From Anaerolineales bacterium (GTDB lineage Bacteria; Chloroflexota; Anaerolineae; Anaerolineales; UBA11579): a stretch of DNA of 64,000 nt. Below, piece after piece: positions 1 to 64,000 of this stretch. Location: the NCBI GenBank assembly GCA_019637755.1, contig JAHBVC010000001.1:558001-622000 (forward strand), written 5' to 3'. The notes under the pieces are model-generated. The model was not told the DNA's origin. It made no database searches and was given only the letters and a program-made list of their open reading frames with translations. Position numbers and translations under genes: made by a program. Every line of letters starts with the position of its first letter. The stretch's first letter is position 1.

Positions 1-2
1 GG

Positions 3-35
3 GCCGGGCTGGACGCGCTCAGCAAGCTCAACTAA
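3..35 (+). CDS. C-terminal end of an upstream gene (partial)
   Basis: An open frame enters from the left edge, encodes AGLDALSKLN and stops with TAA at 33-35. A strong terminator follows at once, which supports this being the real end of a gene. Too little is present to name the product. Confidence 0.5.
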   Translation, partial: AGLDALSKLN

Positions 36-63
36 AAGAGCCCGGCAATGCCGGGCTCTTTTT
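36..63 (+). terminator. Rho-independent terminator
   Basis: A 12-bp inverted repeat, AAAGAGCCCGGC / GCCGGGCTCTTT with a 3-base loop, runs into a T tract. It sits directly after the TAA stop at 33-35. Confidence 0.85.
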
Positions 64-72
64 TACTCCGCT

Positions 73-259
73 GTCATTCCGAACGAGCAGCAAAGCGGCG
101 CCGACAAAGCAATCCCCAAACCTATTTGCAGTCTCGCTTGGGGATTGCTTGCTCACGCTGCATAACAGCGTATCGCTCGCAAAGACAGTCTTGTCTTATC
201 TGTCATCTTGAGCGGGCACTTGCGCCCACAGCAGGACGCAGAAGCGAGCAAAGCTATCC
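73..259. repeat. Dispersed palindromic repeat and adjoining fragment
   Basis: The segment at 73-186 opens with GTCATTCCGA, contains AAGCAATCCCCAA and TTGGGGATTGCTT as inverted arms, and ends with CGCTCGCAAAGAC. The same vocabulary recurs at 44527-45222 and 53789-53919. A second fragment (about 201-259) opens with TGTCATCTTGAGCG and ends with GCGAGCAAAGCTATCC, then runs straight into the truncated cupin gene. No gene is seen in 63-259, although short spurious frames cross it. Confidence 0.7.
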
Positions 260-800
260 ATGCGGGACGTTCTCTGTACAAAAATCGCCGCCGCGCTGGG
301 GGTTGTCATGGATTATTTCTTCCCGCCGCAAGACAACGAGAACCCAGGCGATGCCCCGCAAGAGAGCGTGCCCAGCACGGCGCTGACCGCCAGCCAGCTG
401 CGTGAAGCGCTGCTGACCAAGGACCCGGCGACGGATGTGGAGCACTTCCCCAGCACGCACAAGGCCCCCATCGTGCCGGCACGCGCCCGCCCCACCCTGG
501 AACTCAACAGCGGTATCACCTGGGCGCGGCTAACTGCGATTGCCGAGCCCGACACTGAATTTCTCGAGATCCAGTATGCCCCCGGCGCCGAATCCGGCAA
601 GAACATGTCCAGCCACAGCGGGCGCGAATTCGGCCTGGTGCTGCAGGGCGAGCTAATGGTCGAACTGGGCTTCGAGACCTATACGCTGCAAACTGGCGAC
701 AGCATTATTTTTGACTCCACTACCCCCCCACCGCCTCACCAACAATGGCGATACACCGATGCGCGCGCTGTGGGTGGTGCTCACCCCGCAACAATCCTAG
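260..800 (+). pseudogene. Broken XRE-type regulator with C-terminal cupin domain
   Basis: The frame begins inside what looks like the last helix of an HTH_XRE domain (TKIAAALGV then MDYFF). The rest of the DNA-binding domain is absent and repeat DNA lies directly upstream. A cupin domain follows (SHSGREFGLVLQGELMVELG ... TGDSIIFDSTTP). At 723-729 a run of seven C throws the frame off. With six C the next residues would be PHRLTNNGDTPMRALWVVLT and a TAG stop at 798-800, the normal end of this family. In the actual frame the protein runs to 823 with a nonsense tail. The family usually couples XRE DNA binding to small-molecule sensing by the cupin. Here both ends are damaged, so it is probably inactive, unless the homopolymer is a sequencing error. 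Confidence 0.75.
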
Positions 801-826
801 ACATGCCCAGCAAGGCATGTTAAAAT
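798..826 (+). promoter_or_regulatory. Promoter of tRNA-Gln
   Basis: TAGACA at 798-803, a 17-base spacer and TAAAAT at 821-826 match a housekeeping promoter. The start would fall near 832, six bases before the tRNA. The spacer holds an inverted repeat, ACATGCC (801-807) and GGCATGT (814-820). Confidence 0.55.
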
Positions 827-837
827 AGCTTCTCTGT

Positions 838-908
838 TGCGGATTCGTCTAGCGGTAGGACGTCTGACTCTGACTCAGAAAGCCCTGGTTCGAACCCAGG
901 ATCCGCAT
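838..908 (+). tRNA. tRNA-Gln (anticodon CTG)
   Basis: The acceptor arm TGCGGAT pairs with ATCCGCA. The D arm contains the conserved AGCGGTAGGA. The anticodon stem TCTGA/TCAGA closes the loop CTCTGAC, giving anticodon CTG. The T arm is CCTGG-TTCGAAC-CCAGG. CCA is not encoded directly after the discriminator base. Confidence 0.95.
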
Positions 909-911
909 TCC

Positions 912-946
912 AAAAAAAAACAGCCAGTTCACTGGCTGTTTTTTTT
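912..946. terminator. Bidirectional terminator
   Basis: CAGCCAGT (921-928) pairs with ACTGGCTG (931-938), flanked by nine A on the left and eight T on the right. It can end both the tRNA transcript and the converging membrane-protein operon that stops at 960. Confidence 0.85.
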
Positions 947-959
947 CATAGCCTGCGCG

Positions 960-2087
960 CTAGCTGCTGACGAACAACATGGCGCTAAACAGTATATAGA
1001 TCAGCCCATAGGCCAGCGGGCGGCGCAATTGGTGCCGTCCGGCAAACACAAACAGCGCCAGATACAAGCCTACGGCAAAGCGCAGGCTGCCGTGCGGCTC
1101 AATGTAAATGGAGAGCGGCAGAAACACGCACACCAACGCATGCAGCCCAAGCGCCAGCGCGGTGAAGTCACCAGGCTGGCGGCGAACGGCGCGCAGGCTG
1201 GCCCACAGCCCCCACAGGATTGGCAGGAAGAGCAGCGGCAGATACAGCAGGCCAAGTTGCCAGCGCCAGGCGGGGTCATATGCGCCGATGCGCCACCACC
1301 CCATAAACGGCACCCATTCGAACCCCGTGGCATAGTTGCCGCCCGAGCCAAAGCCCAGGCTGCCGAACTGGGCCAGCAGCCACAAGCGGAAGGCGAGCTG
1401 CGGCAAGCCCACACTGGCCGCCAGGCCAATCGCCGCCCGCCCGCGCCGCGCCAGCAGATCACTCAGGCCCTGCGCAGCTACAAACAGCAGCGCGGTCTCC
1501 TTTGCAAACACCGCCAGCGCAAAGAACAACCAGGCCCAGGCTGAGCGCCCGCGGGTTTCGCACCACACGGCAGCGATCACCAAGCTGAAAGCCAGCGTCT
1601 CGGGTAAGGCCAGGCGAATGGAGAGCAAACAGCCAAACAACAGGCCATAGCCCAAGGCAAACCACGCACTCATGCGCCAGTGCTGGAGCAGCCGTGCCAG
1701 CAGGTACACACCGCACACATGCGCCAGCAAGGCGATCGCCGGGAGCGCCCACATCAGCGCGGCAGCATCACCCAGGGTCAGGGCGCGTGCCAGCAACGGC
1801 AACAGAATGCGCTGGTAGCGATACGCGGGCACATCCAGCAAGGGCGCCACGCGCCCGGGGTCAGGGTCACGCGCAATGTAATAGAAGAACTGGCCGTCGT
1901 AGCCCTCCGTGCCAGCCGGGTCGCCCTGGCTGAAGCGCGTGCCGGTGCGCACCAGCTCGTTCGCATCCCAGCCGGCATGTGCCACGGCTACGCCGAGCAG
2001 GAGCAGGCCAGCCAGCAGCGTCACCAGCGCCGGCCAGGCTGCGGCGCGGCGTGTTAGCGCGGTGTGCGTCGCCATAGCACCAAGCAT
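960..2087 (-). CDS. Polytopic membrane protein, GT-C-like
   Basis: A 375-residue, Leu/Ala/Trp-rich protein with roughly ten hydrophobic segments. After the first segment comes an extracytoplasmic loop with EGYDGQFFYYIARDP and then PAYRYQRILLPLLAR. This signature belongs to a family of predicted cell-surface glycopolymer membrane proteins. The Asp in GYDGQ sits where GT-C glycosyltransferases carry their catalytic acid. It is the last gene of a four-gene minus-strand group and overlaps the YfhO-like gene by 34 bases. An alternative start at 2075 (MATHTALT) would shorten the overlap to 22. Sugar-transferase function is inferred from fold and motif only. Confidence 0.7.
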   Translation of the reverse strand: MLGAMATHTALTRRAAAWPALVTLLAGLLLLGVAVAHAGWDANELVRTGTRFSQGDPAGTEGYDGQFFYYIARDPDPGRVAPLLDVPAYRYQRILLPLLARALTLGDAAALMWALPAIALLAHVCGVYLLARLLQHWRMSAWFALGYGLLFGCLLSIRLALPETLAFSLVIAAVWCETRGRSAWAWLFFALAVFAKETALLFVAAQGLSDLLARRGRAAIGLAASVGLPQLAFRLWLLAQFGSLGFGSGGNYATGFEWVPFMGWWRIGAYDPAWRWQLGLLYLPLLFLPILWGLWASLRAVRRQPGDFTALALGLHALVCVFLPLSIYIEPHGSLRFAVGLYLALFVFAGRHQLRRPLAYGLIYILFSAMLFVSS

Positions 2088-4234
2088 AACAGCCCGGCCA
2101 GGCTACTACTGGCCAGGCCGAGATAAAAACTCAGCGGGCGATATACAAACTCGAGCTGGTGCTCGCCCGCGGGCAGCTCCACCGCGCGGAAGACTCCATA
2201 CGCCGGGCTGATATCCGCCGGGGCGCCATCCAGCAGAGCTACCCAGCCGGGATAGTACGTATCCGCTAGCAGCAGCCAGCCGGGCTCACTGGCCAGGCTG
2301 TGCACTGTCACCCGGTTGGCACTGCTGTGCACGAGCGCCAGCTTTGCCTCCAAGCTACAGGCGGGCGCCGGCAGCACCACCGGCGCGGCCAGCGCGCTGG
2401 GCAGCGGGCAGCGATAGGCTTGCACGCGCGGCAAGGCGGGCACCGGCTCAAAGCCCACGGCGCCATCTGCATCCACATGCTGGCGCATACTGACGTTCAT
2501 TAGCGCCAGCATGCCAGCCTGCGTGGATGGCGCGGCAGCCTCCAGCGCGGCGATCCATTCTACATATCCGGCTGGCAGCAAAGGATCAAAGTTGTTGGCG
2601 CTGGCAATCGGCGCTAGCAAGCCGGTGTTGGGCAACAGGCTGGCGCGCACCGCCTCTGGCGCCGCGCTACTAAACGTATCGAAGCGAAAAAGCTGCTCAA
2701 ACTTGAGGCGGCGCTCATCCTCCGCCGGCAGATAGAGGCGGCCCGGCTGTAACTGCGCGCCCACTGCGGCTGGCAGCGGCATGGCTCGATACACCGCCAG
2801 TGGCGCAGCAGGGTTGAGCCCCCAGCCCGCCGCCAGCAACTCGCCCGCCACGATGAGCGCCAGCAGCCAGCTGCGCCGCGGCTCCGGCAGTTGTGCGGCG
2901 CGCAGCTGCAGCACGCTGAGCAGCAGCAGGCTGACGCCCAGCCACACCATCGCCTGGCTGTAACTGGCTGGAAAGCTAAATTGCCCCGCGCGGCGCAGAG
3001 CCTCGGCGGCCAGACCCCCCAGGATCACGGCCAGCGCCCCGGCCACCGCCAGCCGGCTCCAGTACAGGCTGCGGCCTTGCGGCGGGCGCCAGGCTTGTAC
3101 GCCCAGGCCAGCCAGCAGGCTCAGCGCGAACACCGCCCACACGCTAAAGCGCGTGGGTGCCTGGAACATATCAAAGCTGGGCACGTGCGCGAAAAGCCAC
3201 GGGAATAGTGGTGTGTGCGCCCCTAGCGCCAAGCATAGCGACACCACCACGACCGCACCCCAGAACCAGGCCTGCGCCCGCGGCTTGGCGCGACGCAAGG
3301 CTAGCAGCGCCAGGAATAGCGGCCCTAGGCCGATGAATAGTGCATCTTCCCAATAATTTCCGTAGCCGGAGAAATTGCCCAGTGCTGGGTTGCCAAACAG
3401 ATTGGGCGCCAACAGGGTCAGCAGGCGCCAGGGCCACAGTGAATAGGTCAGCGCAGTGGTCGGGTCAACCTGGCTGGCGCGTGAAGAGTGCAACAAGTAC
3501 TCCGCCGTGGGCAGCCACTGCACTGCGCTCAGCGCCAAGGCCAGCAGCCCCGCCAGCACAAAGCTGCCCAGGCGCCGCCAACGCCCGGCCTGCGGCCAGG
3601 CCCACAGCAGCAGGCAGGCCGCCGCCAGCCACAGGCTATACCAGGCCATCTGCGCGTGGCCAGCCAGCCATTGCAAGCCCAGCAGCCCCGTCAGGCGCAA
3701 CACACTGCGCCGCTCGGGCTGCTGTGCCAGCCGGTAGACCGCCAGCAGGATCCAGGGCAGCCAGGCCAGGCTGGCATTGATGCTCAGAAAATGGGCGCGG
3801 CTCACCAAATAGCCCGAGAGCGAAAACGCCAAAGCCGCTACCACCTGCCCGCTCTGCTGCACCCCCAGGGCGCGCAGCAAGCGCTGCATGCCCAACCCGG
3901 CCAGCGCCAGGTGCGCCGCCACTAGCACGGCCTGCCCCCAGGCCAGCAGTGGCAGGCCGCCCAGCGCCGCCAGCACAAAATACAGCCAATGCGGCGGGTA
4001 CATCAAGCCGGATTGATAGTTGGCCAGCAGTGGCGCACCCATGCCCAGCAACGGATTCCACAGCGGCAGCTCGCCCTGGCGCAATGTTTGCCAGGCTTGC
4101 CACCACCAGGGCACAAATTGTGTCTGTGGCGTGCCCCAATACAAGGCCTGGCCGCGCAGCCACACTGGCGCCAGCAAGACGAAGGGCGCCAGCCACACAA
4201 GAATTTGTGGGCTTAGGCGAAGGCGGGCACGCAT
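2054..4234 (-). CDS. YfhO-like membrane protein
   Basis: A 726-residue protein with a long multi-spanning N-terminal part and a soluble extracytoplasmic C-terminal part (about residues 500-690) before a last hydrophobic helix. The first loop reads PQTQFVPWWWQAWQTLRQGE then LPLWNPLLGMGAPL, the typical N-terminal signature of the YfhO family. In Firmicutes, YfhO proteins take part in glycosylating teichoic acids. They are treated as GT-C-like transferases using undecaprenyl-phosphate sugars. It starts with ATG at 4234, six bases after TAGAAT, and lies nine bases from the stop of the upstream gene. The substrate here is unknown. Confidence 0.8.
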   Translation of the reverse strand: MRARLRLSPQILVWLAPFVLLAPVWLRGQALYWGTPQTQFVPWWWQAWQTLRQGELPLWNPLLGMGAPLLANYQSGLMYPPHWLYFVLAALGGLPLLAWGQAVLVAAHLALAGLGMQRLLRALGVQQSGQVVAALAFSLSGYLVSRAHFLSINASLAWLPWILLAVYRLAQQPERRSVLRLTGLLGLQWLAGHAQMAWYSLWLAAACLLLWAWPQAGRWRRLGSFVLAGLLALALSAVQWLPTAEYLLHSSRASQVDPTTALTYSLWPWRLLTLLAPNLFGNPALGNFSGYGNYWEDALFIGLGPLFLALLALRRAKPRAQAWFWGAVVVVSLCLALGAHTPLFPWLFAHVPSFDMFQAPTRFSVWAVFALSLLAGLGVQAWRPPQGRSLYWSRLAVAGALAVILGGLAAEALRRAGQFSFPASYSQAMVWLGVSLLLLSVLQLRAAQLPEPRRSWLLALIVAGELLAAGWGLNPAAPLAVYRAMPLPAAVGAQLQPGRLYLPAEDERRLKFEQLFRFDTFSSAAPEAVRASLLPNTGLLAPIASANNFDPLLPAGYVEWIAALEAAAPSTQAGMLALMNVSMRQHVDADGAVGFEPVPALPRVQAYRCPLPSALAAPVVLPAPACSLEAKLALVHSSANRVTVHSLASEPGWLLLADTYYPGWVALLDGAPADISPAYGVFRAVELPAGEHQLEFVYRPLSFYLGLASSSLAGLLCLVLWRRTPR

Positions 4235-4240
4235 GACACT

Positions 4241-4246
4241 ATTCTA
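4241..4246 (-). promoter_or_regulatory. Leaderless-type -10 element before the YfhO-like gene
   Basis: On the minus strand TAGAAT is followed by six bases (AGTGTC) and the ATG at 4234. The hexamer overlaps the TAG stop of the preceding gene, so an internal promoter inside the operon is possible. GGGAGG lies further upstream in the tail of that gene and could act as a ribosome site instead. Confidence 0.4.
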
Positions 4247-5827
4247 AGGGAGGACCCGCAGCAGCTCATAGGCACCCACACGCCCATCCGGCTGGAGGTA
4301 CTCAGCGGCCAGTGGCGCCCAGGCGCCGCCGCTCAGTTGCTGCTCGGCTGGCCCCCACATCACGAAAGCGATGGCGTGCTGGCGCAAAAATGCCTGGCGC
4401 TCCAGCGCGGTGCCCTCGCCCTGGTAAAAAGCGCGCACCTGCGCTTCGAGCGCCTCGAGCCCTACGGTTTCCGGCCCGTGACCGATGACGACGCGCACGG
4501 GCGCCCAGGCCGGCAGCGCATTGCCGCCGGCATAGGCCGCCAGCACCGTGGCGCCAGGCTGGCCACGCAACGTTTGAAACAAAGCCACTTCATCCGCCGG
4601 GCGAAAGGCTGGCATGGCGGGCTGAGCGGCCACTTGCAGCGCCCCGCCCCACAGCAGCAGTGTGCTGGGCGCAGCCGTCAGGATCAGGAGCCACAGGCCG
4701 CGCCGCGGCCAGAATGCCGGCGCGGCCTCAAGGGCGCGCAACGCCAGCGCCAGCAGCAGCACCCAGGCGGCTTCGGCGAAGCGGCGTTGCAAGCCCAAGG
4801 GTAGATAGAGCAGCACGGGCAGGCTCAACAGCCAGGCGGCGCTGAAGGTGCGCAATGGCTGCGCCAGCCCGGCCCGCCGCCAACCGGCATAGGCCAGCGG
4901 CAGCAGCCAGCCATACGCCAGCAGGTAGTGCCAGGGATGCGGCGTAAGGATTTGGTTCTGCGCGGCCCAGCCCTGCAGATAGGCATCGTGCAGGTACACC
5001 GCGGCGTTGTATAGCAAGGGGCCGGCCGCGCCGGCCCCGGCCCAAGCGCTGGCGGCCAGCGCGGCACGCCACGGTTGGCGGCTTGCCAGCCGCGCGGCAA
5101 GATAGACCAACAGCAGCACCAAGCCCAGTGCCGCACTGAGCAGGTGCACTAAAGCCAGTGCCAGCCACACTAGCGCCAGCCGCCAGCCGCCGCCGCACCC
5201 CTGCAAAACCGCCAGCAACCCCCACAGCAACAATGCGCGCCCCAGCACCAAATGTGGCAAGCCGAAAGTAGCTAGGTAACCAAAGGTCTCCGGCGAATAG
5301 AAATCGAGCGGCAGGCCGCCCCATAGGTGCGAATAGCCCAACAGCAGGGGCAGCCAGCCCAGCCCGCTGCCCAGCAAGGCTAGCAGCGTGGCCCCGCGGC
5401 GCAGGGCGGGCGTAGCAACAAAATGCGCCACGAAGCGATACGCCGCCGCACTCAGCAGCGCGAGGCTAGCCACGCGCCACAAATGAAATGCGAGCACATA
5501 GCTGCCGTGGCTGGCTGGCCCCAACAGCTTGCCGAGCAGCAGATAAGGCAGATACAGCAACGCGCCGTGTTGCGGCTGGGTACTGTACGCACTACGAAAC
5601 AGCCAATCGCCCGCAGCGCCCTGCAGCATCTTGGCAATGTAAGAGTTGCCATCCTCCACGCCGATCAGGAAGCCAGTGAAACCCGGCGCATTGGTATGCC
5701 AAGCCAATAAATACGGCACACTGGTGAATACGGCGACGGCGGCCGCCAGCCAGGCCAGGGCGCGCCATTCGCGGGCGCTGACCGGCGCGGCGGGCCAGTG
5801 AGCCTGTGGCGCGGGCTCAGGGTTCAT
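4244..5827 (-). CDS. Polytopic membrane protein, GT-C-like (paralogue A)
   Basis: A 527-residue protein with a hydrophobic segment near residues 27-45, then a loop with PGFTGFLIGVEDGNSYIAKM, followed by many membrane segments. It ends in a soluble tail (about 420-527) that contains a small alpha/beta-looking stretch. It aligns by eye with the upstream neighbour, sharing GFL...DG.SYLAKM.QG and the following Y..LLG.L, so the two are tandem duplicates. Its start overlaps the end of that gene by 11 bases. The acidic ED pair in the first loop suggests a GT-C-type transferase. No specific function is assignable. Confidence 0.7.
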   Translation of the reverse strand: MNPEPAPQAHWPAAPVSAREWRALAWLAAAVAVFTSVPYLLAWHTNAPGFTGFLIGVEDGNSYIAKMLQGAAGDWLFRSAYSTQPQHGALLYLPYLLLGKLLGPASHGSYVLAFHLWRVASLALLSAAAYRFVAHFVATPALRRGATLLALLGSGLGWLPLLLGYSHLWGGLPLDFYSPETFGYLATFGLPHLVLGRALLLWGLLAVLQGCGGGWRLALVWLALALVHLLSAALGLVLLLVYLAARLASRQPWRAALAASAWAGAGAAGPLLYNAAVYLHDAYLQGWAAQNQILTPHPWHYLLAYGWLLPLAYAGWRRAGLAQPLRTFSAAWLLSLPVLLYLPLGLQRRFAEAAWVLLLALALRALEAAPAFWPRRGLWLLILTAAPSTLLLWGGALQVAAQPAMPAFRPADEVALFQTLRGQPGATVLAAYAGGNALPAWAPVRVVIGHGPETVGLEALEAQVRAFYQGEGTALERQAFLRQHAIAFVMWGPAEQQLSGGAWAPLAAEYLQPDGRVGAYELLRVLP

Positions 5828-7307
5828 GTGCCCATACCTGCAAGCCGCCCTGGGTCAAGGCCAGCCACCAGCCGGCCGAAAGCGCGGGCGGCGGGCCGCC
5901 CGCCTCGCCGTCGTAGAGCACATAGTCCGCCGCGAAAGTATCTGCCAGCCCCCACTGGCCGCCATACAAGGCGGCCAGTTCCGCGGCGCGCTGCTCAGCC
6001 TGCACGGTTTCAAAGGGGTGCCCGTACCACACGCGGCGCTGGGTGAAGGCGGGCAAATGCAGGCCATAGCCCGGCGGGGCCAGCACCAACGCCCCCGGCG
6101 GCGAGTTGTGCTCGAGCCAGGTGTACACCGCCAGCTCCTCGCGCCCTAGATACACGCTGGGCGGCTGTTGCTGGCTGGCTTGCCAAGCACTCAGCAGGAT
6201 CACCAACTGAGTGGGCAGCGCGGCGATCAGCAGCAGGCTCAGTACCAGCCGGCGCCGCGCCGCGGGAACCCATTGGTGCAAGGCCAGCAGAGCCAGCCCA
6301 GCAGCGGGTACATACAGCCCAGTGATCAGGCGGCGTTGTAAGCCCCAGGGAATGTAGATCAATAGCAAGCTGGTGAGCAGCCAGGCCGCCAGCGCCTGCG
6401 CCGCCGGGCGGCGGCGCAGCAAAGCATCGATGGCGGCCGGCAAGGCCAGCCACAACGCCGGCGCCAACGCCAGCACCAAATCCCATACAGGCGGCGCGGG
6501 GGTGAGGTTCTGGGCGTTCCAGCCTGCCAACACCGCATGGTTGCGCAAAACCCACAGCACATACACGCTATACGGCAGGCCAGCCAGCACGGCGCTACCC
6601 ACGCGCCGGCGCGTGGGCGCCTGCGGACTGGGCCACTGCTGCCCCAGCAGCCATTGCACCCCCAGCACCGCCACGGCCAGCGCCCAGCCAAACGGGTAGA
6701 CCAGTACGAGCACGGCGGCCACCAGCGCCGGCTGCCAGGCCGGCTCCGCCTCTGTGGGCGTGAGCAGCCACACTTGCAGCGCCAAGCCTAGCGGGAAGTG
6801 CGCATTGGCAAACGCAGCCAGGAAGGGATAGGCCTCAGCGACCCAAAAATCGCTAGTGAACATACCCGCGGCCAGCGCCAACCAGCCCAGGCCGGAGCCA
6901 AACAAAGCCAGCGCATACGCCCCCAAGACTTGCGGAGCGGGCAAGACGCGCACCAGCAGACGGTACAGCATGGCACACAGCGCCGCCGCCCCGAGCAGGC
7001 GCGCGGCGTGAAAGGTAAACACCAGGCTCCAGCCAGCCAGCCGCGCCAAGTGCCCCAGCAGCAGGTAGTACATGTTGAGCGCGGCCCCCGCCCCAGGGCT
7101 GGCGCTATACGGCAGCGTAAAGCTCCACGCGCCCTCAAACCCCTGGCGCATCTTGGCTAGATAGCTAAATCCATCTGTGGGGTTGAGCAAAAACCCGCCG
7201 AAGACATGCTGGCTATCGGCGGCATGCTGCGCCAATACAAATGGTGCAGCTTGCAGGCACAGGAACAGCCCACTCCAGAAGAAAGCCCAGCCTCGTTGGC
7301 GCCGCAT
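5817..7307 (-). CDS. Polytopic membrane protein, GT-C-like (paralogue B)
   Basis: A protein of 496 residues when started at MRRQRGWAFFWSG (7307). An upstream in-frame ATG at 7526 is rejected because the added 73 residues would overlap the divergent zinc-ribbon gene and look non-coding. The first loop carries FGGFLLNPTDGFSYLAKMRQ, homologous to the downstream neighbour. Many transmembrane helices follow, with a soluble C-terminal part (about 395-496). It is the first gene of the four-gene membrane cluster, and a TACAAT hexamer lies six bases before its ATG. It is probably an envelope sugar transferase, inferred from fold and context. Confidence 0.7.
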   Translation of the reverse strand: MRRQRGWAFFWSGLFLCLQAAPFVLAQHAADSQHVFGGFLLNPTDGFSYLAKMRQGFEGAWSFTLPYSASPGAGAALNMYYLLLGHLARLAGWSLVFTFHAARLLGAAALCAMLYRLLVRVLPAPQVLGAYALALFGSGLGWLALAAGMFTSDFWVAEAYPFLAAFANAHFPLGLALQVWLLTPTEAEPAWQPALVAAVLVLVYPFGWALAVAVLGVQWLLGQQWPSPQAPTRRRVGSAVLAGLPYSVYVLWVLRNHAVLAGWNAQNLTPAPPVWDLVLALAPALWLALPAAIDALLRRRPAAQALAAWLLTSLLLIYIPWGLQRRLITGLYVPAAGLALLALHQWVPAARRRLVLSLLLIAALPTQLVILLSAWQASQQQPPSVYLGREELAVYTWLEHNSPPGALVLAPPGYGLHLPAFTQRRVWYGHPFETVQAEQRAAELAALYGGQWGLADTFAADYVLYDGEAGGPPPALSAGWWLALTQGGLQVWAHEP

Positions 7308-7313
7308 GCCGGT

Positions 7314-7319
7314 ATTGTA
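7314..7319 (-). promoter_or_regulatory. Leaderless-type -10 element for the 5817-7307 gene
   Basis: Minus-strand TACAAT is followed by ACCGGC and then the ATG at 7307. No Shine-Dalgarno sequence fits between them. Confidence 0.5.
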
Positions 7320-7348
7320 GCAAAGCCTATGCGCCGGCTTTGTTGCCG

Positions 7349-7354
7349 TATAAT
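7349..7354 (+). promoter_or_regulatory. Leaderless-type -10 element for the zinc-ribbon gene
   Basis: TATAAT is followed by seven bases (TTTGCGC) and the ATG at 7362. Transcription would start at or next to the start codon. It stands back to back with the minus-strand element at 7314-7319. Confidence 0.6.
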
Positions 7355-7361
7355 TTTGCGC

Positions 7362-8066
7362 ATGAGCCGCGCCTTCACCCTGTACCGTTTGCAGCAAGTG
7401 GATACTCAACTGGATCAAGGTGCGGCGCGGCTGGCAGAGATCACACGCATCCTGAATGACAATGCCGCACTCCAAGCCGCCAGCCTGGCCCACCAGGGAG
7501 CCCAAGCCCGCCTGCACAGCGCCCATAGCGCGCTGCGCGCCGCCGAAGAAGAAGTGGCCGGCCAGCAGCGCCGCATTGCCAACAATCAGGCCAGCCTGTA
7601 TGGCGGCGCGGTGACCAATCCCAAAGAGTTACAAGATTTGCAAAAAGAGGCCGAGGCGTTGGCGCGGCGTTTGAGCGAGCTGGAAGATGCCGAACTGGAA
7701 GCGATGGGTGCCCATGAGGCAGCGCAAAGTGAGGCCGCGGCAGCGCAAGACCAACTCGCCGAGGTGCAACGCCAACTGGCCGGCGAACAAGCGCAATTGC
7801 TCAGCGAGCAAGCCAGCCTGCAGGCCGAAGCCGCCCGTCTGCACACCGAACATAGCAGTGCCGAGGCCGCGGTGAGCGCTGAGGATCAAGCCACCTATGC
7901 CAGTTTACGCGCCAGCAAAGCGGGCGTAGCGATCGCCAAAGTCGTCGGGGGGAGTTGCTCCGCCTGCGGGGCCGAGCTTTCGGCGGCACGCGCCCAGGCG
8001 GCGCGCTCGGCAGAGGATCTGGTGCGCTGCGATAATTGCAAGCGCTTGTTGTACGGCGGCAGCTAA
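7362..8066 (+). CDS. Zinc-ribbon coiled-coil protein (C4-type, DUF164-like)
   Basis: A protein of 234 residues from MSRAFTLYRLQQVDTQLDQG. Residues 1-180 are a long charged coiled coil. The C-terminus holds two knuckles, CSACG and CDNC, forming a C4 zinc ribbon. LYGGAVTNPKELQDLQKE between the coils is the hallmark of this bacterial family, sometimes described as a putative nucleic-acid-binding protein. The start at 7362 is chosen because a TATAAT box sits seven bases upstream and more distal in-frame codons would precede the promoter. Its stop codon overlaps that of the converging DUF167 gene by three bases. Cellular role not established from sequence. Confidence 0.85.
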   Translation: MSRAFTLYRLQQVDTQLDQGAARLAEITRILNDNAALQAASLAHQGAQARLHSAHSALRAAEEEVAGQQRRIANNQASLYGGAVTNPKELQDLQKEAEALARRLSELEDAELEAMGAHEAAQSEAAAAQDQLAEVQRQLAGEQAQLLSEQASLQAEAARLHTEHSSAEAAVSAEDQATYASLRASKAGVAIAKVVGGSCSACGAELSAARAQAARSAEDLVRCDNCKRLLYGGS

Positions 8067-8380
8067 GCTGCGGCGCCGGAGATCTGCTGGAGGATCAGCG
8101 CCTGCGCCTCGGCGCTCTCCATATCCATCACCGTCACCAATTTATCCCGCCCGGTCTGCCCGGCAACGATCTCGATGCGTGATTTCGCCACGCCGAGCAC
8201 CTTGGCCAGAAAATCAACCAGGGCTTCGTTGGCTTTGCCATCCACGGGCGGTGCGGTGAGACGAATCTTGATCGTATCGTCGGGCAAGATCTCCACGATC
8301 TCATTGCGGCTGGCGCGCGGCGTAACGCGAATGGCCAGTGCTGCCCCGTGGCGTCCGTCGCTGAGTCTGCGGCGCGTCAT
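8063..8380 (-). CDS. DUF167 family protein (YggU-like)
   Basis: A 105-residue protein with the family core IRVTPRASRNEIVEI, LTAPPVDGKANEALVDFLAK and GVAKSRIEIVAGQTGRDK. DUF167 proteins are small alpha/beta proteins often encoded beside yggT and yggS, as here. The start at 8380 lies three bases after the yggT stop. Last gene of the operon beginning at ccdA. Function unknown in general. Confidence 0.9.
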   Translation of the reverse strand: MTRRRLSDGRHGAALAIRVTPRASRNEIVEILPDDTIKIRLTAPPVDGKANEALVDFLAKVLGVAKSRIEIVAGQTGRDKLVTVMDMESAEAQALILQQISGAAA

Positions 8381-8383
8381 GGC

Positions 8384-8626
8384 TTAGCGAAAGGCATTGA
8401 TGACGATCGTGCTGAGCAACTGCAGCAGGATCAGCAGTACCAGCGGGCTGAAATCGAGCATGCCCGTGGAAGGCAAGATGCGCCGGATGGGCGCCAGCAT
8501 CGGCTCGACGATGCGATCCAGGGCGCGGCGCAGCGGGTGATACGGATCCATAAAGTAGCTCAGCACCACATCAATGATCACAATCCAACTGAGTATTCGA
8601 AAAAGCAGCGTGATGGCAAATTCCAT
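8384..8626 (-). CDS. YggT family membrane protein
   Basis: An 80-residue protein with two hydrophobic helices and the YggT signature between them: DVVLSYFMDPYHPLRRALDR then EPMLAPIRRILPSTGMLDFS. YggT proteins are small inner-membrane proteins often encoded with yggS. A role in osmotic tolerance or in cell-division protein positioning has been proposed in other bacteria. It starts two bases after the yggS stop, so it is almost certainly co-transcribed. Confidence 0.9.
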   Translation of the reverse strand: MEFAITLLFRILSWIVIIDVVLSYFMDPYHPLRRALDRIVEPMLAPIRRILPSTGMLDFSPLVLLILLQLLSTIVINAFR

Positions 8627-8628
8627 GG

Positions 8629-9357
8629 TTACTTCGTCTCCTCGGCGTTGGGGCGCGGCCCCATCAGCGCTTCGCCAATGCGTACTAGCGTAGCCCCTTC
8701 CAGCACGGCGGCTTCATAATCATTGCTCATCCCCATTGAAAGCTCGGGGAGCGGCTGGCCCAGGCGCTGGGCCAACGCATCACGCAGCTGGCGCGTGCGC
8801 TCAAAATAGGGGCGCGCCTCCTCTGGGCGGGCGGTGATCGGCGCCATGCTCATCAAGCCGCGCAGCTCCAGGCCTTGCAGCCCGGCCACCACATGCGCAT
8901 CGGCAAAGAATTCTGCCGGGTCCTGCGCACACGCCCAGCCCTGCTTGGTGATCTCACCGCTGACATTGCATTCGAGCAGCACGGGCAAACGCTGGCCGCG
9001 TTCCTGGGCGAAGCGATGCAAGCGTTCGGCCAGGCGCAAGCTATCCACCGAATGGACGATGGAAAAATGCTCGCTGACCTCGCGCGCCTTGCGGCTTTGC
9101 ACATGGCCGATCATGTGCCATTGTACATCTGGGCTGGCGGCCAGCGCCACTTGCTTGTGGCGCGCTTCTGCCAGGTAACTCTCACCGATTTGGGTAACTC
9201 CCAATGCCAACAGGGCCTGCAATGCCTCCAGCGGGTGGCCTTTGGTCACTGCCACCAGGGTGACGCTGGCGGCTGGGCGGCCGGCTTGTTCGGCTGCCGC
9301 CTGGATGCGCTGGCGCACTGCGGCCAAATTCTGGGCAAGACGCGCGGAGTAGCTCAT
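8629..9357 (-). CDS. yggS: YggS/PROSC family PLP-binding protein
   Basis: A protein of 242 residues when started at MSYSARLAQNLAAVRQRI (9357). That ATG overlaps the TGA of pgeF in an ATGA junction, which argues against the longer frame from 9447. The PLP lysine lies in VTLVAVTKGHPLEALQALL. IGESYLAEARHKQ, WHMIGHVQSRKA and LRGLMSMAP are family motifs, and SMGMSNDYEAA near the end binds the phosphate. YggS maintains vitamin B6 homeostasis in the cytoplasm. Confidence 0.93.
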   Translation of the reverse strand: MSYSARLAQNLAAVRQRIQAAAEQAGRPAASVTLVAVTKGHPLEALQALLALGVTQIGESYLAEARHKQVALAASPDVQWHMIGHVQSRKAREVSEHFSIVHSVDSLRLAERLHRFAQERGQRLPVLLECNVSGEITKQGWACAQDPAEFFADAHVVAGLQGLELRGLMSMAPITARPEEARPYFERTRQLRDALAQRLGQPLPELSMGMSNDYEAAVLEGATLVRIGEALMGPRPNAEETK

Positions 9358-10139
9358 GTGGCCAGGGTGATCAATGCGCCGAAACGGCCCGTGCGCCCGC
9401 CAGACGCGCGGTGTGAGAACCAATCCTGCGGCTGGCTGGCAGTACACAGATCAGCGCTTTCAATGTGGGTTACCCCGGCGGCCTGCAAGGCCAGGCAATT
9501 GGCCGCCACCAGATCAAAGTGTGGCTTGCCATCCAGCACGGGCAGCAGCGCGGCCGCCTGGCTGCCAAAGGCCGCCTGCACCGCGCGCACCACGTCTTCA
9601 CCCACTTCGTAGCGCGCGGTGGAAATGCACGGGCCGATCGCCGCCAGCAGGTCTTGCGGGCGGCTGCCGTAGTGCGTGCCCAGCGCGGCCACCGCCGCGG
9701 CGGCCACCCGCGCCACGCTGCCGCGCCAGCCGGCATGCGCCAGCGCCACCGCACCGCGCTGCGCATCGGCCAGCAGCACCGGCACGCAATCGGCATAGCG
9801 CATGAACAGGGTTACGGCAGGTTGATCGGTAATGATGATGTCCGCCTTTTCGGGGCGCTGGTTTGCGGGGCGCGGCGCCTGGGCCACCAATACCTCGCGG
9901 CCGTGCACCAGCCAGCTATCGAAGAGGCTATCGGGAGCACAGCCGCACGCGGCGAAGGCGCGCTGCAGGTTCTGGCGCACGAGCTCAGGCTCATCCCCCA
10001 CCGTGGCCCCAACATTGAGGCTATCGTAGGGTGCGGCGCTCACCCCGCCCTGGCGGGTAAAGATGGCATGCCGGATGCCTGCCGCAGCAAACCCTTCAAA
10101 GGTCAGGTAACGCAGGCCCTGCGCGGCGTGAAACGGCAT
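9354..10139 (-). CDS. pgeF: Peptidoglycan editing factor / multicopper-oxidase-like (YlmD/YfiH family)
   Basis: A 261-residue protein. Metal ligands are H79 (WLVHG), C118 (RYADCVPVLL) and H135 (LAHAGWRGS). AAIGPCISTARYEVGEDV and DWFSHRASGGRTGRFGALI complete the family pattern. PgeF removes misincorporated residues from the peptidoglycan precursor. Related proteins also act on purine nucleosides. It starts in a TGATG overlap with the glutaredoxin/DUF2085 gene and ends in an ATGA overlap with yggS, so it sits mid-operon. Confidence 0.93.
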   Translation of the reverse strand: MPFHAAQGLRYLTFEGFAAAGIRHAIFTRQGGVSAAPYDSLNVGATVGDEPELVRQNLQRAFAACGCAPDSLFDSWLVHGREVLVAQAPRPANQRPEKADIIITDQPAVTLFMRYADCVPVLLADAQRGAVALAHAGWRGSVARVAAAAVAALGTHYGSRPQDLLAAIGPCISTARYEVGEDVVRAVQAAFGSQAAALLPVLDGKPHFDLVAANCLALQAAGVTHIESADLCTASQPQDWFSHRASGGRTGRFGALITLAT

Positions 10140-11125
10140 CAGCGGGTTTTTGTTTTGCCACGCAGGCGGGCGGCTTTGGCAGCCGTCTGCACACGCGTCT
10201 CTTCGAAGGATTCGTCGAGCAAGGGGATGCCAAACCAGGCAGTCATAAAACCGAAGATGGCACCGGTGAGGATGCGTAACTGTGGCGTACTCTCACGGTA
10301 CTGCCAGAGGTCAAAACCGGGAATCTGGCTGAGCAATTGGCTGAACCCATCGATAGCGATTGGCAAGATGCCCAGGGCCACCCACAGCATCCAATGCAAT
10401 GGGCGGATGCGCCGGCCGCTGGCAGCGAAGATCAAGCCGAAGAGCAGGATGGCGCTGTAGATAGCAATATCGCGCTGGCAGAAGGCCACTTTGTAGCCCA
10501 CCTGCTCATTACCGATAAAGCTGCGCGCCGCCCACATATCTTCTCCATCCAGGCCGGTGGCCTCTTCATAGGTAGTCAGCCCTTGCATATCTGCCGCGGC
10601 ACGCGGGTAGACCGGCTGGTCGCCAAACAAGAACACGGAGCGGAAGGCCATCTGGTGGCATACCGCGCCATAGGTGGAGTAGATCGGGCGCGCCAAGCCA
10701 GGATAGCCCGCATTCATCAGCACCGGGGCGAGGAACGGCAACCCAACATAGAGGGCGATCAGCAGATTGAGCACCGCTAGATAATGGCGGCCGAGAAAGC
10801 GAGCGATTTTATCCGTTGTGTTCATATGAGCCCCACGCGCTTTGCGCTGAATGTATTTGGGATCGGTTTGCAACTGCTCGGCGCGATCGTGCGCGGCGGC
10901 CAGCGTCATTTGCAGCTTTTGGCGGTCAAACGGCGCTTCCAGTACATAGGGGCCGGCTTGCACCACCGGCACGCGCGTGCCAAACGATTTCTGCAGATCT
11001 GCGTCGTCTTCGATGTTGACCAGGGCCAGCGTGTGCGGGATGCTGGCCTGCAAGCTCTCGAGGTCTTGCTTGGCCTGCACGCACAACGAACAGTTGTCCT
11101 TCGTGTATAGGGTGACAGTGATCAT
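10139..11125 (-). CDS. Glutaredoxin-like/DUF2085 fusion membrane protein
   Basis: A 328-residue protein. Residues 1-85 are a glutaredoxin/DUF836-like domain with a CSLC redox pair (C12, C15) and a cis-Pro region TRVPVVQ. Residues about 100-300 are a membrane DUF2085 domain with CHQMAFRSVFLFG (C156, H157), CQRDIAIYSAILLFGL (C216) and GFSQLL. The domains are in one frame. Met101 (MNTTDKIARF) could be an internal start for DUF2085 alone at 10825. Start and stop overlap both neighbours by one base (TAATG and TGATG). The setting beside CcdA and a TlpA-like protein suggests a membrane thiol or quinone redox role. This is inference. Confidence 0.85.
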   Translation of the reverse strand: MITVTLYTKDNCSLCVQAKQDLESLQASIPHTLALVNIEDDADLQKSFGTRVPVVQAGPYVLEAPFDRQKLQMTLAAAHDRAEQLQTDPKYIQRKARGAHMNTTDKIARFLGRHYLAVLNLLIALYVGLPFLAPVLMNAGYPGLARPIYSTYGAVCHQMAFRSVFLFGDQPVYPRAAADMQGLTTYEEATGLDGEDMWAARSFIGNEQVGYKVAFCQRDIAIYSAILLFGLIFAASGRRIRPLHWMLWVALGILPIAIDGFSQLLSQIPGFDLWQYRESTPQLRILTGAIFGFMTAWFGIPLLDESFEETRVQTAAKAARLRGKTKTR

Positions 11126-11607
11126 TAATTGGCGTCCATTTGCTGCAAATAGCGATCGATCTGAGCCGCGCTCAACTCGCCGATGTGGAAGACGCGGATC
11201 ACGCCCTGAGCATCCACCAGGAAGCTGCTGGGGTAGCCGCGCACGCGGTAGAGCTCCTGCACGGCGCCGTCACGATCCAGCGCCACGGGCAGCTCCACCC
11301 CGATCTCAGCCAGAAATCCTTGCACCTGCTGGTTGGATTCAGCGAAGTTGATCGCTACCACGGCGAAATCGCCCTGATTATAACGTGCCTGGATCGCCGG
11401 CATTTCTTCGCGGCAAGGGCCACACCAGGTGGCCCAGAAGTTTAGCAGCACGCGCTGGCCGCGCAATTCACTCAGGCGCAGCGTAGTGCCATCCAGCATC
11501 GGCAGGGTGAAATCCGGCGCCTGGGCGCCCACCACCGGTTCGCTGGCCGGCAGCGGCGCACAGGCGGCCAGGCTGGCCAGCAGCACCAGTAAGCAAAGGC
11601 GCCTCAC
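11125..11607 (-). CDS. TlpA-like thioredoxin-fold lipoprotein
   Basis: A protein of 160 residues started at GTG 11607, in a GTGA overlap with the ccdA stop. This gives a clean lipoprotein signal (LCLLVLLASLAAC, lipid Cys16). A longer frame from 11715 would bury that signal. The thioredoxin fold carries NFWATWCGPCREEMP (C62, C65) and GYPSSFLVDAQG with the cis-Pro. TlpA/ResA proteins keep extracytoplasmic cysteines reduced, often for cytochrome c maturation, using electrons from CcdA, which is the gene directly upstream. Confidence 0.92.
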   Translation of the reverse strand: MRRLCLLVLLASLAACAPLPASEPVVGAQAPDFTLPMLDGTTLRLSELRGQRVLLNFWATWCGPCREEMPAIQARYNQGDFAVVAINFAESNQQVQGFLAEIGVELPVALDRDGAVQELYRVRGYPSSFLVDAQGVIRVFHIGELSAAQIDRYLQQMDAN

Positions 11608-12500
11608 CCGCGCCCCACCCCGGCGGCAAACAAGAGCGCCATCACCACGATGCTGACGCCACTGCCGATCAGCCACCATTCGCCAAATTTGCGCCCGCGA
11701 CGCTGGGCCAGCCAACCCACGCCCAGGCCCAGCGCGGCGCTGGCCAGCAAGCCCAGCAGCATCTGCAAGCCAATGCGGCCTTCTTCCATCGTTTCGAAGA
11801 AGAAGCCTAAGCTGGCCAGGGTCTGGAAGCGGCCGGTGAGCAACAACACGCCGAGCGCGATGAGCACCAGGCCGGTGATGCGCTCCACATAATGGCTGAG
11901 GCGCGCGTAGCGGCGCACTACCGTGCTGATCCAGCCCACCTGGGTGGCGGCCACCAGGAAGGGAATGGCCAGCCCGGCCGAGTAGGCGCTCAGCAGCCGC
12001 GCCCCGGTGCCCAGCTCCGCGCTGTTGAAGGCCAGGGTGAGGATCGAGCCGAGTACCGGCCCCACGCAGGGCACCCAGCCGGCGGAGAAGAACACGCCCA
12101 TCATCGCCGAGGAGAGGAAGCCGCGCCCGGCCTGAATGCTGGCCTGGGCGCGCAGCTCGTAATCCAACCAGCGAATACGCAATATGCCGCTGAGGTGCAA
12201 ACCAAACAGGATGACCACGATGCCGCCCAGCTGCGCCAGCAAGCGTGAGAACGAGAAGAGGATGTGGCCTAAGGCGGCGGAGAACAGGCCAAGCAGAATG
12301 AACACCACGCTAAAACCGAGCACAAAGGCCAGGCCGTGCAGAAAGCTGAGCCAGGTGCGGCGCTCTGCGGGTGCGTCGGTGGCGGCGGCGCGCCCGCTAA
12401 GGTAGCCGACGTAGACCGGCACCAATACAAATACACACGGAGACAAAAAAGACGCCAACCCGGCCAGGAAGGCTAACCACATACTGGGGATCGGGATCAT
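11604..12500 (-). CDS. ccdA: Cytochrome c biogenesis thiol transporter CcdA
   Basis: A 298-residue protein with about eight hydrophobic helices. The redox cysteines are C22 in SFLSPCVFVLVPVYVGYLSG and C145 in SAGWVPCVGPVLGSILTLAF, the two hallmarks of CcdA/DsbD-beta. It moves reducing equivalents from cytoplasmic thioredoxin to extracytoplasmic thioredoxin-like proteins such as the lipoprotein encoded next. It begins eight bases after the L,D-transpeptidase stop, so both may share a transcript. Confidence 0.95.
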   Translation of the reverse strand: MIPIPSMWLAFLAGLASFLSPCVFVLVPVYVGYLSGRAAATDAPAERRTWLSFLHGLAFVLGFSVVFILLGLFSAALGHILFSFSRLLAQLGGIVVILFGLHLSGILRIRWLDYELRAQASIQAGRGFLSSAMMGVFFSAGWVPCVGPVLGSILTLAFNSAELGTGARLLSAYSAGLAIPFLVAATQVGWISTVVRRYARLSHYVERITGLVLIALGVLLLTGRFQTLASLGFFFETMEEGRIGLQMLLGLLASAALGLGVGWLAQRRGRKFGEWWLIGSGVSIVVMALLFAAGVGRG

Positions 12501-12508
12501 GCCGGGCC

Positions 12509-13612
12509 TTAGCTCTGGACGATGCGCACGCTGGTACCGGCCACCTGGTCAATCTTGCCGGGTACATAGTCCACCTGCGGCGAACTCCAGCGGAAGACCC
12601 ACTTGGCGTCCTCTGGCGTGGCGTTGATGCAGCCGGCCGAGGTGCGCTCACCATAGTTGTTGTGCCAGTAGCAGGCATGGATGGCAATGCCGCCCGTGGC
12701 GACGAAGGTGCACCAGCCAATGCCGGCCAGGTCATAACCGGCACCAGAAGTGCCGCCGGCCATGGTGGTGGCCACGTATTTCATATACACGCGCAGGTAG
12801 TCGCCCACGGGGGTCAGCCCGGCGCCATCTTCGCCATCACGTCCGGTGGAGACGCGGCAAAAGTACACCTCGCGGCCGTTCTCGTAACAAGACATGGTTT
12901 GGCGGGCAATGTTGATCAGGATCTGCTTGTCTTCGACTTCGGGCGAGATCGGGCTGATGTCTTCGGGGTGGATGGGGCGGAAGGCACTGGCAGGCGCCCA
13001 GAAGTGATCCCCCCAACCGCCGTGGCGGTCATAGACGTGATATTGCACTTCGCCGTTGGGGCCACTGCGCAAGTCATCCACCCACAGCACCTGGCCGTAA
13101 TACAAACGAATGGGCCAGTTGTGCTGCACCAAAAAACGAATGCGCGGCCCGGCGGGCGCGTTGGCATTTACTAGCTCCACTTCTACATACGGCTGGGTAA
13201 CTTCCATCCATATGCCCGGCCCTTCGCCGTACTCCGGCAGCGCCGCCAGCGGTTCATTGATGATGTTTTTCACCGGCTGCAAAAACGGTGCCCACACGTA
13301 GCCCTGCGGCGTTTCGATCCAGCGTTGGTTGCGCAAACCGCTGGCGCTGCCCACCACCTCGCGCAACCAGGGCACCACGGTATCGCCGGAGAGCTGGCCG
13401 ACCTCGGCCGCTTCGCGGCTGGGGGCGGCGCGCAGATACACATAGCGGTCGAGCTCCTCCACCACGCGCCCCAGGCGCTCCGCCTGCGGGAACGGCGCCT
13501 GCCAGGCGGGCTGCGCTACAGCCGCGCCGAGTGGGCGCAGCGCCAGCGCACCCAGGCCGAGGCCACCCAGTTTTAGGAACTCTTGTCGATTGAGAGGGGA
13601 ACGTGCAGACAT
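12509..13612 (-). CDS. Exported L,D-transpeptidase (YkuD family)
   Basis: A 367-residue protein. The N-terminus NRQEFLKLGGLGLGALALRP is a short signal sequence of anchor or Tat-like type, without a clear twin Arg. Residues about 50-110 resemble an SH3-like segment (YLRAAPSREAAEVGQLSGDT). The YkuD domain is C-terminal, with catalytic IAIHACYWHNNYGERTSAGC, the nucleophile being C328. It probably forms 3-3 cross-links in peptidoglycan or attaches proteins to it. The ATG is preceded by TAGAAT with six bases between, so the transcript may be leaderless. Confidence 0.92.
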   Translation of the reverse strand: MSARSPLNRQEFLKLGGLGLGALALRPLGAAVAQPAWQAPFPQAERLGRVVEELDRYVYLRAAPSREAAEVGQLSGDTVVPWLREVVGSASGLRNQRWIETPQGYVWAPFLQPVKNIINEPLAALPEYGEGPGIWMEVTQPYVEVELVNANAPAGPRIRFLVQHNWPIRLYYGQVLWVDDLRSGPNGEVQYHVYDRHGGWGDHFWAPASAFRPIHPEDISPISPEVEDKQILINIARQTMSCYENGREVYFCRVSTGRDGEDGAGLTPVGDYLRVYMKYVATTMAGGTSGAGYDLAGIGWCTFVATGGIAIHACYWHNNYGERTSAGCINATPEDAKWVFRWSSPQVDYVPGKIDQVAGTSVRIVQS

Positions 13613-13618
13613 AGGCGT

Positions 13619-13624
13619 ATTCTA
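13619..13624 (-). promoter_or_regulatory. Leaderless-type -10 element for the L,D-transpeptidase
   Basis: Minus-strand TAGAAT, then ACGCCT, then ATG at 13612. No ribosome binding site is visible. Confidence 0.55.
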
Positions 13625-13639
13625 TCGCAGGCGGATGAA

Positions 13640-13671
13640 ACGAAAATGAAGGGCGGGGCATAGCCCCGCCC
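13640..13671 (-). terminator. Terminator after copA
   Basis: GGGCGGGGC (13651-13659) and GCCCCGCCC (13663-13671) form a 9-bp stem with a 3-base loop. Read on the minus strand, the downstream side is T-rich (TTCATTTTCG). It ends the csoR-copZ-copA transcript. Confidence 0.7.
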
Positions 13672-13678
13672 TCGCCAA

Positions 13679-16093
13679 CTAGATCTTGGCCTTGCGCAAG
13701 CGCAGGCTGTTACCGATCACGAAGATGTCACTCAATGCCATAGCGCCCGCCGCCAGGATCGGGCTGAGGAAGCCCAAGGCCGCCGCCGGGATGAGCAGGA
13801 TGTTGTAGATAAAGGCCCAGAACAGATTCTGCTTGATGGTGCGCAGGGTGCGCTTGGAGAGCGCAATCGCGCGGGGCACACCGCGCAGATCACCGGTCAT
13901 CAGCACCACCGGGGCGGTGGCCATGGCTACATCTGTGCCGGTGCCGATGGCAATGCCCAGATCGGCCTGCGCCAGCGCTGGGGCATCGTTGATGCCATCG
14001 CCCACCATCGCCACTTTGTGGCCCGCCGCCTGCAGCTGGGTCACCTCGGCGGCTTTCTGCTCCGGCAATACTTCGGCCAGCACATAATCCAGGCCAAGCT
14101 GGCGGCCTACCGCGTCGGCTACGCCGCGCGCATCACCGGTGATCATACCCACCTGCAAGCCCATGGCGTGCAACTCGTTGATCACCGCGTGCGCATGCTC
14201 TTTGAGCGTATCGGCCACGCCGAAGATCGCTGCCAGGCGCCCATCCACCGCAATATAGATCGCAGTCTTGCCTTCCTGGTGCAGGCGTTCGCCGGCACCG
14301 GCCAGATCGCCTAAGGCGATCTGGTGCGAGTGCATCAGGCCCAGGTTGCCGATCAGTACCTGGGCGCCTTCAAACTCGGCGGCCACGCCGCGGCCCGCCA
14401 AAGCTTCGAAGTGCGCCGGGCGGCTCAGCGGCAGCTCGCGGGCGTTGGCGGCGGCCACGATGGCCTCGCCCAGCGGATGCTCACTGGCATCTTCCACACT
14501 CGCCGCCAGGCGCAGCAACGCATCTTCGCCGGCGGGGTACTCGCCCAGCAGCACATCGGTGAGCGCCGGCTGGCCGCGGGTCAGCGTGCCGGTCTTGTCC
14601 AGCAGCACCATGGAAATATCGGCGGCCTGCTCCAGCGCTTCCCCCGATTTAATCAACACGCCCATCTCAGCGCCGCGCCCGCTGCCCACCATCACCGCGG
14701 TGGGCGTAGCCAGGCCCATGGCGCACGGGCAGGCGATCAGCAACACCGCGGCGGTGTTGATCAGGGCGCGCGTCAGCGTGGCATCCGGCGTACCGGTGGG
14801 GAAGACGAAGTACCACAACAAGAAGGTGATGCTGGCAATCACGATCACGGCCGGCACAAAGATTTCGGAGATCTTGTCGCCCAGCTTTTGGATCGGCGGG
14901 CGCGTGCTTTGAGCATGCTCCACCAGGCTGACGATCTGCGCCAGCGCAGTAGCCTTGCCCACCTTGGTGGCCTCGAAGATAATGCGCCCTTGTTTGTTGA
15001 GCGTAGCGCCGATGACTTCGTCACCGGGCGCCTTGCTTACCGGCAAAGATTCGCCGCTGATCATCGATTCGTCCGCCGAGCTCAGCCCTTCGAGCACGCG
15101 CCCATCCGCAGGGAACTTCTCGCCCGGGCGCACGATCACCTGGTCACCCACTTGCACTTCAGCGCTGGGGATCTCCAGCTCGACCCCGTTGCGCAGCACG
15201 CGTGCCAGCTTGGGCTGCAAGCCGATCAGCTTGCGGATGGCATCGCCGGTGCGGCCGCGGGCGTTCACTTCCAAATACTTGCCCACGCGGATCAGGGTGA
15301 TGATGGTGGCCGACGTTTCAAAGTAGCCGTGGCCGCTGAACATACCGAGCAGGATCGCCACAGAATAAAAGTACGCCACTGAGGAACCCAGGGCGACGAG
15401 CACATCCATGTTGGCGCTGCGGTTGCGCAGCGATTTGAACCCGTTGACGTAGTAGCTCCAGCCGGCGATGAATTGCACCGGAGTAGCCAGGGCGAAGAAC
15501 AACCAATCGACCCAGCCGGCATGCGCCCAGTGCCCGAAGAGGCCAAAATCGCGCCCCATCGAGAGGATGAACAGTGGCAGCGTGAACAACACGCTGAACC
15601 ACATCAGGCGGCGCTGCTTGGCGATCTCGCTGCGGCGCACGCCAGCTTCCACATCCTCGCCGGCGCTGGCAGCGGCCAGCTCAAAGCCGGCCGCCTTGGC
15701 GGCGGCACGCAGCTCGGCCTCGTTGACGATGGTGGGAATGTAGCGAATGCGCGCCTGCGCGCTCACCGGGTTGACCTGGGCATCCAGCACGCCATCCACC
15801 CCGCGCCAGGCGGCCTGCAAGCGGCGTGCGTCCGCCGGGTCATTCAAGTTAGTGACGGCCAGTTGCGCCTCACCACTGGCCACATCGTAGCCGGCCTTGC
15901 GGATGCGCGCCAGCATGGCATCCAGGTTCGCCTGGCTGGGATCGAACTCGACCGCAGCGCGCTCGCTGGAGAGGTTAACGCTGGCATGCGCCACCCCGGG
16001 CACTTTGTAGAGATTGCGTTCCACGGTGGAAACACAATTGGCACAGGTCATGCCCAGAATGGGCAAGTTGTATTGCTTGCTGGCAACAGCCAT
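13679..16093 (-). CDS. copA: Cu(+)-exporting P-type ATPase
   Basis: A protein of 804 residues from ATG 16093, which has AAGGAAG just upstream. An alternative GTG at 16111 adds six residues. The first HMA domain has GMTCANC (C17, C20). A second HMA-like domain (about 75-145) lacks its Cys pair. Core motifs in order are [23 protein letters not shown] with the phosphorylated Asp, SEHPLGEAI and [10 protein letters not shown]. The last helix reads [18 protein letters not shown], where the common CopA form has MxxSS. It pumps Cu(I) out of the cytoplasm. It is downstream of csoR and copZ and ends at a terminator. Confidence 0.95.
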
Positions 16094-16149
16094 AGCTGGC
16101 TTCCTTCTCACCGGCGGCGGACCCGCCGCCGGTGTGCTGGGTGCGGCGC

Positions 16150-16353
16150 TTAGGCCACCGGGTAATTGATTTCGGCGAGCAGCGCCTTGACCGACTCGTC
16201 GGTGGCTGGTTCCACAAAGCGCACCATTACCTTTTTATCCTCGAGGCTGGCTTTCACAGCTTCCACACCGGGCAGTTCGGCCAGCTCGTTCTCGATGGTT
16301 TGGGTGCAATGCCCGCAGTGGATCTTGGGAACGTTATAGACAATCGTGTTCAT
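16150..16353 (-). CDS. copZ: Copper chaperone, heavy-metal-associated domain
   Basis: A 67-residue single HMA domain with the metal loop [12 protein letters not shown], in which HCGHC replaces the usual MTCxxC. The beta-alpha-beta-beta-alpha-beta pattern is complete, ending INYPVA. It delivers Cu(I) to CopA, whose gene follows. The start has GGAGAAAC upstream. The gene lies between csoR and copA, and all three are probably controlled from the operator at 16657-16685. Confidence 0.9.
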
Positions 16354-16373
16354 GGTGTTTCTCCTTGTGGTCC

Positions 16374-16643
16374 TCAGACCTTGGTAGCCGCCTGGTACAC
16401 CTCGGCGATTTCGGCAAGCACGCGTTCGCGTTCGGCCGCATCTTCGCCGCGCACCGCGGTGATGACACAGGAATGCATATGCTCTTCGAGCACGATCTGG
16501 CTCACCTTGTTGAGGGCGGCCTGGGTAGCCTGAATCTGCCGAATGATGTCAATGCAATAGGCGCCATCATCCACCATGCGCTGGATGCCGCGCACATGCC
16601 CTTCGATCGTCTTCAAGCGTTTGCTGGCTTGTGCATGCTGCAT
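16374..16643 (-). CDS. csoR: Copper-sensing repressor CsoR
   Basis: A protein of 89 residues from ATG 16643, with AGGAGGTGTGT directly upstream. A longer frame to 16730 would translate through the operator and is rejected. The all-helical DUF156 fold shows RLKTIEGHVRGIQRMV, the metal Cys in GAYCIDIIRQ, and His and Cys in EEHMHSCV at the CsoR spacing (HxxxC). The C-H-C ligand set identifies a Cu(I) sensor rather than RcnR or FrmR. It represses the operon until copper binds. Confidence 0.92.
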   Translation of the reverse strand: MQHAQASKRLKTIEGHVRGIQRMVDDGAYCIDIIRQIQATQAALNKVSQIVLEEHMHSCVITAVRGEDAAERERVLAEIAEVYQAATKV

Positions 16644-16656
16644 ACACACCTCCTGA

Positions 16657-16685
16657 ATACCCCCCCCCCCATATGGGGTGGGTAT
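16657..16685 (-). promoter_or_regulatory. CsoR operator
   Basis: ATACCC at the left edge and GGGTAT at the right edge flank a core CCCCATATGGGG. This is the G/C-rich inverted repeat expected of CsoR operators. It lies 14 bases upstream of the csoR start codon. Left and right half-sites are unequal: the left arm is an unbroken run of 11 C, the right arm reads GGGGTGGGTAT. Minus-strand TATACT at 16689-16694 could be the -10 element just upstream. Confidence 0.75.
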
Positions 16686-16772
16686 AGAAAGTATAGCGCG
16701 CCGCGCGGTTAAATGCAAGGGCCGCTGCATTTCAGGCAGCAGCCGCGTGATTGACCTGGTGTAGTGAATGTG

Positions 16773-17342
16773 CTATTGCGCCAACGAATCGAGCAAGGCA
16801 CGTTGTAGCTCTTGCCCGTCCACATAGCCGCGCCACTGCCCCAGCACCTGGCCCTCAGGGCCAATCAGGAAGAAGTGCGGCTGGTAGGTATAGCCCAGCA
16901 ACTCTTGCGCCCGCAGGGTTTGTGGATCATCCCGATCGAGATAAACAAAGTTCACCTGGTGGCCATACATATTTTCGAGGCCATGGATCGTAGGCGCCAC
17001 CGCCTTGCACACCGCGCACCAGTAGGCAAAGAATTCCACCAACTGCACATCGCCAGAGGCCAGTTCAAAATCCTCTACGCGGCTGGCGTGAAAATCCGGG
17101 CTGCCCGGGCGAATGGCGGGCAGATCGGCGCTGAGCGTGAGTTGGCCGCTGGCCTCGGATACCTCGCTGATCTGGCGCGTGCCGTTCTGCAACTGAATTT
17201 GGCCCTCCGGCAGGATGGATACCGCGTGCGGGCTGCAGGCGGCCAGCAAGACCGCCAACACCAGCCCGGCGGAGTATAGCGGCGCTTTCCACACTACGGG
17301 GGAAGCGGAAGAAGAAGCAGTGCGTGCCAACATCATGCCCAT
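16773..17342 (-). CDS. Thioredoxin-like lipoprotein
   Basis: A protein of 189 residues from ATG 17342; a TTG five codons upstream is possible. An N-terminal hydrophobic segment ends in VLAVLLAAC, a lipobox. The thioredoxin fold follows a 60-residue spacer and carries EFFAYWCAVCKAVAP. YTYQPHFFLIGPEGQVLGQW supplies the cis-Pro strand. The C-x-x-C is CAVC, not CGPC, so redox potential may differ from the TlpA-like protein at 11125. It is probably an extracytoplasmic thiol-disulfide protein served by CcdA. Confidence 0.85.
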   Translation of the reverse strand: MGMMLARTASSSASPVVWKAPLYSAGLVLAVLLAACSPHAVSILPEGQIQLQNGTRQISEVSEASGQLTLSADLPAIRPGSPDFHASRVEDFELASGDVQLVEFFAYWCAVCKAVAPTIHGLENMYGHQVNFVYLDRDDPQTLRAQELLGYTYQPHFFLIGPEGQVLGQWRGYVDGQELQRALLDSLAQ

Positions 17343-17429
17343 ATTAACCCCGCGCAAGGTCGGGCTGTGCGCTGCGCGCCGCCCTCTAACTTTGATTTAA
17401 TGCGCTCGGCCGGCGAAAAATCACAGGGT

Positions 17430-17435
17430 TAGAAT
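17430..17435 (+). promoter_or_regulatory. Leaderless-type -10 element for the folate gene cluster
   Basis: TAGAAT is followed by AGATAC and the ATG at 17442. No Shine-Dalgarno sequence is present. Confidence 0.55.
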
Positions 17436-17441
17436 AGATAC

Positions 17442-18164
17442 ATGTCATTGGCCGGCAAGCATATTCTGATCACCGGCGCAGCGGTGCGCGTGGGCGCCGC
17501 CTTGGCGCGCGCCGTGGCGGCCGCCGGCGGCACCGTGCTGCTGCACTACCACCGCTCCGCCGATGCCGCCGCGCGCCTGCACGCCGAGCTGAGCGCCACT
17601 GGCGCACGCGCCCATTTGCTGCAAGCTGATCTTAGCCAACCGCAGCAGGCCACCGCGCTACTGCAGCAGGCCCAGGCCTACGGGCCAGTAGATGGCCTGG
17701 TGAACAGCGCGGCGATCTTCGAGGACTTGACCCTGGAGACTACCAGCGCGGCCGATTGGCAGCGCCATCTGGACCTCAACCTCACTACGCCCTTCCTGCT
17801 CAGCCAGGCATTCTGGCGGGCTGCCGGGCAGCGCTCCGGGCACATCATCAACATTCTGGATTGGCGCGCCCTGCGCCCGGCGGGTGACCACCTGCCCTAT
17901 ACGATCAGCAAGGTGGCCCTGGCGGGCCTGACGCGCGCCTTAGCGCAGAGCATGGCGCCGCACATCCGCGTGAATGGCATTGCCCTGGGCGCCATCCTGC
18001 CGCCCAGTGATGGCGGCGAAAATGCCGCCATCATCAAAGACGTGCCCGCTGGCCGCTGGGCGACGCTGGAGGAAGTGGGACAAACCCTGTTGTTTCTGCT
18101 CACCGGGCCCAGCTACATCACCGGGGAGATCATTCATTTGGATGGAGGACGCCACCTGGTGTAA
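17442..18164 (+). CDS. Pteridine-reductase-like short-chain dehydrogenase
   Basis: A 240-residue SDR. The nucleotide site ILITGAAVRVGAALARAVAA carries the TGxxxRxG form seen in pteridine reductases (PTR1/FolM) rather than plain TGxxxGxG. LLHYHRSADAA suits NADPH. NSAAIF, the catalytic YTISK (Tyr-x-x-x-Lys) and a typical C-terminus with TGEIIHLDGG follow. It lies directly before folB and folK, two bases from folB. A role reducing dihydrofolate or dihydromonapterin is inferred from the motif and neighbours. Confidence 0.8.
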   Translation: MSLAGKHILITGAAVRVGAALARAVAAAGGTVLLHYHRSADAAARLHAELSATGARAHLLQADLSQPQQATALLQQAQAYGPVDGLVNSAAIFEDLTLETTSAADWQRHLDLNLTTPFLLSQAFWRAAGQRSGHIINILDWRALRPAGDHLPYTISKVALAGLTRALAQSMAPHIRVNGIALGAILPPSDGGENAAIIKDVPAGRWATLEEVGQTLLFLLTGPSYITGEIIHLDGGRHLV

Positions 18165-18166
18165 CT

Positions 18167-18523
18167 ATGGATACACTCATCATCAAAGATCTGCTTGTGC
18201 GCGGCATCATCGGTTTGAACGACTGGGAGCGCACCACCCCCCAGGACATCTTGATCAACATCGAGATCAAGGCGGATCTAACGCAAGCCGGACATAGCGA
18301 CGACATCAACGACAGCGTGAATTACCGTACCGTGGCCAAGCAGGTCATCGCCCATACGGAAACAGCCCAGCGCCTAACCGTGGAAGCGCTGGCTGCCGAC
18401 ATCGCTGCGATCTGCCTGGCGCAACCCGGCGCCCGCGCCGCCAAGGTGCGCGTTGAGAAGCCGGGCGCGGTGCGCTTTGCCGCCGCGGTGGGCGTGGAGA
18501 TCGAGCGAGAGGCGGGTGGCTGA
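18167..18523 (+). CDS. folB: Dihydroneopterin aldolase
   Basis: A 118-residue protein with the family opening IIKDLLVRGIIGLNDWERTT (the active-site Glu is in DWER) and the central NDSVNYRTVAKQV. The end VRVEKPGAVRFAAAVGVEIE supplies the conserved Lys. It cleaves 7,8-dihydroneopterin to 6-hydroxymethyl-dihydropterin in folate synthesis. It starts two bases after the SDR stop and overlaps folK by eight bases, so the three are one operon. Confidence 0.93.
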   Translation: MDTLIIKDLLVRGIIGLNDWERTTPQDILINIEIKADLTQAGHSDDINDSVNYRTVAKQVIAHTETAQRLTVEALAADIAAICLAQPGARAAKVRVEKPGAVRFAAAVGVEIEREAGG

Positions 18524-19004
18524 GCCCCAACTGGCCTATATTGGCCTGGGGGCCAATATCGCGCCTGCGGAGAACCTGGCGCTGGCCGCCGCGGCGCTGC
18601 GCCAGCCCAGCCTGCCGGGCGATACCCGCCTGGTGGCGATTTCCAACGTATGGCGCTCGGCGCCGCTGCATGGCAGCGGGCCAACCTTCCTGAATGCCGC
18701 CGCGGCGCTGCGTACCCGCCTCGAGGCGGCAGACCTCAAAGCCCACGTGCTGCGCCCGCGGGAGGCGGCCCAGGGGCGCGTGCGCAGTGCCGACCGCAAT
18801 GCCCCGCGCCCACTGGACCTCGACCTGTTGGTATACGCCGGCGAGGCGCTCGATCCTGAGATCTGGCTGGCGGCGCACATCGCCGTGCCGCTCAGCGAGC
18901 TTTTGCCCGATCTGACCGACCCGCACAGCGGGCAAACACTGCAGCAATTGGCCCAAGACCTGCGCCACCAGCAGCAACTACAACCGGTAGAGCTGACACT
19001 GTAA
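18516..19004 (+). CDS. folK: 6-hydroxymethyl-dihydropterin pyrophosphokinase
   Basis: A protein of 162 residues started at GTG 18516, inside the end of folB. A longer frame from 18453 adds only sequence overlapping folB. AYIGLGANIAPAENL, SNVWRSAPLHGSGPTFLNAA and NAPRPLDLDLLVY (the RxxDxDxL signature binding Mg-ATP) define HPPK. It pyrophosphorylates the FolB product for FolP. The C-terminal PHSGQTLQQL region is shorter than usual. A terminator follows nine bases on. Confidence 0.93.
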   Translation: MAEPQLAYIGLGANIAPAENLALAAAALRQPSLPGDTRLVAISNVWRSAPLHGSGPTFLNAAAALRTRLEAADLKAHVLRPREAAQGRVRSADRNAPRPLDLDLLVYAGEALDPEIWLAAHIAVPLSELLPDLTDPHSGQTLQQLAQDLRHQQQLQPVELTL

Positions 19005-19013
19005 GCAAGAATC

Positions 19014-19041
19014 AAAAATAGCCGGCGATCCGGCTATTTTT
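19014..19041. terminator. Bidirectional terminator between folK and flp2
   Basis: TAGCCGG (19019-19025) and CCGGCTA (19030-19036) form a stem flanked by five A and five T. It serves the folate operon on plus and the pilin gene on minus. Confidence 0.8.
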
Positions 19042-19065
19042 GCTCCCCGATATGGTGGGGATGGA

Positions 19066-19212
19066 TCAAAGATTGCTGATTACGGTATCGTACAAGCTAT
19101 TCGAGATGCCACCTGCCAAGAACTGCAACGCGACGATGCACAAAATGGCAAGAAACACAATGATGATGGCGTACTCCACCAACCCCTGGCCCCGTTCATG
19201 TCTGGTCTGCAT
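19066..19212 (-). CDS. Flp-type pilin, orphan copy
   Basis: A protein of 48 residues from ATG 19212, preceded by AGGAGGTCTAT. A longer frame from 19275 would include that ribosome site in the coding region. The prepilin motif RGQGLVEYAIIIVFLAILC is characteristic of type IVb Flp pilins, with cleavage expected after Gly (G/LVEYA). A single hydrophobic helix follows. It is outside the Tad operon, next to folate genes, so it may be a minor pilin or a reserve copy assembled by the Tad machine. Confidence 0.85.
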   Translation of the reverse strand: MQTRHERGQGLVEYAIIIVFLAILCIVALQFLAGGISNSLYDTVISNL

Positions 19213-19293
19213 ATAGACCTCCTGGCACGCTAAAGGTACCAGTACCATCATACTATACGGAGCATACGGCCACAATCGCCAGCCCAGCCGAGT

Positions 19294-19923
19294 TTAGAAG
19301 TTCAGCCGTTCTGCCCCGCGCGCCAGATTATCCAAAAACTCCTGGCGGGTAGAGGGGTTGGAGCGGAAGCTACCCACCATGGTGGAGGTGGTCATGCGGG
19401 CATCGTGCTTCTTTACGCCGCGCATCATCGAGCACATATGTAGCGCCTCGACCACCACGCCAGCCCCCAGTGGGTTGATCGCCCCGCACAGGAAATCAGC
19501 GATCTGGCGCGTCAGGCGCTCCTGCACCTGCAAGCGGCGCGAGAACATATCCACCATGCGTGGGATCTTGGACAAGCCGATGACCTTGCCGCGTGGAATG
19601 TAGGCCACGTGGGCGCGCCCGATGAAGGGCAGCATGTGGTGCTCACACAAGCTGAAGAATTCGATGTCGCGCACGATGACCATGTCATCGTATTCCACTT
19701 CAAACAGAGCACCGTTGATCAGCTTCACCGGGTCGGTACGGTAGCCAGAGAGCAGCTCGCTGTAGGCGCGCGCCACACGGTCGGGCGTGCCCTGCAGCCC
19801 TTCGCGCTGCGGGTCCTCGCCTACCGCCCCCAGGATCTGGGTGACGGCCTGCTGGATGGCAGGCTGATCCACCTCGCCATCCAGTAGGTTTGCCGCTTCA
19901 TACACTTTGGTAGTGGACGACAT
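19294..19923 (-). CDS. folE: GTP cyclohydrolase I
   Basis: A 209-residue protein. Zinc ligands C93 and H96 lie in [12 protein letters not shown], and C164 in [29 protein letters not shown] and [11 protein letters not shown] are active-site motifs. It opens the GTP ring to make dihydroneopterin triphosphate, the first step of folate and other pterin synthesis. It starts one base after the hpf stop on the same strand and converges on folB/folK, placing most early pterin steps in this window. Confidence 0.96.
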
Positions 19924-19924
19924 C

Positions 19925-20488
19925 CTAGGCCAGCTCCGTGTTGATCAGGCCAAAGTCACCATCACCGCGGCGGTAGAGCACGCTCACCCCGCCGGCTTCC
20001 ATATCGTAGAAGACAAAGAAATCCTGGTGGCCCAGCAGGCTCATCTGCTCGATCGCCTCGCCTTCGCTCATCGGGTGCAGCAGGAATTTCTTGCGGCGCA
20101 CCACTTGCTCCACCGGCTCCTCTTCGTAGAGCGCGGCCACCTCTTCGGTAGCCTCATCGCTGATCGAGGCCCCATCGCCCTTGCCGCGGTAGCGCTTGCC
20201 CTTGTAGCGTTCGATCTGGCGCTGGATGCGCTCCAGGGCCGAATCAAATGCGGTCAGGATCTGGTCCGAGCGCTGCTCAGAACGCAAGACAAACTTCTTG
20301 CCGCGCAGCGTAATTTGCGCCTTGTAGCGATGGGCGGCCTCGCGGGCCGCGGGGCGGTGCGAGAGATCCACGCGGGCTTCCTCCAGGCCGGAGATATAGC
20401 GCTCCAGCTTGGATGCGCGCGACTCGACATGCTCATTGAGGGAGTCATCTACCTTCAGGTCATGGCCAAAGATCTCGATGTTCAACAT
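19925..20488 (-). CDS. hpf: Ribosome hibernation promoting factor, long form
   Basis: A 187-residue protein. Residues 1-105 form the YfiA/HPF domain ([20 protein letters not shown], then a basic helix). A linker of about 25 residues leads to the C-terminal dimerisation domain ([20 protein letters not shown] ... [20 protein letters not shown]). Long HPF drives 100S ribosome dimers in stationary phase. A strong GGAGG site precedes the ATG. It lies between comF and folE on the same strand. Confidence 0.95.
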
Positions 20489-20564
20489 GGCGCCTCCAAA
20501 GGGGTGAGAGAAAGGTTCGAATCTAGTGTACCAAAGCCCGCGCCGCGCTTATATAGTGCAATTG

Positions 20565-21266
20565 TCACAATGTTCGCGCCAGCACGAGGACATGCACGGA
20601 GCGCGCCCCACCCGCCAACAAGGTGCGCGCGGCGGCCTGCACCGTGGCCCCGGTAGTCATAATGTCGTCCACCAACAGGACGCGCTGCCCCTGTACGGCC
20701 TGCCCCTGCAGGCCAAAGGCATCTTGCACGTTCGCCCAGCGTTGCTGCATCTGCAATTCCATCTGCGGGCGGGTATCGCGGCTACGCACCAGCGTGCCGG
20801 TCAGCAGCGGCAACTGCAACTGCTGCGCCAGCGGTGCCGCCAGCAGTTGCACCGGGTTATACCCGCGCTGCGCTAGCCGGCGCGCGCTGAGCGGCACGGG
20901 CAGCACACAGTCGGCCTGCCAGTCAGGCGGATAGATCGCGGCCAGCGGGCGGCTGAGTTGCGCAGCCAGGGCCAGATTGCGTTTGTGTTTGAGCTTGAGG
21001 ATGGCCCGCCGCAGCACGCCAGCATAGCGGCCCCAGGCGCGCGCAGCGCTGAAGGCAAATGCTACGCGCTCACAGGCCATACAGCTTGCCGCCGGATCGC
21101 TGAGCGGGTAACTACATTGTGGGCACAGCGGAGGCGCCAAGACCTCGACGCGGGCCTGGCAGTCAGCACACCATATCTCGCCCAGTTGATTGCAGCCTAC
21201 GCAGCGTGGCGGGAAGAGCCAGCCCGCCGCGACGCCCCACAGACGGCCCGAGAGCCTGCGCACCAT
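20565..21266 (-). CDS. comF: ComF family phosphoribosyltransferase-like protein
   Basis: A 233-residue protein. The N-terminal zinc motifs are PRCVGC, IWCADC, LCPQC and CMAC. The C-terminal phosphoribosyltransferase fold carries VLLVDDIMTTGATVQAAART, the PRPP-binding loop. RGYNPVQLLA is conserved. ComF proteins support natural DNA uptake in several bacteria. It starts seven bases after tadC and may be the distal gene of the pilus operon, which is suggestive because pilus machinery can aid DNA uptake. Confidence 0.92.
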   Translation of the reverse strand: MVRRLSGRLWGVAAGWLFPPRCVGCNQLGEIWCADCQARVEVLAPPLCPQCSYPLSDPAASCMACERVAFAFSAARAWGRYAGVLRRAILKLKHKRNLALAAQLSRPLAAIYPPDWQADCVLPVPLSARRLAQRGYNPVQLLAAPLAQQLQLPLLTGTLVRSRDTRPQMELQMQQRWANVQDAFGLQGQAVQGQRVLLVDDIMTTGATVQAAARTLLAGGARSVHVLVLARTL

Positions 21267-21273
21267 GCGTAGG

Positions 21274-22215
21274 CTAGAAGAACGCCCCGGAGCGCATGAT
21301 CTGCAGGATCGCCGGCCCGAGCAAAATGATCATGATGGTGGGGAAAATCAGCAATGCCATGGGCAGCAGCATTTTGACTGGGGCCTTCTGGGCATTTTCC
21401 TCGGCGCGCTGGCGGCGCTTGATGCGCATGGCATCGGACTGCACGCGCAGTACGCGTGCCATGCTAACGCCCAACTGTTCGCTTTGGATCACTGCCGCCA
21501 CGAAGGTGTTGATCTCATCCACTCCCAGGCGGTCAGCCATATCGCGCAACGCCTCGCGGCGCAGCTTGCCCAACTGGATCTCTTGCAATACGCGGCCAAA
21601 GGCGCGCGCCAGATCGTTATCCCACTTCTCAACCACTTTGCGCATGGCGGCATCAAAGCCCAAGCCGGCCTCCACACAGATGGTGAGTAGATCCATCGCA
21701 TCCGGCATGGCCTTGGTCACTTCGGTCTGGCGGCGGCGCACACTGCGATTGAGCAGCATGTTGGGCAGGAAGAAGCCGATGAATACAGAGCCACCGATGA
21801 TCAGCAATGAGGTGAGCGCAAACGGCGAAGTGGTAGGCGACAGCGAGAATACAAAGAACATCAACCCGCCCAGGCCAAGGCCAAAGATCAAGCGTGAGGC
21901 CAGGAAGACGGTAGGCTCCAGCCAGCGCGGCGCAGCAGCCATATCCAGTAGGCGGCGCGTTTCGGTGATGGCGTTTTGCGGGGTGAAGCGCTGCGCCAGT
22001 TCTCCAAAGCGTTGTGCCGCCGGGTAGACCACGCGCTCCATGAAGGGCTGCGAAAGTTCGATCTCTTCGAGGCTGGTGATCTCGCCGCGTTCGGCGTACT
22101 CCGCCAGGCGGCGAGACAGAGTGTCGCCGCCGCGGCTTTCGCGCAAACCGAGCACCACCAGCGCCACGGCGCCAGCGATCACGACGAACAACAAGAGCAG
22201 TGCAATCCACATCAT
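21274..22215 (-). CDS. tadC: Tad pilus inner-membrane platform protein TadC
   Basis: A 313-residue T2SSF-family protein. It has one N-terminal and several later transmembrane helices around a cytoplasmic domain with MPDAMDLLTICVEAGLGFDA and VDEINTFVAAVIQSEQLGVS. It ends LGPAILQIMRSGAFF. With TadB it forms the platform on which the CpaF ATPase acts to extrude Flp. It starts three bases after the tadB stop. Confidence 0.93.
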   Translation of the reverse strand: MMWIALLLLFVVIAGAVALVVLGLRESRGGDTLSRRLAEYAERGEITSLEEIELSQPFMERVVYPAAQRFGELAQRFTPQNAITETRRLLDMAAAPRWLEPTVFLASRLIFGLGLGGLMFFVFSLSPTTSPFALTSLLIIGGSVFIGFFLPNMLLNRSVRRRQTEVTKAMPDAMDLLTICVEAGLGFDAAMRKVVEKWDNDLARAFGRVLQEIQLGKLRREALRDMADRLGVDEINTFVAAVIQSEQLGVSMARVLRVQSDAMRIKRRQRAEENAQKAPVKMLLPMALLIFPTIMIILLGPAILQIMRSGAFF

Positions 22216-22218
22216 GGC

Positions 22219-23187
22219 CTAGATCTCCACCGAGCTGGACTTATCCAGTACAAAGTAGCCGATCGCCAGCATGATGCCAGAGACGCCCAGCATGAGGTAG
22301 CCGCATAACACGGGCTCTTTGAAGAATTCCATCATATAGTCCCGGTTGAGCCCCCACAGGGCCAAACCGAGGCCCAGCGGCATCAGTGCCAGGAAGCGCC
22401 CCGAGTATTTGACCTGAGCGGTGATGGCGCGCATCTCACCCTGAATGCGGATGCGCTCGCGCACCGTGTGCGAGATCGTATCCAGAATTTCGGCCAGGTT
22501 GCCACCCACCTCACGTTGGATGTTGATGGCGGTGACCGCCAGATCGAGATCTTCGCTGGTGATGCGGCGCTGCAAGTTATCCAGCGCGGTTTCCATCGAA
22601 ACGCCGAGCTGCATTTCCTGCACGACGCGGCGAAATTCATCGCTGATCGGCGAGGGCAGCTCGCGGCTCACCGCTTCCATCGCCTGCAGCGCCGAAAAGC
22701 CGGTGCGCAAACCGTTGACCATCAAGTTGAGCATATCCGGCAACTGGTCATTGAATTTCTGCAGGCGCTTGGCCTGCTGGAAGCCGACGAAGAAGCGCGG
22801 GATGAACAGGCCAAAGATAAGGCCGACGAGGGCTAGAAACCAGGAACCATCAAAGAAGAAATACGAGAACAAACCAGTGAACACGCTGGCCGCCGCCATC
22901 AGGATGATGTATTCCCCCGATTTCAGCTTGATGTCGGCGCGCGCCAACTCACGCGAGATGTTGTCGCCATAATTGGTGCTGGCAACGCGCTCGTTGACCC
23001 AGCGCGTCAGCGCCGAGTTCTTCGTGTTGCTCAGCTCGGCATCTTCCAGCTTGGTTTGCTTCTCCGCCAGGTAGCCTTCCAGGCGCTTGTCCACCAGGGA
23101 GCGTTCGCTGCGCAGGGTCACCGCCAAGCCAATGCCAAACAGGGCGATGGCGATGATGATGCCGGTCCAAAGGATCCACGCCGGCAT
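22219..23187 (-). CDS. tadB: Tad pilus inner-membrane platform protein TadB
   Basis: A 322-residue T2SSF protein with an N-terminal helix, two central helices near 95-130, the cytoplasmic domain (QLPDMLNLMVNGLRTGFSAL, and INIQREVGGNLAEILDTIS) and C-terminal helices. It pairs with TadC. It starts two bases after the cpaF stop, so translation is probably coupled. Confidence 0.93.
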   Translation of the reverse strand: MPAWILWTGIIIAIALFGIGLAVTLRSERSLVDKRLEGYLAEKQTKLEDAELSNTKNSALTRWVNERVASTNYGDNISRELARADIKLKSGEYIILMAAASVFTGLFSYFFFDGSWFLALVGLIFGLFIPRFFVGFQQAKRLQKFNDQLPDMLNLMVNGLRTGFSALQAMEAVSRELPSPISDEFRRVVQEMQLGVSMETALDNLQRRITSEDLDLAVTAINIQREVGGNLAEILDTISHTVRERIRIQGEMRAITAQVKYSGRFLALMPLGLGLALWGLNRDYMMEFFKEPVLCGYLMLGVSGIMLAIGYFVLDKSSSVEI

Positions 23188-23189
23188 GG

Positions 23190-24638
23190 CTAGTACCGTG
23201 GGCGCTGCCCGACGCCAAAGATGCTGGGGGGCAGGTGAATACCCGCATCCTCCACGCGTTGCAGGAAGTTGGGGCGCAAGCCCGTGGAGCGCAGTTGGCC
23301 GATCACCTTGCCATCCTCAAAGCCGCTCTGCTCAAATTGGAAGATGTCGGTGAGGGTGATGACATCGCCTTCCATGCCGACCACTTCGGTGATGTTGACG
23401 ACTTTGCGTGAGCCATCGCGCTGGCGGTCGACGTGTACCACCAGATCGATCGCCGAGGAGATCTGCTCGCGGATGGCGCGCACGGGCAGGTCATAGCCGG
23501 CCATCAAGGTCATCGTTTCGATACGCGAGATGGTGTCGCGCGGGCCGTTGGCATGTGCAGTGGTCATCGAGCCTTCGTGGCCGGTGTTCATCGCCTGGAG
23601 CATATCCAGCGCCTCACCGGCACGAATTTCACCCACGATAATGCGGTCAGGGCGCATACGCAGGGCGTTCACCACCAGTTGCTGGGCGTCAATCGCCCCC
23701 TTGCCTTCAATGTTGGCCGGGCGCGTTTCCAGGGTGACCACATGCTCCTGGCGCAGTTGCAATTCCGCCGCGTTTTCGATGGTGACGATACGTTGATCAC
23801 TGGGAATGAAGCTGGAGAGCACGTTGAGCAAGGTGGTCTTGCCCGAGCCAGTACCGCCGGAGATCACGATGTTGAGGTTAGCTTCCACACAGGCTTTGAG
23901 GAAGATCACCGATTCGGTGGTGAGCGAACCGTACTCCACCAACTGATCGACCGTGATGGGGTCTTTGGAGAACATACGGATGGTGAGCGCCGGCCCCACC
24001 AGGGAGATTGGCGGGATGACGGCGTTGACGCGCGAGCCGTCCGGCAAGCGCGCATCTACATACGGGCTGGCTTCATCGACGCGGCGGCCCAGCGGGGCGA
24101 CGATGCGATCGATGATGCGCATGACGTGCGCATCGCTCTCGAACGTGATCGGCGTGCGGTGCAATTTGCCGCCGCGTTCAACGTAGACGTTCTTGTAGCC
24201 GTTGACCATGATTTCGGTGACGCTGCGGTCATCCAGCAGCGGCTGCAGCGGGCCGAAGCCGAGGATCTCGGCCACGATCTGCTCGAACAGGCGCTGGCGC
24301 TCAGGCCGCGAGAGGACGGTGTTCTCCTCCAGCAGGATCTGCTCAAACAGCTCCTGGATGGTGCGGCGCACCTCATCCTTCTTGATGTCGAGGGCGGGAT
24401 CCAGCTCGCTGAGCAAGCGGGTCTGCACGCGTGTCTTAAGGTCCATGTAGCCGCCGCGGCCGGGCTGCGCCGCACCGGGGGTAATGCGGCGGGCGCGCAG
24501 CGTGTTGGGGCGCGGCGGGGGCGGATTTTTGCCCGCCGGCAGATCGCCGGTGGGGCCTTTACGTTCAGTGGGCGTGGGCGCCTGACGTTGCGCTTCTTCG
24601 GCAGATTGTCCACGCTCCAGGCGTCGCATCAATGACAT
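23190..24638 (-). CDS. cpaF: Tad pilus assembly ATPase CpaF/TadA
   Basis: A 482-residue protein. A Pro-rich tail (20-60) precedes the N-terminal helical domain and the secretion-ATPase core. Walker A is GGTGSGKTTLLNVL (from residue 261). The Walker B region is PDRIIVGEIRAGEALDMLQA, and the His box is MTTAHANGPRDTISRIETM. It powers assembly of the Flp pilus. The AGGAG site lies eight bases before ATG 24638. It follows cpaE by 22 bases. Confidence 0.95.
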   Translation of the reverse strand: MSLMRRLERGQSAEEAQRQAPTPTERKGPTGDLPAGKNPPPPRPNTLRARRITPGAAQPGRGGYMDLKTRVQTRLLSELDPALDIKKDEVRRTIQELFEQILLEENTVLSRPERQRLFEQIVAEILGFGPLQPLLDDRSVTEIMVNGYKNVYVERGGKLHRTPITFESDAHVMRIIDRIVAPLGRRVDEASPYVDARLPDGSRVNAVIPPISLVGPALTIRMFSKDPITVDQLVEYGSLTTESVIFLKACVEANLNIVISGGTGSGKTTLLNVLSSFIPSDQRIVTIENAAELQLRQEHVVTLETRPANIEGKGAIDAQQLVVNALRMRPDRIIVGEIRAGEALDMLQAMNTGHEGSMTTAHANGPRDTISRIETMTLMAGYDLPVRAIREQISSAIDLVVHVDRQRDGSRKVVNITEVVGMEGDVITLTDIFQFEQSGFEDGKVIGQLRSTGLRPNFLQRVEDAGIHLPPSIFGVGQRPRY

Positions 24639-24660
24639 CGGTTAATTCTCCTGCCGCCAC

Positions 24661-25893
24661 CTAACTTACTTCGATCTGGCTGGGCACTTGGGCCTTGAGC
24701 TTTTGGATCAGCAACCCAGCCAGATCGGCAATGCTCTTGGCCACCGGCGTGCTGCTATTGCGCAGCACAAACGGCTCGCCGCGATCCATGGCGGGCACCA
24801 CCAGCTTTTCATCCAGCGGGATGACTGCAGCCACTTCTTTCTTGAAGTTGTCGCGCACACGCTCGGGAGTGATGGTGCGGCGCTTATCAAAGCGGTTCAT
24901 CACCAGCACGATCTGCTCTTTGGAGAGCCCCACCCCTTCCGCCAGGTCAAGGAACAGGCGGGCATTCTTGATGGAAGGGATGTCTTGCGTGATCATCAAG
25001 ACGACCATGCTGGCACTGTCCAGCGCCGCCAGGGTGAGCTCATTTAACAGGGAGCCGGTATCCACCAGCACATAGGGGTACATGCGGCTGAGGTAGCGCA
25101 CCACGGAGCCAAATTGTTCGCCGCTCACCGTATCGGCCTGCTCTGGGCGCATCGGTGCCGCCAGAATGTGCACGCCCGAGGCTTCGTGGCGCAGCAACAC
25201 CTCGGCGACTACTTCGCGGTCAAGCTCATCGGCGCGCGGGGCCAGATCGGCTACATTGTTGCGCCCTTGCTCATTGAAGAAGAACGACAGATCGCCGAAC
25301 TGCAAGTTGCCGTCGACCGCCACCACGGTTTGGCCCTGCTGGCGCATGCTGACCGCTAAATTGGCCGTCAGCGTGGTCTTGCCGGTGCCGCCCTTGGGGC
25401 TAAACACGGTGATCACATGGCCCTGGTCACCCGGCAGCAAGGTGCCGCTGCCGCTACCCGATCCGGACGGGCCGCTGAAGCCGCTGGAGGCAAGCTTCTC
25501 TTTCTCATTCCAGGCTACGCGGCCCGCGCGGCGAATGGCCGCGGTAAGCTCATCGACATCGATGGGCTTGGTGAGGAAATCACGCGCCCCGGCCAACATG
25601 GCGCGGCGCATGTAATTCGAATCGCCCTGCACCGACAAGATCACAATCTGGGTGTGCGGCACTTTTTTGCGGATGGCCTCGGTGGCACTGATGCCATCCA
25701 TATCCGGCATGTTGATATCCATCAGCACAACATCCGGCTGGGTTTCGATCGCCAGGTCTACGCCCTCCAAGCCATTGCGCGAGGCGCCCACCACTTCGAT
25801 TTGCACGTCGAACTGTAACAGTTTGCGGATGTTCTCGCGTGTTTCGGCTACGTCATCCACAATTAAGACGCGAATTTTTTCGTCTGCGGCCAT
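24661..25893 (-). CDS. cpaE: CpaE/TadZ pilus localisation ATPase with intact receiver domain
   Basis: A 410-residue protein. Residues 1-125 are a response-regulator receiver with acidic pocket (LIVDDV), phospho-acceptor in VVLMDINMPDMDG and the conserved Lys in FLTKPID. A flexible Gly/Ser linker (about 143-152) leads to a ParA/MinD-type ATPase with the deviant Walker A FSPKGGTGKTTLTANLAVSM. CpaE positions the Tad machine at the cell pole in Caulobacter. Many TadZ receivers have lost the phosphorylation residues, but this one keeps them, so control by a histidine kinase is plausible. Confidence 0.93.
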   Translation of the reverse strand: MAADEKIRVLIVDDVAETRENIRKLLQFDVQIEVVGASRNGLEGVDLAIETQPDVVLMDINMPDMDGISATEAIRKKVPHTQIVILSVQGDSNYMRRAMLAGARDFLTKPIDVDELTAAIRRAGRVAWNEKEKLASSGFSGPSGSGSGSGTLLPGDQGHVITVFSPKGGTGKTTLTANLAVSMRQQGQTVVAVDGNLQFGDLSFFFNEQGRNNVADLAPRADELDREVVAEVLLRHEASGVHILAAPMRPEQADTVSGEQFGSVVRYLSRMYPYVLVDTGSLLNELTLAALDSASMVVLMITQDIPSIKNARLFLDLAEGVGLSKEQIVLVMNRFDKRRTITPERVRDNFKKEVAAVIPLDEKLVVPAMDRGEPFVLRNSSTPVAKSIADLAGLLIQKLKAQVPSQIEVS

Positions 25894-25925
25894 CCTACGG
25901 CTATCCGTTCTGCCTTTCTTGCGGC

Positions 25926-27071
25926 CTAGGGTTGTTGCGGTAGGGTCTGCAGTTGATCCTGTTGGGTGGGCGAAATCAGCGTGTCAATGCGCGGCGTCAA
26001 CCCATACGGCAGCTTGCTGGGCACCGGAATGTTGTAGGTGTTCAGCAGGAATTCCAAGGTCACCGCTTCGGTGGTCACCAGGCTGTCATCACCACTGGGG
26101 CGCAAAGCCAGATTGAGCTCGGCGCCCACGTAGATAAGGTAGTTAAGCGTCACCGCATCCTGCGGGGTCACGATCAGGGTGATGATGTCAGGCGGGTCGG
26201 GCGTCACGGGCACTTCGATCGTCTGGCCGGTGTTCGGGTCGATCTCGGTGCTGGCGGTGGCCGGCTTGACTTCGTTGCCGGCGCTATCGGTGTACAGGTG
26301 GTTGCCGACATGCAGCACCACAATATCCTGCAGCAGGGTCTGGCTTACCAGACGCGGGCGCTGGCTCTCCGAGGGCACGGCGTAGAAGGGCTGGCCGGTC
26401 TGTTCGTCAACGAAGCCTGTACCCAACTGGGCGCTCGGCCCGCCGTTGACCACCTGGGCAGTCAACACATTGATCAGCTCGTTAGCCTCCACGCTGGCGG
26501 TGCTCTGGCCTTCGCTGGTCTGGCCACCGGTCATCAGCGCGTTGCCCGGCTCGAGAATGCCGGCGGTGTTGTTGGGGGTTTGCGTCTGGAAGCTCTGATC
26601 CAAGTCGACTAGCAGCAAGGTAGCGATGACGTTGACATGATCACCGGCGCGCAGGCCATAGGCCAGGCTGGAGAAGCGATCGATGGGGATCGGGAAGGCC
26701 ACCATGCCGGAAGGGATCAGCAGCGCGGTATCCGAGCCACCCTGCTCGACCACTTCAGTGTCGTCGGCCAGCATGCTGGCATTCAGGGGCGTACCGGGCG
26801 TCAGGTCATAGCGTGAACGGCGGCCGGTCACCTGGCTGATATCGGTAAACATGCCTTCGATGGTTTGGTCACTCGGGTAGGAGAGCAGGCCCAATTGTTC
26901 GGCGGTGATCGCTTCGCCACGTGCGATCGGCTGCATCACCATGACAATATCCACAGTGTTGACCGGCTGATCCGCGCTGCCGCCCGCGTTGGAATTGAGC
27001 ACGGCATACAAAGCCACCAGCGCCAAGATCACCAGGATGGCCAGCACGATTAATAGTCTTCCTACACGCAT
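25926..27071 (-). CDS. cpaB: Flp pilus assembly protein CpaB/RcpC
   Basis: A 381-residue protein with one N-terminal transmembrane helix (LLIVLAILVILALVALYAVL) and an extracytoplasmic SAF-like domain (IARGEAITAEQLGLLSYPS). A longer RcpC-type region follows (PSGMVAFPIPIDRFSSLAYG ... GDHVNVIATLLL). In diderms CpaB binds the secretin. No secretin gene occurs here, consistent with a single-membrane Chloroflexota cell. It lies between flp and cpaE. Confidence 0.9.
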   Translation of the reverse strand: MRVGRLLIVLAILVILALVALYAVLNSNAGGSADQPVNTVDIVMVMQPIARGEAITAEQLGLLSYPSDQTIEGMFTDISQVTGRRSRYDLTPGTPLNASMLADDTEVVEQGGSDTALLIPSGMVAFPIPIDRFSSLAYGLRAGDHVNVIATLLLVDLDQSFQTQTPNNTAGILEPGNALMTGGQTSEGQSTASVEANELINVLTAQVVNGGPSAQLGTGFVDEQTGQPFYAVPSESQRPRLVSQTLLQDIVVLHVGNHLYTDSAGNEVKPATASTEIDPNTGQTIEVPVTPDPPDIITLIVTPQDAVTLNYLIYVGAELNLALRPSGDDSLVTTEAVTLEFLLNTYNIPVPSKLPYGLTPRIDTLISPTQQDQLQTLPQQP

Positions 27072-27200
27072 AGTTAAAACCCTTTCGACGCCTTCCCACC
27101 CGACAAGGTGGTATGGGCGCAGAAGTAGTCTACATGAAATTTCGTCAATTTGCCAATCCCGCCTATGGGCTAGGCCGATGCCCTACCGAGCCGCCAGACG

Positions 27201-27231
27201 AATACAGCCCTGGGGTTGCCAGGGCTGTATT
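27201..27231 (-). terminator. Strong stem-loop between flp and cpaB (attenuator or processing site)
   Basis: A perfect 13-bp stem, AATACAGCCCTGG / CCAGGGCTGTATT, with a 5-base loop sits 20 bases after the flp stop on the minus strand. No T tract follows, so partial termination or 3'-end protection of the pilin mRNA fits better than full termination. Confidence 0.7.
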
Positions 27232-27251
27232 ACGAATAGATGTACACCGAA

Positions 27252-27392
27252 TTAGATATTGGCGATGATGTTGCTGAATACGTTACCGATAGATCCGCCG
27301 AGCAAGGACACGATGACGATGACCACAATGGCGACGAGCACCAAGATCAGCGCATATTCTACGAGCCCTTGACCCTTTTGAGAGTTGAACAT
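27252..27392 (-). CDS. flp: Flp-type major pilin
   Basis: A 46-residue protein, starting MFNSQKGQGLVEYALILV. The G/LVEYA prepilin site and a following hydrophobic stretch (VLVAIVVIVIVSLLGG) define a type IVb Flp pilin. AAAGGAGG lies upstream of ATG 27392. First gene of the Tad operon and the likely major pilin, since it has its own strong promoter and a 3' stem-loop. It resembles the orphan copy at 19066 around the cleavage site but is otherwise diverged. Confidence 0.9.
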   Translation of the reverse strand: MFNSQKGQGLVEYALILVLVAIVVIVIVSLLGGSIGNVFSNIIANI

Positions 27393-27446
27393 TAGGAGTT
27401 CCTCCTTTCACTACAAGTTCCCTGCAAGTGCAGAGTTATAGCCTAG

Positions 27447-27475
27447 ATTATAGAAACTGGCGTGTGTTTACGCAA
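27447..27475 (-). promoter_or_regulatory. Promoter of the flp/Tad operon
   Basis: Minus-strand TTGCGT (27470-27475), a 17-base spacer and TATAAT (27447-27452). The expected start gives a leader of about 48 bases carrying the AAAGGAGG ribosome site of flp. Confidence 0.7.
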
Positions 27476-27512
27476 TAGAATTAGAGTACTAAAGGGAAAA
27501 TGGGGACATCTG

Positions 27513-28583
27513 TCAGGTCAGCGGAGCACGCGCTTCGGCTGGCACAGTGAAGGCAAAGCGCGCCCCCTGCCCCGCAGCGCTATCCATGTCAAAGCTGCCC
27601 CCCAGCAAATCCATGCGCTCACGGATCGCCTTCAGGGTCAGCTCGGCCTCGGCGGGCACGGCGTGCGGGTCAAAGCCGCGGCCGTTGTCTTCCACGCTGG
27701 CACGCACCTGGTGCGCGCTGATATCGAGTTGCACCTTCACTGTGGTGGCCTGGGCATGCAGCGCCGCATTGCTCAGCAGCTCCTGAATGGCACGAAAGAC
27801 GACGACTTCCAGGTACGGCTCCAGGCGGCGCTCTGAGCCGCTGACACTTACCGGGATATCCACGCCCATCTTCTCGGCCAGGTAATCGGCATAACGTTTG
27901 ATCGTGGGCACCAAGCCCAGATCATCAAGCATCATCGGCCGCAGATCGAATATGAAGTCACGTACTTTTTGGAAGGTGCTGGAGGCGGCCGCCTTGAGGC
28001 TATTGAGCTCCTGGCGCGCCTGCTCCTGGTCGATCTCGAAGAGGCGCAAGGCGATCTCGGTCTGCAGGATGAAGTTGGAGAGCGCCTGGGCCGGGCCATC
28101 ATGCATTTGGCGCGAAAGGCGCTGGCGCTCCTGCTCCTGGGCCTGGATCATCACTTCGATGGAGTTTTGCGTATTGCGCGCGCCCTCGGGCGGCTTGGTT
28201 TCGCTGGCTTCCGCCTCGCGCAGCTTGGTAAACACCTGCAACTGGCGCTCCAGGCGGGCCTTGTCGCTGTGTAGTTTTTCGAATTGGCCGCGCATCACCA
28301 CCAGGCGCTGCTGCGCCTCCAGCGCGGCGTCATAGGCCACGCGAATATCCGGCGCGGGCACATCATCGATCTGATTCTGAATTTGCTGCAGGTGGGCGGT
28401 GATGGTGGCGTTGCGCTGGGTCAGCTTGTCCAGCTCGCCTTTGCTCTGGGTCAGCAGCAGGTCGATCTCAGCCAGTTCGCGCTGCGTCTGGGTAATTTCC
28501 AGCTCCAGCTCTTCGAAGGCCGAGGCGTTGGTTTGCGCGCCGGCAAATACTGCATCTTGAGACTCAGCCATGGCCGCGCTCAC
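27513..28583 (-). CDS. Soluble NarL-type sensor histidine kinase
   Basis: A 356-residue protein with no transmembrane segment. Residues 25-150 are coiled-coil (LELEITQTQRELAEIDLLLT and onward). The HisKA_3 dimer domain has the phospho-His in RLSRQMHDGPAQALSNFILQ (H161). The ATPase domain ends with a G box, DNGRGFDPHAVPAE. It starts at GTG 28583 in a GTGA overlap with the response regulator stop; ATG 28571 is an alternative. It resembles LiaS/DegS-type kinases. It lies between the pilus operon and its regulator partner, so it could act on pilus genes or on the CpaE receiver. This is inferred. Confidence 0.9.
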   Translation of the reverse strand: MSAAMAESQDAVFAGAQTNASAFEELELEITQTQRELAEIDLLLTQSKGELDKLTQRNATITAHLQQIQNQIDDVPAPDIRVAYDAALEAQQRLVVMRGQFEKLHSDKARLERQLQVFTKLREAEASETKPPEGARNTQNSIEVMIQAQEQERQRLSRQMHDGPAQALSNFILQTEIALRLFEIDQEQARQELNSLKAAASSTFQKVRDFIFDLRPMMLDDLGLVPTIKRYADYLAEKMGVDIPVSVSGSERRLEPYLEVVVFRAIQELLSNAALHAQATTVKVQLDISAHQVRASVEDNGRGFDPHAVPAEAELTLKAIRERMDLLGGSFDMDSAAGQGARFAFTVPAEARAPLT

Positions 28584-29284
28584 TCCTGAACGTGTTTTTC
28601 ATTCTCGTACAATCTTACCCAGCCACGCCGCAAGGCGTAGACGGCCGCCTGGGTGCGATCTTCCACGTTGAGTTTACGCAGCACCGCAGTCACATGATTC
28701 TTAACGGTCTGATGGCTGATATCGAGATGGGTCGCGATCTCTTTGTTGCTCATGCCACGGGTAACGCATTCGAGCACTTCCATCTCGCGGCCGGAGAGCG
28801 GCTCGAACGGCTCGCCGGGGTCACTATAGACCCGGCCGGAGAGCTCGCTGCGCTCGCCCAGCCAGCGTTGCAGGCTGGGCTGGTCGAGCACTTGCTCGCC
28901 GACCACGAAGCCGCCTTGGGCCACGGCACGCACAATATCCACCAGTTTCGAGGGGTCAATATCCTTCACGCAGTAGGCTGCCGCGCCGGCGGCCATGGCG
29001 TGCACCACCTGCGAGCTGTCATCGTAAGCGGTGAGCAGCACCACGCGGGTGGCATTCTTTTTTTCAGTTTTCAGATGGCGGGTGAGCTGTTGGCCGTTGA
29101 TATTGGGCAGGTTGACATCCACCACGGCCACATCCGGCGCCAGTTGCTTGATCAGCGCCAAGCCTGCATGCCCTTCGGCCGCCTGCCCCACAATTTGAAT
29201 GTCGTCTTCAACAGCAAAGGCATCTACCAGCCCTTGTCTAAAAATGGGGTGGTCTTCTACCACCACTACACTGATCGTTGGCAT
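28580..29284 (-). CDS. NarL/FixJ-type response regulator
   Basis: A protein of 234 residues from ATG 29284 (MPTISVVVVEDHPIFRQG); the nine extra residues upstream are unlikely. The receiver has the phospho-Asp at D56 (DVAVVDVNLPNING) and Lys in CVKDIDPSKL. A LuxR-type HTH follows (LSGREMEVLECVTRGMSNKE then IATHLDISHQTVKNHVTAVL). It is encoded just before its kinase with overlapping codons. Targets cannot be read, but the pilus promoter at 27447-27475 is the nearest candidate. Confidence 0.93.
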   Translation of the reverse strand: MPTISVVVVEDHPIFRQGLVDAFAVEDDIQIVGQAAEGHAGLALIKQLAPDVAVVDVNLPNINGQQLTRHLKTEKKNATRVVLLTAYDDSSQVVHAMAAGAAAYCVKDIDPSKLVDIVRAVAQGGFVVGEQVLDQPSLQRWLGERSELSGRVYSDPGEPFEPLSGREMEVLECVTRGMSNKEIATHLDISHQTVKNHVTAVLRKLNVEDRTQAAVYALRRGWVRLYENEKHVQE

Positions 29285-29354
29285 CGGGTTTCGTTCACAC
29301 TTGCTGGGCAAAATTTTACGTAAGGCAGTATAGCATAGCCAGCCTGGCGCCCGA

Positions 29355-30749
29355 TCATTCGCCGGCCGGCCAGCGCAGGATCACCATCTCGCCCGCCGGC
29401 GCGCGCCACACTGGCGCGGCGCGCTGGCTGAGTTGTGGATACCAATCGGGGAAGAGGATCACGTATTCGGCGCGTTGCGCATCGAGGTACTGCGCCAGGC
29501 GCGCCTCATCCCGCAGGAAGGGCACGACCTCGGGCGAAACCAGCCCAGCCAGATCGAGCAGCGGCCGCGGCGCAAAGTAGCCCAGCGCGCCGATGTCGTG
29601 CGCGGCCAGGCGCGCGGATGCGGGCGTGTTGGCGGCCAGCCATTCGGCTGCGGCCACCATGTTGTTTTGAATGAAGGCCACATCGCGCCCATAGGCGCGC
29701 GCCCCAAGGATGTAGAAGGCCAGTGTGCACAATGCCAGCAAGCTGCTCCAGGCAAACCCCAGCCGGCGGCGCCAGTGCGCAGAACGCAGCTGCGCGCTGG
29801 CTGCTAGCGCCCCCGCCGCGGCCAGTACCAGCAAGATCGGGATCACTGGCATGGCATAGCGGCCATGTTGGTAGGTCACCGGCAAGCGCAGCGCGAACAA
29901 CAACGCAAAGCCCAGCAGCCACGCCCCCCACGACAATTCAAGCCAGTGACGCTGGCGCCAGGCGCGCAGGCCACCCACCAGCAGCCCGGGCAGCAACACC
30001 AGCCCGGCGCCGATCAGCGGCTGGGCCAGTTGCGCCGCCCAGCGCGCCCCCAGTGGCTGCGCCAGCAGGGCAGCGTATTCAGCCTGCTTGGCATACAGCG
30101 TGTTGGGCCACCAAGTGCCCGCCACGCTGTGATTGAAAAGCAGATAGGGCACCAGCAGCACACACAGGCCAGCCGCCAAGCCGGCCAGCGTGCCGGCGGG
30201 CCGCGTGCGGCGCACCGCGACCAAGCCCAGCGGGCCGAGCAGGGTCAGCCCTTCGGGGCGCACCAGTACCGCCAGCCCCACCAGCAGCCCGGCGGCAAAG
30301 CCGGGCAGCGGGGTGTGCAGGCTGAGCCACAGCGCCGCCAAACACAGCAGGGCAAACAAGGCCGTCTCCATGCCGGAGCCGGCCGCCCAGACCAGATGGA
30401 ATTCCAGGATCAGCAGTGCGCCTACCCAGGGCGCCCAGGCGGCTTGCGCGGGGCGCAAGCGTGCAAAAGCGGCCGCGCCCAGCAAGCCCAAGCCCCACAG
30501 CGCCAGCCAGCCCAGCAGGCCGGCCCACACTTCGGGGCCAAGCCACGCACTCGGCGTCAGTAGCAGCACCCATAGTACGCTGGTGGCGCCGCCTGACGGC
30601 TGCCCGGGCACGAAGGCCCACTCGCCGCGCTGGGCCAGGTTGCGCGCATAGGTCTGGTGGATCCAGGCGTCATCCAGCGGAAAGCCGTGGCCGCCGCTGG
30701 CCAGCAAATAGCCGCCTAAGGCGGCGGCGGCCAAAAAGCCCAAGGCCAC
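29355..30749 (-). CDS. Polytopic membrane protein, GT-C-like
   Basis: A 464-residue protein with about ten hydrophobic helices. The first loop has FPLDDAWIHQTYARNLAQRG and GQPSGGATSVLW, followed by GSGMETALFALLCLAAL and a LVRPEGLTLLGPL segment. The soluble C-terminus carries AAHDIGALGYFAPRPLLDLA then GL. These features recur in the gene at 37610 (DDAYITFRYARN, GGLETS, LTRPDAVLL, GDVGVLGYF), so the two are paralogues. The DD pair is typical of GT-C sugar transferases. Last gene of the six-gene operon, seven bases after its neighbour. Confidence 0.75.
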   Translation of the reverse strand: MALGFLAAAALGGYLLASGGHGFPLDDAWIHQTYARNLAQRGEWAFVPGQPSGGATSVLWVLLLTPSAWLGPEVWAGLLGWLALWGLGLLGAAAFARLRPAQAAWAPWVGALLILEFHLVWAAGSGMETALFALLCLAALWLSLHTPLPGFAAGLLVGLAVLVRPEGLTLLGPLGLVAVRRTRPAGTLAGLAAGLCVLLVPYLLFNHSVAGTWWPNTLYAKQAEYAALLAQPLGARWAAQLAQPLIGAGLVLLPGLLVGGLRAWRQRHWLELSWGAWLLGFALLFALRLPVTYQHGRYAMPVIPILLVLAAAGALAASAQLRSAHWRRRLGFAWSSLLALCTLAFYILGARAYGRDVAFIQNNMVAAAEWLAANTPASARLAAHDIGALGYFAPRPLLDLAGLVSPEVVPFLRDEARLAQYLDAQRAEYVILFPDWYPQLSQRAAPVWRAPAGEMVILRWPAGE

Positions 30750-30756
30750 ACGCCAA

Positions 30757-32271
30757 TTACGGAAGCCGGAAAATGCGCGTATCGCCCACCTCCCCCAGGA
30801 ATTGCAAACTGCTCAATAACGGCCCAGCGCGGTAGATCGCATCCCAACTGGGCTGGTGATTGGCCTCCAGTATCAATAGGCGCGCATCATAGCGTTGGGC
30901 GGCCTGCCCGGCCGGCCCTGGCCCCCCATGCGGGATCACGATCGCTGGTCGGCCGCTGGCCAGGCTGAAGCCAGCCGGGTTATTGACCAGTACACGCGTC
31001 TCAGGTGCAATGCCCCAGGCGTCCAGCTGCTCGGCCACCTCAACGTAGTGGCGGTAGCCCGCGTCCCAGGCGCCGTGGCTCACGCGCACTTGCACGGCAT
31101 ACGCACTCAGCGCCAAGGCTAAGCCTAAAACCCCCAGCGAAAAGATATGCCCGGCGCGAGTGAGCTCCCAACCGCGCCGCGCCGCGCCCCACTCCAACGC
31201 AGCGTGCAACCCCGCCGCGGTCAGCGCCCAGACCAACGGCTGCAGGGCCGCGGCGGCGTGGAAGAAGCCACCGCGCGCCCCAGCAAACGGAAAGATGAGG
31301 CTGAACACCAGCAACAGTGCCAGCCAGGCCAACGCGCCAGTTTGCACGGCCGCATGGCGGCGCAGGCGCCAGGCGCCCCACACCACCAGCGGTGCCAAAG
31401 CCACCAGGCCGCTGACGACCAGTGTGCTGGCCAGGTTCTGGCCCAGCGCACTGGCGCGCGCCGCCACGATCGCCGGCCAACCGCTGGCCAACCAATGTTG
31501 CAGGCTGAGTTGGCTGGCCGGATAGCTGAATAACTCGTCGTAATTCGTCAGCCACAGCCCCAGGCTGCCGCCCGGCGCCAGTGGGCTGCCGAAGGCGGCC
31601 AGGTTGCGCAGCCACCAGGGCGCCATCACCGCGCTGTAGCCAGCCATACTGAGCCACACCCCTCGCCGGGGTACCAGCCGCCAGGCGGCCCACAGCGCCA
31701 ACAGCAGCCACAGTGGTCCCTCGGCGCGGGCCAGATGTAGCAAGCCAGCCAGCGCGCCGAGTGCCACGGCCTGCCAGGCCGTGCGCAGGCCACCGGCCAG
31801 CCGCACGAAGAACAGCGCGCCGAGCAGCATGGCCAGCGCGAAACTGTCGGTGGTGGCAATGTACGGCAGATAAAAACCGGGCAGCAGCGCCAGCCAGCCG
31901 GCCAAACGCGCCGAGCCACGCCGCCCGGTGAGTTGCATGCTGAGATACGCGCTCAGCGGCGGCAGGCTGGCGGCAGCCAATAGAAACACACTGCGCGCCC
32001 CCCACCAGCCGCCCAGCCAACGCAAGCCGGCCGCGGCCAGCAGCGCGGGCAGCGGCATCCAATAACTGTGTGCCGGATGCGGCAGCCCGGCGGGCGCATC
32101 GAGATAATTCCAGAGGATGTTTTCTCGCAAGCCAGCGCCTGCCGCCAGCGTCTGCCCGGAGAGCAGGTAATACTCCGCATCCATGTAGCCGGGCGAGTGC
32201 TGCAGCGTGGCCACCACCAGCGCCACCAGCAAGCCCAAGCCGAACAGTATCCAATAGTCTTTGCGCGTCAT
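30757..32271 (-). CDS. Polytopic membrane protein, GT-C-like
   Basis: A 504-residue protein with an N-terminal helix (YWILFGLGLLVALVVATL), then GYMDAEYYLLSGQTLAAGAG with an acidic pair and PAHSYWMPLPALLAA. Many helices follow and a short soluble tail (about 410-504). The D-A-E-Y arrangement resembles the first-loop acid of GT-C enzymes. It starts in an ATGA overlap with the preceding gene. Substrate unknown. Confidence 0.7.
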   Translation of the reverse strand: MTRKDYWILFGLGLLVALVVATLQHSPGYMDAEYYLLSGQTLAAGAGLRENILWNYLDAPAGLPHPAHSYWMPLPALLAAAGLRWLGGWWGARSVFLLAAASLPPLSAYLSMQLTGRRGSARLAGWLALLPGFYLPYIATTDSFALAMLLGALFFVRLAGGLRTAWQAVALGALAGLLHLARAEGPLWLLLALWAAWRLVPRRGVWLSMAGYSAVMAPWWLRNLAAFGSPLAPGGSLGLWLTNYDELFSYPASQLSLQHWLASGWPAIVAARASALGQNLASTLVVSGLVALAPLVVWGAWRLRRHAAVQTGALAWLALLLVFSLIFPFAGARGGFFHAAAALQPLVWALTAAGLHAALEWGAARRGWELTRAGHIFSLGVLGLALALSAYAVQVRVSHGAWDAGYRHYVEVAEQLDAWGIAPETRVLVNNPAGFSLASGRPAIVIPHGGPGPAGQAAQRYDARLLILEANHQPSWDAIYRAGPLLSSLQFLGEVGDTRIFRLP

Positions 32272-34232
32272 GGCTGTAACCGGTAGAGCACGTAATCTTC
32301 GTTGAAGTTTTCCACGACTGGCAAGCTGCCCAGCGTGTCTTCCACTACTTGCAAGTTAAACGTATGGAAGTGCTGCGGGTCAGCATAGACGAACTGCGCC
32401 CCCAGGCGATAGTAGAGCACATAGGCATAGCCTTCGGCGCGCCAGCGCGCCAATACTGCCGCCGGCGAGCCACTGACCTGCAGATCGTGCGGCCAACGAT
32501 CGATGATCTCATCCGGCTCACAGTTGGGCAGGCAGGCCCAGCCGCGCGTCTCCCATAGCATCAGGGTGCGCCCGTCCTCTGGCAGGGCGGGCATCACCAA
32601 GGCATACAAGCCGAGATTGCGCTGGCTGTAGGCCTGATCATCCAGCGCCCCGCTCCACCAATCGAGTACGCCACGCTGCACCAGGCCCAGGCTGCTGCCC
32701 AACGCGCTGAGCGCCAAGGCCAGCAGGGTGCTGGCGGCGGCCAGCCGCCCCACGCGCACCGCGCCCAGCCGCAAGCTCTGCGCTTTTTCGAACCCGAATG
32801 CCGCCAGGGTAGCGAAGGCAGGGAATAAGCTGAAGTACAGGTGGCTGCGGATCAAGTGCCCGGTCAGCCGCCCGGCCAGCGCCCAGACGAACAAGCCGCC
32901 CAGTGCCACGATGACGCTGCTGCGTTTCAGGCTGTGCGCCGCGGCTGGCACGCCAGCGGGCAGCAGCGCCAGCAGGCCAAACAGCAACAGCAGCGGGCCG
33001 AGCGAGGTTTCGTAGCCGGCCGCGTTGCCAATGTGCCCGCCTTCGATGCCCAGCCAGGTGGCGCGGAACGGCAAGAGCAGCGCATCCAACCAGTTGCCCT
33101 GGGCGGCAAAGCCCTGATAGTAGCCCAGGCGGATGGCATCCATCTCGCCGCCCGGCAACAGCAATGGGTAAAACGGGTTGCCTGTGGCCAGCGCGTTGCG
33201 TAGCAGCCAGGGCGCCGCGCACAGCAACGCCGCCGCCAGGTAGCGCAGCAGCGCACGCCAATCCGGTTTGCCGGCGAGCACAAACACCAAGCCGCCGAGG
33301 GGTGCATAGATGCCTGCGGTGTACTTGCTGCCAAAGGCCAACCCACACAGCACGCCCGCCCACAGCGCCCAACGCGCTTGGCGTTGGCGCAGCCACAGCT
33401 CAAGAAAGAACAGCACACCCCAGCCCATCAGCAGGCCGGGCCAATCCACATAGGCCGAGCTGAGCGCAGTGACCAGCGAGGCGCCGCTGAGCAAGGCGGC
33501 CAGCGCCACCCAGGCGGCCCGCGCCGAAAGCTGCTGGCTCAACTGGCCCAGCAAGCCCAATGCCGCCAGCAGCCCCATGCCCCAGGCCACTACCGCGCCC
33601 TGGGTGGCACCCAACGCCGCAGCCCAGGTCATCAGCATGTGCACCACCTGGGGGAAGCCCCAATACATGATCTCGCTGAGATAGCCCACCTGGCCATTGG
33701 CGATGTACAACTTGGGCAAGCTGAGATGATAGACCAGGGCATCGAAGGCCAGCGGCGGCGCCAGCGCCACCAACAAGGCCCCGGCAAAGATCAGCGCGCA
33801 CAGCCCGGCCAGCAGGCGCCCCAGGCGGCCACTGGCCGCCCACAGCGTCGCCAGGCTGGCGGCATCCTGCCACCAGCTCGCCAGAGAGCGGCGCAGCAGG
33901 CCCAGTACTATCGCCAAAGCGGCCCAGGCCACCCAGGCCTGCGTGCCGATCGAGGAACCCAATAGCAAATAGAGAAAGCTCAGCATGCCCAAGCCCAGCG
34001 CAGCGCGCACGGCCAGGCGTGCCAGCGGGGCGGCGTCTAGCGCGCCGAGCAGGCGCGTGCCCAGCGCCCCAGCGGCGGAGAAGAGCAGGCCGGTGCACAG
34101 CAGATCACGCCCGGCGCGTGCCAGCTGCACGGCAAACTGCGGCGTGAACGGGCGGTGGAAGGCGTAGTAATAGGCCAGACCAAACGCCAGCCACAGCAGC
34201 ACGCCCAGCGCCAACCAGGGGCGCGCCTTCAT
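32268..34232 (-). CDS. Large polytopic membrane protein, GT-C-like
   Basis: A protein of 654 residues from ATG 34232 (MKARPWLALGVLLWLAFGLA), which overlaps the TGA of the GT87 gene. A longer frame from 34274 is unlikely. A central signature, LAFDALVYHLSLPKLYIANG then EIMYWGFPQVVHMLMTWAAA, is shared by large bacterial membrane glycosyltransferase-like proteins. About a dozen helices precede a soluble tail (about 555-654). It is embedded in an operon of similar proteins. Function inferred only as envelope sugar transfer. Confidence 0.7.
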   Translation of the reverse strand: MKARPWLALGVLLWLAFGLAYYYAFHRPFTPQFAVQLARAGRDLLCTGLLFSAAGALGTRLLGALDAAPLARLAVRAALGLGMLSFLYLLLGSSIGTQAWVAWAALAIVLGLLRRSLASWWQDAASLATLWAASGRLGRLLAGLCALIFAGALLVALAPPLAFDALVYHLSLPKLYIANGQVGYLSEIMYWGFPQVVHMLMTWAAALGATQGAVVAWGMGLLAALGLLGQLSQQLSARAAWVALAALLSGASLVTALSSAYVDWPGLLMGWGVLFFLELWLRQRQARWALWAGVLCGLAFGSKYTAGIYAPLGGLVFVLAGKPDWRALLRYLAAALLCAAPWLLRNALATGNPFYPLLLPGGEMDAIRLGYYQGFAAQGNWLDALLLPFRATWLGIEGGHIGNAAGYETSLGPLLLLFGLLALLPAGVPAAAHSLKRSSVIVALGGLFVWALAGRLTGHLIRSHLYFSLFPAFATLAAFGFEKAQSLRLGAVRVGRLAAASTLLALALSALGSSLGLVQRGVLDWWSGALDDQAYSQRNLGLYALVMPALPEDGRTLMLWETRGWACLPNCEPDEIIDRWPHDLQVSGSPAAVLARWRAEGYAYVLYYRLGAQFVYADPQHFHTFNLQVVEDTLGSLPVVENFNEDYVLYRLQP

Positions 34233-35452
34233 GCCGCCACCCCACGCCGGTGCAGCAACCACCAGCGCAACCAATACAAATTCAGCAGCAAAAATACCGG
34301 CGCGGCCAATAGCAAACTAAGATGTTCACGAAACTGGGTTTGCTCCTGCGGCAAGGTAGCTAAGAACAATGCCCATAGCCCCACAAACAGCACCGGTAAA
34401 AAGAACCAGGTGGCGTGCACCTGGCGCGTACGCCGCTGCCACAAGGCCAGCAACCAAATGATCACCGGTAACAAGATGACATGGTTGGAGCTGGTGGAGG
34501 GCAGGCCGACCAAGGGGCTAAGCACCAGCGTCACGCAAGCCGTCCACAAAAACCAATCGAAGGGCTGTTGGCTGGCATTGACCCATTCATAGAATAGGAG
34601 CAAGCCCAGCGCGGCACTTACCAGCAGCCCCGCTGTATGGCCGGCATCCCCCCACCATTGCGTGAAGGCCCCCAATAGCGTGCCGGGCGGGGTGTAGCCA
34701 GTGTAGGCGAGGAGTTGCAACAGGTTCTGCGCCAGCCATTGGGGCTCCAGCGCGGTGCTGATGCCCACCAGTGCCAGCAGGCTAAGCACAAAAGACACCA
34801 CAACGCCGCGGCGTTTTTGTGACAACGCCCAACTGAGGGTAAACAGGAGCAAGAGCGCCACCATTTGCGGCTTGATCGTGCTGAGCGCCAAGAGCAGCCC
34901 GGCGGCACCATCACGTCCGCGGCGCAACGCCCACAATCCCAGGGTGACGAACAAAGTCACCAGGATCGAAGCGTTGCCATCCACCAGGGGCTTGGCACTG
35001 TGAAACCACACCATGGCAAACACCAGCACGGCCACCAGCGGCCAGCGCCCGGGGCGCCAGCCGGTGAGCGCCAGCGCGGCGAGCACCGTAGCGGCCAGCG
35101 CCATCTCCTGAGCGGTGATCCACAGGGCGCGCGCCAACGGATAATCGGGTACCAGCGCAAACGGCGCAAAGACCAACATGGAGTAGAACGGATACGCAAA
35201 CAGCGCCTGGTCCTCATCGGCCTCGGCGGCCCGCCCATACATACGGTCGTGGATCGCCGCGGTGGTGGCGGCGCTGTACGGACTATCGCCCTCGGTGAGG
35301 AACATGCGCGTGCCCACCCAGCGCGGCAAAAAATCATTGCCGCCGGGGCTGGTGCGCGTGAAGCGCAAGTTCACCACGTTTAGAGCCACGCCGAGCAGCG
35401 CCAGCAGCGCCAGGCCCGCCGCCAGCCGCGGCCAGGCTATAGGTGTTTTCAT
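34229..35452 (-). CDS. GT87 family (DUF2029) mannosyltransferase-like membrane protein
   Basis: A protein of 407 residues from ATG 35452 (MKTPIAWPRLAAGLALLALL), in an ATGA overlap with the methyltransferase. The first loop has GGNDFLPRWVGTRMFLTEGD with an acidic Asp, then LFAYPFYSMLVFAPFALVPD, typical of GT87. KPLVDGNASILVTLFVTLGL and LSTIKPQMVALLL are further family motifs. GT87 enzymes such as the mycobacterial PimE transfer mannose from polyprenyl-phosphate-mannose on the outer face of the membrane. The acceptor here is unknown. Confidence 0.8.
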   Translation of the reverse strand: MKTPIAWPRLAAGLALLALLGVALNVVNLRFTRTSPGGNDFLPRWVGTRMFLTEGDSPYSAATTAAIHDRMYGRAAEADEDQALFAYPFYSMLVFAPFALVPDYPLARALWITAQEMALAATVLAALALTGWRPGRWPLVAVLVFAMVWFHSAKPLVDGNASILVTLFVTLGLWALRRGRDGAAGLLLALSTIKPQMVALLLLFTLSWALSQKRRGVVVSFVLSLLALVGISTALEPQWLAQNLLQLLAYTGYTPPGTLLGAFTQWWGDAGHTAGLLVSAALGLLLFYEWVNASQQPFDWFLWTACVTLVLSPLVGLPSTSSNHVILLPVIIWLLALWQRRTRQVHATWFFLPVLFVGLWALFLATLPQEQTQFREHLSLLLAAPVFLLLNLYWLRWWLLHRRGVAA

Positions 35453-36054
35453 CGTTCGGCCTGGGCCCATAGATTCATGCCCAACTCAAAACTGCCCTGC
35501 TGGATCTGCCGCGCGGCAAACCCAGCCTCCTCTAACTGCTGGCGCAGCCGTTGCGGCGTGTAGGCAACCACGTGCTCGTCGATCTCCACGCGGCTGAGCA
35601 AGCCGTAGCGCGCCATCGCCGCCAGCAGCCCTGCGGTCCAGCCGGCCGGCGTGGTGAGGATCAGCCGGCCGCCAGGATGCAGGGCGCGGTGCGCCTCGCG
35701 CAGCAGGCTGGCCAGGCTGTGCGGATGGAGGTGCTCCGCCACTGCCAGCAAAGTGATCACGCTCATTTGGCCGTCCTCGAAAGGCAAGTGGGCATCTTCA
35801 TTCAAATCGCGCACCAGCCATTCGATCTGAGTATCCGGCTCAAGCGGTGGCAATTGGTCGAGGGCAAATTTGTGCTTGAAGGCGGTGGTGGCGAGAAAAT
35901 AACTGTGGCGGCCACAGCCGATATCTAAAATGGCGCCTTGGCGCAAGGCCGCGGGAATGAGCGCATTGGCCTTGGCGGCGCGCCAACGCGCCAGATACGG
36001 CTCAAGCAGCCCACGGCCGCGCGTGCGTGGCTGGGCGAATGATGCCGCGCTCAT
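35449..36054 (-). CDS. Class I SAM-dependent methyltransferase
   Basis: A 201-residue protein. SAM motif I is ILDIGCGRHSYFL. Further motifs are DLNEDAHLPFEDGQMSVITL, AVAEHLHPHSLASLL and LHPGGRLILTTP. It resembles the methyltransferases encoded among surface polysaccharide genes. It is placed second in the operon headed by the gene at 36055-37506 and directly before the GT87 gene, which suggests methylation of a glycan or lipid carrier. It starts in the codon next to the preceding stop. Confidence 0.85.
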   Translation of the reverse strand: MSAASFAQPRTRGRGLLEPYLARWRAAKANALIPAALRQGAILDIGCGRHSYFLATTAFKHKFALDQLPPLEPDTQIEWLVRDLNEDAHLPFEDGQMSVITLLAVAEHLHPHSLASLLREAHRALHPGGRLILTTPAGWTAGLLAAMARYGLLSRVEIDEHVVAYTPQRLRQQLEEAGFAARQIQQGSFELGMNLWAQAER

Positions 36055-37506
36055 TTATTGCCTTTCGAACAGGCGCGTATGCTCATCTTCATACAAGAGT
36101 TGCCATCCCACGGTGGGCAACAGTTTGCTCAACGCCCAACTGGGCTCCAGCAGCACGGTTTGCACCTGGCGCTGCGCCAGCTTGCTTTGCCAGCCCGGTT
36201 CGGCAGTGGCGATTGCCAGCCATTCACTCAAGACAGCATCCCCATACAGATCCGTGCGCCCATCGGCAAACACGGGCGTGCCAGGCAGCGCCCACAGCAG
36301 GTAACCGCCCCAATTATACGAATTGAACATTGCCCCGCGTGGCGGAGCGCTTTGCAGGTAGGCCACCGCGCCCAGCGGCAACTGGCTGCGCAGGGCGCGC
36401 CAGTTGGCCTCCGCCGGCAGGGTCAGCGTGGCCTTGGCGGCTAGCGCCGCCAGGGCCAGCAGCAGCAGCAAGCTGTTGAGCAGTGCCTGCGGGCGCGTGG
36501 GCGGCGAATGGGTATCCAAACGCTGCTCGGCACGCAGCAGCCCCTCCGGCAGGTAGCGGCTGAGCACCAACGGGGCTGCCAGCGAAAACAAAGCGATATT
36601 GCGCCCGGCCAGCAAGCTCAGCGCGCCCAGCACCCCCAGCAGCAAGACGTCATAGGCACTGGGGCGCGTGGGCGCGTACTGCATCGCCAGCAAGCTGAGG
36701 GCGAACAGGGCCGCATAGGGCCAGATGCGCGCTTCATGGAAATTGGGCGATTGCCACTCCTGAATATAGCTGCGCAGCACATCCATTCCCACGGTATCAA
36801 AGGGGTAACGCAGCATGCGCAGCCCGGCCGGGTTGAGGCACACCGCCAGCAGCATGCCCGCCGCGGCGGCCGCAACCAACCAGCCTTGGCGACGCCACAG
36901 CTCAGCGAAGGCGGGGCGCGCCGGAGTGCGCAGCCATTCAATCGATAGCGCCAGCGCATACACGCCGAGCAAGATGAACCCGACGATGAAGCCGGGGTGG
37001 CTATTGGCCCACAGCAGCATCACCAGTGGCAACCACAGCAAGCGGCGCACCTGGCCGCGGCGGGCGGCTTCCAGCAGCCACAGGGTCAGCGCGCTGAAGA
37101 CAAAGCTCCACAAATACGGCCGCGCCGCCCAATACACCGCCGAGCTGGCGGCGGCCAGCACCAGCAGCGCACCGCGCACGAACAGGCCGCCGCGCGGCAT
37201 GGCAGCGTAGACAAAGCCGAAGGCCAGCGTCACCAGCGCCGCCACCCATAGGTTGAGCCCGGCGAAGCCGAAGGTGGCGAACAGCGCCGCCATTTGAATT
37301 TCGCTCAGCCAGGCGGCGCTGGGATACAGCCAGGCGGCGCCGGCGCGTGTATGCGAATAGCTATCCGTTTGGGGAACCTGCCCCGTCTGCAAGATCTGGG
37401 CGCCGGTGCGCAGATGCCACCAAGTGTCGCTGTCGCTGGAGATGCGCAGCGCCATGGCAAACACGGCCAGAAAACTGAGCACAAGCAGCAGGCGCCGGAA
37501 TGACAT
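36055..37506 (-). CDS. Polytopic membrane protein with DTWWHLRTG signature, GT-C-like
   Basis: A 483-residue protein. One helix is followed by SDSDTWWHLRTGAQILQTG and VPQTDSYSHTRAGAAW, a strongly conserved first loop of a widespread uncharacterised membrane family. About ten helices follow. The C-terminal soluble segment has FNSYNWGGYLLWALPGTPVF then ADGRTDLYGD, also family-typical. It is the first gene of the six-gene operon. A TACTAT hexamer six bases before its ATG suggests a leaderless start. The Asp-x-Trp-Trp-His loop could be catalytic, as in GT-C enzymes. Confidence 0.75.
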   Translation of the reverse strand: MSFRRLLLVLSFLAVFAMALRISSDSDTWWHLRTGAQILQTGQVPQTDSYSHTRAGAAWLYPSAAWLSEIQMAALFATFGFAGLNLWVAALVTLAFGFVYAAMPRGGLFVRGALLVLAAASSAVYWAARPYLWSFVFSALTLWLLEAARRGQVRRLLWLPLVMLLWANSHPGFIVGFILLGVYALALSIEWLRTPARPAFAELWRRQGWLVAAAAAGMLLAVCLNPAGLRMLRYPFDTVGMDVLRSYIQEWQSPNFHEARIWPYAALFALSLLAMQYAPTRPSAYDVLLLGVLGALSLLAGRNIALFSLAAPLVLSRYLPEGLLRAEQRLDTHSPPTRPQALLNSLLLLLALAALAAKATLTLPAEANWRALRSQLPLGAVAYLQSAPPRGAMFNSYNWGGYLLWALPGTPVFADGRTDLYGDAVLSEWLAIATAEPGWQSKLAQRQVQTVLLEPSWALSKLLPTVGWQLLYEDEHTRLFERQ

Positions 37507-37512
37507 CTCTCT

Positions 37513-37518
37513 ATAGTA
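37513..37518 (-). promoter_or_regulatory. Leaderless-type -10 element for the 36055-37506 gene
   Basis: Minus-strand TACTAT, AGAGAG, then ATG at 37506. Confidence 0.45.
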
Positions 37519-37596
37519 ATGGCTAATTCAGTGCGGCGGGCGATTGGGCCCAGCAAATACCGATGCCGATTTGCAGATTAAATGTCGGTTTCGTTT

Positions 37597-37602
37597 TACC
37601 AT
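37597..37602 (+). promoter_or_regulatory. Leaderless-type -10 element for the 37610 gene
   Basis: TACCAT, then TGCGAGC, then ATG at 37610. It is divergent from the element at 37513-37518. Confidence 0.45.
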
Positions 37603-37609
37603 TGCGAGC

Positions 37610-39163
37610 ATGTGGCGCAAATCCAGCACCTGGCTATTGATCGGCCTTTTCGTTCTCGCAGTGGCGGCGCGCCTGATCCCCGGCGAACGCATCATCGATG
37701 ATGCCTACATCACCTTCCGCTATGCGCGCAACCTGCTCGCCGGGTATGGCTTCGTCTACAACCCCGGCCAGCCGGTGCTCGGCACCACTACGCCGCTGTT
37801 TACCTTCCTGCTAGCGTTGCTGGCGCTGCCCTTCGGCGGTGCGCAGGCCAACTTTCCACTGATCGCAGTGCTGGTTTCGGCGCTGGCGGATGGCCTGGGC
37901 GTGGTGCTGCTGTTCAAGATCGGCCAGCGCCTCGGCTCGCCGGCGGCTGGCCTGGCGACGGCACTGGCTTGGGCGATCGCGCCGTTCAGCGTGACCTTTG
38001 CCATCGGTGGCCTAGAGACCAGCACCTACATGCTGCTGCTGATCGCACTGCTATGGGCCTATTTGCACCAACGCATCGTGCTGGCCGCCTCGCTGGGCGC
38101 GGCGGCCATCCTCACCCGGCCCGATGCGGTGCTGCTGGTTGGCCCGGTGCTGCTGCACTACTTCCTGCGCGCCCAACCGCGCCCCTGGCAGGCCGGCTTC
38201 TGGCGCAGCAACGCCAAAGCCATCGCCACCTTTCTGCTGCCGCTGCTGGCCTGGGCGCTGTTCGCCTGGCTGTACTTCGGCAGCCCGGTGGCGCAATCGG
38301 TAGCCGCCAAGAGCAATGCTTACCTGGTGGCGCCGATGGATGCATTCATTCATCTGCTGCAGCACTATGGCATGCCCTTTGTTGAGTACGAGACTTTCAC
38401 CACGCGCTGGCTGTACCTCGGCCTGTGGCTGTATCCGTTCCTCAGCCTGGTGGGCACGCTGTACGCGGCGCGGCGCGAGCCGCGTAGCCTGCCGTTTGCA
38501 CTGTTCCCCTGGTTGCACTTCATTGTGTTCGCGGTCTCTAACCCCTTGCTGTTCCGCTGGTATCTGGCCCCGCCGCTGCCCTTCTACATTTTGTTCATCG
38601 CGCTGGGCGTGCAAAAGATCGCCGCGGACTTGCTGCCACGCATCGCCGCTCCCCGCCGGCTGGCGCCACTGGGCGCGCTGTTGGTAGCGCTGCCCTTCCT
38701 GTTCAACCTGCACGGGTGGGCACGGTATCCGGACCCGCCCTCAGCGCGCCCCGCGCCCAAAATGGCCTGGCAGCGCGCCGAGGAGGTCTACCGTGAGGCG
38801 GTGGCCTTCATCCAGCCGCGCCTGCCCGCCGAGAGCCAGTCGATCGTGGTGGCCGCCGGGGATGTAGGCGTGCTGGGCTATTTTCTGGATGTATGCATTC
38901 TGGATCTGGTAGGCCTGAACTCCAAAGAAACCCTGCCCTACTATCCGCTGGATGCTGCCATGTATGGAGATTTTGTCTACGCCGTGCCCCCGGCCCTGAT
39001 CCGTGACCAGCAGCCTGACTATGTCGTGATCCTGGATCTGTACGGGCGCGCCAGCCTGCAACAAGATGCTGATTTTCTCGCCAGCTATACGCTGGTGCAA
39101 TTCTTCCCGCGCGAGATTTACGGGCCCGAAGGCGGGCTGCAAGTCTTCCAACGCAATCCCTAA
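37610..39163 (+). CDS. Polytopic membrane protein, GT-C-like (DDAYITFRYARN type)
   Basis: A protein of 517 residues from ATG 37610 (MWRKSSTWLLIGLFVLAVAA). The frame opens at 37544, but those 22 codons precede a likely promoter. The first loop IIDDAYITFRYARNLLAGYG and then GQPVLGTTTPLFTF is the classic signature of a large GT-C-like bacterial family. GGLETSTYMLLL and AAILTRPDAVLL follow. The C-terminal soluble part has AAGDVGVLGYFLDVCILDLV and then GLNSKETLP. Divergent from the six-gene operon and paralogous to its last gene. Confidence 0.8.
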   Translation: MWRKSSTWLLIGLFVLAVAARLIPGERIIDDAYITFRYARNLLAGYGFVYNPGQPVLGTTTPLFTFLLALLALPFGGAQANFPLIAVLVSALADGLGVVLLFKIGQRLGSPAAGLATALAWAIAPFSVTFAIGGLETSTYMLLLIALLWAYLHQRIVLAASLGAAAILTRPDAVLLVGPVLLHYFLRAQPRPWQAGFWRSNAKAIATFLLPLLAWALFAWLYFGSPVAQSVAAKSNAYLVAPMDAFIHLLQHYGMPFVEYETFTTRWLYLGLWLYPFLSLVGTLYAARREPRSLPFALFPWLHFIVFAVSNPLLFRWYLAPPLPFYILFIALGVQKIAADLLPRIAAPRRLAPLGALLVALPFLFNLHGWARYPDPPSARPAPKMAWQRAEEVYREAVAFIQPRLPAESQSIVVAAGDVGVLGYFLDVCILDLVGLNSKETLPYYPLDAAMYGDFVYAVPPALIRDQQPDYVVILDLYGRASLQQDADFLASYTLVQFFPREIYGPEGGLQVFQRNP

Positions 39164-39191
39164 GCCGTCGATTCGCTTTCGCAAAACCCAC

Positions 39192-39221
39192 TTGACACAC
39201 CGGTTCAAACTATGGTACCTT
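39192..39221 (+). promoter_or_regulatory. Promoter of the PadR/PspC pair
   Basis: Perfect -35 TTGACA at 39192-39197, an 18-base spacer, and TACCTT at 39216-39221 as a weak -10. Confidence 0.5.
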
Positions 39222-39236
39222 TATTCAAGAAGGTAC
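39215..39236 (+). promoter_or_regulatory. Candidate PadR operator
   Basis: The inverted repeat GTACCTT-N8-AAGGTAC covers the -10 element and ends one base before the start codon of the PadR gene. A dimeric PadR protein bound here would block its own transcription. Confidence 0.5.
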
Positions 39237-39237
39237 T

Positions 39238-39570
39238 ATGGCTGAGACAGACGCAAAACTCGCACCGCTACGCAAAGGCTTGCTGGAATACCTGTTGCTG
39301 GTGATCGTTTCCGCTGGCAAGGTCTACGCCGCCGATATCCTGCAGCGCCTGAGCACGACCGACTTTGCCACCCAGGAAGGCACGCTGTACCCGCTGCTGA
39401 GCAAACTACGCCGCGAAGGTTTGCTCGACTACGAGTGGCACGAATCGGAGGCCGGCCCGCCACGCAAGTACTACACCCTTACCCCCGCCGGGCGCAAGCA
39501 ACTGGCCGAGTTCCATGCCTACTGGGGGCAACTGACCACGCTGATCGACACCTTAGGAGAACGAAAGTGA
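39238..39570 (+). CDS. PadR family transcriptional regulator
   Basis: A 110-residue protein with the PadR winged helix: LRKGLLEYLLLVIVSAGKVY, then ATQEGTLYPLLSKLRREGLL and the wing GPPRKYYTLTPAGRKQL. PadR proteins usually repress their own operon and respond to ligand or envelope stress. It overlaps the downstream PspC gene by a GTGA junction, the common PadR-effector pairing. An inverted repeat lies over its promoter. Confidence 0.93.
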   Translation: MAETDAKLAPLRKGLLEYLLLVIVSAGKVYAADILQRLSTTDFATQEGTLYPLLSKLRREGLLDYEWHESEAGPPRKYYTLTPAGRKQLAEFHAYWGQLTTLIDTLGERK

Positions 39571-40097
39571 AGAATTTGATCCTGATTACGCTGAATGGCT
39601 ACCCTACCCGCTTCACCGCTGAGCCAGCCGCTTATGAGGCACTGCAAACCTATCTGCAGCAGGCCAGTAATGCGCTGGCAGAAGATGCCGACCGTGCCGA
39701 GGTGCTGCGCGACCTGGAGCAATCCATCGGCGAAAAGCTGGCGGCGCGCCTCTCCACACCGGAGCAGGTGGTGCAGCCCGAAGACATTCGCGCCGTGCTG
39801 GCAGAGATTGGCCCAGTCGGCCACGGCCCAGCCAGCCCGGATAGCAAGACGGGCAAAGCTAAAAGGCGCCGGCCGCTGGTGCGCATCCAAGAGGGCCAAG
39901 ACATCCTTGGAATTTGCCTGGGGCTTTCGGCTTACTCGGATATCAATGTGGATTGGATACGCACAATTTTCATTGGATTGGCGCTGGTGACCGGCGGGGT
40001 GTTCATCCTCGTCTACTTCGCCGCGGCCTTCTTCCTGCCGGTGGTCGTGACTCGCGAAGAGTACATCGCGAGCTATGGGAGAAACTCACTACAGTAG
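39567..40097 (+). CDS. PspC-domain membrane protein with N-terminal HAAS-like segment
   Basis: A protein of 176 residues from GTG 39567 (AGGAGAACGAAA upstream). Residues 1-90 form a helical segment like HAAS/DUF1700 modules paired with PadR regulators (LQQASNALAEDADRAEVLRD, then LEQSIGEKL). Residues about 105-165 are a PspC domain (EGQDILGICLGLSAYSDINV and a hydrophobic helix). PspC domains act in envelope stress responses. The start at 39435 is rejected because it lies within padR in another frame. Confidence 0.85.
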   Translation: MKNLILITLNGYPTRFTAEPAAYEALQTYLQQASNALAEDADRAEVLRDLEQSIGEKLAARLSTPEQVVQPEDIRAVLAEIGPVGHGPASPDSKTGKAKRRRPLVRIQEGQDILGICLGLSAYSDINVDWIRTIFIGLALVTGGVFILVYFAAAFFLPVVVTREEYIASYGRNSLQ

Positions 40098-40113
40098 TGC
40101 AGAGCCAGCCAAC

Positions 40114-40142
40114 AAAAAAGGCGCCTCACCGGCGCCTTTTTT
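40114..40142. terminator. Bidirectional terminator
   Basis: AAAAAAGGCGCC and GGCGCCTTTTTT with a 5-base loop lie between the converging PspC and sigma factor genes. Confidence 0.85.
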
Positions 40143-40146
40143 ATGC

Positions 40147-41394
40147 TTAGTTCTCGCCCAAGTATTCTTTGAGCTTCTTGCTGACCACGGGATGGCGCAA
40201 GCGGCTGAGCGCCTGGGCTTCGATCTGGCGCACGCGCTCACGCGTCACGCCCATCTTGCTGCCCACCTCTTCGAGGGTGTAGGCCTGGCCGTCGAGCAGG
40301 CCATAGCGCAGTTGCAGGATGCGCACTTCGCGCGGGGGCAGGCCATCGAGCACTTCGCCGAGGTGCTGGCGCAGCAAGTTGTAGGTAGCCGAGTCATCCG
40401 GGGCCGGCGCTTCGTGATCTTGGATGAAGTCACCCAACACGGAGTCTTCTTCATCATCGGTGGGCGTCTCGAGCGAGAGCGGGCGGCGCGCCACCTGGAT
40501 CATATTCTCCACCTTCTTGGCGGGCACATCCAGCGCCATAGCGAGCTCTTCCACCGAGGGTTCGCGGCCCAGGCGCTGGGTGAGCTGGTGCTGCACACGC
40601 AGCAGCTTATTGATCTGGTCACCCATGTGAACTGGCACGCGGATCGTGCGGCCCTGGTCAGCAATCGCACGCGTCACCGCCTGGCGAATCCACCAGGTGG
40701 CGTAGGTGCTGAATTTGTGGCCGCGGCGGTAATCGAACTTCTTGGCGGCGCGGATCAGGCCAATGTTGCCCTCCTGGATCAGATCCTGGAAGGGCACACC
40801 ACGCCCCATGTATTTCTTGGCTACGCTGATCACCAGACGGCTATTGGCCGTGATCAGGTGCTCACGGGCGGCCCAGCCATCTTCAATGTTGAAGCGGTAC
40901 TTGTTGCGCTGGGTTTCGTCCATACGGGCGGTGGCCAGCACCTCGCGGGCGATGCGCCCCTTTTCGATGCGCTTGGCCAGGCTAACTTCTTCGGCGGCGG
41001 TGAGCAGCGGTACGCGGCCGACCTCTTTGAGGTACAGGCCGATCATGTCATCGGTATCGATATTGGCGAGGTAGTTATCATCCGCCTCACGTTGGCGGCG
41101 GCTCTCGCTTTCTTCTTCTTCAATATCGTCGTCGCCGCTCATATCGGCGTCAACGGCGGGTTCCAGGCCCTCAGGGTCATCCACATAGGCCACACCGGCG
41201 CCTAGCAGGGCGGCAAAGGCCTCTTCCAGTTTATCTACATCGCGCTCAGCTTCAGGGAAAAAGTTGAGAATGTCGTCAATCGTAACGTACCCTTGTTTAC
41301 GGCCAAGCTCGATCAAACGGACAACAGCAGGATGGTCACGGTCTTGATCATGATCATTTTCAACAATATCGCTTAGGAGTTTTTCGTTCAGCAC
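40147..41394 (-). CDS. sigA: Primary RNA polymerase sigma factor (RpoD/SigA)
   Basis: A protein of 415 residues if started at GTG 41394 ([11 protein letters not shown]). The frame extends to ATG 41514, but a promoter lies inside that extension and the extra residues look non-homologous. Region 1.1-like residues ([20 protein letters not shown]) are followed by region 1.2 ([20 protein letters not shown]), region 2 ([20 protein letters not shown] then [15 protein letters not shown]), region 3 and region 4.2 ([19 protein letters not shown]). It directs housekeeping transcription. Start codon is the main uncertainty, as no good ribosome site is seen. Confidence 0.93.
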
Positions 41395-41497
41395 TACAGG
41401 ACGCTCTTTTCGCTTGCAGACCTCACCGGGGACGGGGCATAAAAAGCCAGCAACCGGGGGCTGTTGCTGGGCGTTTTTAACTTCCGAGTGGACAGTC

Positions 41498-41527
41498 ACT
41501 ATACAGCGAATCAAAGTGAGGAGTCAA
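41498..41527 (-). promoter_or_regulatory. Promoter of the sigma factor gene
   Basis: Minus-strand TTGACT (41522-41527), an 18-base spacer and TATAGT (41498-41503). It gives a start near 41491 and a leader of about 95 bases before GTG 41394. Confidence 0.6.
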
Positions 41528-41587
41528 TAAGTAAATCTTTTTTGCCCCAAATGAGTGTTAGGAGTGGGCAATTGCGGCAGCACAGCC

Positions 41588-41593
41588 TATAAT
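41588..41593 (+). promoter_or_regulatory. Leaderless-type -10 element for the monooxygenase-like gene
   Basis: TATAAT, seven bases (TGCTGCG), then ATG at 41601. No ribosome site. Confidence 0.6.
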
Positions 41594-41600
41594 TGCTGCG

Positions 41601-41903
41601 ATGTCCTACGGACTCCACGGGAAATTTACCGCTACGCCTGGAAACGGCCCGGCCTTGCTGCAGATCCTGCTGCAGGCGGCTGAGGGGCTGCGCCAGAACG
41701 CCGATTGCCTGATCTACCTGGTGAGCAGCCAGCCGGGTGAGCCGGATGCGGTCTGGGTCAGCGAAGTATGGACCAGTCAGGCCGCCCACCAGGCCTCACT
41801 GGGTGACGAAGCGACCCGCACGCTGATCGCCGAAGCGCGCCCGCTCATCGCGGCGATCTCTGACCGCGTGGAACTGGCTCCGCAGGGCGGCAAGGGCCTG
41901 TAA
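41601..41903 (+). CDS. Antibiotic biosynthesis monooxygenase (ABM) domain protein
   Basis: A 100-residue ferredoxin-like protein. GKFTATPGNGPALLQILLQA, DCLIYLVSSQPGEPDAVWVS then EVW, and HQASLGDEATRTLIAEARPL match the ABM/YgiN family of small cofactor-free oxygenases. Substrates in the family are quinols or polyketides, and many members remain unassigned. It stands alone between the divergent sigma factor gene and the pyrophosphatase gene and ends with its own terminator. Confidence 0.85.
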   Translation: MSYGLHGKFTATPGNGPALLQILLQAAEGLRQNADCLIYLVSSQPGEPDAVWVSEVWTSQAAHQASLGDEATRTLIAEARPLIAAISDRVELAPQGGKGL

Positions 41904-41972
41904 GCCACCCCTGGCGGGGCGCTTGACGCAAAGCCTAACCACAAATTACAATCCATCCTTGCACGCCTAACC

Positions 41973-42005
41973 AAGCGCCGTGGGCCACTCGCCTCGGCGC
42001 TTTTT
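41973..42005 (+). terminator. Terminator after the ABM gene
   Basis: AAGCGCCG (41973-41980) pairs with CGGCGCTT (41995-42002) around a 14-base loop and runs into TTTTT. It is just upstream of the ribosome site of hppA. Confidence 0.65.
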
Positions 42006-42041
42006 AAGGAAAGCACAACATTTCACTCAGGAGTTATTTGC

Positions 42042-44396
42042 ATGTATGAATTAGGTTTGACCAGTTTTGAGGTCGGAGCGATCTGGGCCGTCTTGGCTGT
42101 GGCCCTGCTGGGCCTGGCGTACGCCCTGTGGCTGCGCAAGGAAGTGATGGCGGCTGACGCCGGCACCCCCAAGATGCAGGAAGTATGGGGCGCCATTCGT
42201 GACGGCGCCAACGCCTACCTGGGCCGCCAATTGCGCACGATCATCCCCTTGATCGTGGTGCTGACGGTGGCGATGTACCTCTCGGTGGCGATCGTGCCCC
42301 CCACCCCCGAAGCGATCGAGCGCTTCCACACCCTGAGCCCGGAGCAGGTGCGCACCACGATTGGTGTCGGCCGCGCGGTCGGCTTCATCATGGGTGCGGT
42401 GTTCTCGCTGCTGGTGGGCCAGATCGGCATGCGCATGGCGGTGAACGCCAACGTGCGCGTGGCCTCTGAGGCGCGCAACTCCTTCGGGGGTGCGCTCAAG
42501 ATCGCTTACCGCGCCGGCACGATCACCGGCATGCTGACCGACGGCCTCGGCCTGTTGGGTGGCACGCTGATCTTCATCTACTTCGGCATCGCCGCGCCGG
42601 ATGCGCTGTTGGGCTTCGGCTTCGGCGGCACGCTGCTGGCACTGTTCATGCGCGTGGGCGGCGGTATCTACACCAAGGCGGCCGATGTGGGCGCTGACCT
42701 GGTGGGCAAGGTGGAGAACGACATCCCCGAGGATGACCCGCGCAACCCGGCCGTGGTGGCTGATCTGGTGGGCGACAACGTGGGCGACTGCGCCGGTATG
42801 GCCGCAGACATCTTCGAGTCGTATGAAGTGACCATCGTGTCTGGCTTGATCCTGGGTGTGGCGTTGCATGCACTCACTGGCCACATCGAATGGATCATCT
42901 ATCCGCTGATCGTGCGTGGCATCGGTGTGCTCTCCTCGATCATCGGCACCTATGTAGTCAAAGCCGGCAAAGAAGGCAACGCCGCCAAGGCGATGAGCGC
43001 CATCTTCAGTGGCTTCATGTCCTCGGCTGCCATTTCCGTGGTGCTGTTCTTCACCGCGGCGTTCTTCTACCTGAAGGATGCGGGCTTGCCCGGTGGCTGG
43101 TGGCGCACTCCCGCTGCGGTGGGTATCGGTGTGCTGCTGGCGATCCTGATCGACCGCATGACCGAATACTTCACCGGCACGCACCAGAAGCCGGTGGATG
43201 AAATCAAGAAGGCGGCGGACACTGGCCCGGCCACCCTGATCTTGCAGGGTCTGGCGGTGGGCTATGAGTCTTCCGTGTGGGCGGCGGTTGTGATCGCGGC
43301 CACCATCTTCTCCTCGATCCTGATCTTCGGTGGCATTGGCAGCACCGCCGCCGAGACGATCACCTACATCCTCTACGGCGTCGCCATGACCGGTATCGGC
43401 ATGCTGACGCTGACCGGCAACAACGTGGCGATGGACTCCTTCGGCCCGATCGCCGACAACGCCAACGGCATCGGTGAGATGTCGTGGAGCGGCAAGGGCG
43501 ACAAGAGCACCAAGAAGGCCCAGCAGATCATGGCCGACCTCGACGCGGTGGGTAACACCACCAAGGCGATCACCAAGGGTGTAGCCATCGGCTCCGCCGT
43601 GATTGCGGCGGTGGCGCTGTTCGGCTCCTACCTGGTGGACGTGAGTCGGGCGCAGGCCGCCGCGGGCGTGCCGCTGGCCGAACAGATCCAATCCATCGGT
43701 ATCCGCATCGATGTGCCCCAGGTCTTCGTGGGTATGCTCATCGGTGGCGCCCTGCCCTGGTTGTTCTCCTCCTACGCCATTCAAGCGGTCAGCCGCGCGG
43801 CAGCCCTCATCGTTGAGGAATGCCGCCGCCAGTTCGCGCGTGGCGTGCTGAAGGGCAAGGTCAAGCCGGATTACAAGCAGGCCGTCAACATCTCCACCAG
43901 CGCCGCTCAGAAAGAGTTAGTGCCGCTGGCCGTGTTGGCCGTGGTCACCCCGATCCTGTTGGGCTTGCTGCTGGGCGTGAACGCGCTGGGCGGCTTCCTG
44001 GCGGGCATTATCCTCTCCGGCCAACTGCTGGCGGTGTTCATGAACAACGCCGGTGGCGCCTGGGACAATGCCAAGAAGCTGATCGAAGATGAGCCCAAGA
44101 CCCCCAAGAAGAACCTGGGCAAGGGCTCTGAACGCCACAAAGCCAGCGTGGTCGGTGACACCGTAGGTGACCCGATGAAGGACACCGCCGGCCCGGCCTT
44201 GAACCCGATGATCAAGGTGGTCAACCTGGTCTCGGTGATCATCGCCCCGATGGTGGTGCAGATCGAGAAACTCGGCCCGGGTGAGTGGGCTGCCGCGGCC
44301 GTGATGGTTGCGCTGCTGGCCTGGTCGATCCTCTCCAGCAAGAGCACGGCCAAAGTGGCCGCTGCTCCCGCCAAGAAGAAAGCCGCCCGCAAGTAA
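42042..44396 (+). CDS. hppA: Membrane-bound H+-translocating pyrophosphatase
   Basis: A 784-residue protein with about 16 hydrophobic helices. The pyrophosphate site is DVGADLVGKVENDIPEDDPR, followed by DLVGDNVGDCAGMAADIFE, both complete. GNTTKAITKGVAIGSA carries Lys at the position that distinguishes K+-independent enzymes from the Ala of K+-dependent ones. The C-terminus has SVVGDTVGDPMKDTAGPALN and a basic Ala/Lys tail. It couples pyrophosphate hydrolysis to proton pumping. AGGAG lies eight bases before the ATG. The gene is monocistronic and flanked by terminators. Confidence 0.96.
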   Translation: MYELGLTSFEVGAIWAVLAVALLGLAYALWLRKEVMAADAGTPKMQEVWGAIRDGANAYLGRQLRTIIPLIVVLTVAMYLSVAIVPPTPEAIERFHTLSPEQVRTTIGVGRAVGFIMGAVFSLLVGQIGMRMAVNANVRVASEARNSFGGALKIAYRAGTITGMLTDGLGLLGGTLIFIYFGIAAPDALLGFGFGGTLLALFMRVGGGIYTKAADVGADLVGKVENDIPEDDPRNPAVVADLVGDNVGDCAGMAADIFESYEVTIVSGLILGVALHALTGHIEWIIYPLIVRGIGVLSSIIGTYVVKAGKEGNAAKAMSAIFSGFMSSAAISVVLFFTAAFFYLKDAGLPGGWWRTPAAVGIGVLLAILIDRMTEYFTGTHQKPVDEIKKAADTGPATLILQGLAVGYESSVWAAVVIAATIFSSILIFGGIGSTAAETITYILYGVAMTGIGMLTLTGNNVAMDSFGPIADNANGIGEMSWSGKGDKSTKKAQQIMADLDAVGNTTKAITKGVAIGSAVIAAVALFGSYLVDVSRAQAAAGVPLAEQIQSIGIRIDVPQVFVGMLIGGALPWLFSSYAIQAVSRAAALIVEECRRQFARGVLKGKVKPDYKQAVNISTSAAQKELVPLAVLAVVTPILLGLLLGVNALGGFLAGIILSGQLLAVFMNNAGGAWDNAKKLIEDEPKTPKKNLGKGSERHKASVVGDTVGDPMKDTAGPALNPMIKVVNLVSVIIAPMVVQIEKLGPGEWAAAAVMVALLAWSILSSKSTAKVAAAPAKKKAARK

Positions 44397-44420
44397 AGGC
44401 AGGCAGGTTTACGGAAACCA

Positions 44421-44453
44421 AAAAGCCCCGCTGCAGTGCAGCGGGGCTTTTTT
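44421..44453 (+). terminator. Terminator after hppA
   Basis: AAAAGCCCCGCTG pairs with CAGCGGGGCTTTT around CAGTG and continues into T residues. Confidence 0.9.
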
Positions 44454-44526
44454 GTGCGTACAGGAGTGAGCAAGGGTGAGCAGCAGAAGCTAACCACAAA
44501 GTTGCTAATCATACTGTGACTAAGCT

Positions 44527-44853
44527 GTCATTCCGAGCGTAGCGAGGAATCCTTTAGGCCCCACCAAAAGGAGGCCTGCTTGCAATGGCCTAAAGGATTC
44601 CTCCTCGCGGCTACGCCGCTCGTTCGGAATGACAAAATTTACTACTTGTGTTGTAGTCAAACTCAGCGTGACTAAGTGAGCAGAGCGCAGTACGCGATTT
44701 GTATTGGCGCAGCACACTTCCTCATTTCCGTCATTGCGAGGATTGCGCTGCGCAGCAGCGCTGACGAAGCAATCCCCAAGCCTGTTTTAATCCTACGCGC
44801 GCGGATTGCTTCGTTGTTCAGTGGCTAGCGCCACTTCACTGCGTCGCAATGAC
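44527..44853. repeat. Composite palindromic repeat, copy A
   Basis: Module 1 (44527-44633) runs from GTCATTCCGAGCG to CTCGTTCGGAATGAC and contains GAATCCTTTAGGCC with its inverse GGCCTAAAGGATTC. Module 2 (44730-44853) runs from GTCATTGCGAGGATTGCGC to CTGCGTCGCAATGAC. The 96-base spacer also recurs in copy B. The whole stretch 44454-45228 holds no credible gene; short frames there are repeat translations. Confidence 0.9.
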
Positions 44854-44898
44854 AGGAACCTACTTGGGCGTAGCATGCTATGCCCCTACTCCAAAGCC

Positions 44899-45222
44899 GT
44901 CATTCCGAGCGCAGCGAGGAATCCTTTAGGCCACACCAAAAGCAAGCCTGTTTGTGATGGCCTAAAGGATTACTCCTCGCGGCTGCGCCGCTCGTTCGGA
45001 ATGGCAAAATTTGTTAATTGTGTTGTGGTCAAACTCAGCGTGACAAGTGAGCATCGCAGTACGCGCTTTGTATTTGCGCAGCACACTTCCCTATTTTCGT
45101 CATTGCGAGGATTGCGCTACGCAGCAGCGCTGACAAAGCAATCCCCAAGTCTGTTTTAAGACTACGCGTGGGGATTGCTTCGTTGTTCAGTGGCTAGCGC
45201 CACTTCACTGCCTCGCAATGAC
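44899..45222. repeat. Composite palindromic repeat, copy B
   Basis: Same two modules and spacer as copy A: module 1 at 44899-45005, module 2 at 45099-45222. Copy-to-copy offset is about 370 bases and many positions differ, so the duplication is not very recent. Module 2 resembles the halves at 53789-53919. Confidence 0.9.
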
Positions 45223-45228
45223 GGGAAT

Positions 45229-45930
45229 TCAGCCTTGAGTCTCAGGCGCCGCCTTGGTGCCTCCGCCGTACCAGAAATAATTCGAGGTCGTCAGGATCTC
45301 GCCCAGGATGCCGTGGGTGGCTAGGAGCGCTTGCAACTCTTCGGGCTGGTAGAAAACCTTGACGATCTCGAACTGGCGGCCATCGTTGAGCTTGCGTGTA
45401 TGGCTATACCCGGCCGGGTCGTAATCGGCATGATCGCGGGCATTGGAGCTGTTTTCTGGCAGCGAATCGACCATGAAGAGGTGCCCGCCGGGGCGCAGCG
45501 CCTGTGCCACTGCGGCGAGGAAAGTATCCAGGCGGGCCGGCGGCACATGCGAGAGCCAGAAACCGAAGAACACCAGGTCATACTGGCGCTCGGCCTGCCA
45601 GGCAAACAGATCGGCTTGCGTGTAGCGCACTGCCGGCTGGCCAACCTTGTGGCGGTTGATCGCCAGCATCTCCGGCGAGGCATCCACTACATCGAGCTGG
45701 CGCGCCTGGGCGGCCAGTTGCCGCGTCCAGTTGCCGGTGCCGGCCGCCAGCTCGAGCACCTCCTCCTGCGGCCCAAGGGCGGCCAGCGCCTGCCGCACCT
45801 GCGCCACTTCGGCAAACCACTGGGCATTCAGCTCAGGGCCACGGTCGTAGCGCCCGCGGCGCTCGAACCATTCGTCGTATTCGCCGGCGCGGGCACGGTA
45901 GTATGCGATCTGTTGTTGCAGGTCTGGCAT
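45229..45930 (-). CDS. Class I SAM-dependent methyltransferase
   Basis: A protein of 233 residues from ATG 45930 (MPDLQQQIAYYRARAGEYDE), with GGAGG upstream; the frame continuing to 46020 overlaps the ABC permease. SAM motifs are VLELAAGTGNWTRQL, LDVVDASPEMLAIN, ADLFAWQ and LRPGGHLFMVDSLPE. YYRARAGEYDEWF is a common opening in small-molecule methyltransferases. It begins two bases after the permease stop, so it probably belongs to the exporter operon. Confidence 0.88.
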   Translation of the reverse strand: MPDLQQQIAYYRARAGEYDEWFERRGRYDRGPELNAQWFAEVAQVRQALAALGPQEEVLELAAGTGNWTRQLAAQARQLDVVDASPEMLAINRHKVGQPAVRYTQADLFAWQAERQYDLVFFGFWLSHVPPARLDTFLAAVAQALRPGGHLFMVDSLPENSSNARDHADYDPAGYSHTRKLNDGRQFEIVKVFYQPEELQALLATHGILGEILTTSNYFWYGGGTKAAPETQG

Positions 45931-45932
45931 AT

Positions 45933-46715
45933 TTAGCCCTCCTGCTTGCTGAAGGCGCGCACTGCCGGCACAAGAAACAACACAAAGAAGCCCAACAGTA
46001 CGAGCCCATCCACACTCCAAGGATGCAGGCGGCTGGCGGCCAGAAACTCCGCTGGTGCCGTGGCGGCCAAGGCCACCTGGCGCAACGCATCGGTGGCATA
46101 GGCCATTGGGTTGGCGCGTACGAGCACATTCATCCAGGCTGGCAGCCCGGCCAGTGGAAACAACGCGCCGGAGAGCAAGAACAGCGGCATCATCAGGAAG
46201 TTGATGACGACGTTGTAGCCCTCAATGCCGTGCAGGCGCGTGGAGAGCAGCAAGCCCAGCGCGGTGCACACCGCGGCCAGCACGGCCATGATGGCGATGA
46301 GCTGGGCTACCTGGCCCAGGGTGAGCGGCAGGCCGAGCAGCCAGGCCAGCGGCAGGGTCAGCACGCCTTGCAGCAACGCGATGGTGCTACCGCTGGCTAC
46401 CTTGCCCAGTGCTACGGCCAAGCGCGGCGCCGGCGAAACCAGCACCTCTTTGAGGAAGCCAAACTCGCGGTCATACACTACCGAGATGGCGGTGAACAGT
46501 GCGGTGAACATGATCGTCAGGCCGATCACGCCTGGGTACACAAAAGCGGTGAAGCTCACCCCGCCGATGGAAGCCGTGCCGGACAGCAGGCTGGAGAGGC
46601 CGGAACCAAAGATGGCCAGGTAGAGCAGCGGCTGCGCCAGCGAGGTAACGATGCGCGAACGATTGCGCAAAAAGCGCGTGAGATCCCGCAGCCAAATCGT
46701 ATACAGCGCGCTCAC
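45933..46715 (-). CDS. ABC-2 type transporter permease
   Basis: A 260-residue protein with six hydrophobic helices. TIWLRDLTRFLRNRSRIVTS, FVYPGVIGLTIMFTALFTAI and DREFGFLKEVLVSPAPRLAV are typical of DrrB-like exporter permeases. It starts at GTG in a GTGA overlap with the ATPase gene. The pair probably exports a lipid, drug or envelope precursor. Confidence 0.92.
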   Translation of the reverse strand: MSALYTIWLRDLTRFLRNRSRIVTSLAQPLLYLAIFGSGLSSLLSGTASIGGVSFTAFVYPGVIGLTIMFTALFTAISVVYDREFGFLKEVLVSPAPRLAVALGKVASGSTIALLQGVLTLPLAWLLGLPLTLGQVAQLIAIMAVLAAVCTALGLLLSTRLHGIEGYNVVINFLMMPLFLLSGALFPLAGLPAWMNVLVRANPMAYATDALRQVALAATAPAEFLAASRLHPWSVDGLVLLGFFVLFLVPAVRAFSKQEG

Positions 46716-47710
46716 CGGGCACCTCGCGGGCGGCGCCCCATGCGGCCGCGCCGGCCAAGCGCTTCGGGCGCGGCTTCGGGTGGCTCGGCGCGAATGGCAC
46801 GGCCAGTAAGTTTGATAAACACCTCTTCCAGCGAAGGGCGGCGCAAGTTGACCGCCTGCACGGTGTGCCCGGCGTTCTCCAGTTGTGCCACTACTTCAGG
46901 AATGCGGCGCGGCCCGTCAGGGGTCTCCAGCGCCAGGCCTGCGGCCTCCTGGCGGGCGGCCACACCGTGGGCCTGCAGCACGCGCTGGGCTGCGGCGACA
47001 TCCGCCACCTGCACATGCAGCACATCGCCGCCCAGTTGTGCTTTCAGCGCAGCGGGGCGATCCAGCGCCACCAACCGGCCGCCATCCAGGATCGCCACCC
47101 GGTCACAGCCTTCGGCCTCCTCCAGATAATGCGTAGTGAGAAAGATGGTCAGCTCAGTTTGCTGGCGCAGGCACGCTAGGTACTCCCACATGGCGTGCCG
47201 CGTTTGAGGATCCAGCCCCACGGTGGGCTCATCCAAGAAGAGCACCGTGGGCTGGTGCAGCAGGCTGCGGGCCAGCTCCAGCCGGCGGCGCATGCCGCCG
47301 GAGAAGCTGCGCACCGGGTCATGCTGGCGCTCGGTCAACTCCACCAGCGCCAGTAACTCGGCGGCGCGGCGGCGGAACTCAGCGCGCGGCATGGCGTAGA
47401 TGCGCGCGTGGAAATCGAGATTCTCCCAGGCGCTGAGCTGCTCATCCAGGCTGGGGCCTTGGAACACAACGCCGATCTGGCGGCGTACTGCGCTGGCCTG
47501 CTGCACGACGTCAAAGCCGGCCACCCGCGCCGAGCCGCGGCTGGGCCGCAGCAAGGTGGTGAGTAGGCTCAGAGTGGTGGTTTTGCCGCCGCCATTGGGA
47601 CCGAGCAGCGCGAACAATTCGCCGCGGGGCACGCTGAGGTTAAGCGCTTGCACCGCCTGCAGCTCCCCATAGCTGCGGCTAAGGTCATTGGTTTCGATTG
47701 AAATGCCCAT
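46712..47710 (-). CDS. ABC transporter ATP-binding protein (DrrA-like)
   Basis: A protein of 332 residues from ATG 47710 (MGISIETNDLSRSYGELQAV). Walker A is LLGPNGGGKTTTLSLL, the signature is SFSGGMRRRLELARSL, and Walker B is VLFLDEPTVGLDPQTR, followed by TTHYLEEAEGCDRVAIL. The DrrA-type C-terminal extension runs from about 230 to 310. A TATCAT hexamer is seven bases before the ATG. First gene of a three-gene minus-strand operon. Confidence 0.93.
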   Translation of the reverse strand: MGISIETNDLSRSYGELQAVQALNLSVPRGELFALLGPNGGGKTTTLSLLTTLLRPSRGSARVAGFDVVQQASAVRRQIGVVFQGPSLDEQLSAWENLDFHARIYAMPRAEFRRRAAELLALVELTERQHDPVRSFSGGMRRRLELARSLLHQPTVLFLDEPTVGLDPQTRHAMWEYLACLRQQTELTIFLTTHYLEEAEGCDRVAILDGGRLVALDRPAALKAQLGGDVLHVQVADVAAAQRVLQAHGVAARQEAAGLALETPDGPRRIPEVVAQLENAGHTVQAVNLRRPSLEEVFIKLTGRAIRAEPPEAAPEALGRRGRMGRRPRGAR

Positions 47711-47717
47711 GCGGCGA

Positions 47718-47723
47718 ATGATA
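47718..47723 (-). promoter_or_regulatory. Leaderless-type -10 element for the ABC transporter operon
   Basis: Minus-strand TATCAT, TCGCCGC, then ATG at 47710. AGGAG lies just before the hexamer, too far to act as ribosome site. Confidence 0.45.
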
Positions 47724-47796
47724 CTCCTGCACGGGAAATTAGTCCCGCTCGCTTGCATGTACGCCCCTAAAATGGCATACTACCCTCCCAAAGCGC

Positions 47797-50700
47797 ATGG
47801 GAACTACAAGCTTACGTGACTATTGTGCTGCCATTGAGCAGCTGATCGACTCCAATCAGGTCGAAGATGCCCTGGCGCACTGCCGCCATGTGCTCAAATC
47901 TCACCCCAAGAACATCGCCATTTACCGTCTGATGGGCAAGGCCTATCTGGAGAGCAAGCGCCATAGCGAAGCCAGCGACCTGTTCCAGCGCGTGCTGTCC
48001 TCGGTGCCGGATGATTTTGTTGCCCACATCGGCATGAGCATCATCCGCGAAGACGAAGGCAATCTGGATGCGGCGATCTGGCACATGGAACGCGCCTTCG
48101 AGTCCCAGCCCTCCAACAAGGCCGTGCAAGGTGAAGTGCGCCGCCTGTATGGCGCACGCGAGGGCTACGAGCCGCCCAAGGTGCGCCTGACGCGCGGCGC
48201 GCTGGCGCGCATGTATTCGCATGGCGATCTGTACAACCAGGCGATCAGCGAACTGCGCAACGCGCTGGCGGAAGACGCCCAGCGGCCGGATCTGCAGGTC
48301 TTGCTGGCGGAGATGTATTTCAAAAACAACCAGCCGGCCGAGGCCAGCGAGGTCTGCACCCAGATCATCCAAAAGCTGCCTTATTGCCTGTACGCCAACC
48401 GCGTAATGGTGGATATCTTGCGCAGCCAGCAACGCGATGGTGAAGCCGGCCCCTACTGGGAACGCGTCACCGAGCTGGATCCTTACGCCGCCCAGGTGAG
48501 CACGCTGAAGGACCCGGAGCAAGTGCCGGCGGAGAGCGTGCAGATCGAAGCGCTGGAACTGGACACGCCGATGCTGCTCGGTGCACCTGCAGCGGGCGAG
48601 GCGCCCGCCGAAAAAGAAGAATTGCCTGATTGGCTCTCGGCCAGCGATAGCGAGCCAGACGCCAGCGTAGAGGGCCGCGAAGATTCGTTGATGAGCAGCC
48701 TGGAAAGCCTGGAGCCCAACCCGGTCGCCAGTGATGTGTTTTCTGACGATGCGGCGCGGGATGAGGGCGAAGCGCCGCTGCCCTTCCAAACCGGCGCGCT
48801 GCAGCCCGATGAGATTCCGGATTGGCTGCGTGAGTTGCGCCCGGCAGGCAGCTCGCCGCCTGCGCCAGCCGCCGAACCGCAGACCCCGCCGGCCAAACGC
48901 TGGACCGAAGAATTCAAGCAAGCCGGCTTCGGCCCCAGCCAACCGCTCGATCTAGGTGAGAGCGGCGAGGCTGACGCCCCGGCCAACGCGGCTAGCGCCA
49001 GCCCCGAGCCTGACCCTGAAGTAGAGCCTACGCGCCACCCCACCGGCTGGTTGCCCACCGGCGAGCTGCGTTGGATGGACACCGCCTTCACCGATGAAGA
49101 TGGCGCAGAAGCGGAACCTGGTGCAGCCAGCGCCCCCCCTACTGGCGATCTGTCTGCTGCGGCCGGCCCATTTAGCGAGGATGCCAACACCGCCAGCGTT
49201 CCTGATTGGCTGGCTGAGCTGAACGAGGCCGAGCTAGCCCATACCCAACCCACCCGGCGCGTTGGCAGTGCGCCCGCCTTCGCCGAGGACGAACCGGCCA
49301 GTGATGACGCCGCGCCGGAACTTGAACACAGCGCTGAGCTCAGCGATAGCCACTCTGGCGCAGATGCGGCAAGCGGCAACGATAGCGATTGGTTGAATGC
49401 CCTGCAAGCTGAAGCTGGCATGCAGGCGGATAGCGAAGCGGAGCCTGAGGCTGCCCCTGAGCCAGACGAAGCCGCCAGCCAGCGCCTCGACGCGCTGACC
49501 AGCCCCACCCCGCAAGACGAAGAGCAAGATACGCTCAACTGGCTGGAGGGCCTGGCGGCGCGCCAGGGCGCGGCCGAAGACGAACTGCTCACTGATCCGG
49601 CAGAGCGCCACACCGACAAGCCCGCCTGGTTGCAAGCAGAGGCGAGCACCCCGGCGGTACCTGCGCAGGAGAACCGCAGCGAAACGCTGAACTGGCTGGA
49701 CGAGCTGGCTGCCGCCGCAAGCGAAGTTGACGCAGCGACCCAGGCAGACGAACTGAGCTTCGAGGCACCCGCCGCGGGCGAAGGCGATGCGGCGCAGGAA
49801 GTAGACTGGCCAACCCGCGCAGGAACGGCAGAGACTGCCTGGGCGTCGGATGCGCAAGAGGGCGAGGCGCTACGCTCGGCTGAGGACACACTGCGCGCCG
49901 AAGATTCACCCTTTAGCCAGGAGCCTGAGGTGCCGGATGAAGCCAGCCCTGCGGCTGACAACAGCAACGAGTACACCACGCCGGGCTGGCTTCGCCAACT
50001 GGCCCAGGAAATGGAAGGCGGCGCGGCACCCAGAAGCCAACCGGTAGCGCCGCGCCCATTGGAAGAGGCGCCCGAATGGCTCAACGAGCTTGACCCGGAT
50101 GCCTTGCCCGCCGGTCCAGCGGAAGAAATGCCCAGCCCGGCGCAATCGCAGCCCGCAGCAGAAGCGTACCTGGCAGATAGCGACGCAACCGCCGACGAAG
50201 AAGAATTTGAAATCGCCGCAGGCCAAAATTCGCCTGCCCGGCAGAGTGCTGATGAGTTCACCCAGAGCGAAGCCCCTCTAGCAGAGGATACGCGGCTGGA
50301 AGAGACATTTAGCGAGAGCTCTTTCAGCGCGGCGGAAGACGAGCCGGACGCGGAAGCGCCCGCGCCGGCAATCGAGCCGCGTTGGGTGCCCGCCCGGCAG
50401 CTGGATGAGCCAGCTGCCGAGAGCAGCACGCCTGACGAAGCGGTCGAGGCCCCGGTGCAGCACGAGGCGGCACCCCGGGCGGACGACTGGCAAGCCAGCA
50501 CAGCAGACCTGGAAGAGGCCGCGCAGCTGCCCGCGCCCATGCGCGCAGCACAACCGGCGGAGCCTAGCACGCAGGCGGAAGCCGAGGCTGAGAGTGAGCC
50601 TGCCCCTGAGCCTGAGCCGCTGGCGGAGCCGGCGTTGGCCGCGGCCAGCGGCGTACCGGCGGCGCAGCCGCCGCGCCGGCGTGCCCGCGGCCTGTCGGCC

Positions 50701-50955
50701 GAGGAGCAGGAAGATCGCCTGGCGCAGGCGCGCCAAGCGCTCAACTATGGCAATCTGGAAGACGCCGCGGAAGGCTACAGCTATTTCTTGCGCCGGCGCC
50801 TGCGCCTGGATGACATCATCGCTGATCTGCGGGCGGCCTCACGGCGCTTCCCGCGTCAGGTGGCGGTGTGGCAAACCCTGGGTGATGCCTATATGCGCAA
50901 CGATCAACTCACCGAGGCGCTGGATTGCTACACCCGCGCCAAAGCCTTGCTATAA
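47797..50955 (+). CDS. Large TPR protein with acidic, WL-motif-rich disordered middle
   Basis: A 1052-residue protein. Residues 1-235 are tetratricopeptide-like helices (VEDALAHCRHVLKSHPKNIA then IYRLMGKAYLESKRH). Residues about 255-960 are low-complexity, rich in Ala, Glu, Pro and Asp, with short Trp-Leu motifs: PDWL at 277, 341 and 469, DWL 531, NWL 581, AWL 610, NWL 632, GWL 730 and EWL 760, often followed by (R/A/N/D)-x-L. Residues 970-1052 are again TPR-like (AYMRNDQLTEALDCYTRAKA). No signal peptide, so cytoplasmic. It may be a scaffold whose WL motifs bind a partner domain. It is monocistronic. A minus-strand frame inside is composition-driven. Confidence 0.85.
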   Translation: MGTTSLRDYCAAIEQLIDSNQVEDALAHCRHVLKSHPKNIAIYRLMGKAYLESKRHSEASDLFQRVLSSVPDDFVAHIGMSIIREDEGNLDAAIWHMERAFESQPSNKAVQGEVRRLYGAREGYEPPKVRLTRGALARMYSHGDLYNQAISELRNALAEDAQRPDLQVLLAEMYFKNNQPAEASEVCTQIIQKLPYCLYANRVMVDILRSQQRDGEAGPYWERVTELDPYAAQVSTLKDPEQVPAESVQIEALELDTPMLLGAPAAGEAPAEKEELPDWLSASDSEPDASVEGREDSLMSSLESLEPNPVASDVFSDDAARDEGEAPLPFQTGALQPDEIPDWLRELRPAGSSPPAPAAEPQTPPAKRWTEEFKQAGFGPSQPLDLGESGEADAPANAASASPEPDPEVEPTRHPTGWLPTGELRWMDTAFTDEDGAEAEPGAASAPPTGDLSAAAGPFSEDANTASVPDWLAELNEAELAHTQPTRRVGSAPAFAEDEPASDDAAPELEHSAELSDSHSGADAASGNDSDWLNALQAEAGMQADSEAEPEAAPEPDEAASQRLDALTSPTPQDEEQDTLNWLEGLAARQGAAEDELLTDPAERHTDKPAWLQAEASTPAVPAQENRSETLNWLDELAAAASEVDAATQADELSFEAPAAGEGDAAQEVDWPTRAGTAETAWASDAQEGEALRSAEDTLRAEDSPFSQEPEVPDEASPAADNSNEYTTPGWLRQLAQEMEGGAAPRSQPVAPRPLEEAPEWLNELDPDALPAGPAEEMPSPAQSQPAAEAYLADSDATADEEEFEIAAGQNSPARQSADEFTQSEAPLAEDTRLEETFSESSFSAAEDEPDAEAPAPAIEPRWVPARQLDEPAAESSTPDEAVEAPVQHEAAPRADDWQASTADLEEAAQLPAPMRAAQPAEPSTQAEAEAESEPAPEPEPLAEPALAAASGVPAAQPPRRRARGLSAEEQEDRLAQARQALNYGNLEDAAEGYSYFLRRRLRLDDIIADLRAASRRFPRQVAVWQTLGDAYMRNDQLTEALDCYTRAKALL

Positions 50956-51035
50956 AGACGCACCCTCAGCAAGTTGGTAAAATCCTGCTGCGAAGTTAAC
51001 GCAGAAATCTATTCTGAGCATTTTTTGGAGGCACA

Positions 51036-51491
51036 TTGGAACGCAGTTTAGTTTTGGTTAAGCCGGATGGCGTGCAACGCGCCCTGGTGGGCGAGATCAT
51101 TGCCCGCCTGGAACGCCGCGGCCTACGCCTGGCCGGCGCCAAGTTCATGCAGGTGAGCAGCGCCCTGGCTGAGGAGCACTACGCCGAGCACAAGGGCAAG
51201 CCCTTTTACGCGGGCCTGGTGGAGTACATCACCTCAGCCCCGGTAATGGCGATGGCCTGGGAAGGCCCCAACGCGGTAGCGGCCATCCGCCAGACGATGG
51301 GCGCGACGCGCCCCACCGAAGCCGCACCCGGCACCATCCGTCACGACTTCGGCCTGGAAGTGGGCCGCAATCTGACCCACGCCTCAGACAAGCCGGAGAC
51401 CGGTGAGCGCGAAGTGGGCTTGTGGTTCAAGGCTGAGGAGCTGGTGAGCTGGAACCGCGATATTGACAAATGGGTGTTTGAAGGCAGGTAA
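51036..51491 (+). CDS. ndk: Nucleoside diphosphate kinase
   Basis: A 151-residue protein, starting at TTG 51036 with TTGGAGGCACA upstream; no ATG fits. K9 ([11 protein letters not shown]) and the phosphorylated H115 are present. The active-site segment is GRNLTHASD, where most bacteria have HGSD. It transfers phosphate between nucleoside di- and triphosphates. It is monocistronic with a strong terminator. Confidence 0.96.
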
Positions 51492-51507
51492 GCGCAACCA
51501 TCGAGAT

Positions 51508-51540
51508 AAAAACGGCCTCCGTGACGGAGGCCGTTTTTTT
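51508..51540 (+). terminator. Terminator after ndk
   Basis: AACGGCCTCCG and CGGAGGCCGTT with a 3-base loop, A-rich before and seven T after. It can also serve the converging lipoprotein gene. Confidence 0.9.
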
Positions 51541-51589
51541 GTTGCTTAGTTAAGCTGCACAATATGCAAGGGGATCAGCCAGTCTGAAC

Positions 51590-52212
51590 CTAGATCGGCG
51601 GGCACACCACGTTGTGCAAATTCTTCAACGGCTGGAGGCTCGGCCATTCGATCACGGGCATAGCCACGCTCTGGAAAATCCAGGCCGCATGCCAGGGGCC
51701 AAAAGACACATAAATAATTTTGCCCGGCATTCGCTGGCGCAAGGTGCCCCCGGCTCCTAGGGATTCTTCGATAACACTATACGGAGCGATACCCTCGATT
51801 GGTGCGTTGCCAAAGAAGATGGCCGTCTGCTGCGCAGTGTTTTGCATGCGAAAGGGGATGTTAATCGTTTGCACCGCCCGCTCGGCATCATAGCAACGAT
51901 CTGATACTCACCCTCGAGCTGAATGAATGCGCCGCGGGGTAGCAGCACAATCTCTTCGATCAAGCAGGGAAAGCTATACGTGCCCCGGGTTGGGAGTAAG
52001 GGGAAACCCGAAAACTCGGAATAGGTAAAGCCAGTGATGCTGGTGCGCAGGGTAGGCGCCGGGGTTGGAGTTGGCGCCTGAGTGGCGGTGGCAGCCTCAG
52101 TGGGAGTTTGTGTAGGGAGTGCGGTGGCCGTGAGGGTAGCTTGCGGCGAAAGCGCAGCACAGGAGGCTAACAAAAAGCTGAGTAGGCCCACTAGCAATGA
52201 GTGTTGTTTCAC
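51590..52212 (-). pseudogene. Lipoprotein gene split by a frameshift
   Basis: The 5' part (52212 to about 51905) encodes MKQHSLLVGLLSFLLASC, a lipoprotein signal, then a Thr/Pro-rich linker and TGFTYSEFSGFPLLPTRGTY up to LEGEYQI. The rest in that frame is a nonsense tail ending at 51757. Another frame continues sensibly as DRCYDAERAVQTINIPFRMQ to PLKNLHNVVCPPI, with a stop at 51590. One base gained or lost near 51895-51912 explains both parts. The joined product would be about 205 residues with no recognised family. It may be a true pseudogene or a sequence error. Confidence 0.65.
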
Positions 52213-52242
52213 GCCAACTCCGGCAGCCTGTGCAAGTGCGCG

Positions 52243-52587
52243 CTACTGTACGTGCAACACCACTTTAGCTTCGGCCCACAGATCTTCCAGGCGGTAATAG
52301 TCACGCTGGGAATGGGAAAAGAGGTGCACCATTACGCTGCCAAAATCGGCCAGCAGCCAGCCCTCGCCAGGCTTGCCTTCCAGGCGCGGCTTATAGCTCA
52401 CCTGAGGGCGAATTTCATCGACGATGGCATCTTGCAGCGCCTTGAGGTTACGCTCACTGGTGCCAGAGGCAATCACGAAGTAATCGGTTATCGGCGCCTG
52501 CTCGCACAGGTCGAGCACCATAATGTCTTCGCCCTTCTTGTCTTCCAGAGCGTCTACGATCTTGCGAGCCAGTTCAAACGGTTCCAC
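52243..52587 (-). CDS. rsfS: Ribosome silencing factor RsfS
   Basis: A 114-residue protein. GEDIMVLDLCEQAPITDYFV then IASGTSERNLKALQDAI, followed by EGWLLADFGSVMVHLFSHSQ and RDYYRLEDLWAEA, are complete family motifs. RsfS binds ribosomal protein uL14 and blocks subunit joining under starvation. It lies three bases after thpR. The usual neighbour nadD is not here. Confidence 0.95.
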   Translation of the reverse strand: MEPFELARKIVDALEDKKGEDIMVLDLCEQAPITDYFVIASGTSERNLKALQDAIVDEIRPQVSYKPRLEGKPGEGWLLADFGSVMVHLFSHSQRDYYRLEDLWAEAKVVLHVQ

Positions 52588-52590
52588 TAC

Positions 52591-53169
52591 TCATCCTTTA
52601 GTGCTGCGCAACGAAGCACGCACCAGAGGATTATATACGGCGCCGCCCGCTTTGAGTTGACTTTCAAACAGCACCAGCTCGCCCAGCGTGGCGTTGAGCG
52701 CGGGCAGCGGGTGCGCTGCCAACGCCGCTGCCACGCCAGCCAACTGGGCCGGCGTGGCCTGGCGGCGCACGCGCGCCAGGGTGAGGTGCGGCATGAAGGG
52801 CCTTTCGGCGGCAGGCAGCCCGGCTGCCATGGCGGCCTGCTCCACCTGTGCCGCCAACGTGGCCAGTGCAGCGGGCGCATGCAAGCCGGCCCACAGCACA
52901 CGCGGGTGCTGCACACCAGGGAAGGCGCCCAGTGCGCTCAGCTGCACCGCCAGTTGCACAGAGTGACCGGCGATGGTCTGCAACGCCTCACCGAGGGCAG
53001 CCGCCTGGCTGTGACGGATCTCCCCTAGAAATCTAAGCGTGAGGTGCATGTTGCGCGGCGGCACCCAACTTAGCGGCACGCCGCGCAGGCTAGACTGCAA
53101 GCCTGCGCTCAGGGCGGCCAGTGCACTGCGCAATTTTTCGGGCAACTCGAAGGCGATGAAGGCGCGCAT
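52591..53169 (-). CDS. thpR: RNA 2',3'-cyclic phosphodiesterase (2'-5' RNA ligase family)
   Basis: A 192-residue protein. RAFIAFELPEKLRSALAAL opens the family. The two catalytic HxT motifs are MHLTLRFLGE and MPHLTLARV. It hydrolyses 2',3'-cyclic phosphate RNA ends and can ligate tRNA halves in vitro. It starts three bases after the mocA-like gene, in a run mocA-like, thpR, rsfS on the minus strand. Confidence 0.93.
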   Translation of the reverse strand: MRAFIAFELPEKLRSALAALSAGLQSSLRGVPLSWVPPRNMHLTLRFLGEIRHSQAAALGEALQTIAGHSVQLAVQLSALGAFPGVQHPRVLWAGLHAPAALATLAAQVEQAAMAAGLPAAERPFMPHLTLARVRRQATPAQLAGVAAALAAHPLPALNATLGELVLFESQLKAGGAVYNPLVRASLRSTKG

Positions 53170-53172
53170 ACG

Positions 53173-53769
53173 CTAGCGCGGCTCCAACGTGCGCAATAGG
53201 CGGGCGTACTCTTCGGGGGTATCGACATCGATCGCCATCGAGCTATCCAACCAGGGAAACCAGGTAACTTGGTGGGTAGAGAACAGGGCGCGGCCGCCCA
53301 TGTCTCCTTGCAGAGTGGCGAAATCAGGAAAGGTGCTGCGATCAAACAGCACGGGCATGCTGCGGCGGCCATCCACCAGGGTGGCGACGATGGGTGGCTG
53401 GTTGAAGGCGTGTTGCTCTTTGAGCGAATCGAGCAGGCGCACGGGCAACTGCGGCTGGTCGACCGCCATGAAGATGGCGGCGGCGGCATCGGCGGGCACC
53501 GCGGCCAGCCCCGCCTTCACGGAGCTGCTCTGCCCCGCGGCCCAATTGGGATTGTGCACCACCTGCACGGCCAGGCCGTGCAGGGCGGCGGTTACCTCGG
53601 CGGCGGCCGCCCCGGTGACGACGATCACGGGGCTGAGCTGCGCGGCCAGGGCGGTCTCGGCCACCTGGCGCACGAAGGGCGTGCCCTTCCAATCGAGCAG
53701 TTGCTTGGGTTGGCCGAGGCGGCTGGAGCCGCCGCCAGCCAGCACGATGCCCGCGACGCGTTCAGGCAT
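53173..53769 (-). CDS. MobA/MocA-like molybdenum cofactor nucleotidyltransferase
   Basis: A 198-residue protein. The nucleotide-binding opening is AGIVLAGGGSSRLGQPKQLL. VVHNPNWAAGQSSSVKAGLA, AIFMAVDQPQLP and AIDVDTPEEYARLL are typical of MocA-type cytidylyltransferases. These attach CMP to molybdopterin for xanthine-dehydrogenase-family enzymes. The molybdenum hydroxylase operon at 54891-58881, on the same strand, supports that role, though repeats and a hydrolase gene lie between. Confidence 0.88.
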   Translation of the reverse strand: MPERVAGIVLAGGGSSRLGQPKQLLDWKGTPFVRQVAETALAAQLSPVIVVTGAAAAEVTAALHGLAVQVVHNPNWAAGQSSSVKAGLAAVPADAAAAIFMAVDQPQLPVRLLDSLKEQHAFNQPPIVATLVDGRRSMPVLFDRSTFPDFATLQGDMGGRALFSTHQVTWFPWLDSSMAIDVDTPEEYARLLRTLEPR

Positions 53770-53788
53770 GGGCTGCTCGCGTTCTGGC

Positions 53789-53919
53789 TTGGGGATTGCT
53801 TCGCTGCGCTCGCAATGACGGAAGAGGGACAGCGGTGTGGCGGCGCGCGTGCCTGGTTGCTACACCGAGCTTGGTTGCCAATCGATGCGGGTAGATTGCT
53901 TCGCTACGCTCGCAATGAC
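53789..53919. repeat. Two half copies of the dispersed repeat
   Basis: ATTGCTTCGCTGCGCTCGCA followed by ATGAC (to 53819) and ATTGCTTCGCTACGCTCGCA followed by ATGAC (53895-53919) are two direct copies of one end of module 2 from 44730-44853. A third partial, TCTCGCAATGA, is at about 53932. They fill the gap between the mocA-like and hydrolase genes. Confidence 0.75.
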
Positions 53920-53982
53920 AAAAACAGCTTTCTCGCAATGAGATGTGCGACCTATACTGTGCTGCTATACCCCCGTGATGGC

Positions 53983-54885
53983 TCATACGCTCCTTTGGAT
54001 AAATTCGATCAGTAGAGGATTAACAAGCTCAGGCCGGTCAAAGTGAGGAATGTGCTTGGCGTGTGGGATGGGATGAAACTCAGTGCGCGGCACAAGCTGC
54101 ATAAAGGTTTGTGCATGGCGAAAGGGAACCGTATCATCCAGCTCGCCCCAGATGAGCTGCACCGGCATGGCCAGCTCGCCGAGGCGGCGATAGAGCACGA
54201 AATCCTCGTCCAACATGCCGCTGCGCAGCGAAGACAGCAGGGCGCGTTTAAAGCCCCCGTATTGCATCTGCTCGAGGTAACGCTGCTTAGATGATGCGAT
54301 CACTGCGGGGCTGGGCTGGTAAAAATCGGCCAGCATGCTTTCCAGCAGAGTCTGCTGGCCCATGCGGCCCAGCACGCCGAGCAGCAGCTCGCCCACCCCG
54401 GGCCAAAATACGGCCTTGACCGCCGCGGGCAAGCCGAGATCAAAGCCGGCCGGGTCCACGAAGCTCAGGCGGCGCACCCGCTTGGGGAAGCGAAAGGCAA
54501 ACTCTGCGGCGATCACGCCGCCCATGGAAAGCGAGACCAGGCTGGCGTGCGGTAGCGTGAGTGTATCGAGCAGCTCGGCCAGTTGGCGCACGAAGAGTGC
54601 CCTGTCATAGCGCCGGTGGGGCCGGTCAGACCAGCCGCGCCCATACAGGTCATAGCGCAGCACGCGGTAGCCGGCGGCGGCTAGCGCAGTGAAGGTAGGA
54701 TCCCAAATAAAGCTGGGCATCGAAAAGCCGTGGATGAGCACCACGGGCTGGCCCTTGGGCGGGCCGGCCACTTCGTAATAGGTCTTGCCGTCGGAGAGTT
54801 GCGCCAGCGTACCGCTCAGGCCCGTACGCGCGGCACGGTCCAGCCGCCGCGGTTCGCCAAACAGGGTACGTTCAATGAACGTCAT
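53983..54885 (-). CDS. Alpha/beta hydrolase
   Basis: A protein of 300 residues from ATG 54885 (MTFIERTLFGEPRRLDRAAR), five bases after the molybdenum subunit stop; the longer frame from 54951 overlaps that gene. The oxyanion region is VVLIHGFSMPSFIWDPTF. The nucleophile elbow is VSLSMGGVI, lacking the first Gly of GxSxG. The Asp is in LIWGELDDTVPF and the His in PHAKHIPHFDRPEL. It is probably a soluble esterase or C-C hydrolase, co-transcribed with the hydroxylase, perhaps acting on its product. Confidence 0.88.
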   Translation of the reverse strand: MTFIERTLFGEPRRLDRAARTGLSGTLAQLSDGKTYYEVAGPPKGQPVVLIHGFSMPSFIWDPTFTALAAAGYRVLRYDLYGRGWSDRPHRRYDRALFVRQLAELLDTLTLPHASLVSLSMGGVIAAEFAFRFPKRVRRLSFVDPAGFDLGLPAAVKAVFWPGVGELLLGVLGRMGQQTLLESMLADFYQPSPAVIASSKQRYLEQMQYGGFKRALLSSLRSGMLDEDFVLYRRLGELAMPVQLIWGELDDTVPFRHAQTFMQLVPRTEFHPIPHAKHIPHFDRPELVNPLLIEFIQRSV

Positions 54886-54890
54886 ACCAC

Positions 54891-57125
54891 CTAGAGCTTG
54901 CCGAGGGCGCGCAGCACACGTTCCGGCAGCAGAGGAAACTGATCGATCCATACCCCGGTGGCGTCATAGACTGCGGCGGTGACCGCCGGGGCAAAGGGCA
55001 GGTAAGGCATCTCAGCCATGCCGCGCGCACCCCACGGCCCTTCGTCTGCGGCAAATTCCAGGATCAGCGATTGCACCCGGTCGGGCACATCCATCACCGT
55101 GGGGATCAGGTAGTTGGAGAAGTACGGCGTCTTAACGTAGCCACCCTCTTGGATGAAATTCTCCATCAGCGTGTAGCCCGCGGCCTGCACCACGGCACCC
55201 TCGATCTGGCCTTCGATCTGCTGCGGGTTGATGGCGCGCCCAACATCATCGGCGCAGAGCACATCGGTGATATGCACCTGGCCAGTTTGGGTATCCACTT
55301 CCACGGCCACGGCCTCGGCAACGTAGCCATAGGCAAAGTTCGGGTCACCCTCGCCGGTTTCGGGATCGAGCAGCGTGGTGGCCGGGGGCACATACTTGTA
55401 TTCGGCGATGGCCGGGCGATCCTCGTTGTGCCAGCGTTCCAGCGCGGCGGCGGCCGCGCCGCGGATGGCATTGCCCGCCATAAAAGTCAGGCGTGAGGCT
55501 GAGGCCGAGCCCGAATCGCCGGTGACGGCCGTATCCGCCACCACCAGCTCCACCTTTTCCAGCGGGACGCCCACGGCCTCGGCGGCCATCTGCTTGAAGG
55601 CGGTGTGGGCGCCCTGGCCGACATCCGAGCCGGCTTGGTGCACCACGACGCGTTCGATCTCGCCCGCGCCATGGATCTCAATCGTGGCCCAGGCACGCTC
55701 GGGGAAGCCAAACGAGAAGCCTACATTCTTAAAGGCGCTGGCAAAGCCGATGCCGCGGCGAATGTGCGCGGCGGGCGGCGACGCAGTGCCCCAACCCTGA
55801 GCGGGGCGCTGCCAGCCGCCGGCGTGCTCCTGCCAGCCGGCGGCGCGGGCGCAGGCGGCGATCACTTTGTCGAGCGAGACGCCTTTGGGCTGCGGAGTGT
55901 TGGTGGCGAGGATATCGCCTTCACGCGCCACGTTGAGCAAGCGCAACTCCACCGCATCGATGCCGAGGGCCGCGGCGAGCTTATTGATCTGCGATTCAGA
56001 GGCGAATGAGCCCTGCGGGCCGCCAAAGCCGCGGAAGGCGCCGTTGGGAATGTTGTTGGTGTAGACCGCGCAGGCATCCACGTGCACATTGGGGATGACG
56101 TAGGGGCCGGTGGCCAACAGGGTGGCGTTGCCCAATACTTTGACCGAGGTGTAGATGTATGGCCCTGAATCGGCGATCACTTCGGATTGGGCGGCGATAA
56201 TCTTGCCGTCCTTGGTAGCGCCCCATTTGGAGCGAATGATGTAGGGATGGCGTTTGTGGTGCCCGATCATCGACTCTTCGCGCGACCAGATGATCTTGAT
56301 CGGGCGATGGATGCCGCGCTGATGCAGGCGCCAGGCGGCCAGGGCCAGCACGATCTGCACCGACATATCCTCACGGCCGCCGAAGGCACCGCCGATGGCG
56401 GGGTGGATCACGCGCACTTGCTCTTCGGGCAGATCGAGGGCGTGGGCGATGGCCATGCGCTCCTCGTGCGCCCACTGGCCGGCGACTTCCACCGTGACGC
56501 GGCCTTGGTCGTCGATGTAGCCGAGGCCGGCTTCGGGGGCCAAGTAGGCGTGCTCCTGCACGGGGGTGTGATATTCGCCTTCGACGATGACATCGGCGGC
56601 GGCGAAGGCGGCCTCGATATCGCCGCCATAGCGCACGCGGTAGCGGTGATAGGTGTTCTCGCTATCGGGATGCAGGCGCGGCGCGGCGGGCTGCATGGCG
56701 GCCAACGGGTCAGTGAGCACCGGCAGGTCTTCGTATTCCACTTGAATGAGGTCACGCGCTGCGGCGGCGATGGCTTCGCTCTCGGCGACGATGAAGGCCA
56801 CCTGGTCACCGACAAAGCGCACGCGCTCGGCGTAGGGTGTGCTGGAGCCTGGGCCGCACAAGACCGGCTGGTCTTGCACCATCAGGCCATAGGCATTCAC
56901 GGGCACATCCTTGGCGGTAAAGATGGCGATGACACCAGGCAGGGCCTCGGCGGCCGAGGTGTCGATGGAGTGAATGATGGCGTGCGGCCGCCCGGCAAAC
57001 AGCACCTTGGCGTAGGCCTGGTTCGGCTTGTTAATATCGCCGGGATATTGGGCCTGCCCTAGTACTTTGCTCAGCGCATCTACGCGGGTGACCGATTGGC
57101 CGATGGCAGTTTGGCGCGTGGGCAT
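54891..57125 (-). CDS. Molybdopterin-binding subunit of a xanthine-dehydrogenase-family hydroxylase
   Basis: A 744-residue protein. GQAQYPGDINKPNQAYAKVL opens the first domain. HPAIGGAFGGREDMSVQIVL is the Gly-rich cofactor loop, GAFRGFGGPQGSFASESQIN follows, and HQAGSDVGQGAHTAFKQM is typical. The C-terminus has GPWGARGMAEMPYLPFAPAV, where the Glu of GMAE corresponds to the catalytic base of the family. It starts in a TAATG overlap with a small membrane protein gene. Substrate may be a purine, aldehyde or N-heterocycle and cannot be fixed from sequence. Confidence 0.93.
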   Translation of the reverse strand: MPTRQTAIGQSVTRVDALSKVLGQAQYPGDINKPNQAYAKVLFAGRPHAIIHSIDTSAAEALPGVIAIFTAKDVPVNAYGLMVQDQPVLCGPGSSTPYAERVRFVGDQVAFIVAESEAIAAAARDLIQVEYEDLPVLTDPLAAMQPAAPRLHPDSENTYHRYRVRYGGDIEAAFAAADVIVEGEYHTPVQEHAYLAPEAGLGYIDDQGRVTVEVAGQWAHEERMAIAHALDLPEEQVRVIHPAIGGAFGGREDMSVQIVLALAAWRLHQRGIHRPIKIIWSREESMIGHHKRHPYIIRSKWGATKDGKIIAAQSEVIADSGPYIYTSVKVLGNATLLATGPYVIPNVHVDACAVYTNNIPNGAFRGFGGPQGSFASESQINKLAAALGIDAVELRLLNVAREGDILATNTPQPKGVSLDKVIAACARAAGWQEHAGGWQRPAQGWGTASPPAAHIRRGIGFASAFKNVGFSFGFPERAWATIEIHGAGEIERVVVHQAGSDVGQGAHTAFKQMAAEAVGVPLEKVELVVADTAVTGDSGSASASRLTFMAGNAIRGAAAAALERWHNEDRPAIAEYKYVPPATTLLDPETGEGDPNFAYGYVAEAVAVEVDTQTGQVHITDVLCADDVGRAINPQQIEGQIEGAVVQAAGYTLMENFIQEGGYVKTPYFSNYLIPTVMDVPDRVQSLILEFAADEGPWGARGMAEMPYLPFAPAVTAAVYDATGVWIDQFPLLPERVLRALGKL

Positions 57126-57463
57126 TATTCGTACCGCCCGCGCGTCATGGTGGCCACCTCTTCATTCAACGGGCCTCCAGCCAGCGAATAGATGATAGAG
57201 CCGAGAATCGAGAACACCAGATAGAGGATGACGGTAAGCACCAGCGTGAAGGTGCCCTTGAAGTAGGGATTGGTGAGCAGCGCTGGGTTGGCTTGTACGC
57301 CGCGGGCCAAGGTTTCGTTGTTAGCCAGCGCCCAGGCGATGATCAGATCGGTGAAGCCATAGGCCAACACCGGCAGGATGATGAGCAGCAGGCAGCCGAT
57401 GCCGCGCCAAATGGGATGGACGCGCCAGGGGAAAGGATCACGCGTGGGTTTGCGCAACATCAT
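57125..57463 (-). CDS. Small membrane protein inside the hydroxylase operon
   Basis: A protein of 112 residues from ATG 57463, with 57460 the next codon choice; GGAGG lies upstream. It has two long hydrophobic segments (IGCLLLIILPVLAYGFTDLI, and GTFTLVLTVILYLVFSILGS) and ends with a polar tail, NEEVATMTRGRYE. I recognise no family. It overlaps the FAD/2Fe-2S gene (TGATG) and the molybdenum subunit gene (TAATG), so it is translationally coupled to both. It may anchor the enzyme at the membrane or pass electrons to a carrier, but it has no haem or Cys ligands. Confidence 0.8.
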   Translation of the reverse strand: MMLRKPTRDPFPWRVHPIWRGIGCLLLIILPVLAYGFTDLIIAWALANNETLARGVQANPALLTNPYFKGTFTLVLTVILYLVFSILGSIIYSLAGGPLNEEVATMTRGRYE

Positions 57464-58881
57464 CAGGCTGCCTCCGCCTTGCCGGCGCTTTCGATCGCAT
57501 CCAAAATTTTGTAGTAGCCCGTGCATCGGCACAGATTGCCGGCTACGGCCTCTTTGGCCTGCTGGCGGGTGGGTTGCGGCTGCTCATCCAGCAACATGGC
57601 GCCAGACATCAGGAACCCGGGCGTGCAATAGCCACATTGCACGGCGGCATGATCGACGAAGGCTTGCTGCAACGGATGCAGCGTGCCATCCGGCGCGGCC
57701 AGGCCCTCCACCGTGGTAATCGTGGCGCCGTGGGCACGCGGCGCCGGTACCAGGCAACTCATCACCGCCTTGCCATCCATGAATACGGTGCAGGCGCCAC
57801 ATTCGCCCTCGGCGCAGCCTTCTTTGGTGCCAGTGAGCAAGGCTTCTTCGCGTAGTAGGCGCAGCAGGGTTTTCTCGTGGCCCGAAGCAAATAAGTATTG
57901 CTTGCCATTTATTGAGACATCAATAGGGCCGCTCTTGACCAACTGACCAGTCGACTGGTCAACTAGTCGACTGGTCGGCTTTGCAAGCAGCACCGGCTTC
58001 TCCGGAATACGCTGCGGCTGCTGCGATTGGGCCAGCTCTTCGAGCAAGCGCGCTACAGCGACGCGCACCATCTCTTTGCGGTAATCGGCCGAGCTGCGAA
58101 TATCGCCAATCGGGGAGGCGGCCGCGGCGGCCAACTGCGCCGCCTGGGCGATGCTGGTTTCATCGAGGGCCAGCCCCACCAGGGCGGCCTCGGCCTCGGG
58201 GGCGCGGATGATGGTGGGCGCCACCGCGCCCAGGGTGATAGCGGCGGCGCTGACCTTGCCTGCATCCAGGCTCAGCACTACCGCGGCGTTGATCACAGAG
58301 ATGGCCTGGGCGCGGCGCAGGGTCATGCGCATGAAGGCGCCGCGCTGGCTGGCCGGGTTGAGGGCGGCGAAGTGAATATCCACCAGCATCTCGTCCGGCT
58401 GCATCACGGTGCGGCGCACGCCAGTGTAAAACTCGGCCAGGCGCACACTGCGCTCGCCAGCGCTGGAGCGCAACACCAGCGTAGCGTCCAGCGCCATCAG
58501 CGCTGGAATGGTGTCATTGGCGGGCGAGGCGGTGATGAGGTTGCCGGCCACGGTGCTGCGGTTGCGGATCTGTGGCGCGCCGACCTCGTAGGCGGCCTGC
58601 GCCAGCGGCAGCGCCGCCTGGCGCAGCAACGGGCTGGCGGCGCACTGGTTGTGCGTCACCAGCGGGCCGAGGTGAATGCGGCCGGCCTCATCTTGGGTGA
58701 TGGCGTCCAGCCCGGGGATGCGTGTGACATCGATGAGGGTGTGCACGCCTTTGCGTGCGCCGCGCTCAAACTCTACGATGAGATCGGTAGCGCCGGCCAC
58801 AATGCGCGCCGCAGCGCCATGTTCGGCCAAGGCGGCCAAGGCCTCATCAACAGAAGCAACAGTGAGATAGGTAGACCACAT
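57463..58881 (-). CDS. Fused FAD-binding and [2Fe-2S] subunit of molybdenum hydroxylase
   Basis: A 472-residue protein. Residues 1-285 are the FAD subunit (AARIVAGATDLIVEFERGAR, QIRNRSTVAGNLITASPAND and ITLGAVAPTIIRAPEAEAAL). Residues about 318-470 are the ferredoxin-like subunit: first cluster C356, C361, C364, C376 (GCAEGECGACTVF); second cluster C416, C419, C451, C453 (QCGYCTPGF, NLCRCTGYYKI). The order FAD then Fe-S is the reverse of xanthine dehydrogenase. The linker (302-316) is encoded by a palindromic repeat. A TATAAT box lies seven bases before ATG 58881. First gene of the operon. Confidence 0.92.
   Translation of the reverse strand: MWSTYLTVASVDEALAALAEHGAAARIVAGATDLIVEFERGARKGVHTLIDVTRIPGLDAITQDEAGRIHLGPLVTHNQCAASPLLRQAALPLAQAAYEVGAPQIRNRSTVAGNLITASPANDTIPALMALDATLVLRSSAGERSVRLAEFYTGVRRTVMQPDEMLVDIHFAALNPASQRGAFMRMTLRRAQAISVINAAVVLSLDAGKVSAAAITLGAVAPTIIRAPEAEAALVGLALDETSIAQAAQLAAAAASPIGDIRSSADYRKEMVRVAVARLLEELAQSQQPQRIPEKPVLLAKPTSRLVDQSTGQLVKSGPIDVSINGKQYLFASGHEKTLLRLLREEALLTGTKEGCAEGECGACTVFMDGKAVMSCLVPAPRAHGATITTVEGLAAPDGTLHPLQQAFVDHAAVQCGYCTPGFLMSGAMLLDEQPQPTRQQAKEAVAGNLCRCTGYYKILDAIESAGKAEAA
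57945..57976. repeat. Palindromic repeat inside the FAD/2Fe-2S linker
   Basis: GACCAGTCGACTGGTC (57945-57960) is a perfect 16-bp palindrome. AGTCGACTGGTC recurs at 57965-57976 after AACT. It is read in frame as TSRLVDQSTGQLV. Similar GACTAG/TTGGTT words flank the four-helix gene at 63912-63945 and 63436-63465. Confidence 0.8.
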
Positions 58882-58888
58882 AAGGCTA

Positions 58889-58894
58889 ATTATA
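58889..58894 (-). promoter_or_regulatory. Leaderless-type -10 element for the hydroxylase operon
   Basis: Minus-strand TATAAT, TAGCCTT, then ATG at 58881. No ribosome site. Confidence 0.6.
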
Positions 58895-58914
58895 GTTTGC
58901 GCTGCGCCAGCCCA

Positions 58915-60945
58915 CTAGCCCAGGGTGGCGCGCACGGCCTCCAGGTCTTCCTTGCGGGCATAGACCATCACCTGGTCGGCGCGCTGGAAGCGCGTGGCGC
59001 CGCGCGGGATCAGCACTTCGCCCTTACGCCGGATCGAGACGACCACGCAGCCCGCCGGCAGGCGTTTGGCCACATCGGCGATGGTTTTGCCCACCGCCCA
59101 GCCGCGCGCCGAGAGCTGGAACTCCACAAAGGTGGTGTGTTCCTCATTGCGCGCCCGCAACTGCTCGGCACGGTGCTCCACCTCGGTGCGGCGCGCCAGA
59201 GCCAGATCATAGGCACTGAGAATATCGTCGCGGCGCACCACGCCCTCCAGTTTGCCTGGGCGGCGGCGCGAAACTACGGGCAGCATGCTCAGGCCGCGGC
59301 TGCTCATGCGTCGCAGGGCCTCGCCCACGGGCTCATCGGCATAGGCCAGGCTGATCCCGGCCAGCGGAGTGGCCAGTTGGCGCACCGGCGTCTTCCAGGG
59401 CAGATCTTGCTGCACGGCCAGCTCCAGATCGGCCAGGCTGAACACGCCGGCCAGCCGGGAACGCCCATCCACCACGGGCAGGGTGCGCCGCCCCTGGCGG
59501 GCAAACTCGCGCTCGGCTTGTTCCAGCGTGGCGTTGTGCGCCAGCGGTTTGGGCTTGCTGAGCACCTCGTCCACGCGCACACTCTGCAATACATCCACCA
59601 CGCGGCCACGGCGCACGCTGATGCCCTTCTGTTTGAGCTTCAGCGTGTAGATCGACTCGCTGAACATTAACTCCGCCGCCAAGGTGGCAACGACGCTAGC
59701 CATCATCAACGGCAGGATCAAGCGATAGTCATTGGACATTTCAAAGACGATCAGAATGGCGGCCATCGGGGCGCGTGCGGCCCCGGCAAAAGTGGCGGCC
59801 ATGCCCACCAGGGCATAGGCCCCAGGGTTGACCGCCACCGTGGGCCACAAGGCATGCGCCGCCTGGCCCACGATGCCGCCCAGCATAGCGCCCATGAACA
59901 GGCTGGGCGCAAACACGCCACCGGAGTTGCCCGTGCCGAGGGTGAACAAGGTGCTAAGCAACTTACAGGCCAGGATGGCCAGCATCAGCCCGATGGAAAA
60001 ATCAAAGCCGGAACCGATGGCATCGCCGATCAGTGGCAAGCCCGTGCCCAGCACGGCCTCGCCGGGGATCAGCAAACCCACCACGGCAGTGAGCGCCATG
60101 CCCAAGGCGGTTTTGTAGCGCAGCGGAATGCTCCACGCGTCGGAAAGATCCTCTACTTTATACAAGCCTCGGATAAAGACAATCGCCAGCACGGCCGCCA
60201 GCAAACCCAGCACCAGATAGATAAGCAACTCAGCCGGGTGGCTGAGCGGATAGGCGGGCACGTCGAACGAAGGGCGGTTGCCCAGATAGGCCTGGGTCAC
60301 CACGCTGGCCGAGACGGCACTGATCACCACCGCCGCAAAGTTGTGTGCCGTGAAACTGCCCAGAATGACTTCTAATGCAAAGATCGAGCCGGCAATCGGC
60401 GCATTGAAGACCGCGGCAATACCGGCCGCGGCGCCACAGGCCACCAGGGTGCGAATACGTTCGTTGGAGAAGCGCAGTAGCTGGCCAATCGTCGAGCCGA
60501 GCGCCGAGCCCACTTGGACGATCGGCCCTTCACGGCCCGCGGAGCCGCCCGCGCCGATGGTGAGCGAGGAGGCGATCACCTTGGCCAGCGAGACCCGCGG
60601 GCGAATGCGCCCACCGCGCAAGACCATTGCTTCCATCACTTCGGGCACGCCGTGCCCCTTGGCTTCGCGAGCGAAGCGCTCGATGATCCAGCCCACGGCA
60701 AAGCCGGCCAAGGCCATCGCCACAATCAGGCCCGGGGCGGAGCCCAGCCAGTGGCGCAAGAGATCGCGCACAGCGCTTACCTGGCCGAGCATCCAGATAA
60801 AGACAATGGCACCAAAGCCGGTCCCCAGGCCCACGGCCACCGCCGTGGCACTAAGCACCAACTGGCCGGAGACCTGGGCACGATCCAACCAGGCGGCAAC
60901 ACGTGAAGTAAGTTGTACGAAGCGAGATGAAGCGGGAATTTGCAT
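58915..60945 (-). CDS. ClC-type chloride channel or exchanger with CBS and TrkA-C domains
   Basis: A 676-residue protein. Residues 20-440 form the ClC membrane domain: GHGVPEVMEAM (variant of GSGIP), GREGPIVQVGSALGS with the gating Glu, and NSGGVFAPSLFMGAML. FALEVILGSF has Val after the Glu where the E. coli exchanger has a second Glu. Two CBS repeats (about 455-580) and a TrkA-C/RCK-C domain (about 600-676; RLPAGCVVVSIRRKGEVLIP) are cytoplasmic. AGGA precedes ATG 60945, with TATAAT about 30 bases further up. Confidence 0.92.
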   Translation of the reverse strand: MQIPASSRFVQLTSRVAAWLDRAQVSGQLVLSATAVAVGLGTGFGAIVFIWMLGQVSAVRDLLRHWLGSAPGLIVAMALAGFAVGWIIERFAREAKGHGVPEVMEAMVLRGGRIRPRVSLAKVIASSLTIGAGGSAGREGPIVQVGSALGSTIGQLLRFSNERIRTLVACGAAAGIAAVFNAPIAGSIFALEVILGSFTAHNFAAVVISAVSASVVTQAYLGNRPSFDVPAYPLSHPAELLIYLVLGLLAAVLAIVFIRGLYKVEDLSDAWSIPLRYKTALGMALTAVVGLLIPGEAVLGTGLPLIGDAIGSGFDFSIGLMLAILACKLLSTLFTLGTGNSGGVFAPSLFMGAMLGGIVGQAAHALWPTVAVNPGAYALVGMAATFAGAARAPMAAILIVFEMSNDYRLILPLMMASVVATLAAELMFSESIYTLKLKQKGISVRRGRVVDVLQSVRVDEVLSKPKPLAHNATLEQAEREFARQGRRTLPVVDGRSRLAGVFSLADLELAVQQDLPWKTPVRQLATPLAGISLAYADEPVGEALRRMSSRGLSMLPVVSRRRPGKLEGVVRRDDILSAYDLALARRTEVEHRAEQLRARNEEHTTFVEFQLSARGWAVGKTIADVAKRLPAGCVVVSIRRKGEVLIPRGATRFQRADQVMVYARKEDLEAVRATLG

Positions 60946-61021
60946 GTCAGATCCTAACGAAAAGTGAGCCCCGATTATAGGACTCTTCTCGCCAGGGTGT
61001 TAACGCCGCACGTTGGAATGG

Positions 61022-62380
61022 TCAGGCGTTCAAGCGGGCGCTCACGCGCGCCACGGCTCGCAGGCAGCGCTCGACATCGGCCAGCGTGGTGCGCCAAGAG
61101 GAGAACGAGATGCGCATAGCGCTGCGCCCCTGCCACTGGCTGCTGCCCGCCCAGAAGGTGCCCTCGGCTTGCAGCGCCGCGATCATGCGCTGGGTGAAAT
61201 CATCATCGCCGAACGAGACGAGTACTTGATTGAGCACCACTTCGTTGAGCACCGCAAAGCCCTGCGCCTGCAGCCCGGCGGCCATGTGACGCGCTTGGGC
61301 ACAGTTGCGCTCGATGAGATCGGCCAGGCCACTTTGCCCCAGTGAGAGCAGCGCCGCCCAAGCCTCAATGCCGCGGGCGCGGCGGCTGGCCTCGGGGGTG
61401 AAGTCGTACGGCTCACGTTCTTCGCCGCGCAATAGGTAAGCGGCTTGCTGGGCGAAGGCGCCAGCGAGGTGCTCAGGCTGGCGCACAAAGATGGCGCCGC
61501 AATCGTAAGAGACATTGAGCCACTTGTGGCCATCGGTGGCCCACGAGTCGGCCAGCTCCACCCCAGTGGTGAGATGGCGCAGTGCGGGCGAGGCGGCGGC
61601 CCAGATGCCGAAGGCGCCATCCACATGCACCCAGGCACCCGCGGCGCGGGCGGCGGCGCACAGTTCAGCCGCCGGGTCGAAAGCGCCAGTATTGACATTG
61701 CCAGCTTGGATGCACAGCAGCGTGCGCTCATCCAGAGGGGGCAATTGGTCGGCGCGCATGCGGCCCCGGCCGTCTACTGGCACGCGCTCCACGCGCTCAC
61801 GCCCGAAGCCGGCCATGCCCAGCGCCTTGAACAGGCTGGAATGCGCCTCAGCGCCCACCACGACGCGTATCTCTGGCGCACCGAAGAGGCCACGCGCCTC
61901 GACATCCCAGCCCTGGCGGGCCAGCAAGGCATGGCGTGCGGCTAGCAGGCCGCTGAAGTTAGCCATGGTGGCCCCGGTTACAAAGGCGCCGTCGGCGCCT
62001 TCGGGCAGGCCGAGTGCCGCACGCAGCCAGCCGATGGCAATGCGCTCCATGCGCACGCCTACGGGCGAGTTGACCGAGCTGAAGGTGTTCTGGTCCCACG
62101 CGGCGGACAGCATCGAGGCGGCCAGTGCGGCGGGCAGCGTGCCGCCGGTCACGAAGCCGAAGTAGCGCGGCCCGGCTGAGGCCACGCTGGCACCGGCATG
62201 GGCGTTCAACTGGCGGAGAACATCGAGTGGCGACTGGCCGTCAGCCGGCAAAGGAATGTTGAGGGCATCGAGCGCGGCAATCGCCTGCGCGTCGGGGAAG
62301 ACGCGGCGGTCTTCGAGGCTCGCGAGGTAACGCGCCGCCAAGGCAGCCGCTTCTTGCAAGAGTTCGGGCGAAATAGACAT
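61022..62380 (-). CDS. PLP-dependent decarboxylase/aminotransferase-like enzyme (group II decarboxylase family)
   Basis: A 452-residue protein. GPRYFGFVTGGTLPAALAAS, GAFVTGATMANFSGLLAARH and GAWVHVDGAFGIWAAASP (cofactor Asp) are followed by the Schiff-base Lys in ATDGHKWLNVSYDCG. This is the fold of aromatic-amino-acid and glutamate decarboxylases; many bacterial members have unknown substrates. It starts one base after the stop of the gene at 62382. Decarboxylase versus lyase or aminotransferase activity cannot be settled here. Confidence 0.9.
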   Translation of the reverse strand: MSISPELLQEAAALAARYLASLEDRRVFPDAQAIAALDALNIPLPADGQSPLDVLRQLNAHAGASVASAGPRYFGFVTGGTLPAALAASMLSAAWDQNTFSSVNSPVGVRMERIAIGWLRAALGLPEGADGAFVTGATMANFSGLLAARHALLARQGWDVEARGLFGAPEIRVVVGAEAHSSLFKALGMAGFGRERVERVPVDGRGRMRADQLPPLDERTLLCIQAGNVNTGAFDPAAELCAAARAAGAWVHVDGAFGIWAAASPALRHLTTGVELADSWATDGHKWLNVSYDCGAIFVRQPEHLAGAFAQQAAYLLRGEEREPYDFTPEASRRARGIEAWAALLSLGQSGLADLIERNCAQARHMAAGLQAQGFAVLNEVVLNQVLVSFGDDDFTQRMIAALQAEGTFWAGSSQWQGRSAMRISFSSWRTTLADVERCLRAVARVSARLNA

Positions 62381-62381
62381 G

Positions 62382-62936
62382 CTAGGCCAGCGTGATCTGC
62401 TCGGCCAATTGGCGCACCGCCTGCATGCGCGCTTCGTCTTCGGGCGCGCCGTTGCTGGCCAGCATCAGCGTGTTCTCGGCGGCTTCGAGGATACCGCTGG
62501 GATCGCGGCCATCCAGGGCCAGCAGCGGGGCGGCGCTCCAGCCGCCCAGGGCGACCCGCGTGCGGCCCGAAGGCCAGCGGGCCAGCGCCAGCCACACGCC
62601 ATCGGCTTCATAGTATTGCAGGGTGGCCAGCAGGCTGAAGCGCAGGGCGGTCAGGCTGCCGGGTATGCCGCTGGCACGCAAGGCGAGCAAGTTGCCGTAG
62701 CTCTGCGTGCGGCCATCGGCATATTCTAGTTCGGCGTCAAGGGCCAGCATGGCGGCCGCCAGGCGGGCGCTGCCCGGTGCGCTGGCGATGTACGCCAGCG
62801 CGGTGGGCTGCGCCGCTGGCTCCTGCTGCAGCAGCGCCTGCAAGGCAGCGGGAAGCTCCGGCAGCGCAAGCAGGTCCGACAAGCTCGCCTCAGCGCCGAC
62901 CTGTAGCATATTGCCCTTGATGCTTACGGCGCTCAC
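62382..62936 (-). CDS. Partial CoxM-like flavin-domain protein
   Basis: A 184-residue protein. DAELEYADGRTQSYGNLLAL and RTRVALGGWSAAPLLALDG resemble the second and third domains of molybdenum-hydroxylase FAD subunits, where VALGG..PxP is typical. The N-terminal FAD-binding lobe with the Gly-rich loops is missing, so flavin binding is doubtful. It starts at GTG in a GTGA overlap with the thioesterase gene and runs into the PLP enzyme gene. It may be a decayed or specialised relative. Similarity was judged by eye. Confidence 0.5.
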   Translation of the reverse strand: MSAVSIKGNMLQVGAEASLSDLLALPELPAALQALLQQEPAAQPTALAYIASAPGSARLAAAMLALDAELEYADGRTQSYGNLLALRASGIPGSLTALRFSLLATLQYYEADGVWLALARWPSGRTRVALGGWSAAPLLALDGRDPSGILEAAENTLMLASNGAPEDEARMQAVRQLAEQITLA

Positions 62937-63415
62937 GCGTCACCATCCGCATAGACGCGCCAACCCAGCTCATCCAAATTGACGTCGGTGAGGTCCTCGG
63001 GCGGCAGGGCCACCATCAGGGCTTCAGCTTCGGCCAGCAGCTCGCCACTGGCGTCAAAGATGGCCGCCCGCGCCTCAGCCACGCGGCCACGGTCTTTGAC
63101 CGCCACGCCGGTGATGCGCAAGGGTTGCCCAATGGGCACATGCTTGCGATACTTGGTGGTGAGGCGCGCCGTGTACATAAAGCGATTGTGGTCATGCAGC
63201 ATAAAAACGCGGCTCACCGCCTCATCCATGATGGTGCTGATGACGCCGCCATGCACGATGCCTGGATAGCCCTCATAGACCTGCGGCACGCGGTACTCCC
63301 CCACAATGCCATTCTTTACCGCAGGGTCAGCATAGAACTGGAGCTTGAGCCCGATGGGGTTTTGCATGCCGCAGGCGAAACAGTTTTTTGAATTGGGGAG
63401 TTTTTGCATAGTCAT
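62933..63415 (-). CDS. PaaI-type hotdog thioesterase
   Basis: A 160-residue protein. NCFACGMQNPIGLKLQF opens it. The hotdog core has GYPGIVHGGVISTIMDEAVS with the HGG motif and catalytic acid, then TARLTTKYRKHVPIGQPLRI. It probably hydrolyses acyl-CoA thioesters. The two N-terminal Cys (CFAC) are common in this subgroup. Its stop overlaps the next start (GTGA). Confidence 0.9.
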   Translation of the reverse strand: MTMQKLPNSKNCFACGMQNPIGLKLQFYADPAVKNGIVGEYRVPQVYEGYPGIVHGGVISTIMDEAVSRVFMLHDHNRFMYTARLTTKYRKHVPIGQPLRITGVAVKDRGRVAEARAAIFDASGELLAEAEALMVALPPEDLTDVNLDELGWRVYADGDA

Positions 63416-63444
63416 GAAAGCAAAGTCCTATCCCTGTCGCTTGG

Positions 63445-63912
63445 TTAGTTAGTTGCTTGGTCGGAGATAAATTCGTCGGGCAGCTCAACCGTTGCAGAAT
63501 TAACTACATATTCGATAGCTGTCTCTCGTGCCGAAAAACCTGCGCGTTTGTGCTCAGCCAGATAGGCACTCAATCGACGGATCTTCTTGCGAACATCGAC
63601 GGTCGTGGCGAGGATCAAATCGAAATCAGCCTGTGAAAGATAGCCTTGATCAAGGGCTATATAAAGCTGTGATTGCACTTCAGCTGTGGAACGAAATGAA
63701 TAGCTTAAGAAGCGAACAAATTCGCCGTCATATCCTGCATCAAACCCTTCCGCGACATTGGACATGACAGATATTGCCGCTTTGCGAATTTGGTCCCGCA
63801 ATGCAAAGTCTTTCGCAAAGGACCCTGCATTTGTTTGTAGATAGATCTGATTGACAAGATCGCGCGCTGATTGCCAGACACGTAAATCCTGAAACCGGTT
63901 AACTGTTGCCAT
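63445..63912 (-). CDS. Four-helix bundle protein (23S rRNA intervening-sequence type)
   Basis: A protein of 155 residues from ATG 63912 (MATVNRFQDLRVWQSARDLV). FALRDQIRKAAISVMSNVAE and FLSYSFRSTAEVQSQLYIAL are strongly conserved in this family, first noted inside rRNA intervening sequences but widespread as stand-alone genes. No rRNA is nearby. The gene looks clearly more AT-rich than its neighbours and both flanks carry short TTGGTT/GACTAG repeats, which suggests transfer. Function unknown. Confidence 0.88.
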   Translation of the reverse strand: MATVNRFQDLRVWQSARDLVNQIYLQTNAGSFAKDFALRDQIRKAAISVMSNVAEGFDAGYDGEFVRFLSYSFRSTAEVQSQLYIALDQGYLSQADFDLILATTVDVRKKIRRLSAYLAEHKRAGFSARETAIEYVVNSATVELPDEFISDQATN

Positions 63913-63930
63913 GACCAATCAACCAATCGA

Positions 63931-63999
63931 CTAGACGACTTCGTTAGTCGCTCCCTTGTTTACATCACTCAATTGTAGAAAGTCCAAATCCTCCGGCAC
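63931..63999 (-). CDS. Possible C-terminal end of a gene entering from the right edge
   Basis: A minus-strand frame from the window edge reads PEDLDFLQLSDVNKGATNEV and stops with TAG at 63931-63933. Composition is protein-like, but only 22 codons are visible and another frame stops at 63965, so this is tentative. Confidence 0.3.
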   Translation of the reverse strand: MPEDLDFLQLSDVNKGATNEVV

Positions 64000-64000
64000 A

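Follow-up and report, generated by a model that had tools for sequence, protein, structure and literature searches.

Conserved Trp-Leu peptides in two unrelated proteins point to an undescribed peptide-binding network in Chloroflexota

Within a 64,000-nucleotide stretch of DNA from an Anaerolineales bacterium (hereafter, the window), one gene encodes a protein in which two tetratricopeptide repeat (TPR) blocks flank a long acidic region carrying many short Trp-Leu (WL) motifs. The question that this locus raises is what such an array might do. Our comparisons point to an undescribed peptide-binding network in Chloroflexota, based on conserved WL peptides in two unrelated proteins, namely this scaffold and a membrane protein encoded elsewhere. 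No earlier description of a bacterial WL-array scaffold was found in the literature searched, which covered few subscription-journal papers, nor was any description found there of the WL motif, of the Chloroflexota set of TPR, Roadblock and nucleoside diphosphate kinase (NDK) genes, or of DUF6754.

Pfam and AlphaFold2 indicated that the scaffold begins with an N-terminal TPR domain and ends with a C-terminal TPR-like domain, and that an acidic linker of ~700 residues connects the two (Table 1). The window protein is a tetratricopeptide repeat protein based on a match to PF14559 (72.4 bits versus a cut-off of 25) and solenoid helices at both ends. Its Pfam matches were to TPR and other repeat-solenoid families only, with no sigma or polymerase domain found in that scan, and Foldseek with the scaffold model returned generic TPR matches only. 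The N-terminal domain has 19 invariant columns in 52 aligned sequences. AlphaFold2 block pLDDT values were 92–98 for residues 1–230 (followed by 80, 93, and 71 to residue 260) and 94–98 for residues 971–1052. As these high values at both ends enclose values below 50 over most of residues 258–963, the linker is likely disordered between the TPR blocks. The original prediction of disorder in this region thus held for most of its length and failed for residues 571–610, where block pLDDT was 85–94. Its description of the region as acidic and rich in Ala, Glu, and Pro was borne out, as Asp plus Glu make up 23% and Ala, Glu, and Pro together 47% of the linker, which has a net charge of −135.

Table 1. 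Positions in the window of the scaffold gene, its domains and WL motifs, and the downstream neighbour (counts of W are per site in the protein alignment and are upper estimates).
Feature	Position	Strand	Remarks
TPR - acidic linker - TPR scaffold gene	47797..50955	+	ORF, 1052 aa; Pfam TPR families; homologues in 54/61 genomes searched
N-terminal TPR domain, residues 1-255	47797..48561	+	very conserved; predicted strands 3-5, 249-251
WL motif 1, PDWLSAS, W279	48625..48645	+	W in 39/45 aligned proteins
WL motif 2, PDWLREL, W343, fixed anchor	48817..48837	+	W in 45/45; P341, W343 invariant
WL motif 3, TGWLPTG, W418, not PDWL-type	49042..49062	+	W in 3/45; nearly genus-private
WL motif 4, PDWLAEL, W471	49201..49221	+	W in 35/45
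WL motif 5, SDWLNAL, W532	49384..49404	+	W in 41/45
Folded mini-domain, ~40 residues, match 576-614, holds W582 and W611	49522..49638	+	profile E 2.6e-17
WL motif 6, LNWLEGL, W582, inside mini-domain	49534..49554	+	W in 41/45
WL motif 7, PAWLQAE, W611, end of mini-domain	49621..49641	+	W in 42/45
WL motif 8, LNWLDEL, W633	49687..49707	+	W in 30/45
WL motif 9, PGWLRQL, W731	49981..50001	+	W in 40/45
WL motif 10, PEWLNEL, W761	50071..50091	+	W in 37/45
C-terminal TPR-like domain, residues 966-1052	50692..50952	+	five helices
ndk, nucleoside diphosphate kinase, conserved downstream neighbour	51036..51491	+	PF00334 E 9.9e-55; listed start TTG

Ten WL dipeptides were found in the linker, one more than the nine originally counted, and all ten fall inside the interval 48544-50674 that had been given for the array. 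Seven of them are WLxxL (residues 343, 471, 532, 582, 633, 731, and 761), in agreement with the claim that several are followed by xxL. Their spacing had been described as regular, but it ranges irregularly from 22 to 98 residues. Residues 244–958 contain 16 Trp, 10 of which belong to WL. Shuffles of the linker at constant composition gave means of 1.19 WL and 0.09 WLxxL, and the observed counts were reached in 0 of 20,000 shuffles. DNA tandem duplication was ruled out as the source of the array in the window, as TRF detected 0 arrays in the gene. A short helix was predicted at residues 342–346 in AlphaFold2 models of both the full-length protein and residues 1–356; no clear docking of any WL motif was seen in the AlphaFold models, judged from pLDDT.

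Homologues of the scaffold were collected at 99 loci, 64 of which had a complete frame with a length of 700 aa or more; removal of identical sequences left a set of 60, in which near-identical sequences were kept. A scan of named species genomes found 69 loci, with titles that include Anaerolinea, Bellilinea, Longilinea, Ornatilinea, Thermanaerothrix, and Thermoflexus, as well as unnamed Anaerolineales and Chloroflexi. Three short or cut TPR frames (L081, L092, and L097) had no WL. Every one of the 60 distinct complete homologues had WL in its linker, with 4–32 copies each and a total of 675 versus 86.4 expected from composition; this total represents 675 of the 1148 linker Trp, the other 473 not being followed by Leu. 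The consensus in this set was [ED][ED]hPDWLxx[LIM], with acidic residues at −5 and −4 and a hydrophobic residue at −3. Pro occupied −2 in 65% of cases in the scaffold linkers, and Asp or Glu occupied −1 in 64%. Leu, Ile, or Met was present at +4 in 56%, where Leu accounted for 40%, Ala for 13%, and Ile for 11%, and position +3 was mostly Glu, Ser, Ala, Asp, or Gly.

The WL motif is kept while the flanking disordered sequence diverges, as in conserved short linear motifs. In comparison with two congeners, identity was 73% and 76% at motif residues and 36% and 35% in the rest of the linker, and the Trp was kept at 10 of 10 sites in each. Among 45 aligned proteins, W343 was present in all, eight other sites in 30–42, and W418 in three, these counts being upper estimates because MAFFT favours aligning Trp with Trp. 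Tandem expansion of WL copies was seen in some homologues. The original prediction had looked to conservation in both number and sequence, and the two fared differently: copy number varies from 4 to 32, but the sequence and the fixed site at W343 are kept.

Two of the ten motifs, those at W582 and W611, belong not to free peptide but to a mini-domain that is predicted to fold. Its consensus was xDxAxAWLESLAAKQGAxEExLLTxPEERxExxPxW, and a strict version of this pattern occurred 68 times in 38 of the 60 scaffold proteins. The module profile had matches in 36 of the 61 genomes and, among the matches listed, all were on contigs that carry the TPR gene when the two were compared by eye. This location, together with its pLDDT of 85–94, suggests that the module is a small folded unit found in the scaffold alone.

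WL motifs were not restricted to the scaffold. A general enrichment of [DE]WLxxL in the window's genome was rejected, as there were 80 matches versus 100 for the reversed pattern, but strict PDWL occurred 34 times versus 18 for its control, and the frames around these sites contained only one second array, in a membrane protein. The pattern P[DEA]WL had 259 matches versus 111 for its reverse in genome G033 and 242 versus 174 in G222, and further PDWL proteins may be present in these genomes. The membrane protein has 510 residues (locus L195, positions 3915-5444; C1:1217914-1219443 of its own genome), matches no Pfam model, and carries four WL in an N-terminal tail ahead of a hydrophobic segment. 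Its C-terminal part was found in 37 of 41 genomes. The tails at 30 loci contained 179 WL versus 19.6 expected, with at least two in 29 of the 30; the exception, L220, has a tail that is cut at the contig end. Some homologues start with a zinc ribbon (a weak Pfam match). The WL consensus is the same in the scaffold and in this unrelated protein, with Pro at −2 in 65–92%, Asp, Glu, or Ala common at −1, and Trp followed by Leu. Near the membrane segment, the closest site reads [DE]LP[SD]WLQxMRP or similar in most homologues, and the scaffold anchor, EIPDWLRELRP, resembles it. The occurrence of the motif in this family matches what is looked for in docking peptides, namely their presence in unrelated proteins.

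At all nine loci examined the membrane-protein gene lies within a cluster of six conserved genes; at the one locus scanned, the products of these genes include one DUF6754 and one MutL/GlmL-like protein. In a sample of 201 genomes from the phylum, the membrane protein was present in 46 (17 read fully and 30 partly, the two groups overlapping). The 17 wider homologues included 14 with 9–69 WL and three with none. The TPR gene and Roadblock are both missing from two genomes, G048 and G254, whose membrane proteins nevertheless have three and four WL, respectively. Overall, these comparisons confirmed that the WL array is real, and the observation is stronger than the original prediction could have known; WL arrays were found in all 60 scaffold homologues and in a second family. 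The original interpretation is supported in part. At the level of sequence there is good support for its suggestion of multivalent binding, as the motifs are kept in a fast-changing linker and an unrelated second protein carries them.

Homologues from the wider phylum sample revealed a variation in the scaffold itself. The N-terminal TPR profile matched 77 of the 201 genomes at E 1e-20 or better, and 20 of these 77 loci were read. WL linkers were present in L130 (in which 11 of 11 Trp are WL), L131, L142, and L143. Another seven homologues (L133–L135 and L138–L141) have the layout of the scaffold and similar acidity, and contain 0–1 WL. In their linkers PFSL occurs 10–25 times each and, in six of the seven, LGL[SD]xxE[IVLM] occurs 12–23 times. 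PFSLxxLGLSxxEI repeats stand in for WL in the linkers of these other lineages, and the scaffold as such can do without the WL motif, because these seven homologues are intact with 0–1 WL. Judging from their layout and size, the L133–L141 and L142–L145 groups probably represent Chloroflexia and Ktedonobacteria. A parallel swap in the membrane protein, which would have linked it to the scaffold, was looked for in its 17 wider homologues and not found, WL being kept there where the scaffold has PFSL. Among ten wider scaffold homologues scanned, six (L133, L134, L135, L138, L139, and L140) have a match to Sigma70_r1_1 inside the linker, beside the PFSLxxLGLSxxEI arrays, with scores of 21.9–29.2 bits versus a cut-off of 22.5 that five of the six exceed.

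The neighbourhood of the scaffold gene was also found to be conserved. In the 70 Anaerolineae-type loci, window included, ndk is downstream of the TPR gene in 55 (within 500 bp in 54), and several of the misses are on short contigs. It was found in 15 of the 20 wider loci, most of which, where ndk was present, have a Roadblock/LC7 gene between the TPR gene and ndk. The Roadblock identity was confirmed by Pfam (PF03259) for two of the wider-locus genes, and a Roadblock match was present in at least 13 of the 20 wider stretches. Roadblock/LC7 was observed beside the TPR gene, mostly before ndk, in L133–L135, L138–L145, L147, and L148. When 45 of the 77 loci were used for a count of neighbours, at least 35 had a Roadblock gene no more than 8 kb downstream of the TPR gene and in the same orientation. 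No Roadblock gene was near the TPR gene in any of the 70 Anaerolineae-type loci, and the window's genome has two Roadblock genes, both away from it. Over the 201 genomes, 61 have both TPR and Roadblock genes, 16 TPR only, nine Roadblock only, and 115 neither (counts uncorrected for shared ancestry); by family label, Roadblock is present in 17 of 26 TPR families. The gene rpoD neighbours the TPR gene in 39 of the 70 loci, and 28 of 40 members are within 500 bp. In the window, RpoD is encoded at 40147-41514 on the minus strand, 6.3 kb from the TPR gene and on the opposite strand to it.

We hypothesize that the WL array equips a cytoplasmic TPR scaffold with multivalent docking peptides for a shared candidate partner, and consider this proposal about evenly poised between holding and failing. 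The pattern resembles that of docking peptides because a fixed short peptide is present in many copies in a fast-changing acidic spacer, and is shared with an unrelated protein. Each [ED][LIV]P[DE]WLxx[LIM] unit would fold into a short helical turn that is amphipathic, the Trp and the +4 residue lying on one face, and would sit in a hydrophobic pocket of the putative partner; this is suggested by the predicted helix at residues 342–346 and by the spacing of the Trp and +4 residues. Presented many times over on an acidic tether, such weakly binding peptides would provide avidity and a high local concentration of the partner, with further components held at the TPR ends. The peptide on the membrane-protein tail would bring the membrane complex to the same partner. 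We infer that a helix forms on binding, that a single receptor is shared, and that Roadblock and NDK both play a role; the last of these, drawn from gene linkage, points to a guanine-nucleotide-regulated assembly. The N-terminal TPR domain is a natural candidate for the receptor, but it cannot be the only one. Indeed, co-occurrence argues against either that domain or Roadblock as the sole receptor, because G048 and G254 are without both and keep the WL motifs of the membrane protein.

Other readings of the array differ mainly in what, if anything, the peptides would bind. They may dock in cis or homotypically onto the groove of the scaffold's own N-terminal TPR domain, resulting in autoinhibition, self-assembly, or a condensate, with the membrane tail binding there too. 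We regard this as possible but unlikely. The strong conservation of that domain is consistent with it, as are the pairing of kinesin light chain TPR grooves with tryptophan-acidic peptides described in the part of PMC6224480 that was available, and the higher block pLDDT at W343 in the 1–356 model (71 versus 63 in the full model). However, 71 is a weak value, homologues from other lineages keep the domain without WL in the linker, and in G048 and G254, which lack the TPR gene, the motif persists in the membrane protein, so binding to the scaffold's own TPR is not the whole story. An improbable alternative is that the protein is associated with RNA polymerase or a sigma factor, and that its acidic linker contacts polymerase through Trp and Leu. 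The frequent proximity of rpoD and the Sigma70_r1_1 matches in wider homologues would fit such a role, but that gene order may be simple inheritance, and in the window rpoD is distant and on the other strand. Moreover, the window protein matches repeat-solenoid families only, Sigma70_r1_1 is absent from the best 25 of 44 families among 45 Anaerolineae-type members, and the membrane protein shares the motif without a known link to transcription.

It is also conceivable, though quite improbable, that the motifs are low-specificity stickers that serve solubility or condensation without a dedicated receptor. Variation in copy number and spacing, the tandem expansion of copies in some homologues, and the replacement of WL elsewhere by another hydrophobic motif would all be expected of such a linker. 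This reading does not account well for the specificity of the motif around and including the Trp-Leu pair and its sameness in two unrelated proteins, for the minority of Trp that lack a following Leu, or for the fixed W343. Chance, or an artefact of an Ala/Glu/Pro-rich and GC-rich frame, has virtually no prospect of being the explanation. The linker is indeed of low complexity and is covered by long antisense open reading frames, but a chance origin was rejected both by the shuffles and by conservation in 60 of 60 homologues.

In eukaryotes, TPR domains are known to occur with arrays of docking peptides carried on disordered linkers. In the peroxisomal import receptor PEX5, the disordered region carries helical WxxxF/Y peptides, which as an array dock the protein to a membrane machine. 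PEX5 is the nearest working analogy to the scaffold, although the scaffold is not a member. Like PEX5, which combines a Trp-peptide array with TPR according to the available part of PMC8086558, it has a disordered Trp-peptide array, TPR, and a hydrophobic residue four positions after the Trp. Unlike PEX5, it is bacterial, has TPR at both ends, and has Leu, Ile, or Met at +4, Leu at +1, and Pro at −2; the aromatic +4 residue of WxxxF/Y was not found, as Phe and Tyr are outside the six commonest residues at that position. Entries for the PEX5 TPR were among the Foldseek matches of the scaffold model, because of the common TPR fold. In the kinesin light chain system, the peptide is on the cargo and binds a TPR groove. 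The scaffold shares with it a Trp in an acidic context and a TPR domain, but its motif has additional Pro-Asp and Leu constraints and its receptor is putative. LC3/Atg8-interacting (LIR) motifs have acidic residues before the Trp and the form W-x-x-[LIV], with the hydrophobic residue at +3. The WL motif is similar in that acidic residues precede its Trp and a hydrophobic residue follows, but this residue is at +4 and the +3 position is mostly Glu, Ser, Ala, Asp, or Gly, so the LIR spacing was not found. The Roadblock/LC7 gene (PF03259) that other lineages have beside the TPR gene invites comparison with MglA/MglB and conservon-type Roadblock systems, MglB being described as a polarity GAP; the two Roadblock genes of the window's genome are elsewhere.

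A broader picture, which we put forward tentatively and with more doubt than confidence, is that of a phylum-wide peptide code based on P[DA]WL, present in arrays that reach 69 copies. This code would join the TPR/Roadblock/NDK scaffold and the zinc-ribbon membrane protein of the DUF6754/MutL-type cluster to one hub, and the result would be an assembly or condensate that is linked to the membrane and regulated by GTP; the exchange of the peptide for PFSLxxLGLSxxEI in one branch of the scaffold would be a natural rewiring. If one receptor reads PDWL in two unrelated families, it would provide a tractable entry to the organisation of membrane and cytoplasmic complexes in Chloroflexota, and the motif swap in the scaffold would be a natural experiment on ligand change in multivalent scaffolds.

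During these studies we noted two further features of the scaffold gene. An antisense open reading frame of 753 aa covers the linker at 48483-50744 of the window (minus strand), and similar antisense frames over the TPR gene form one cluster present at 58 of the 70 loci; these frames appear to result from codon bias. In addition, PF12836 (HHH_3) matches four of 45 scaffold homologues, with a best E of 1e-19, which may be a match to repeat composition.
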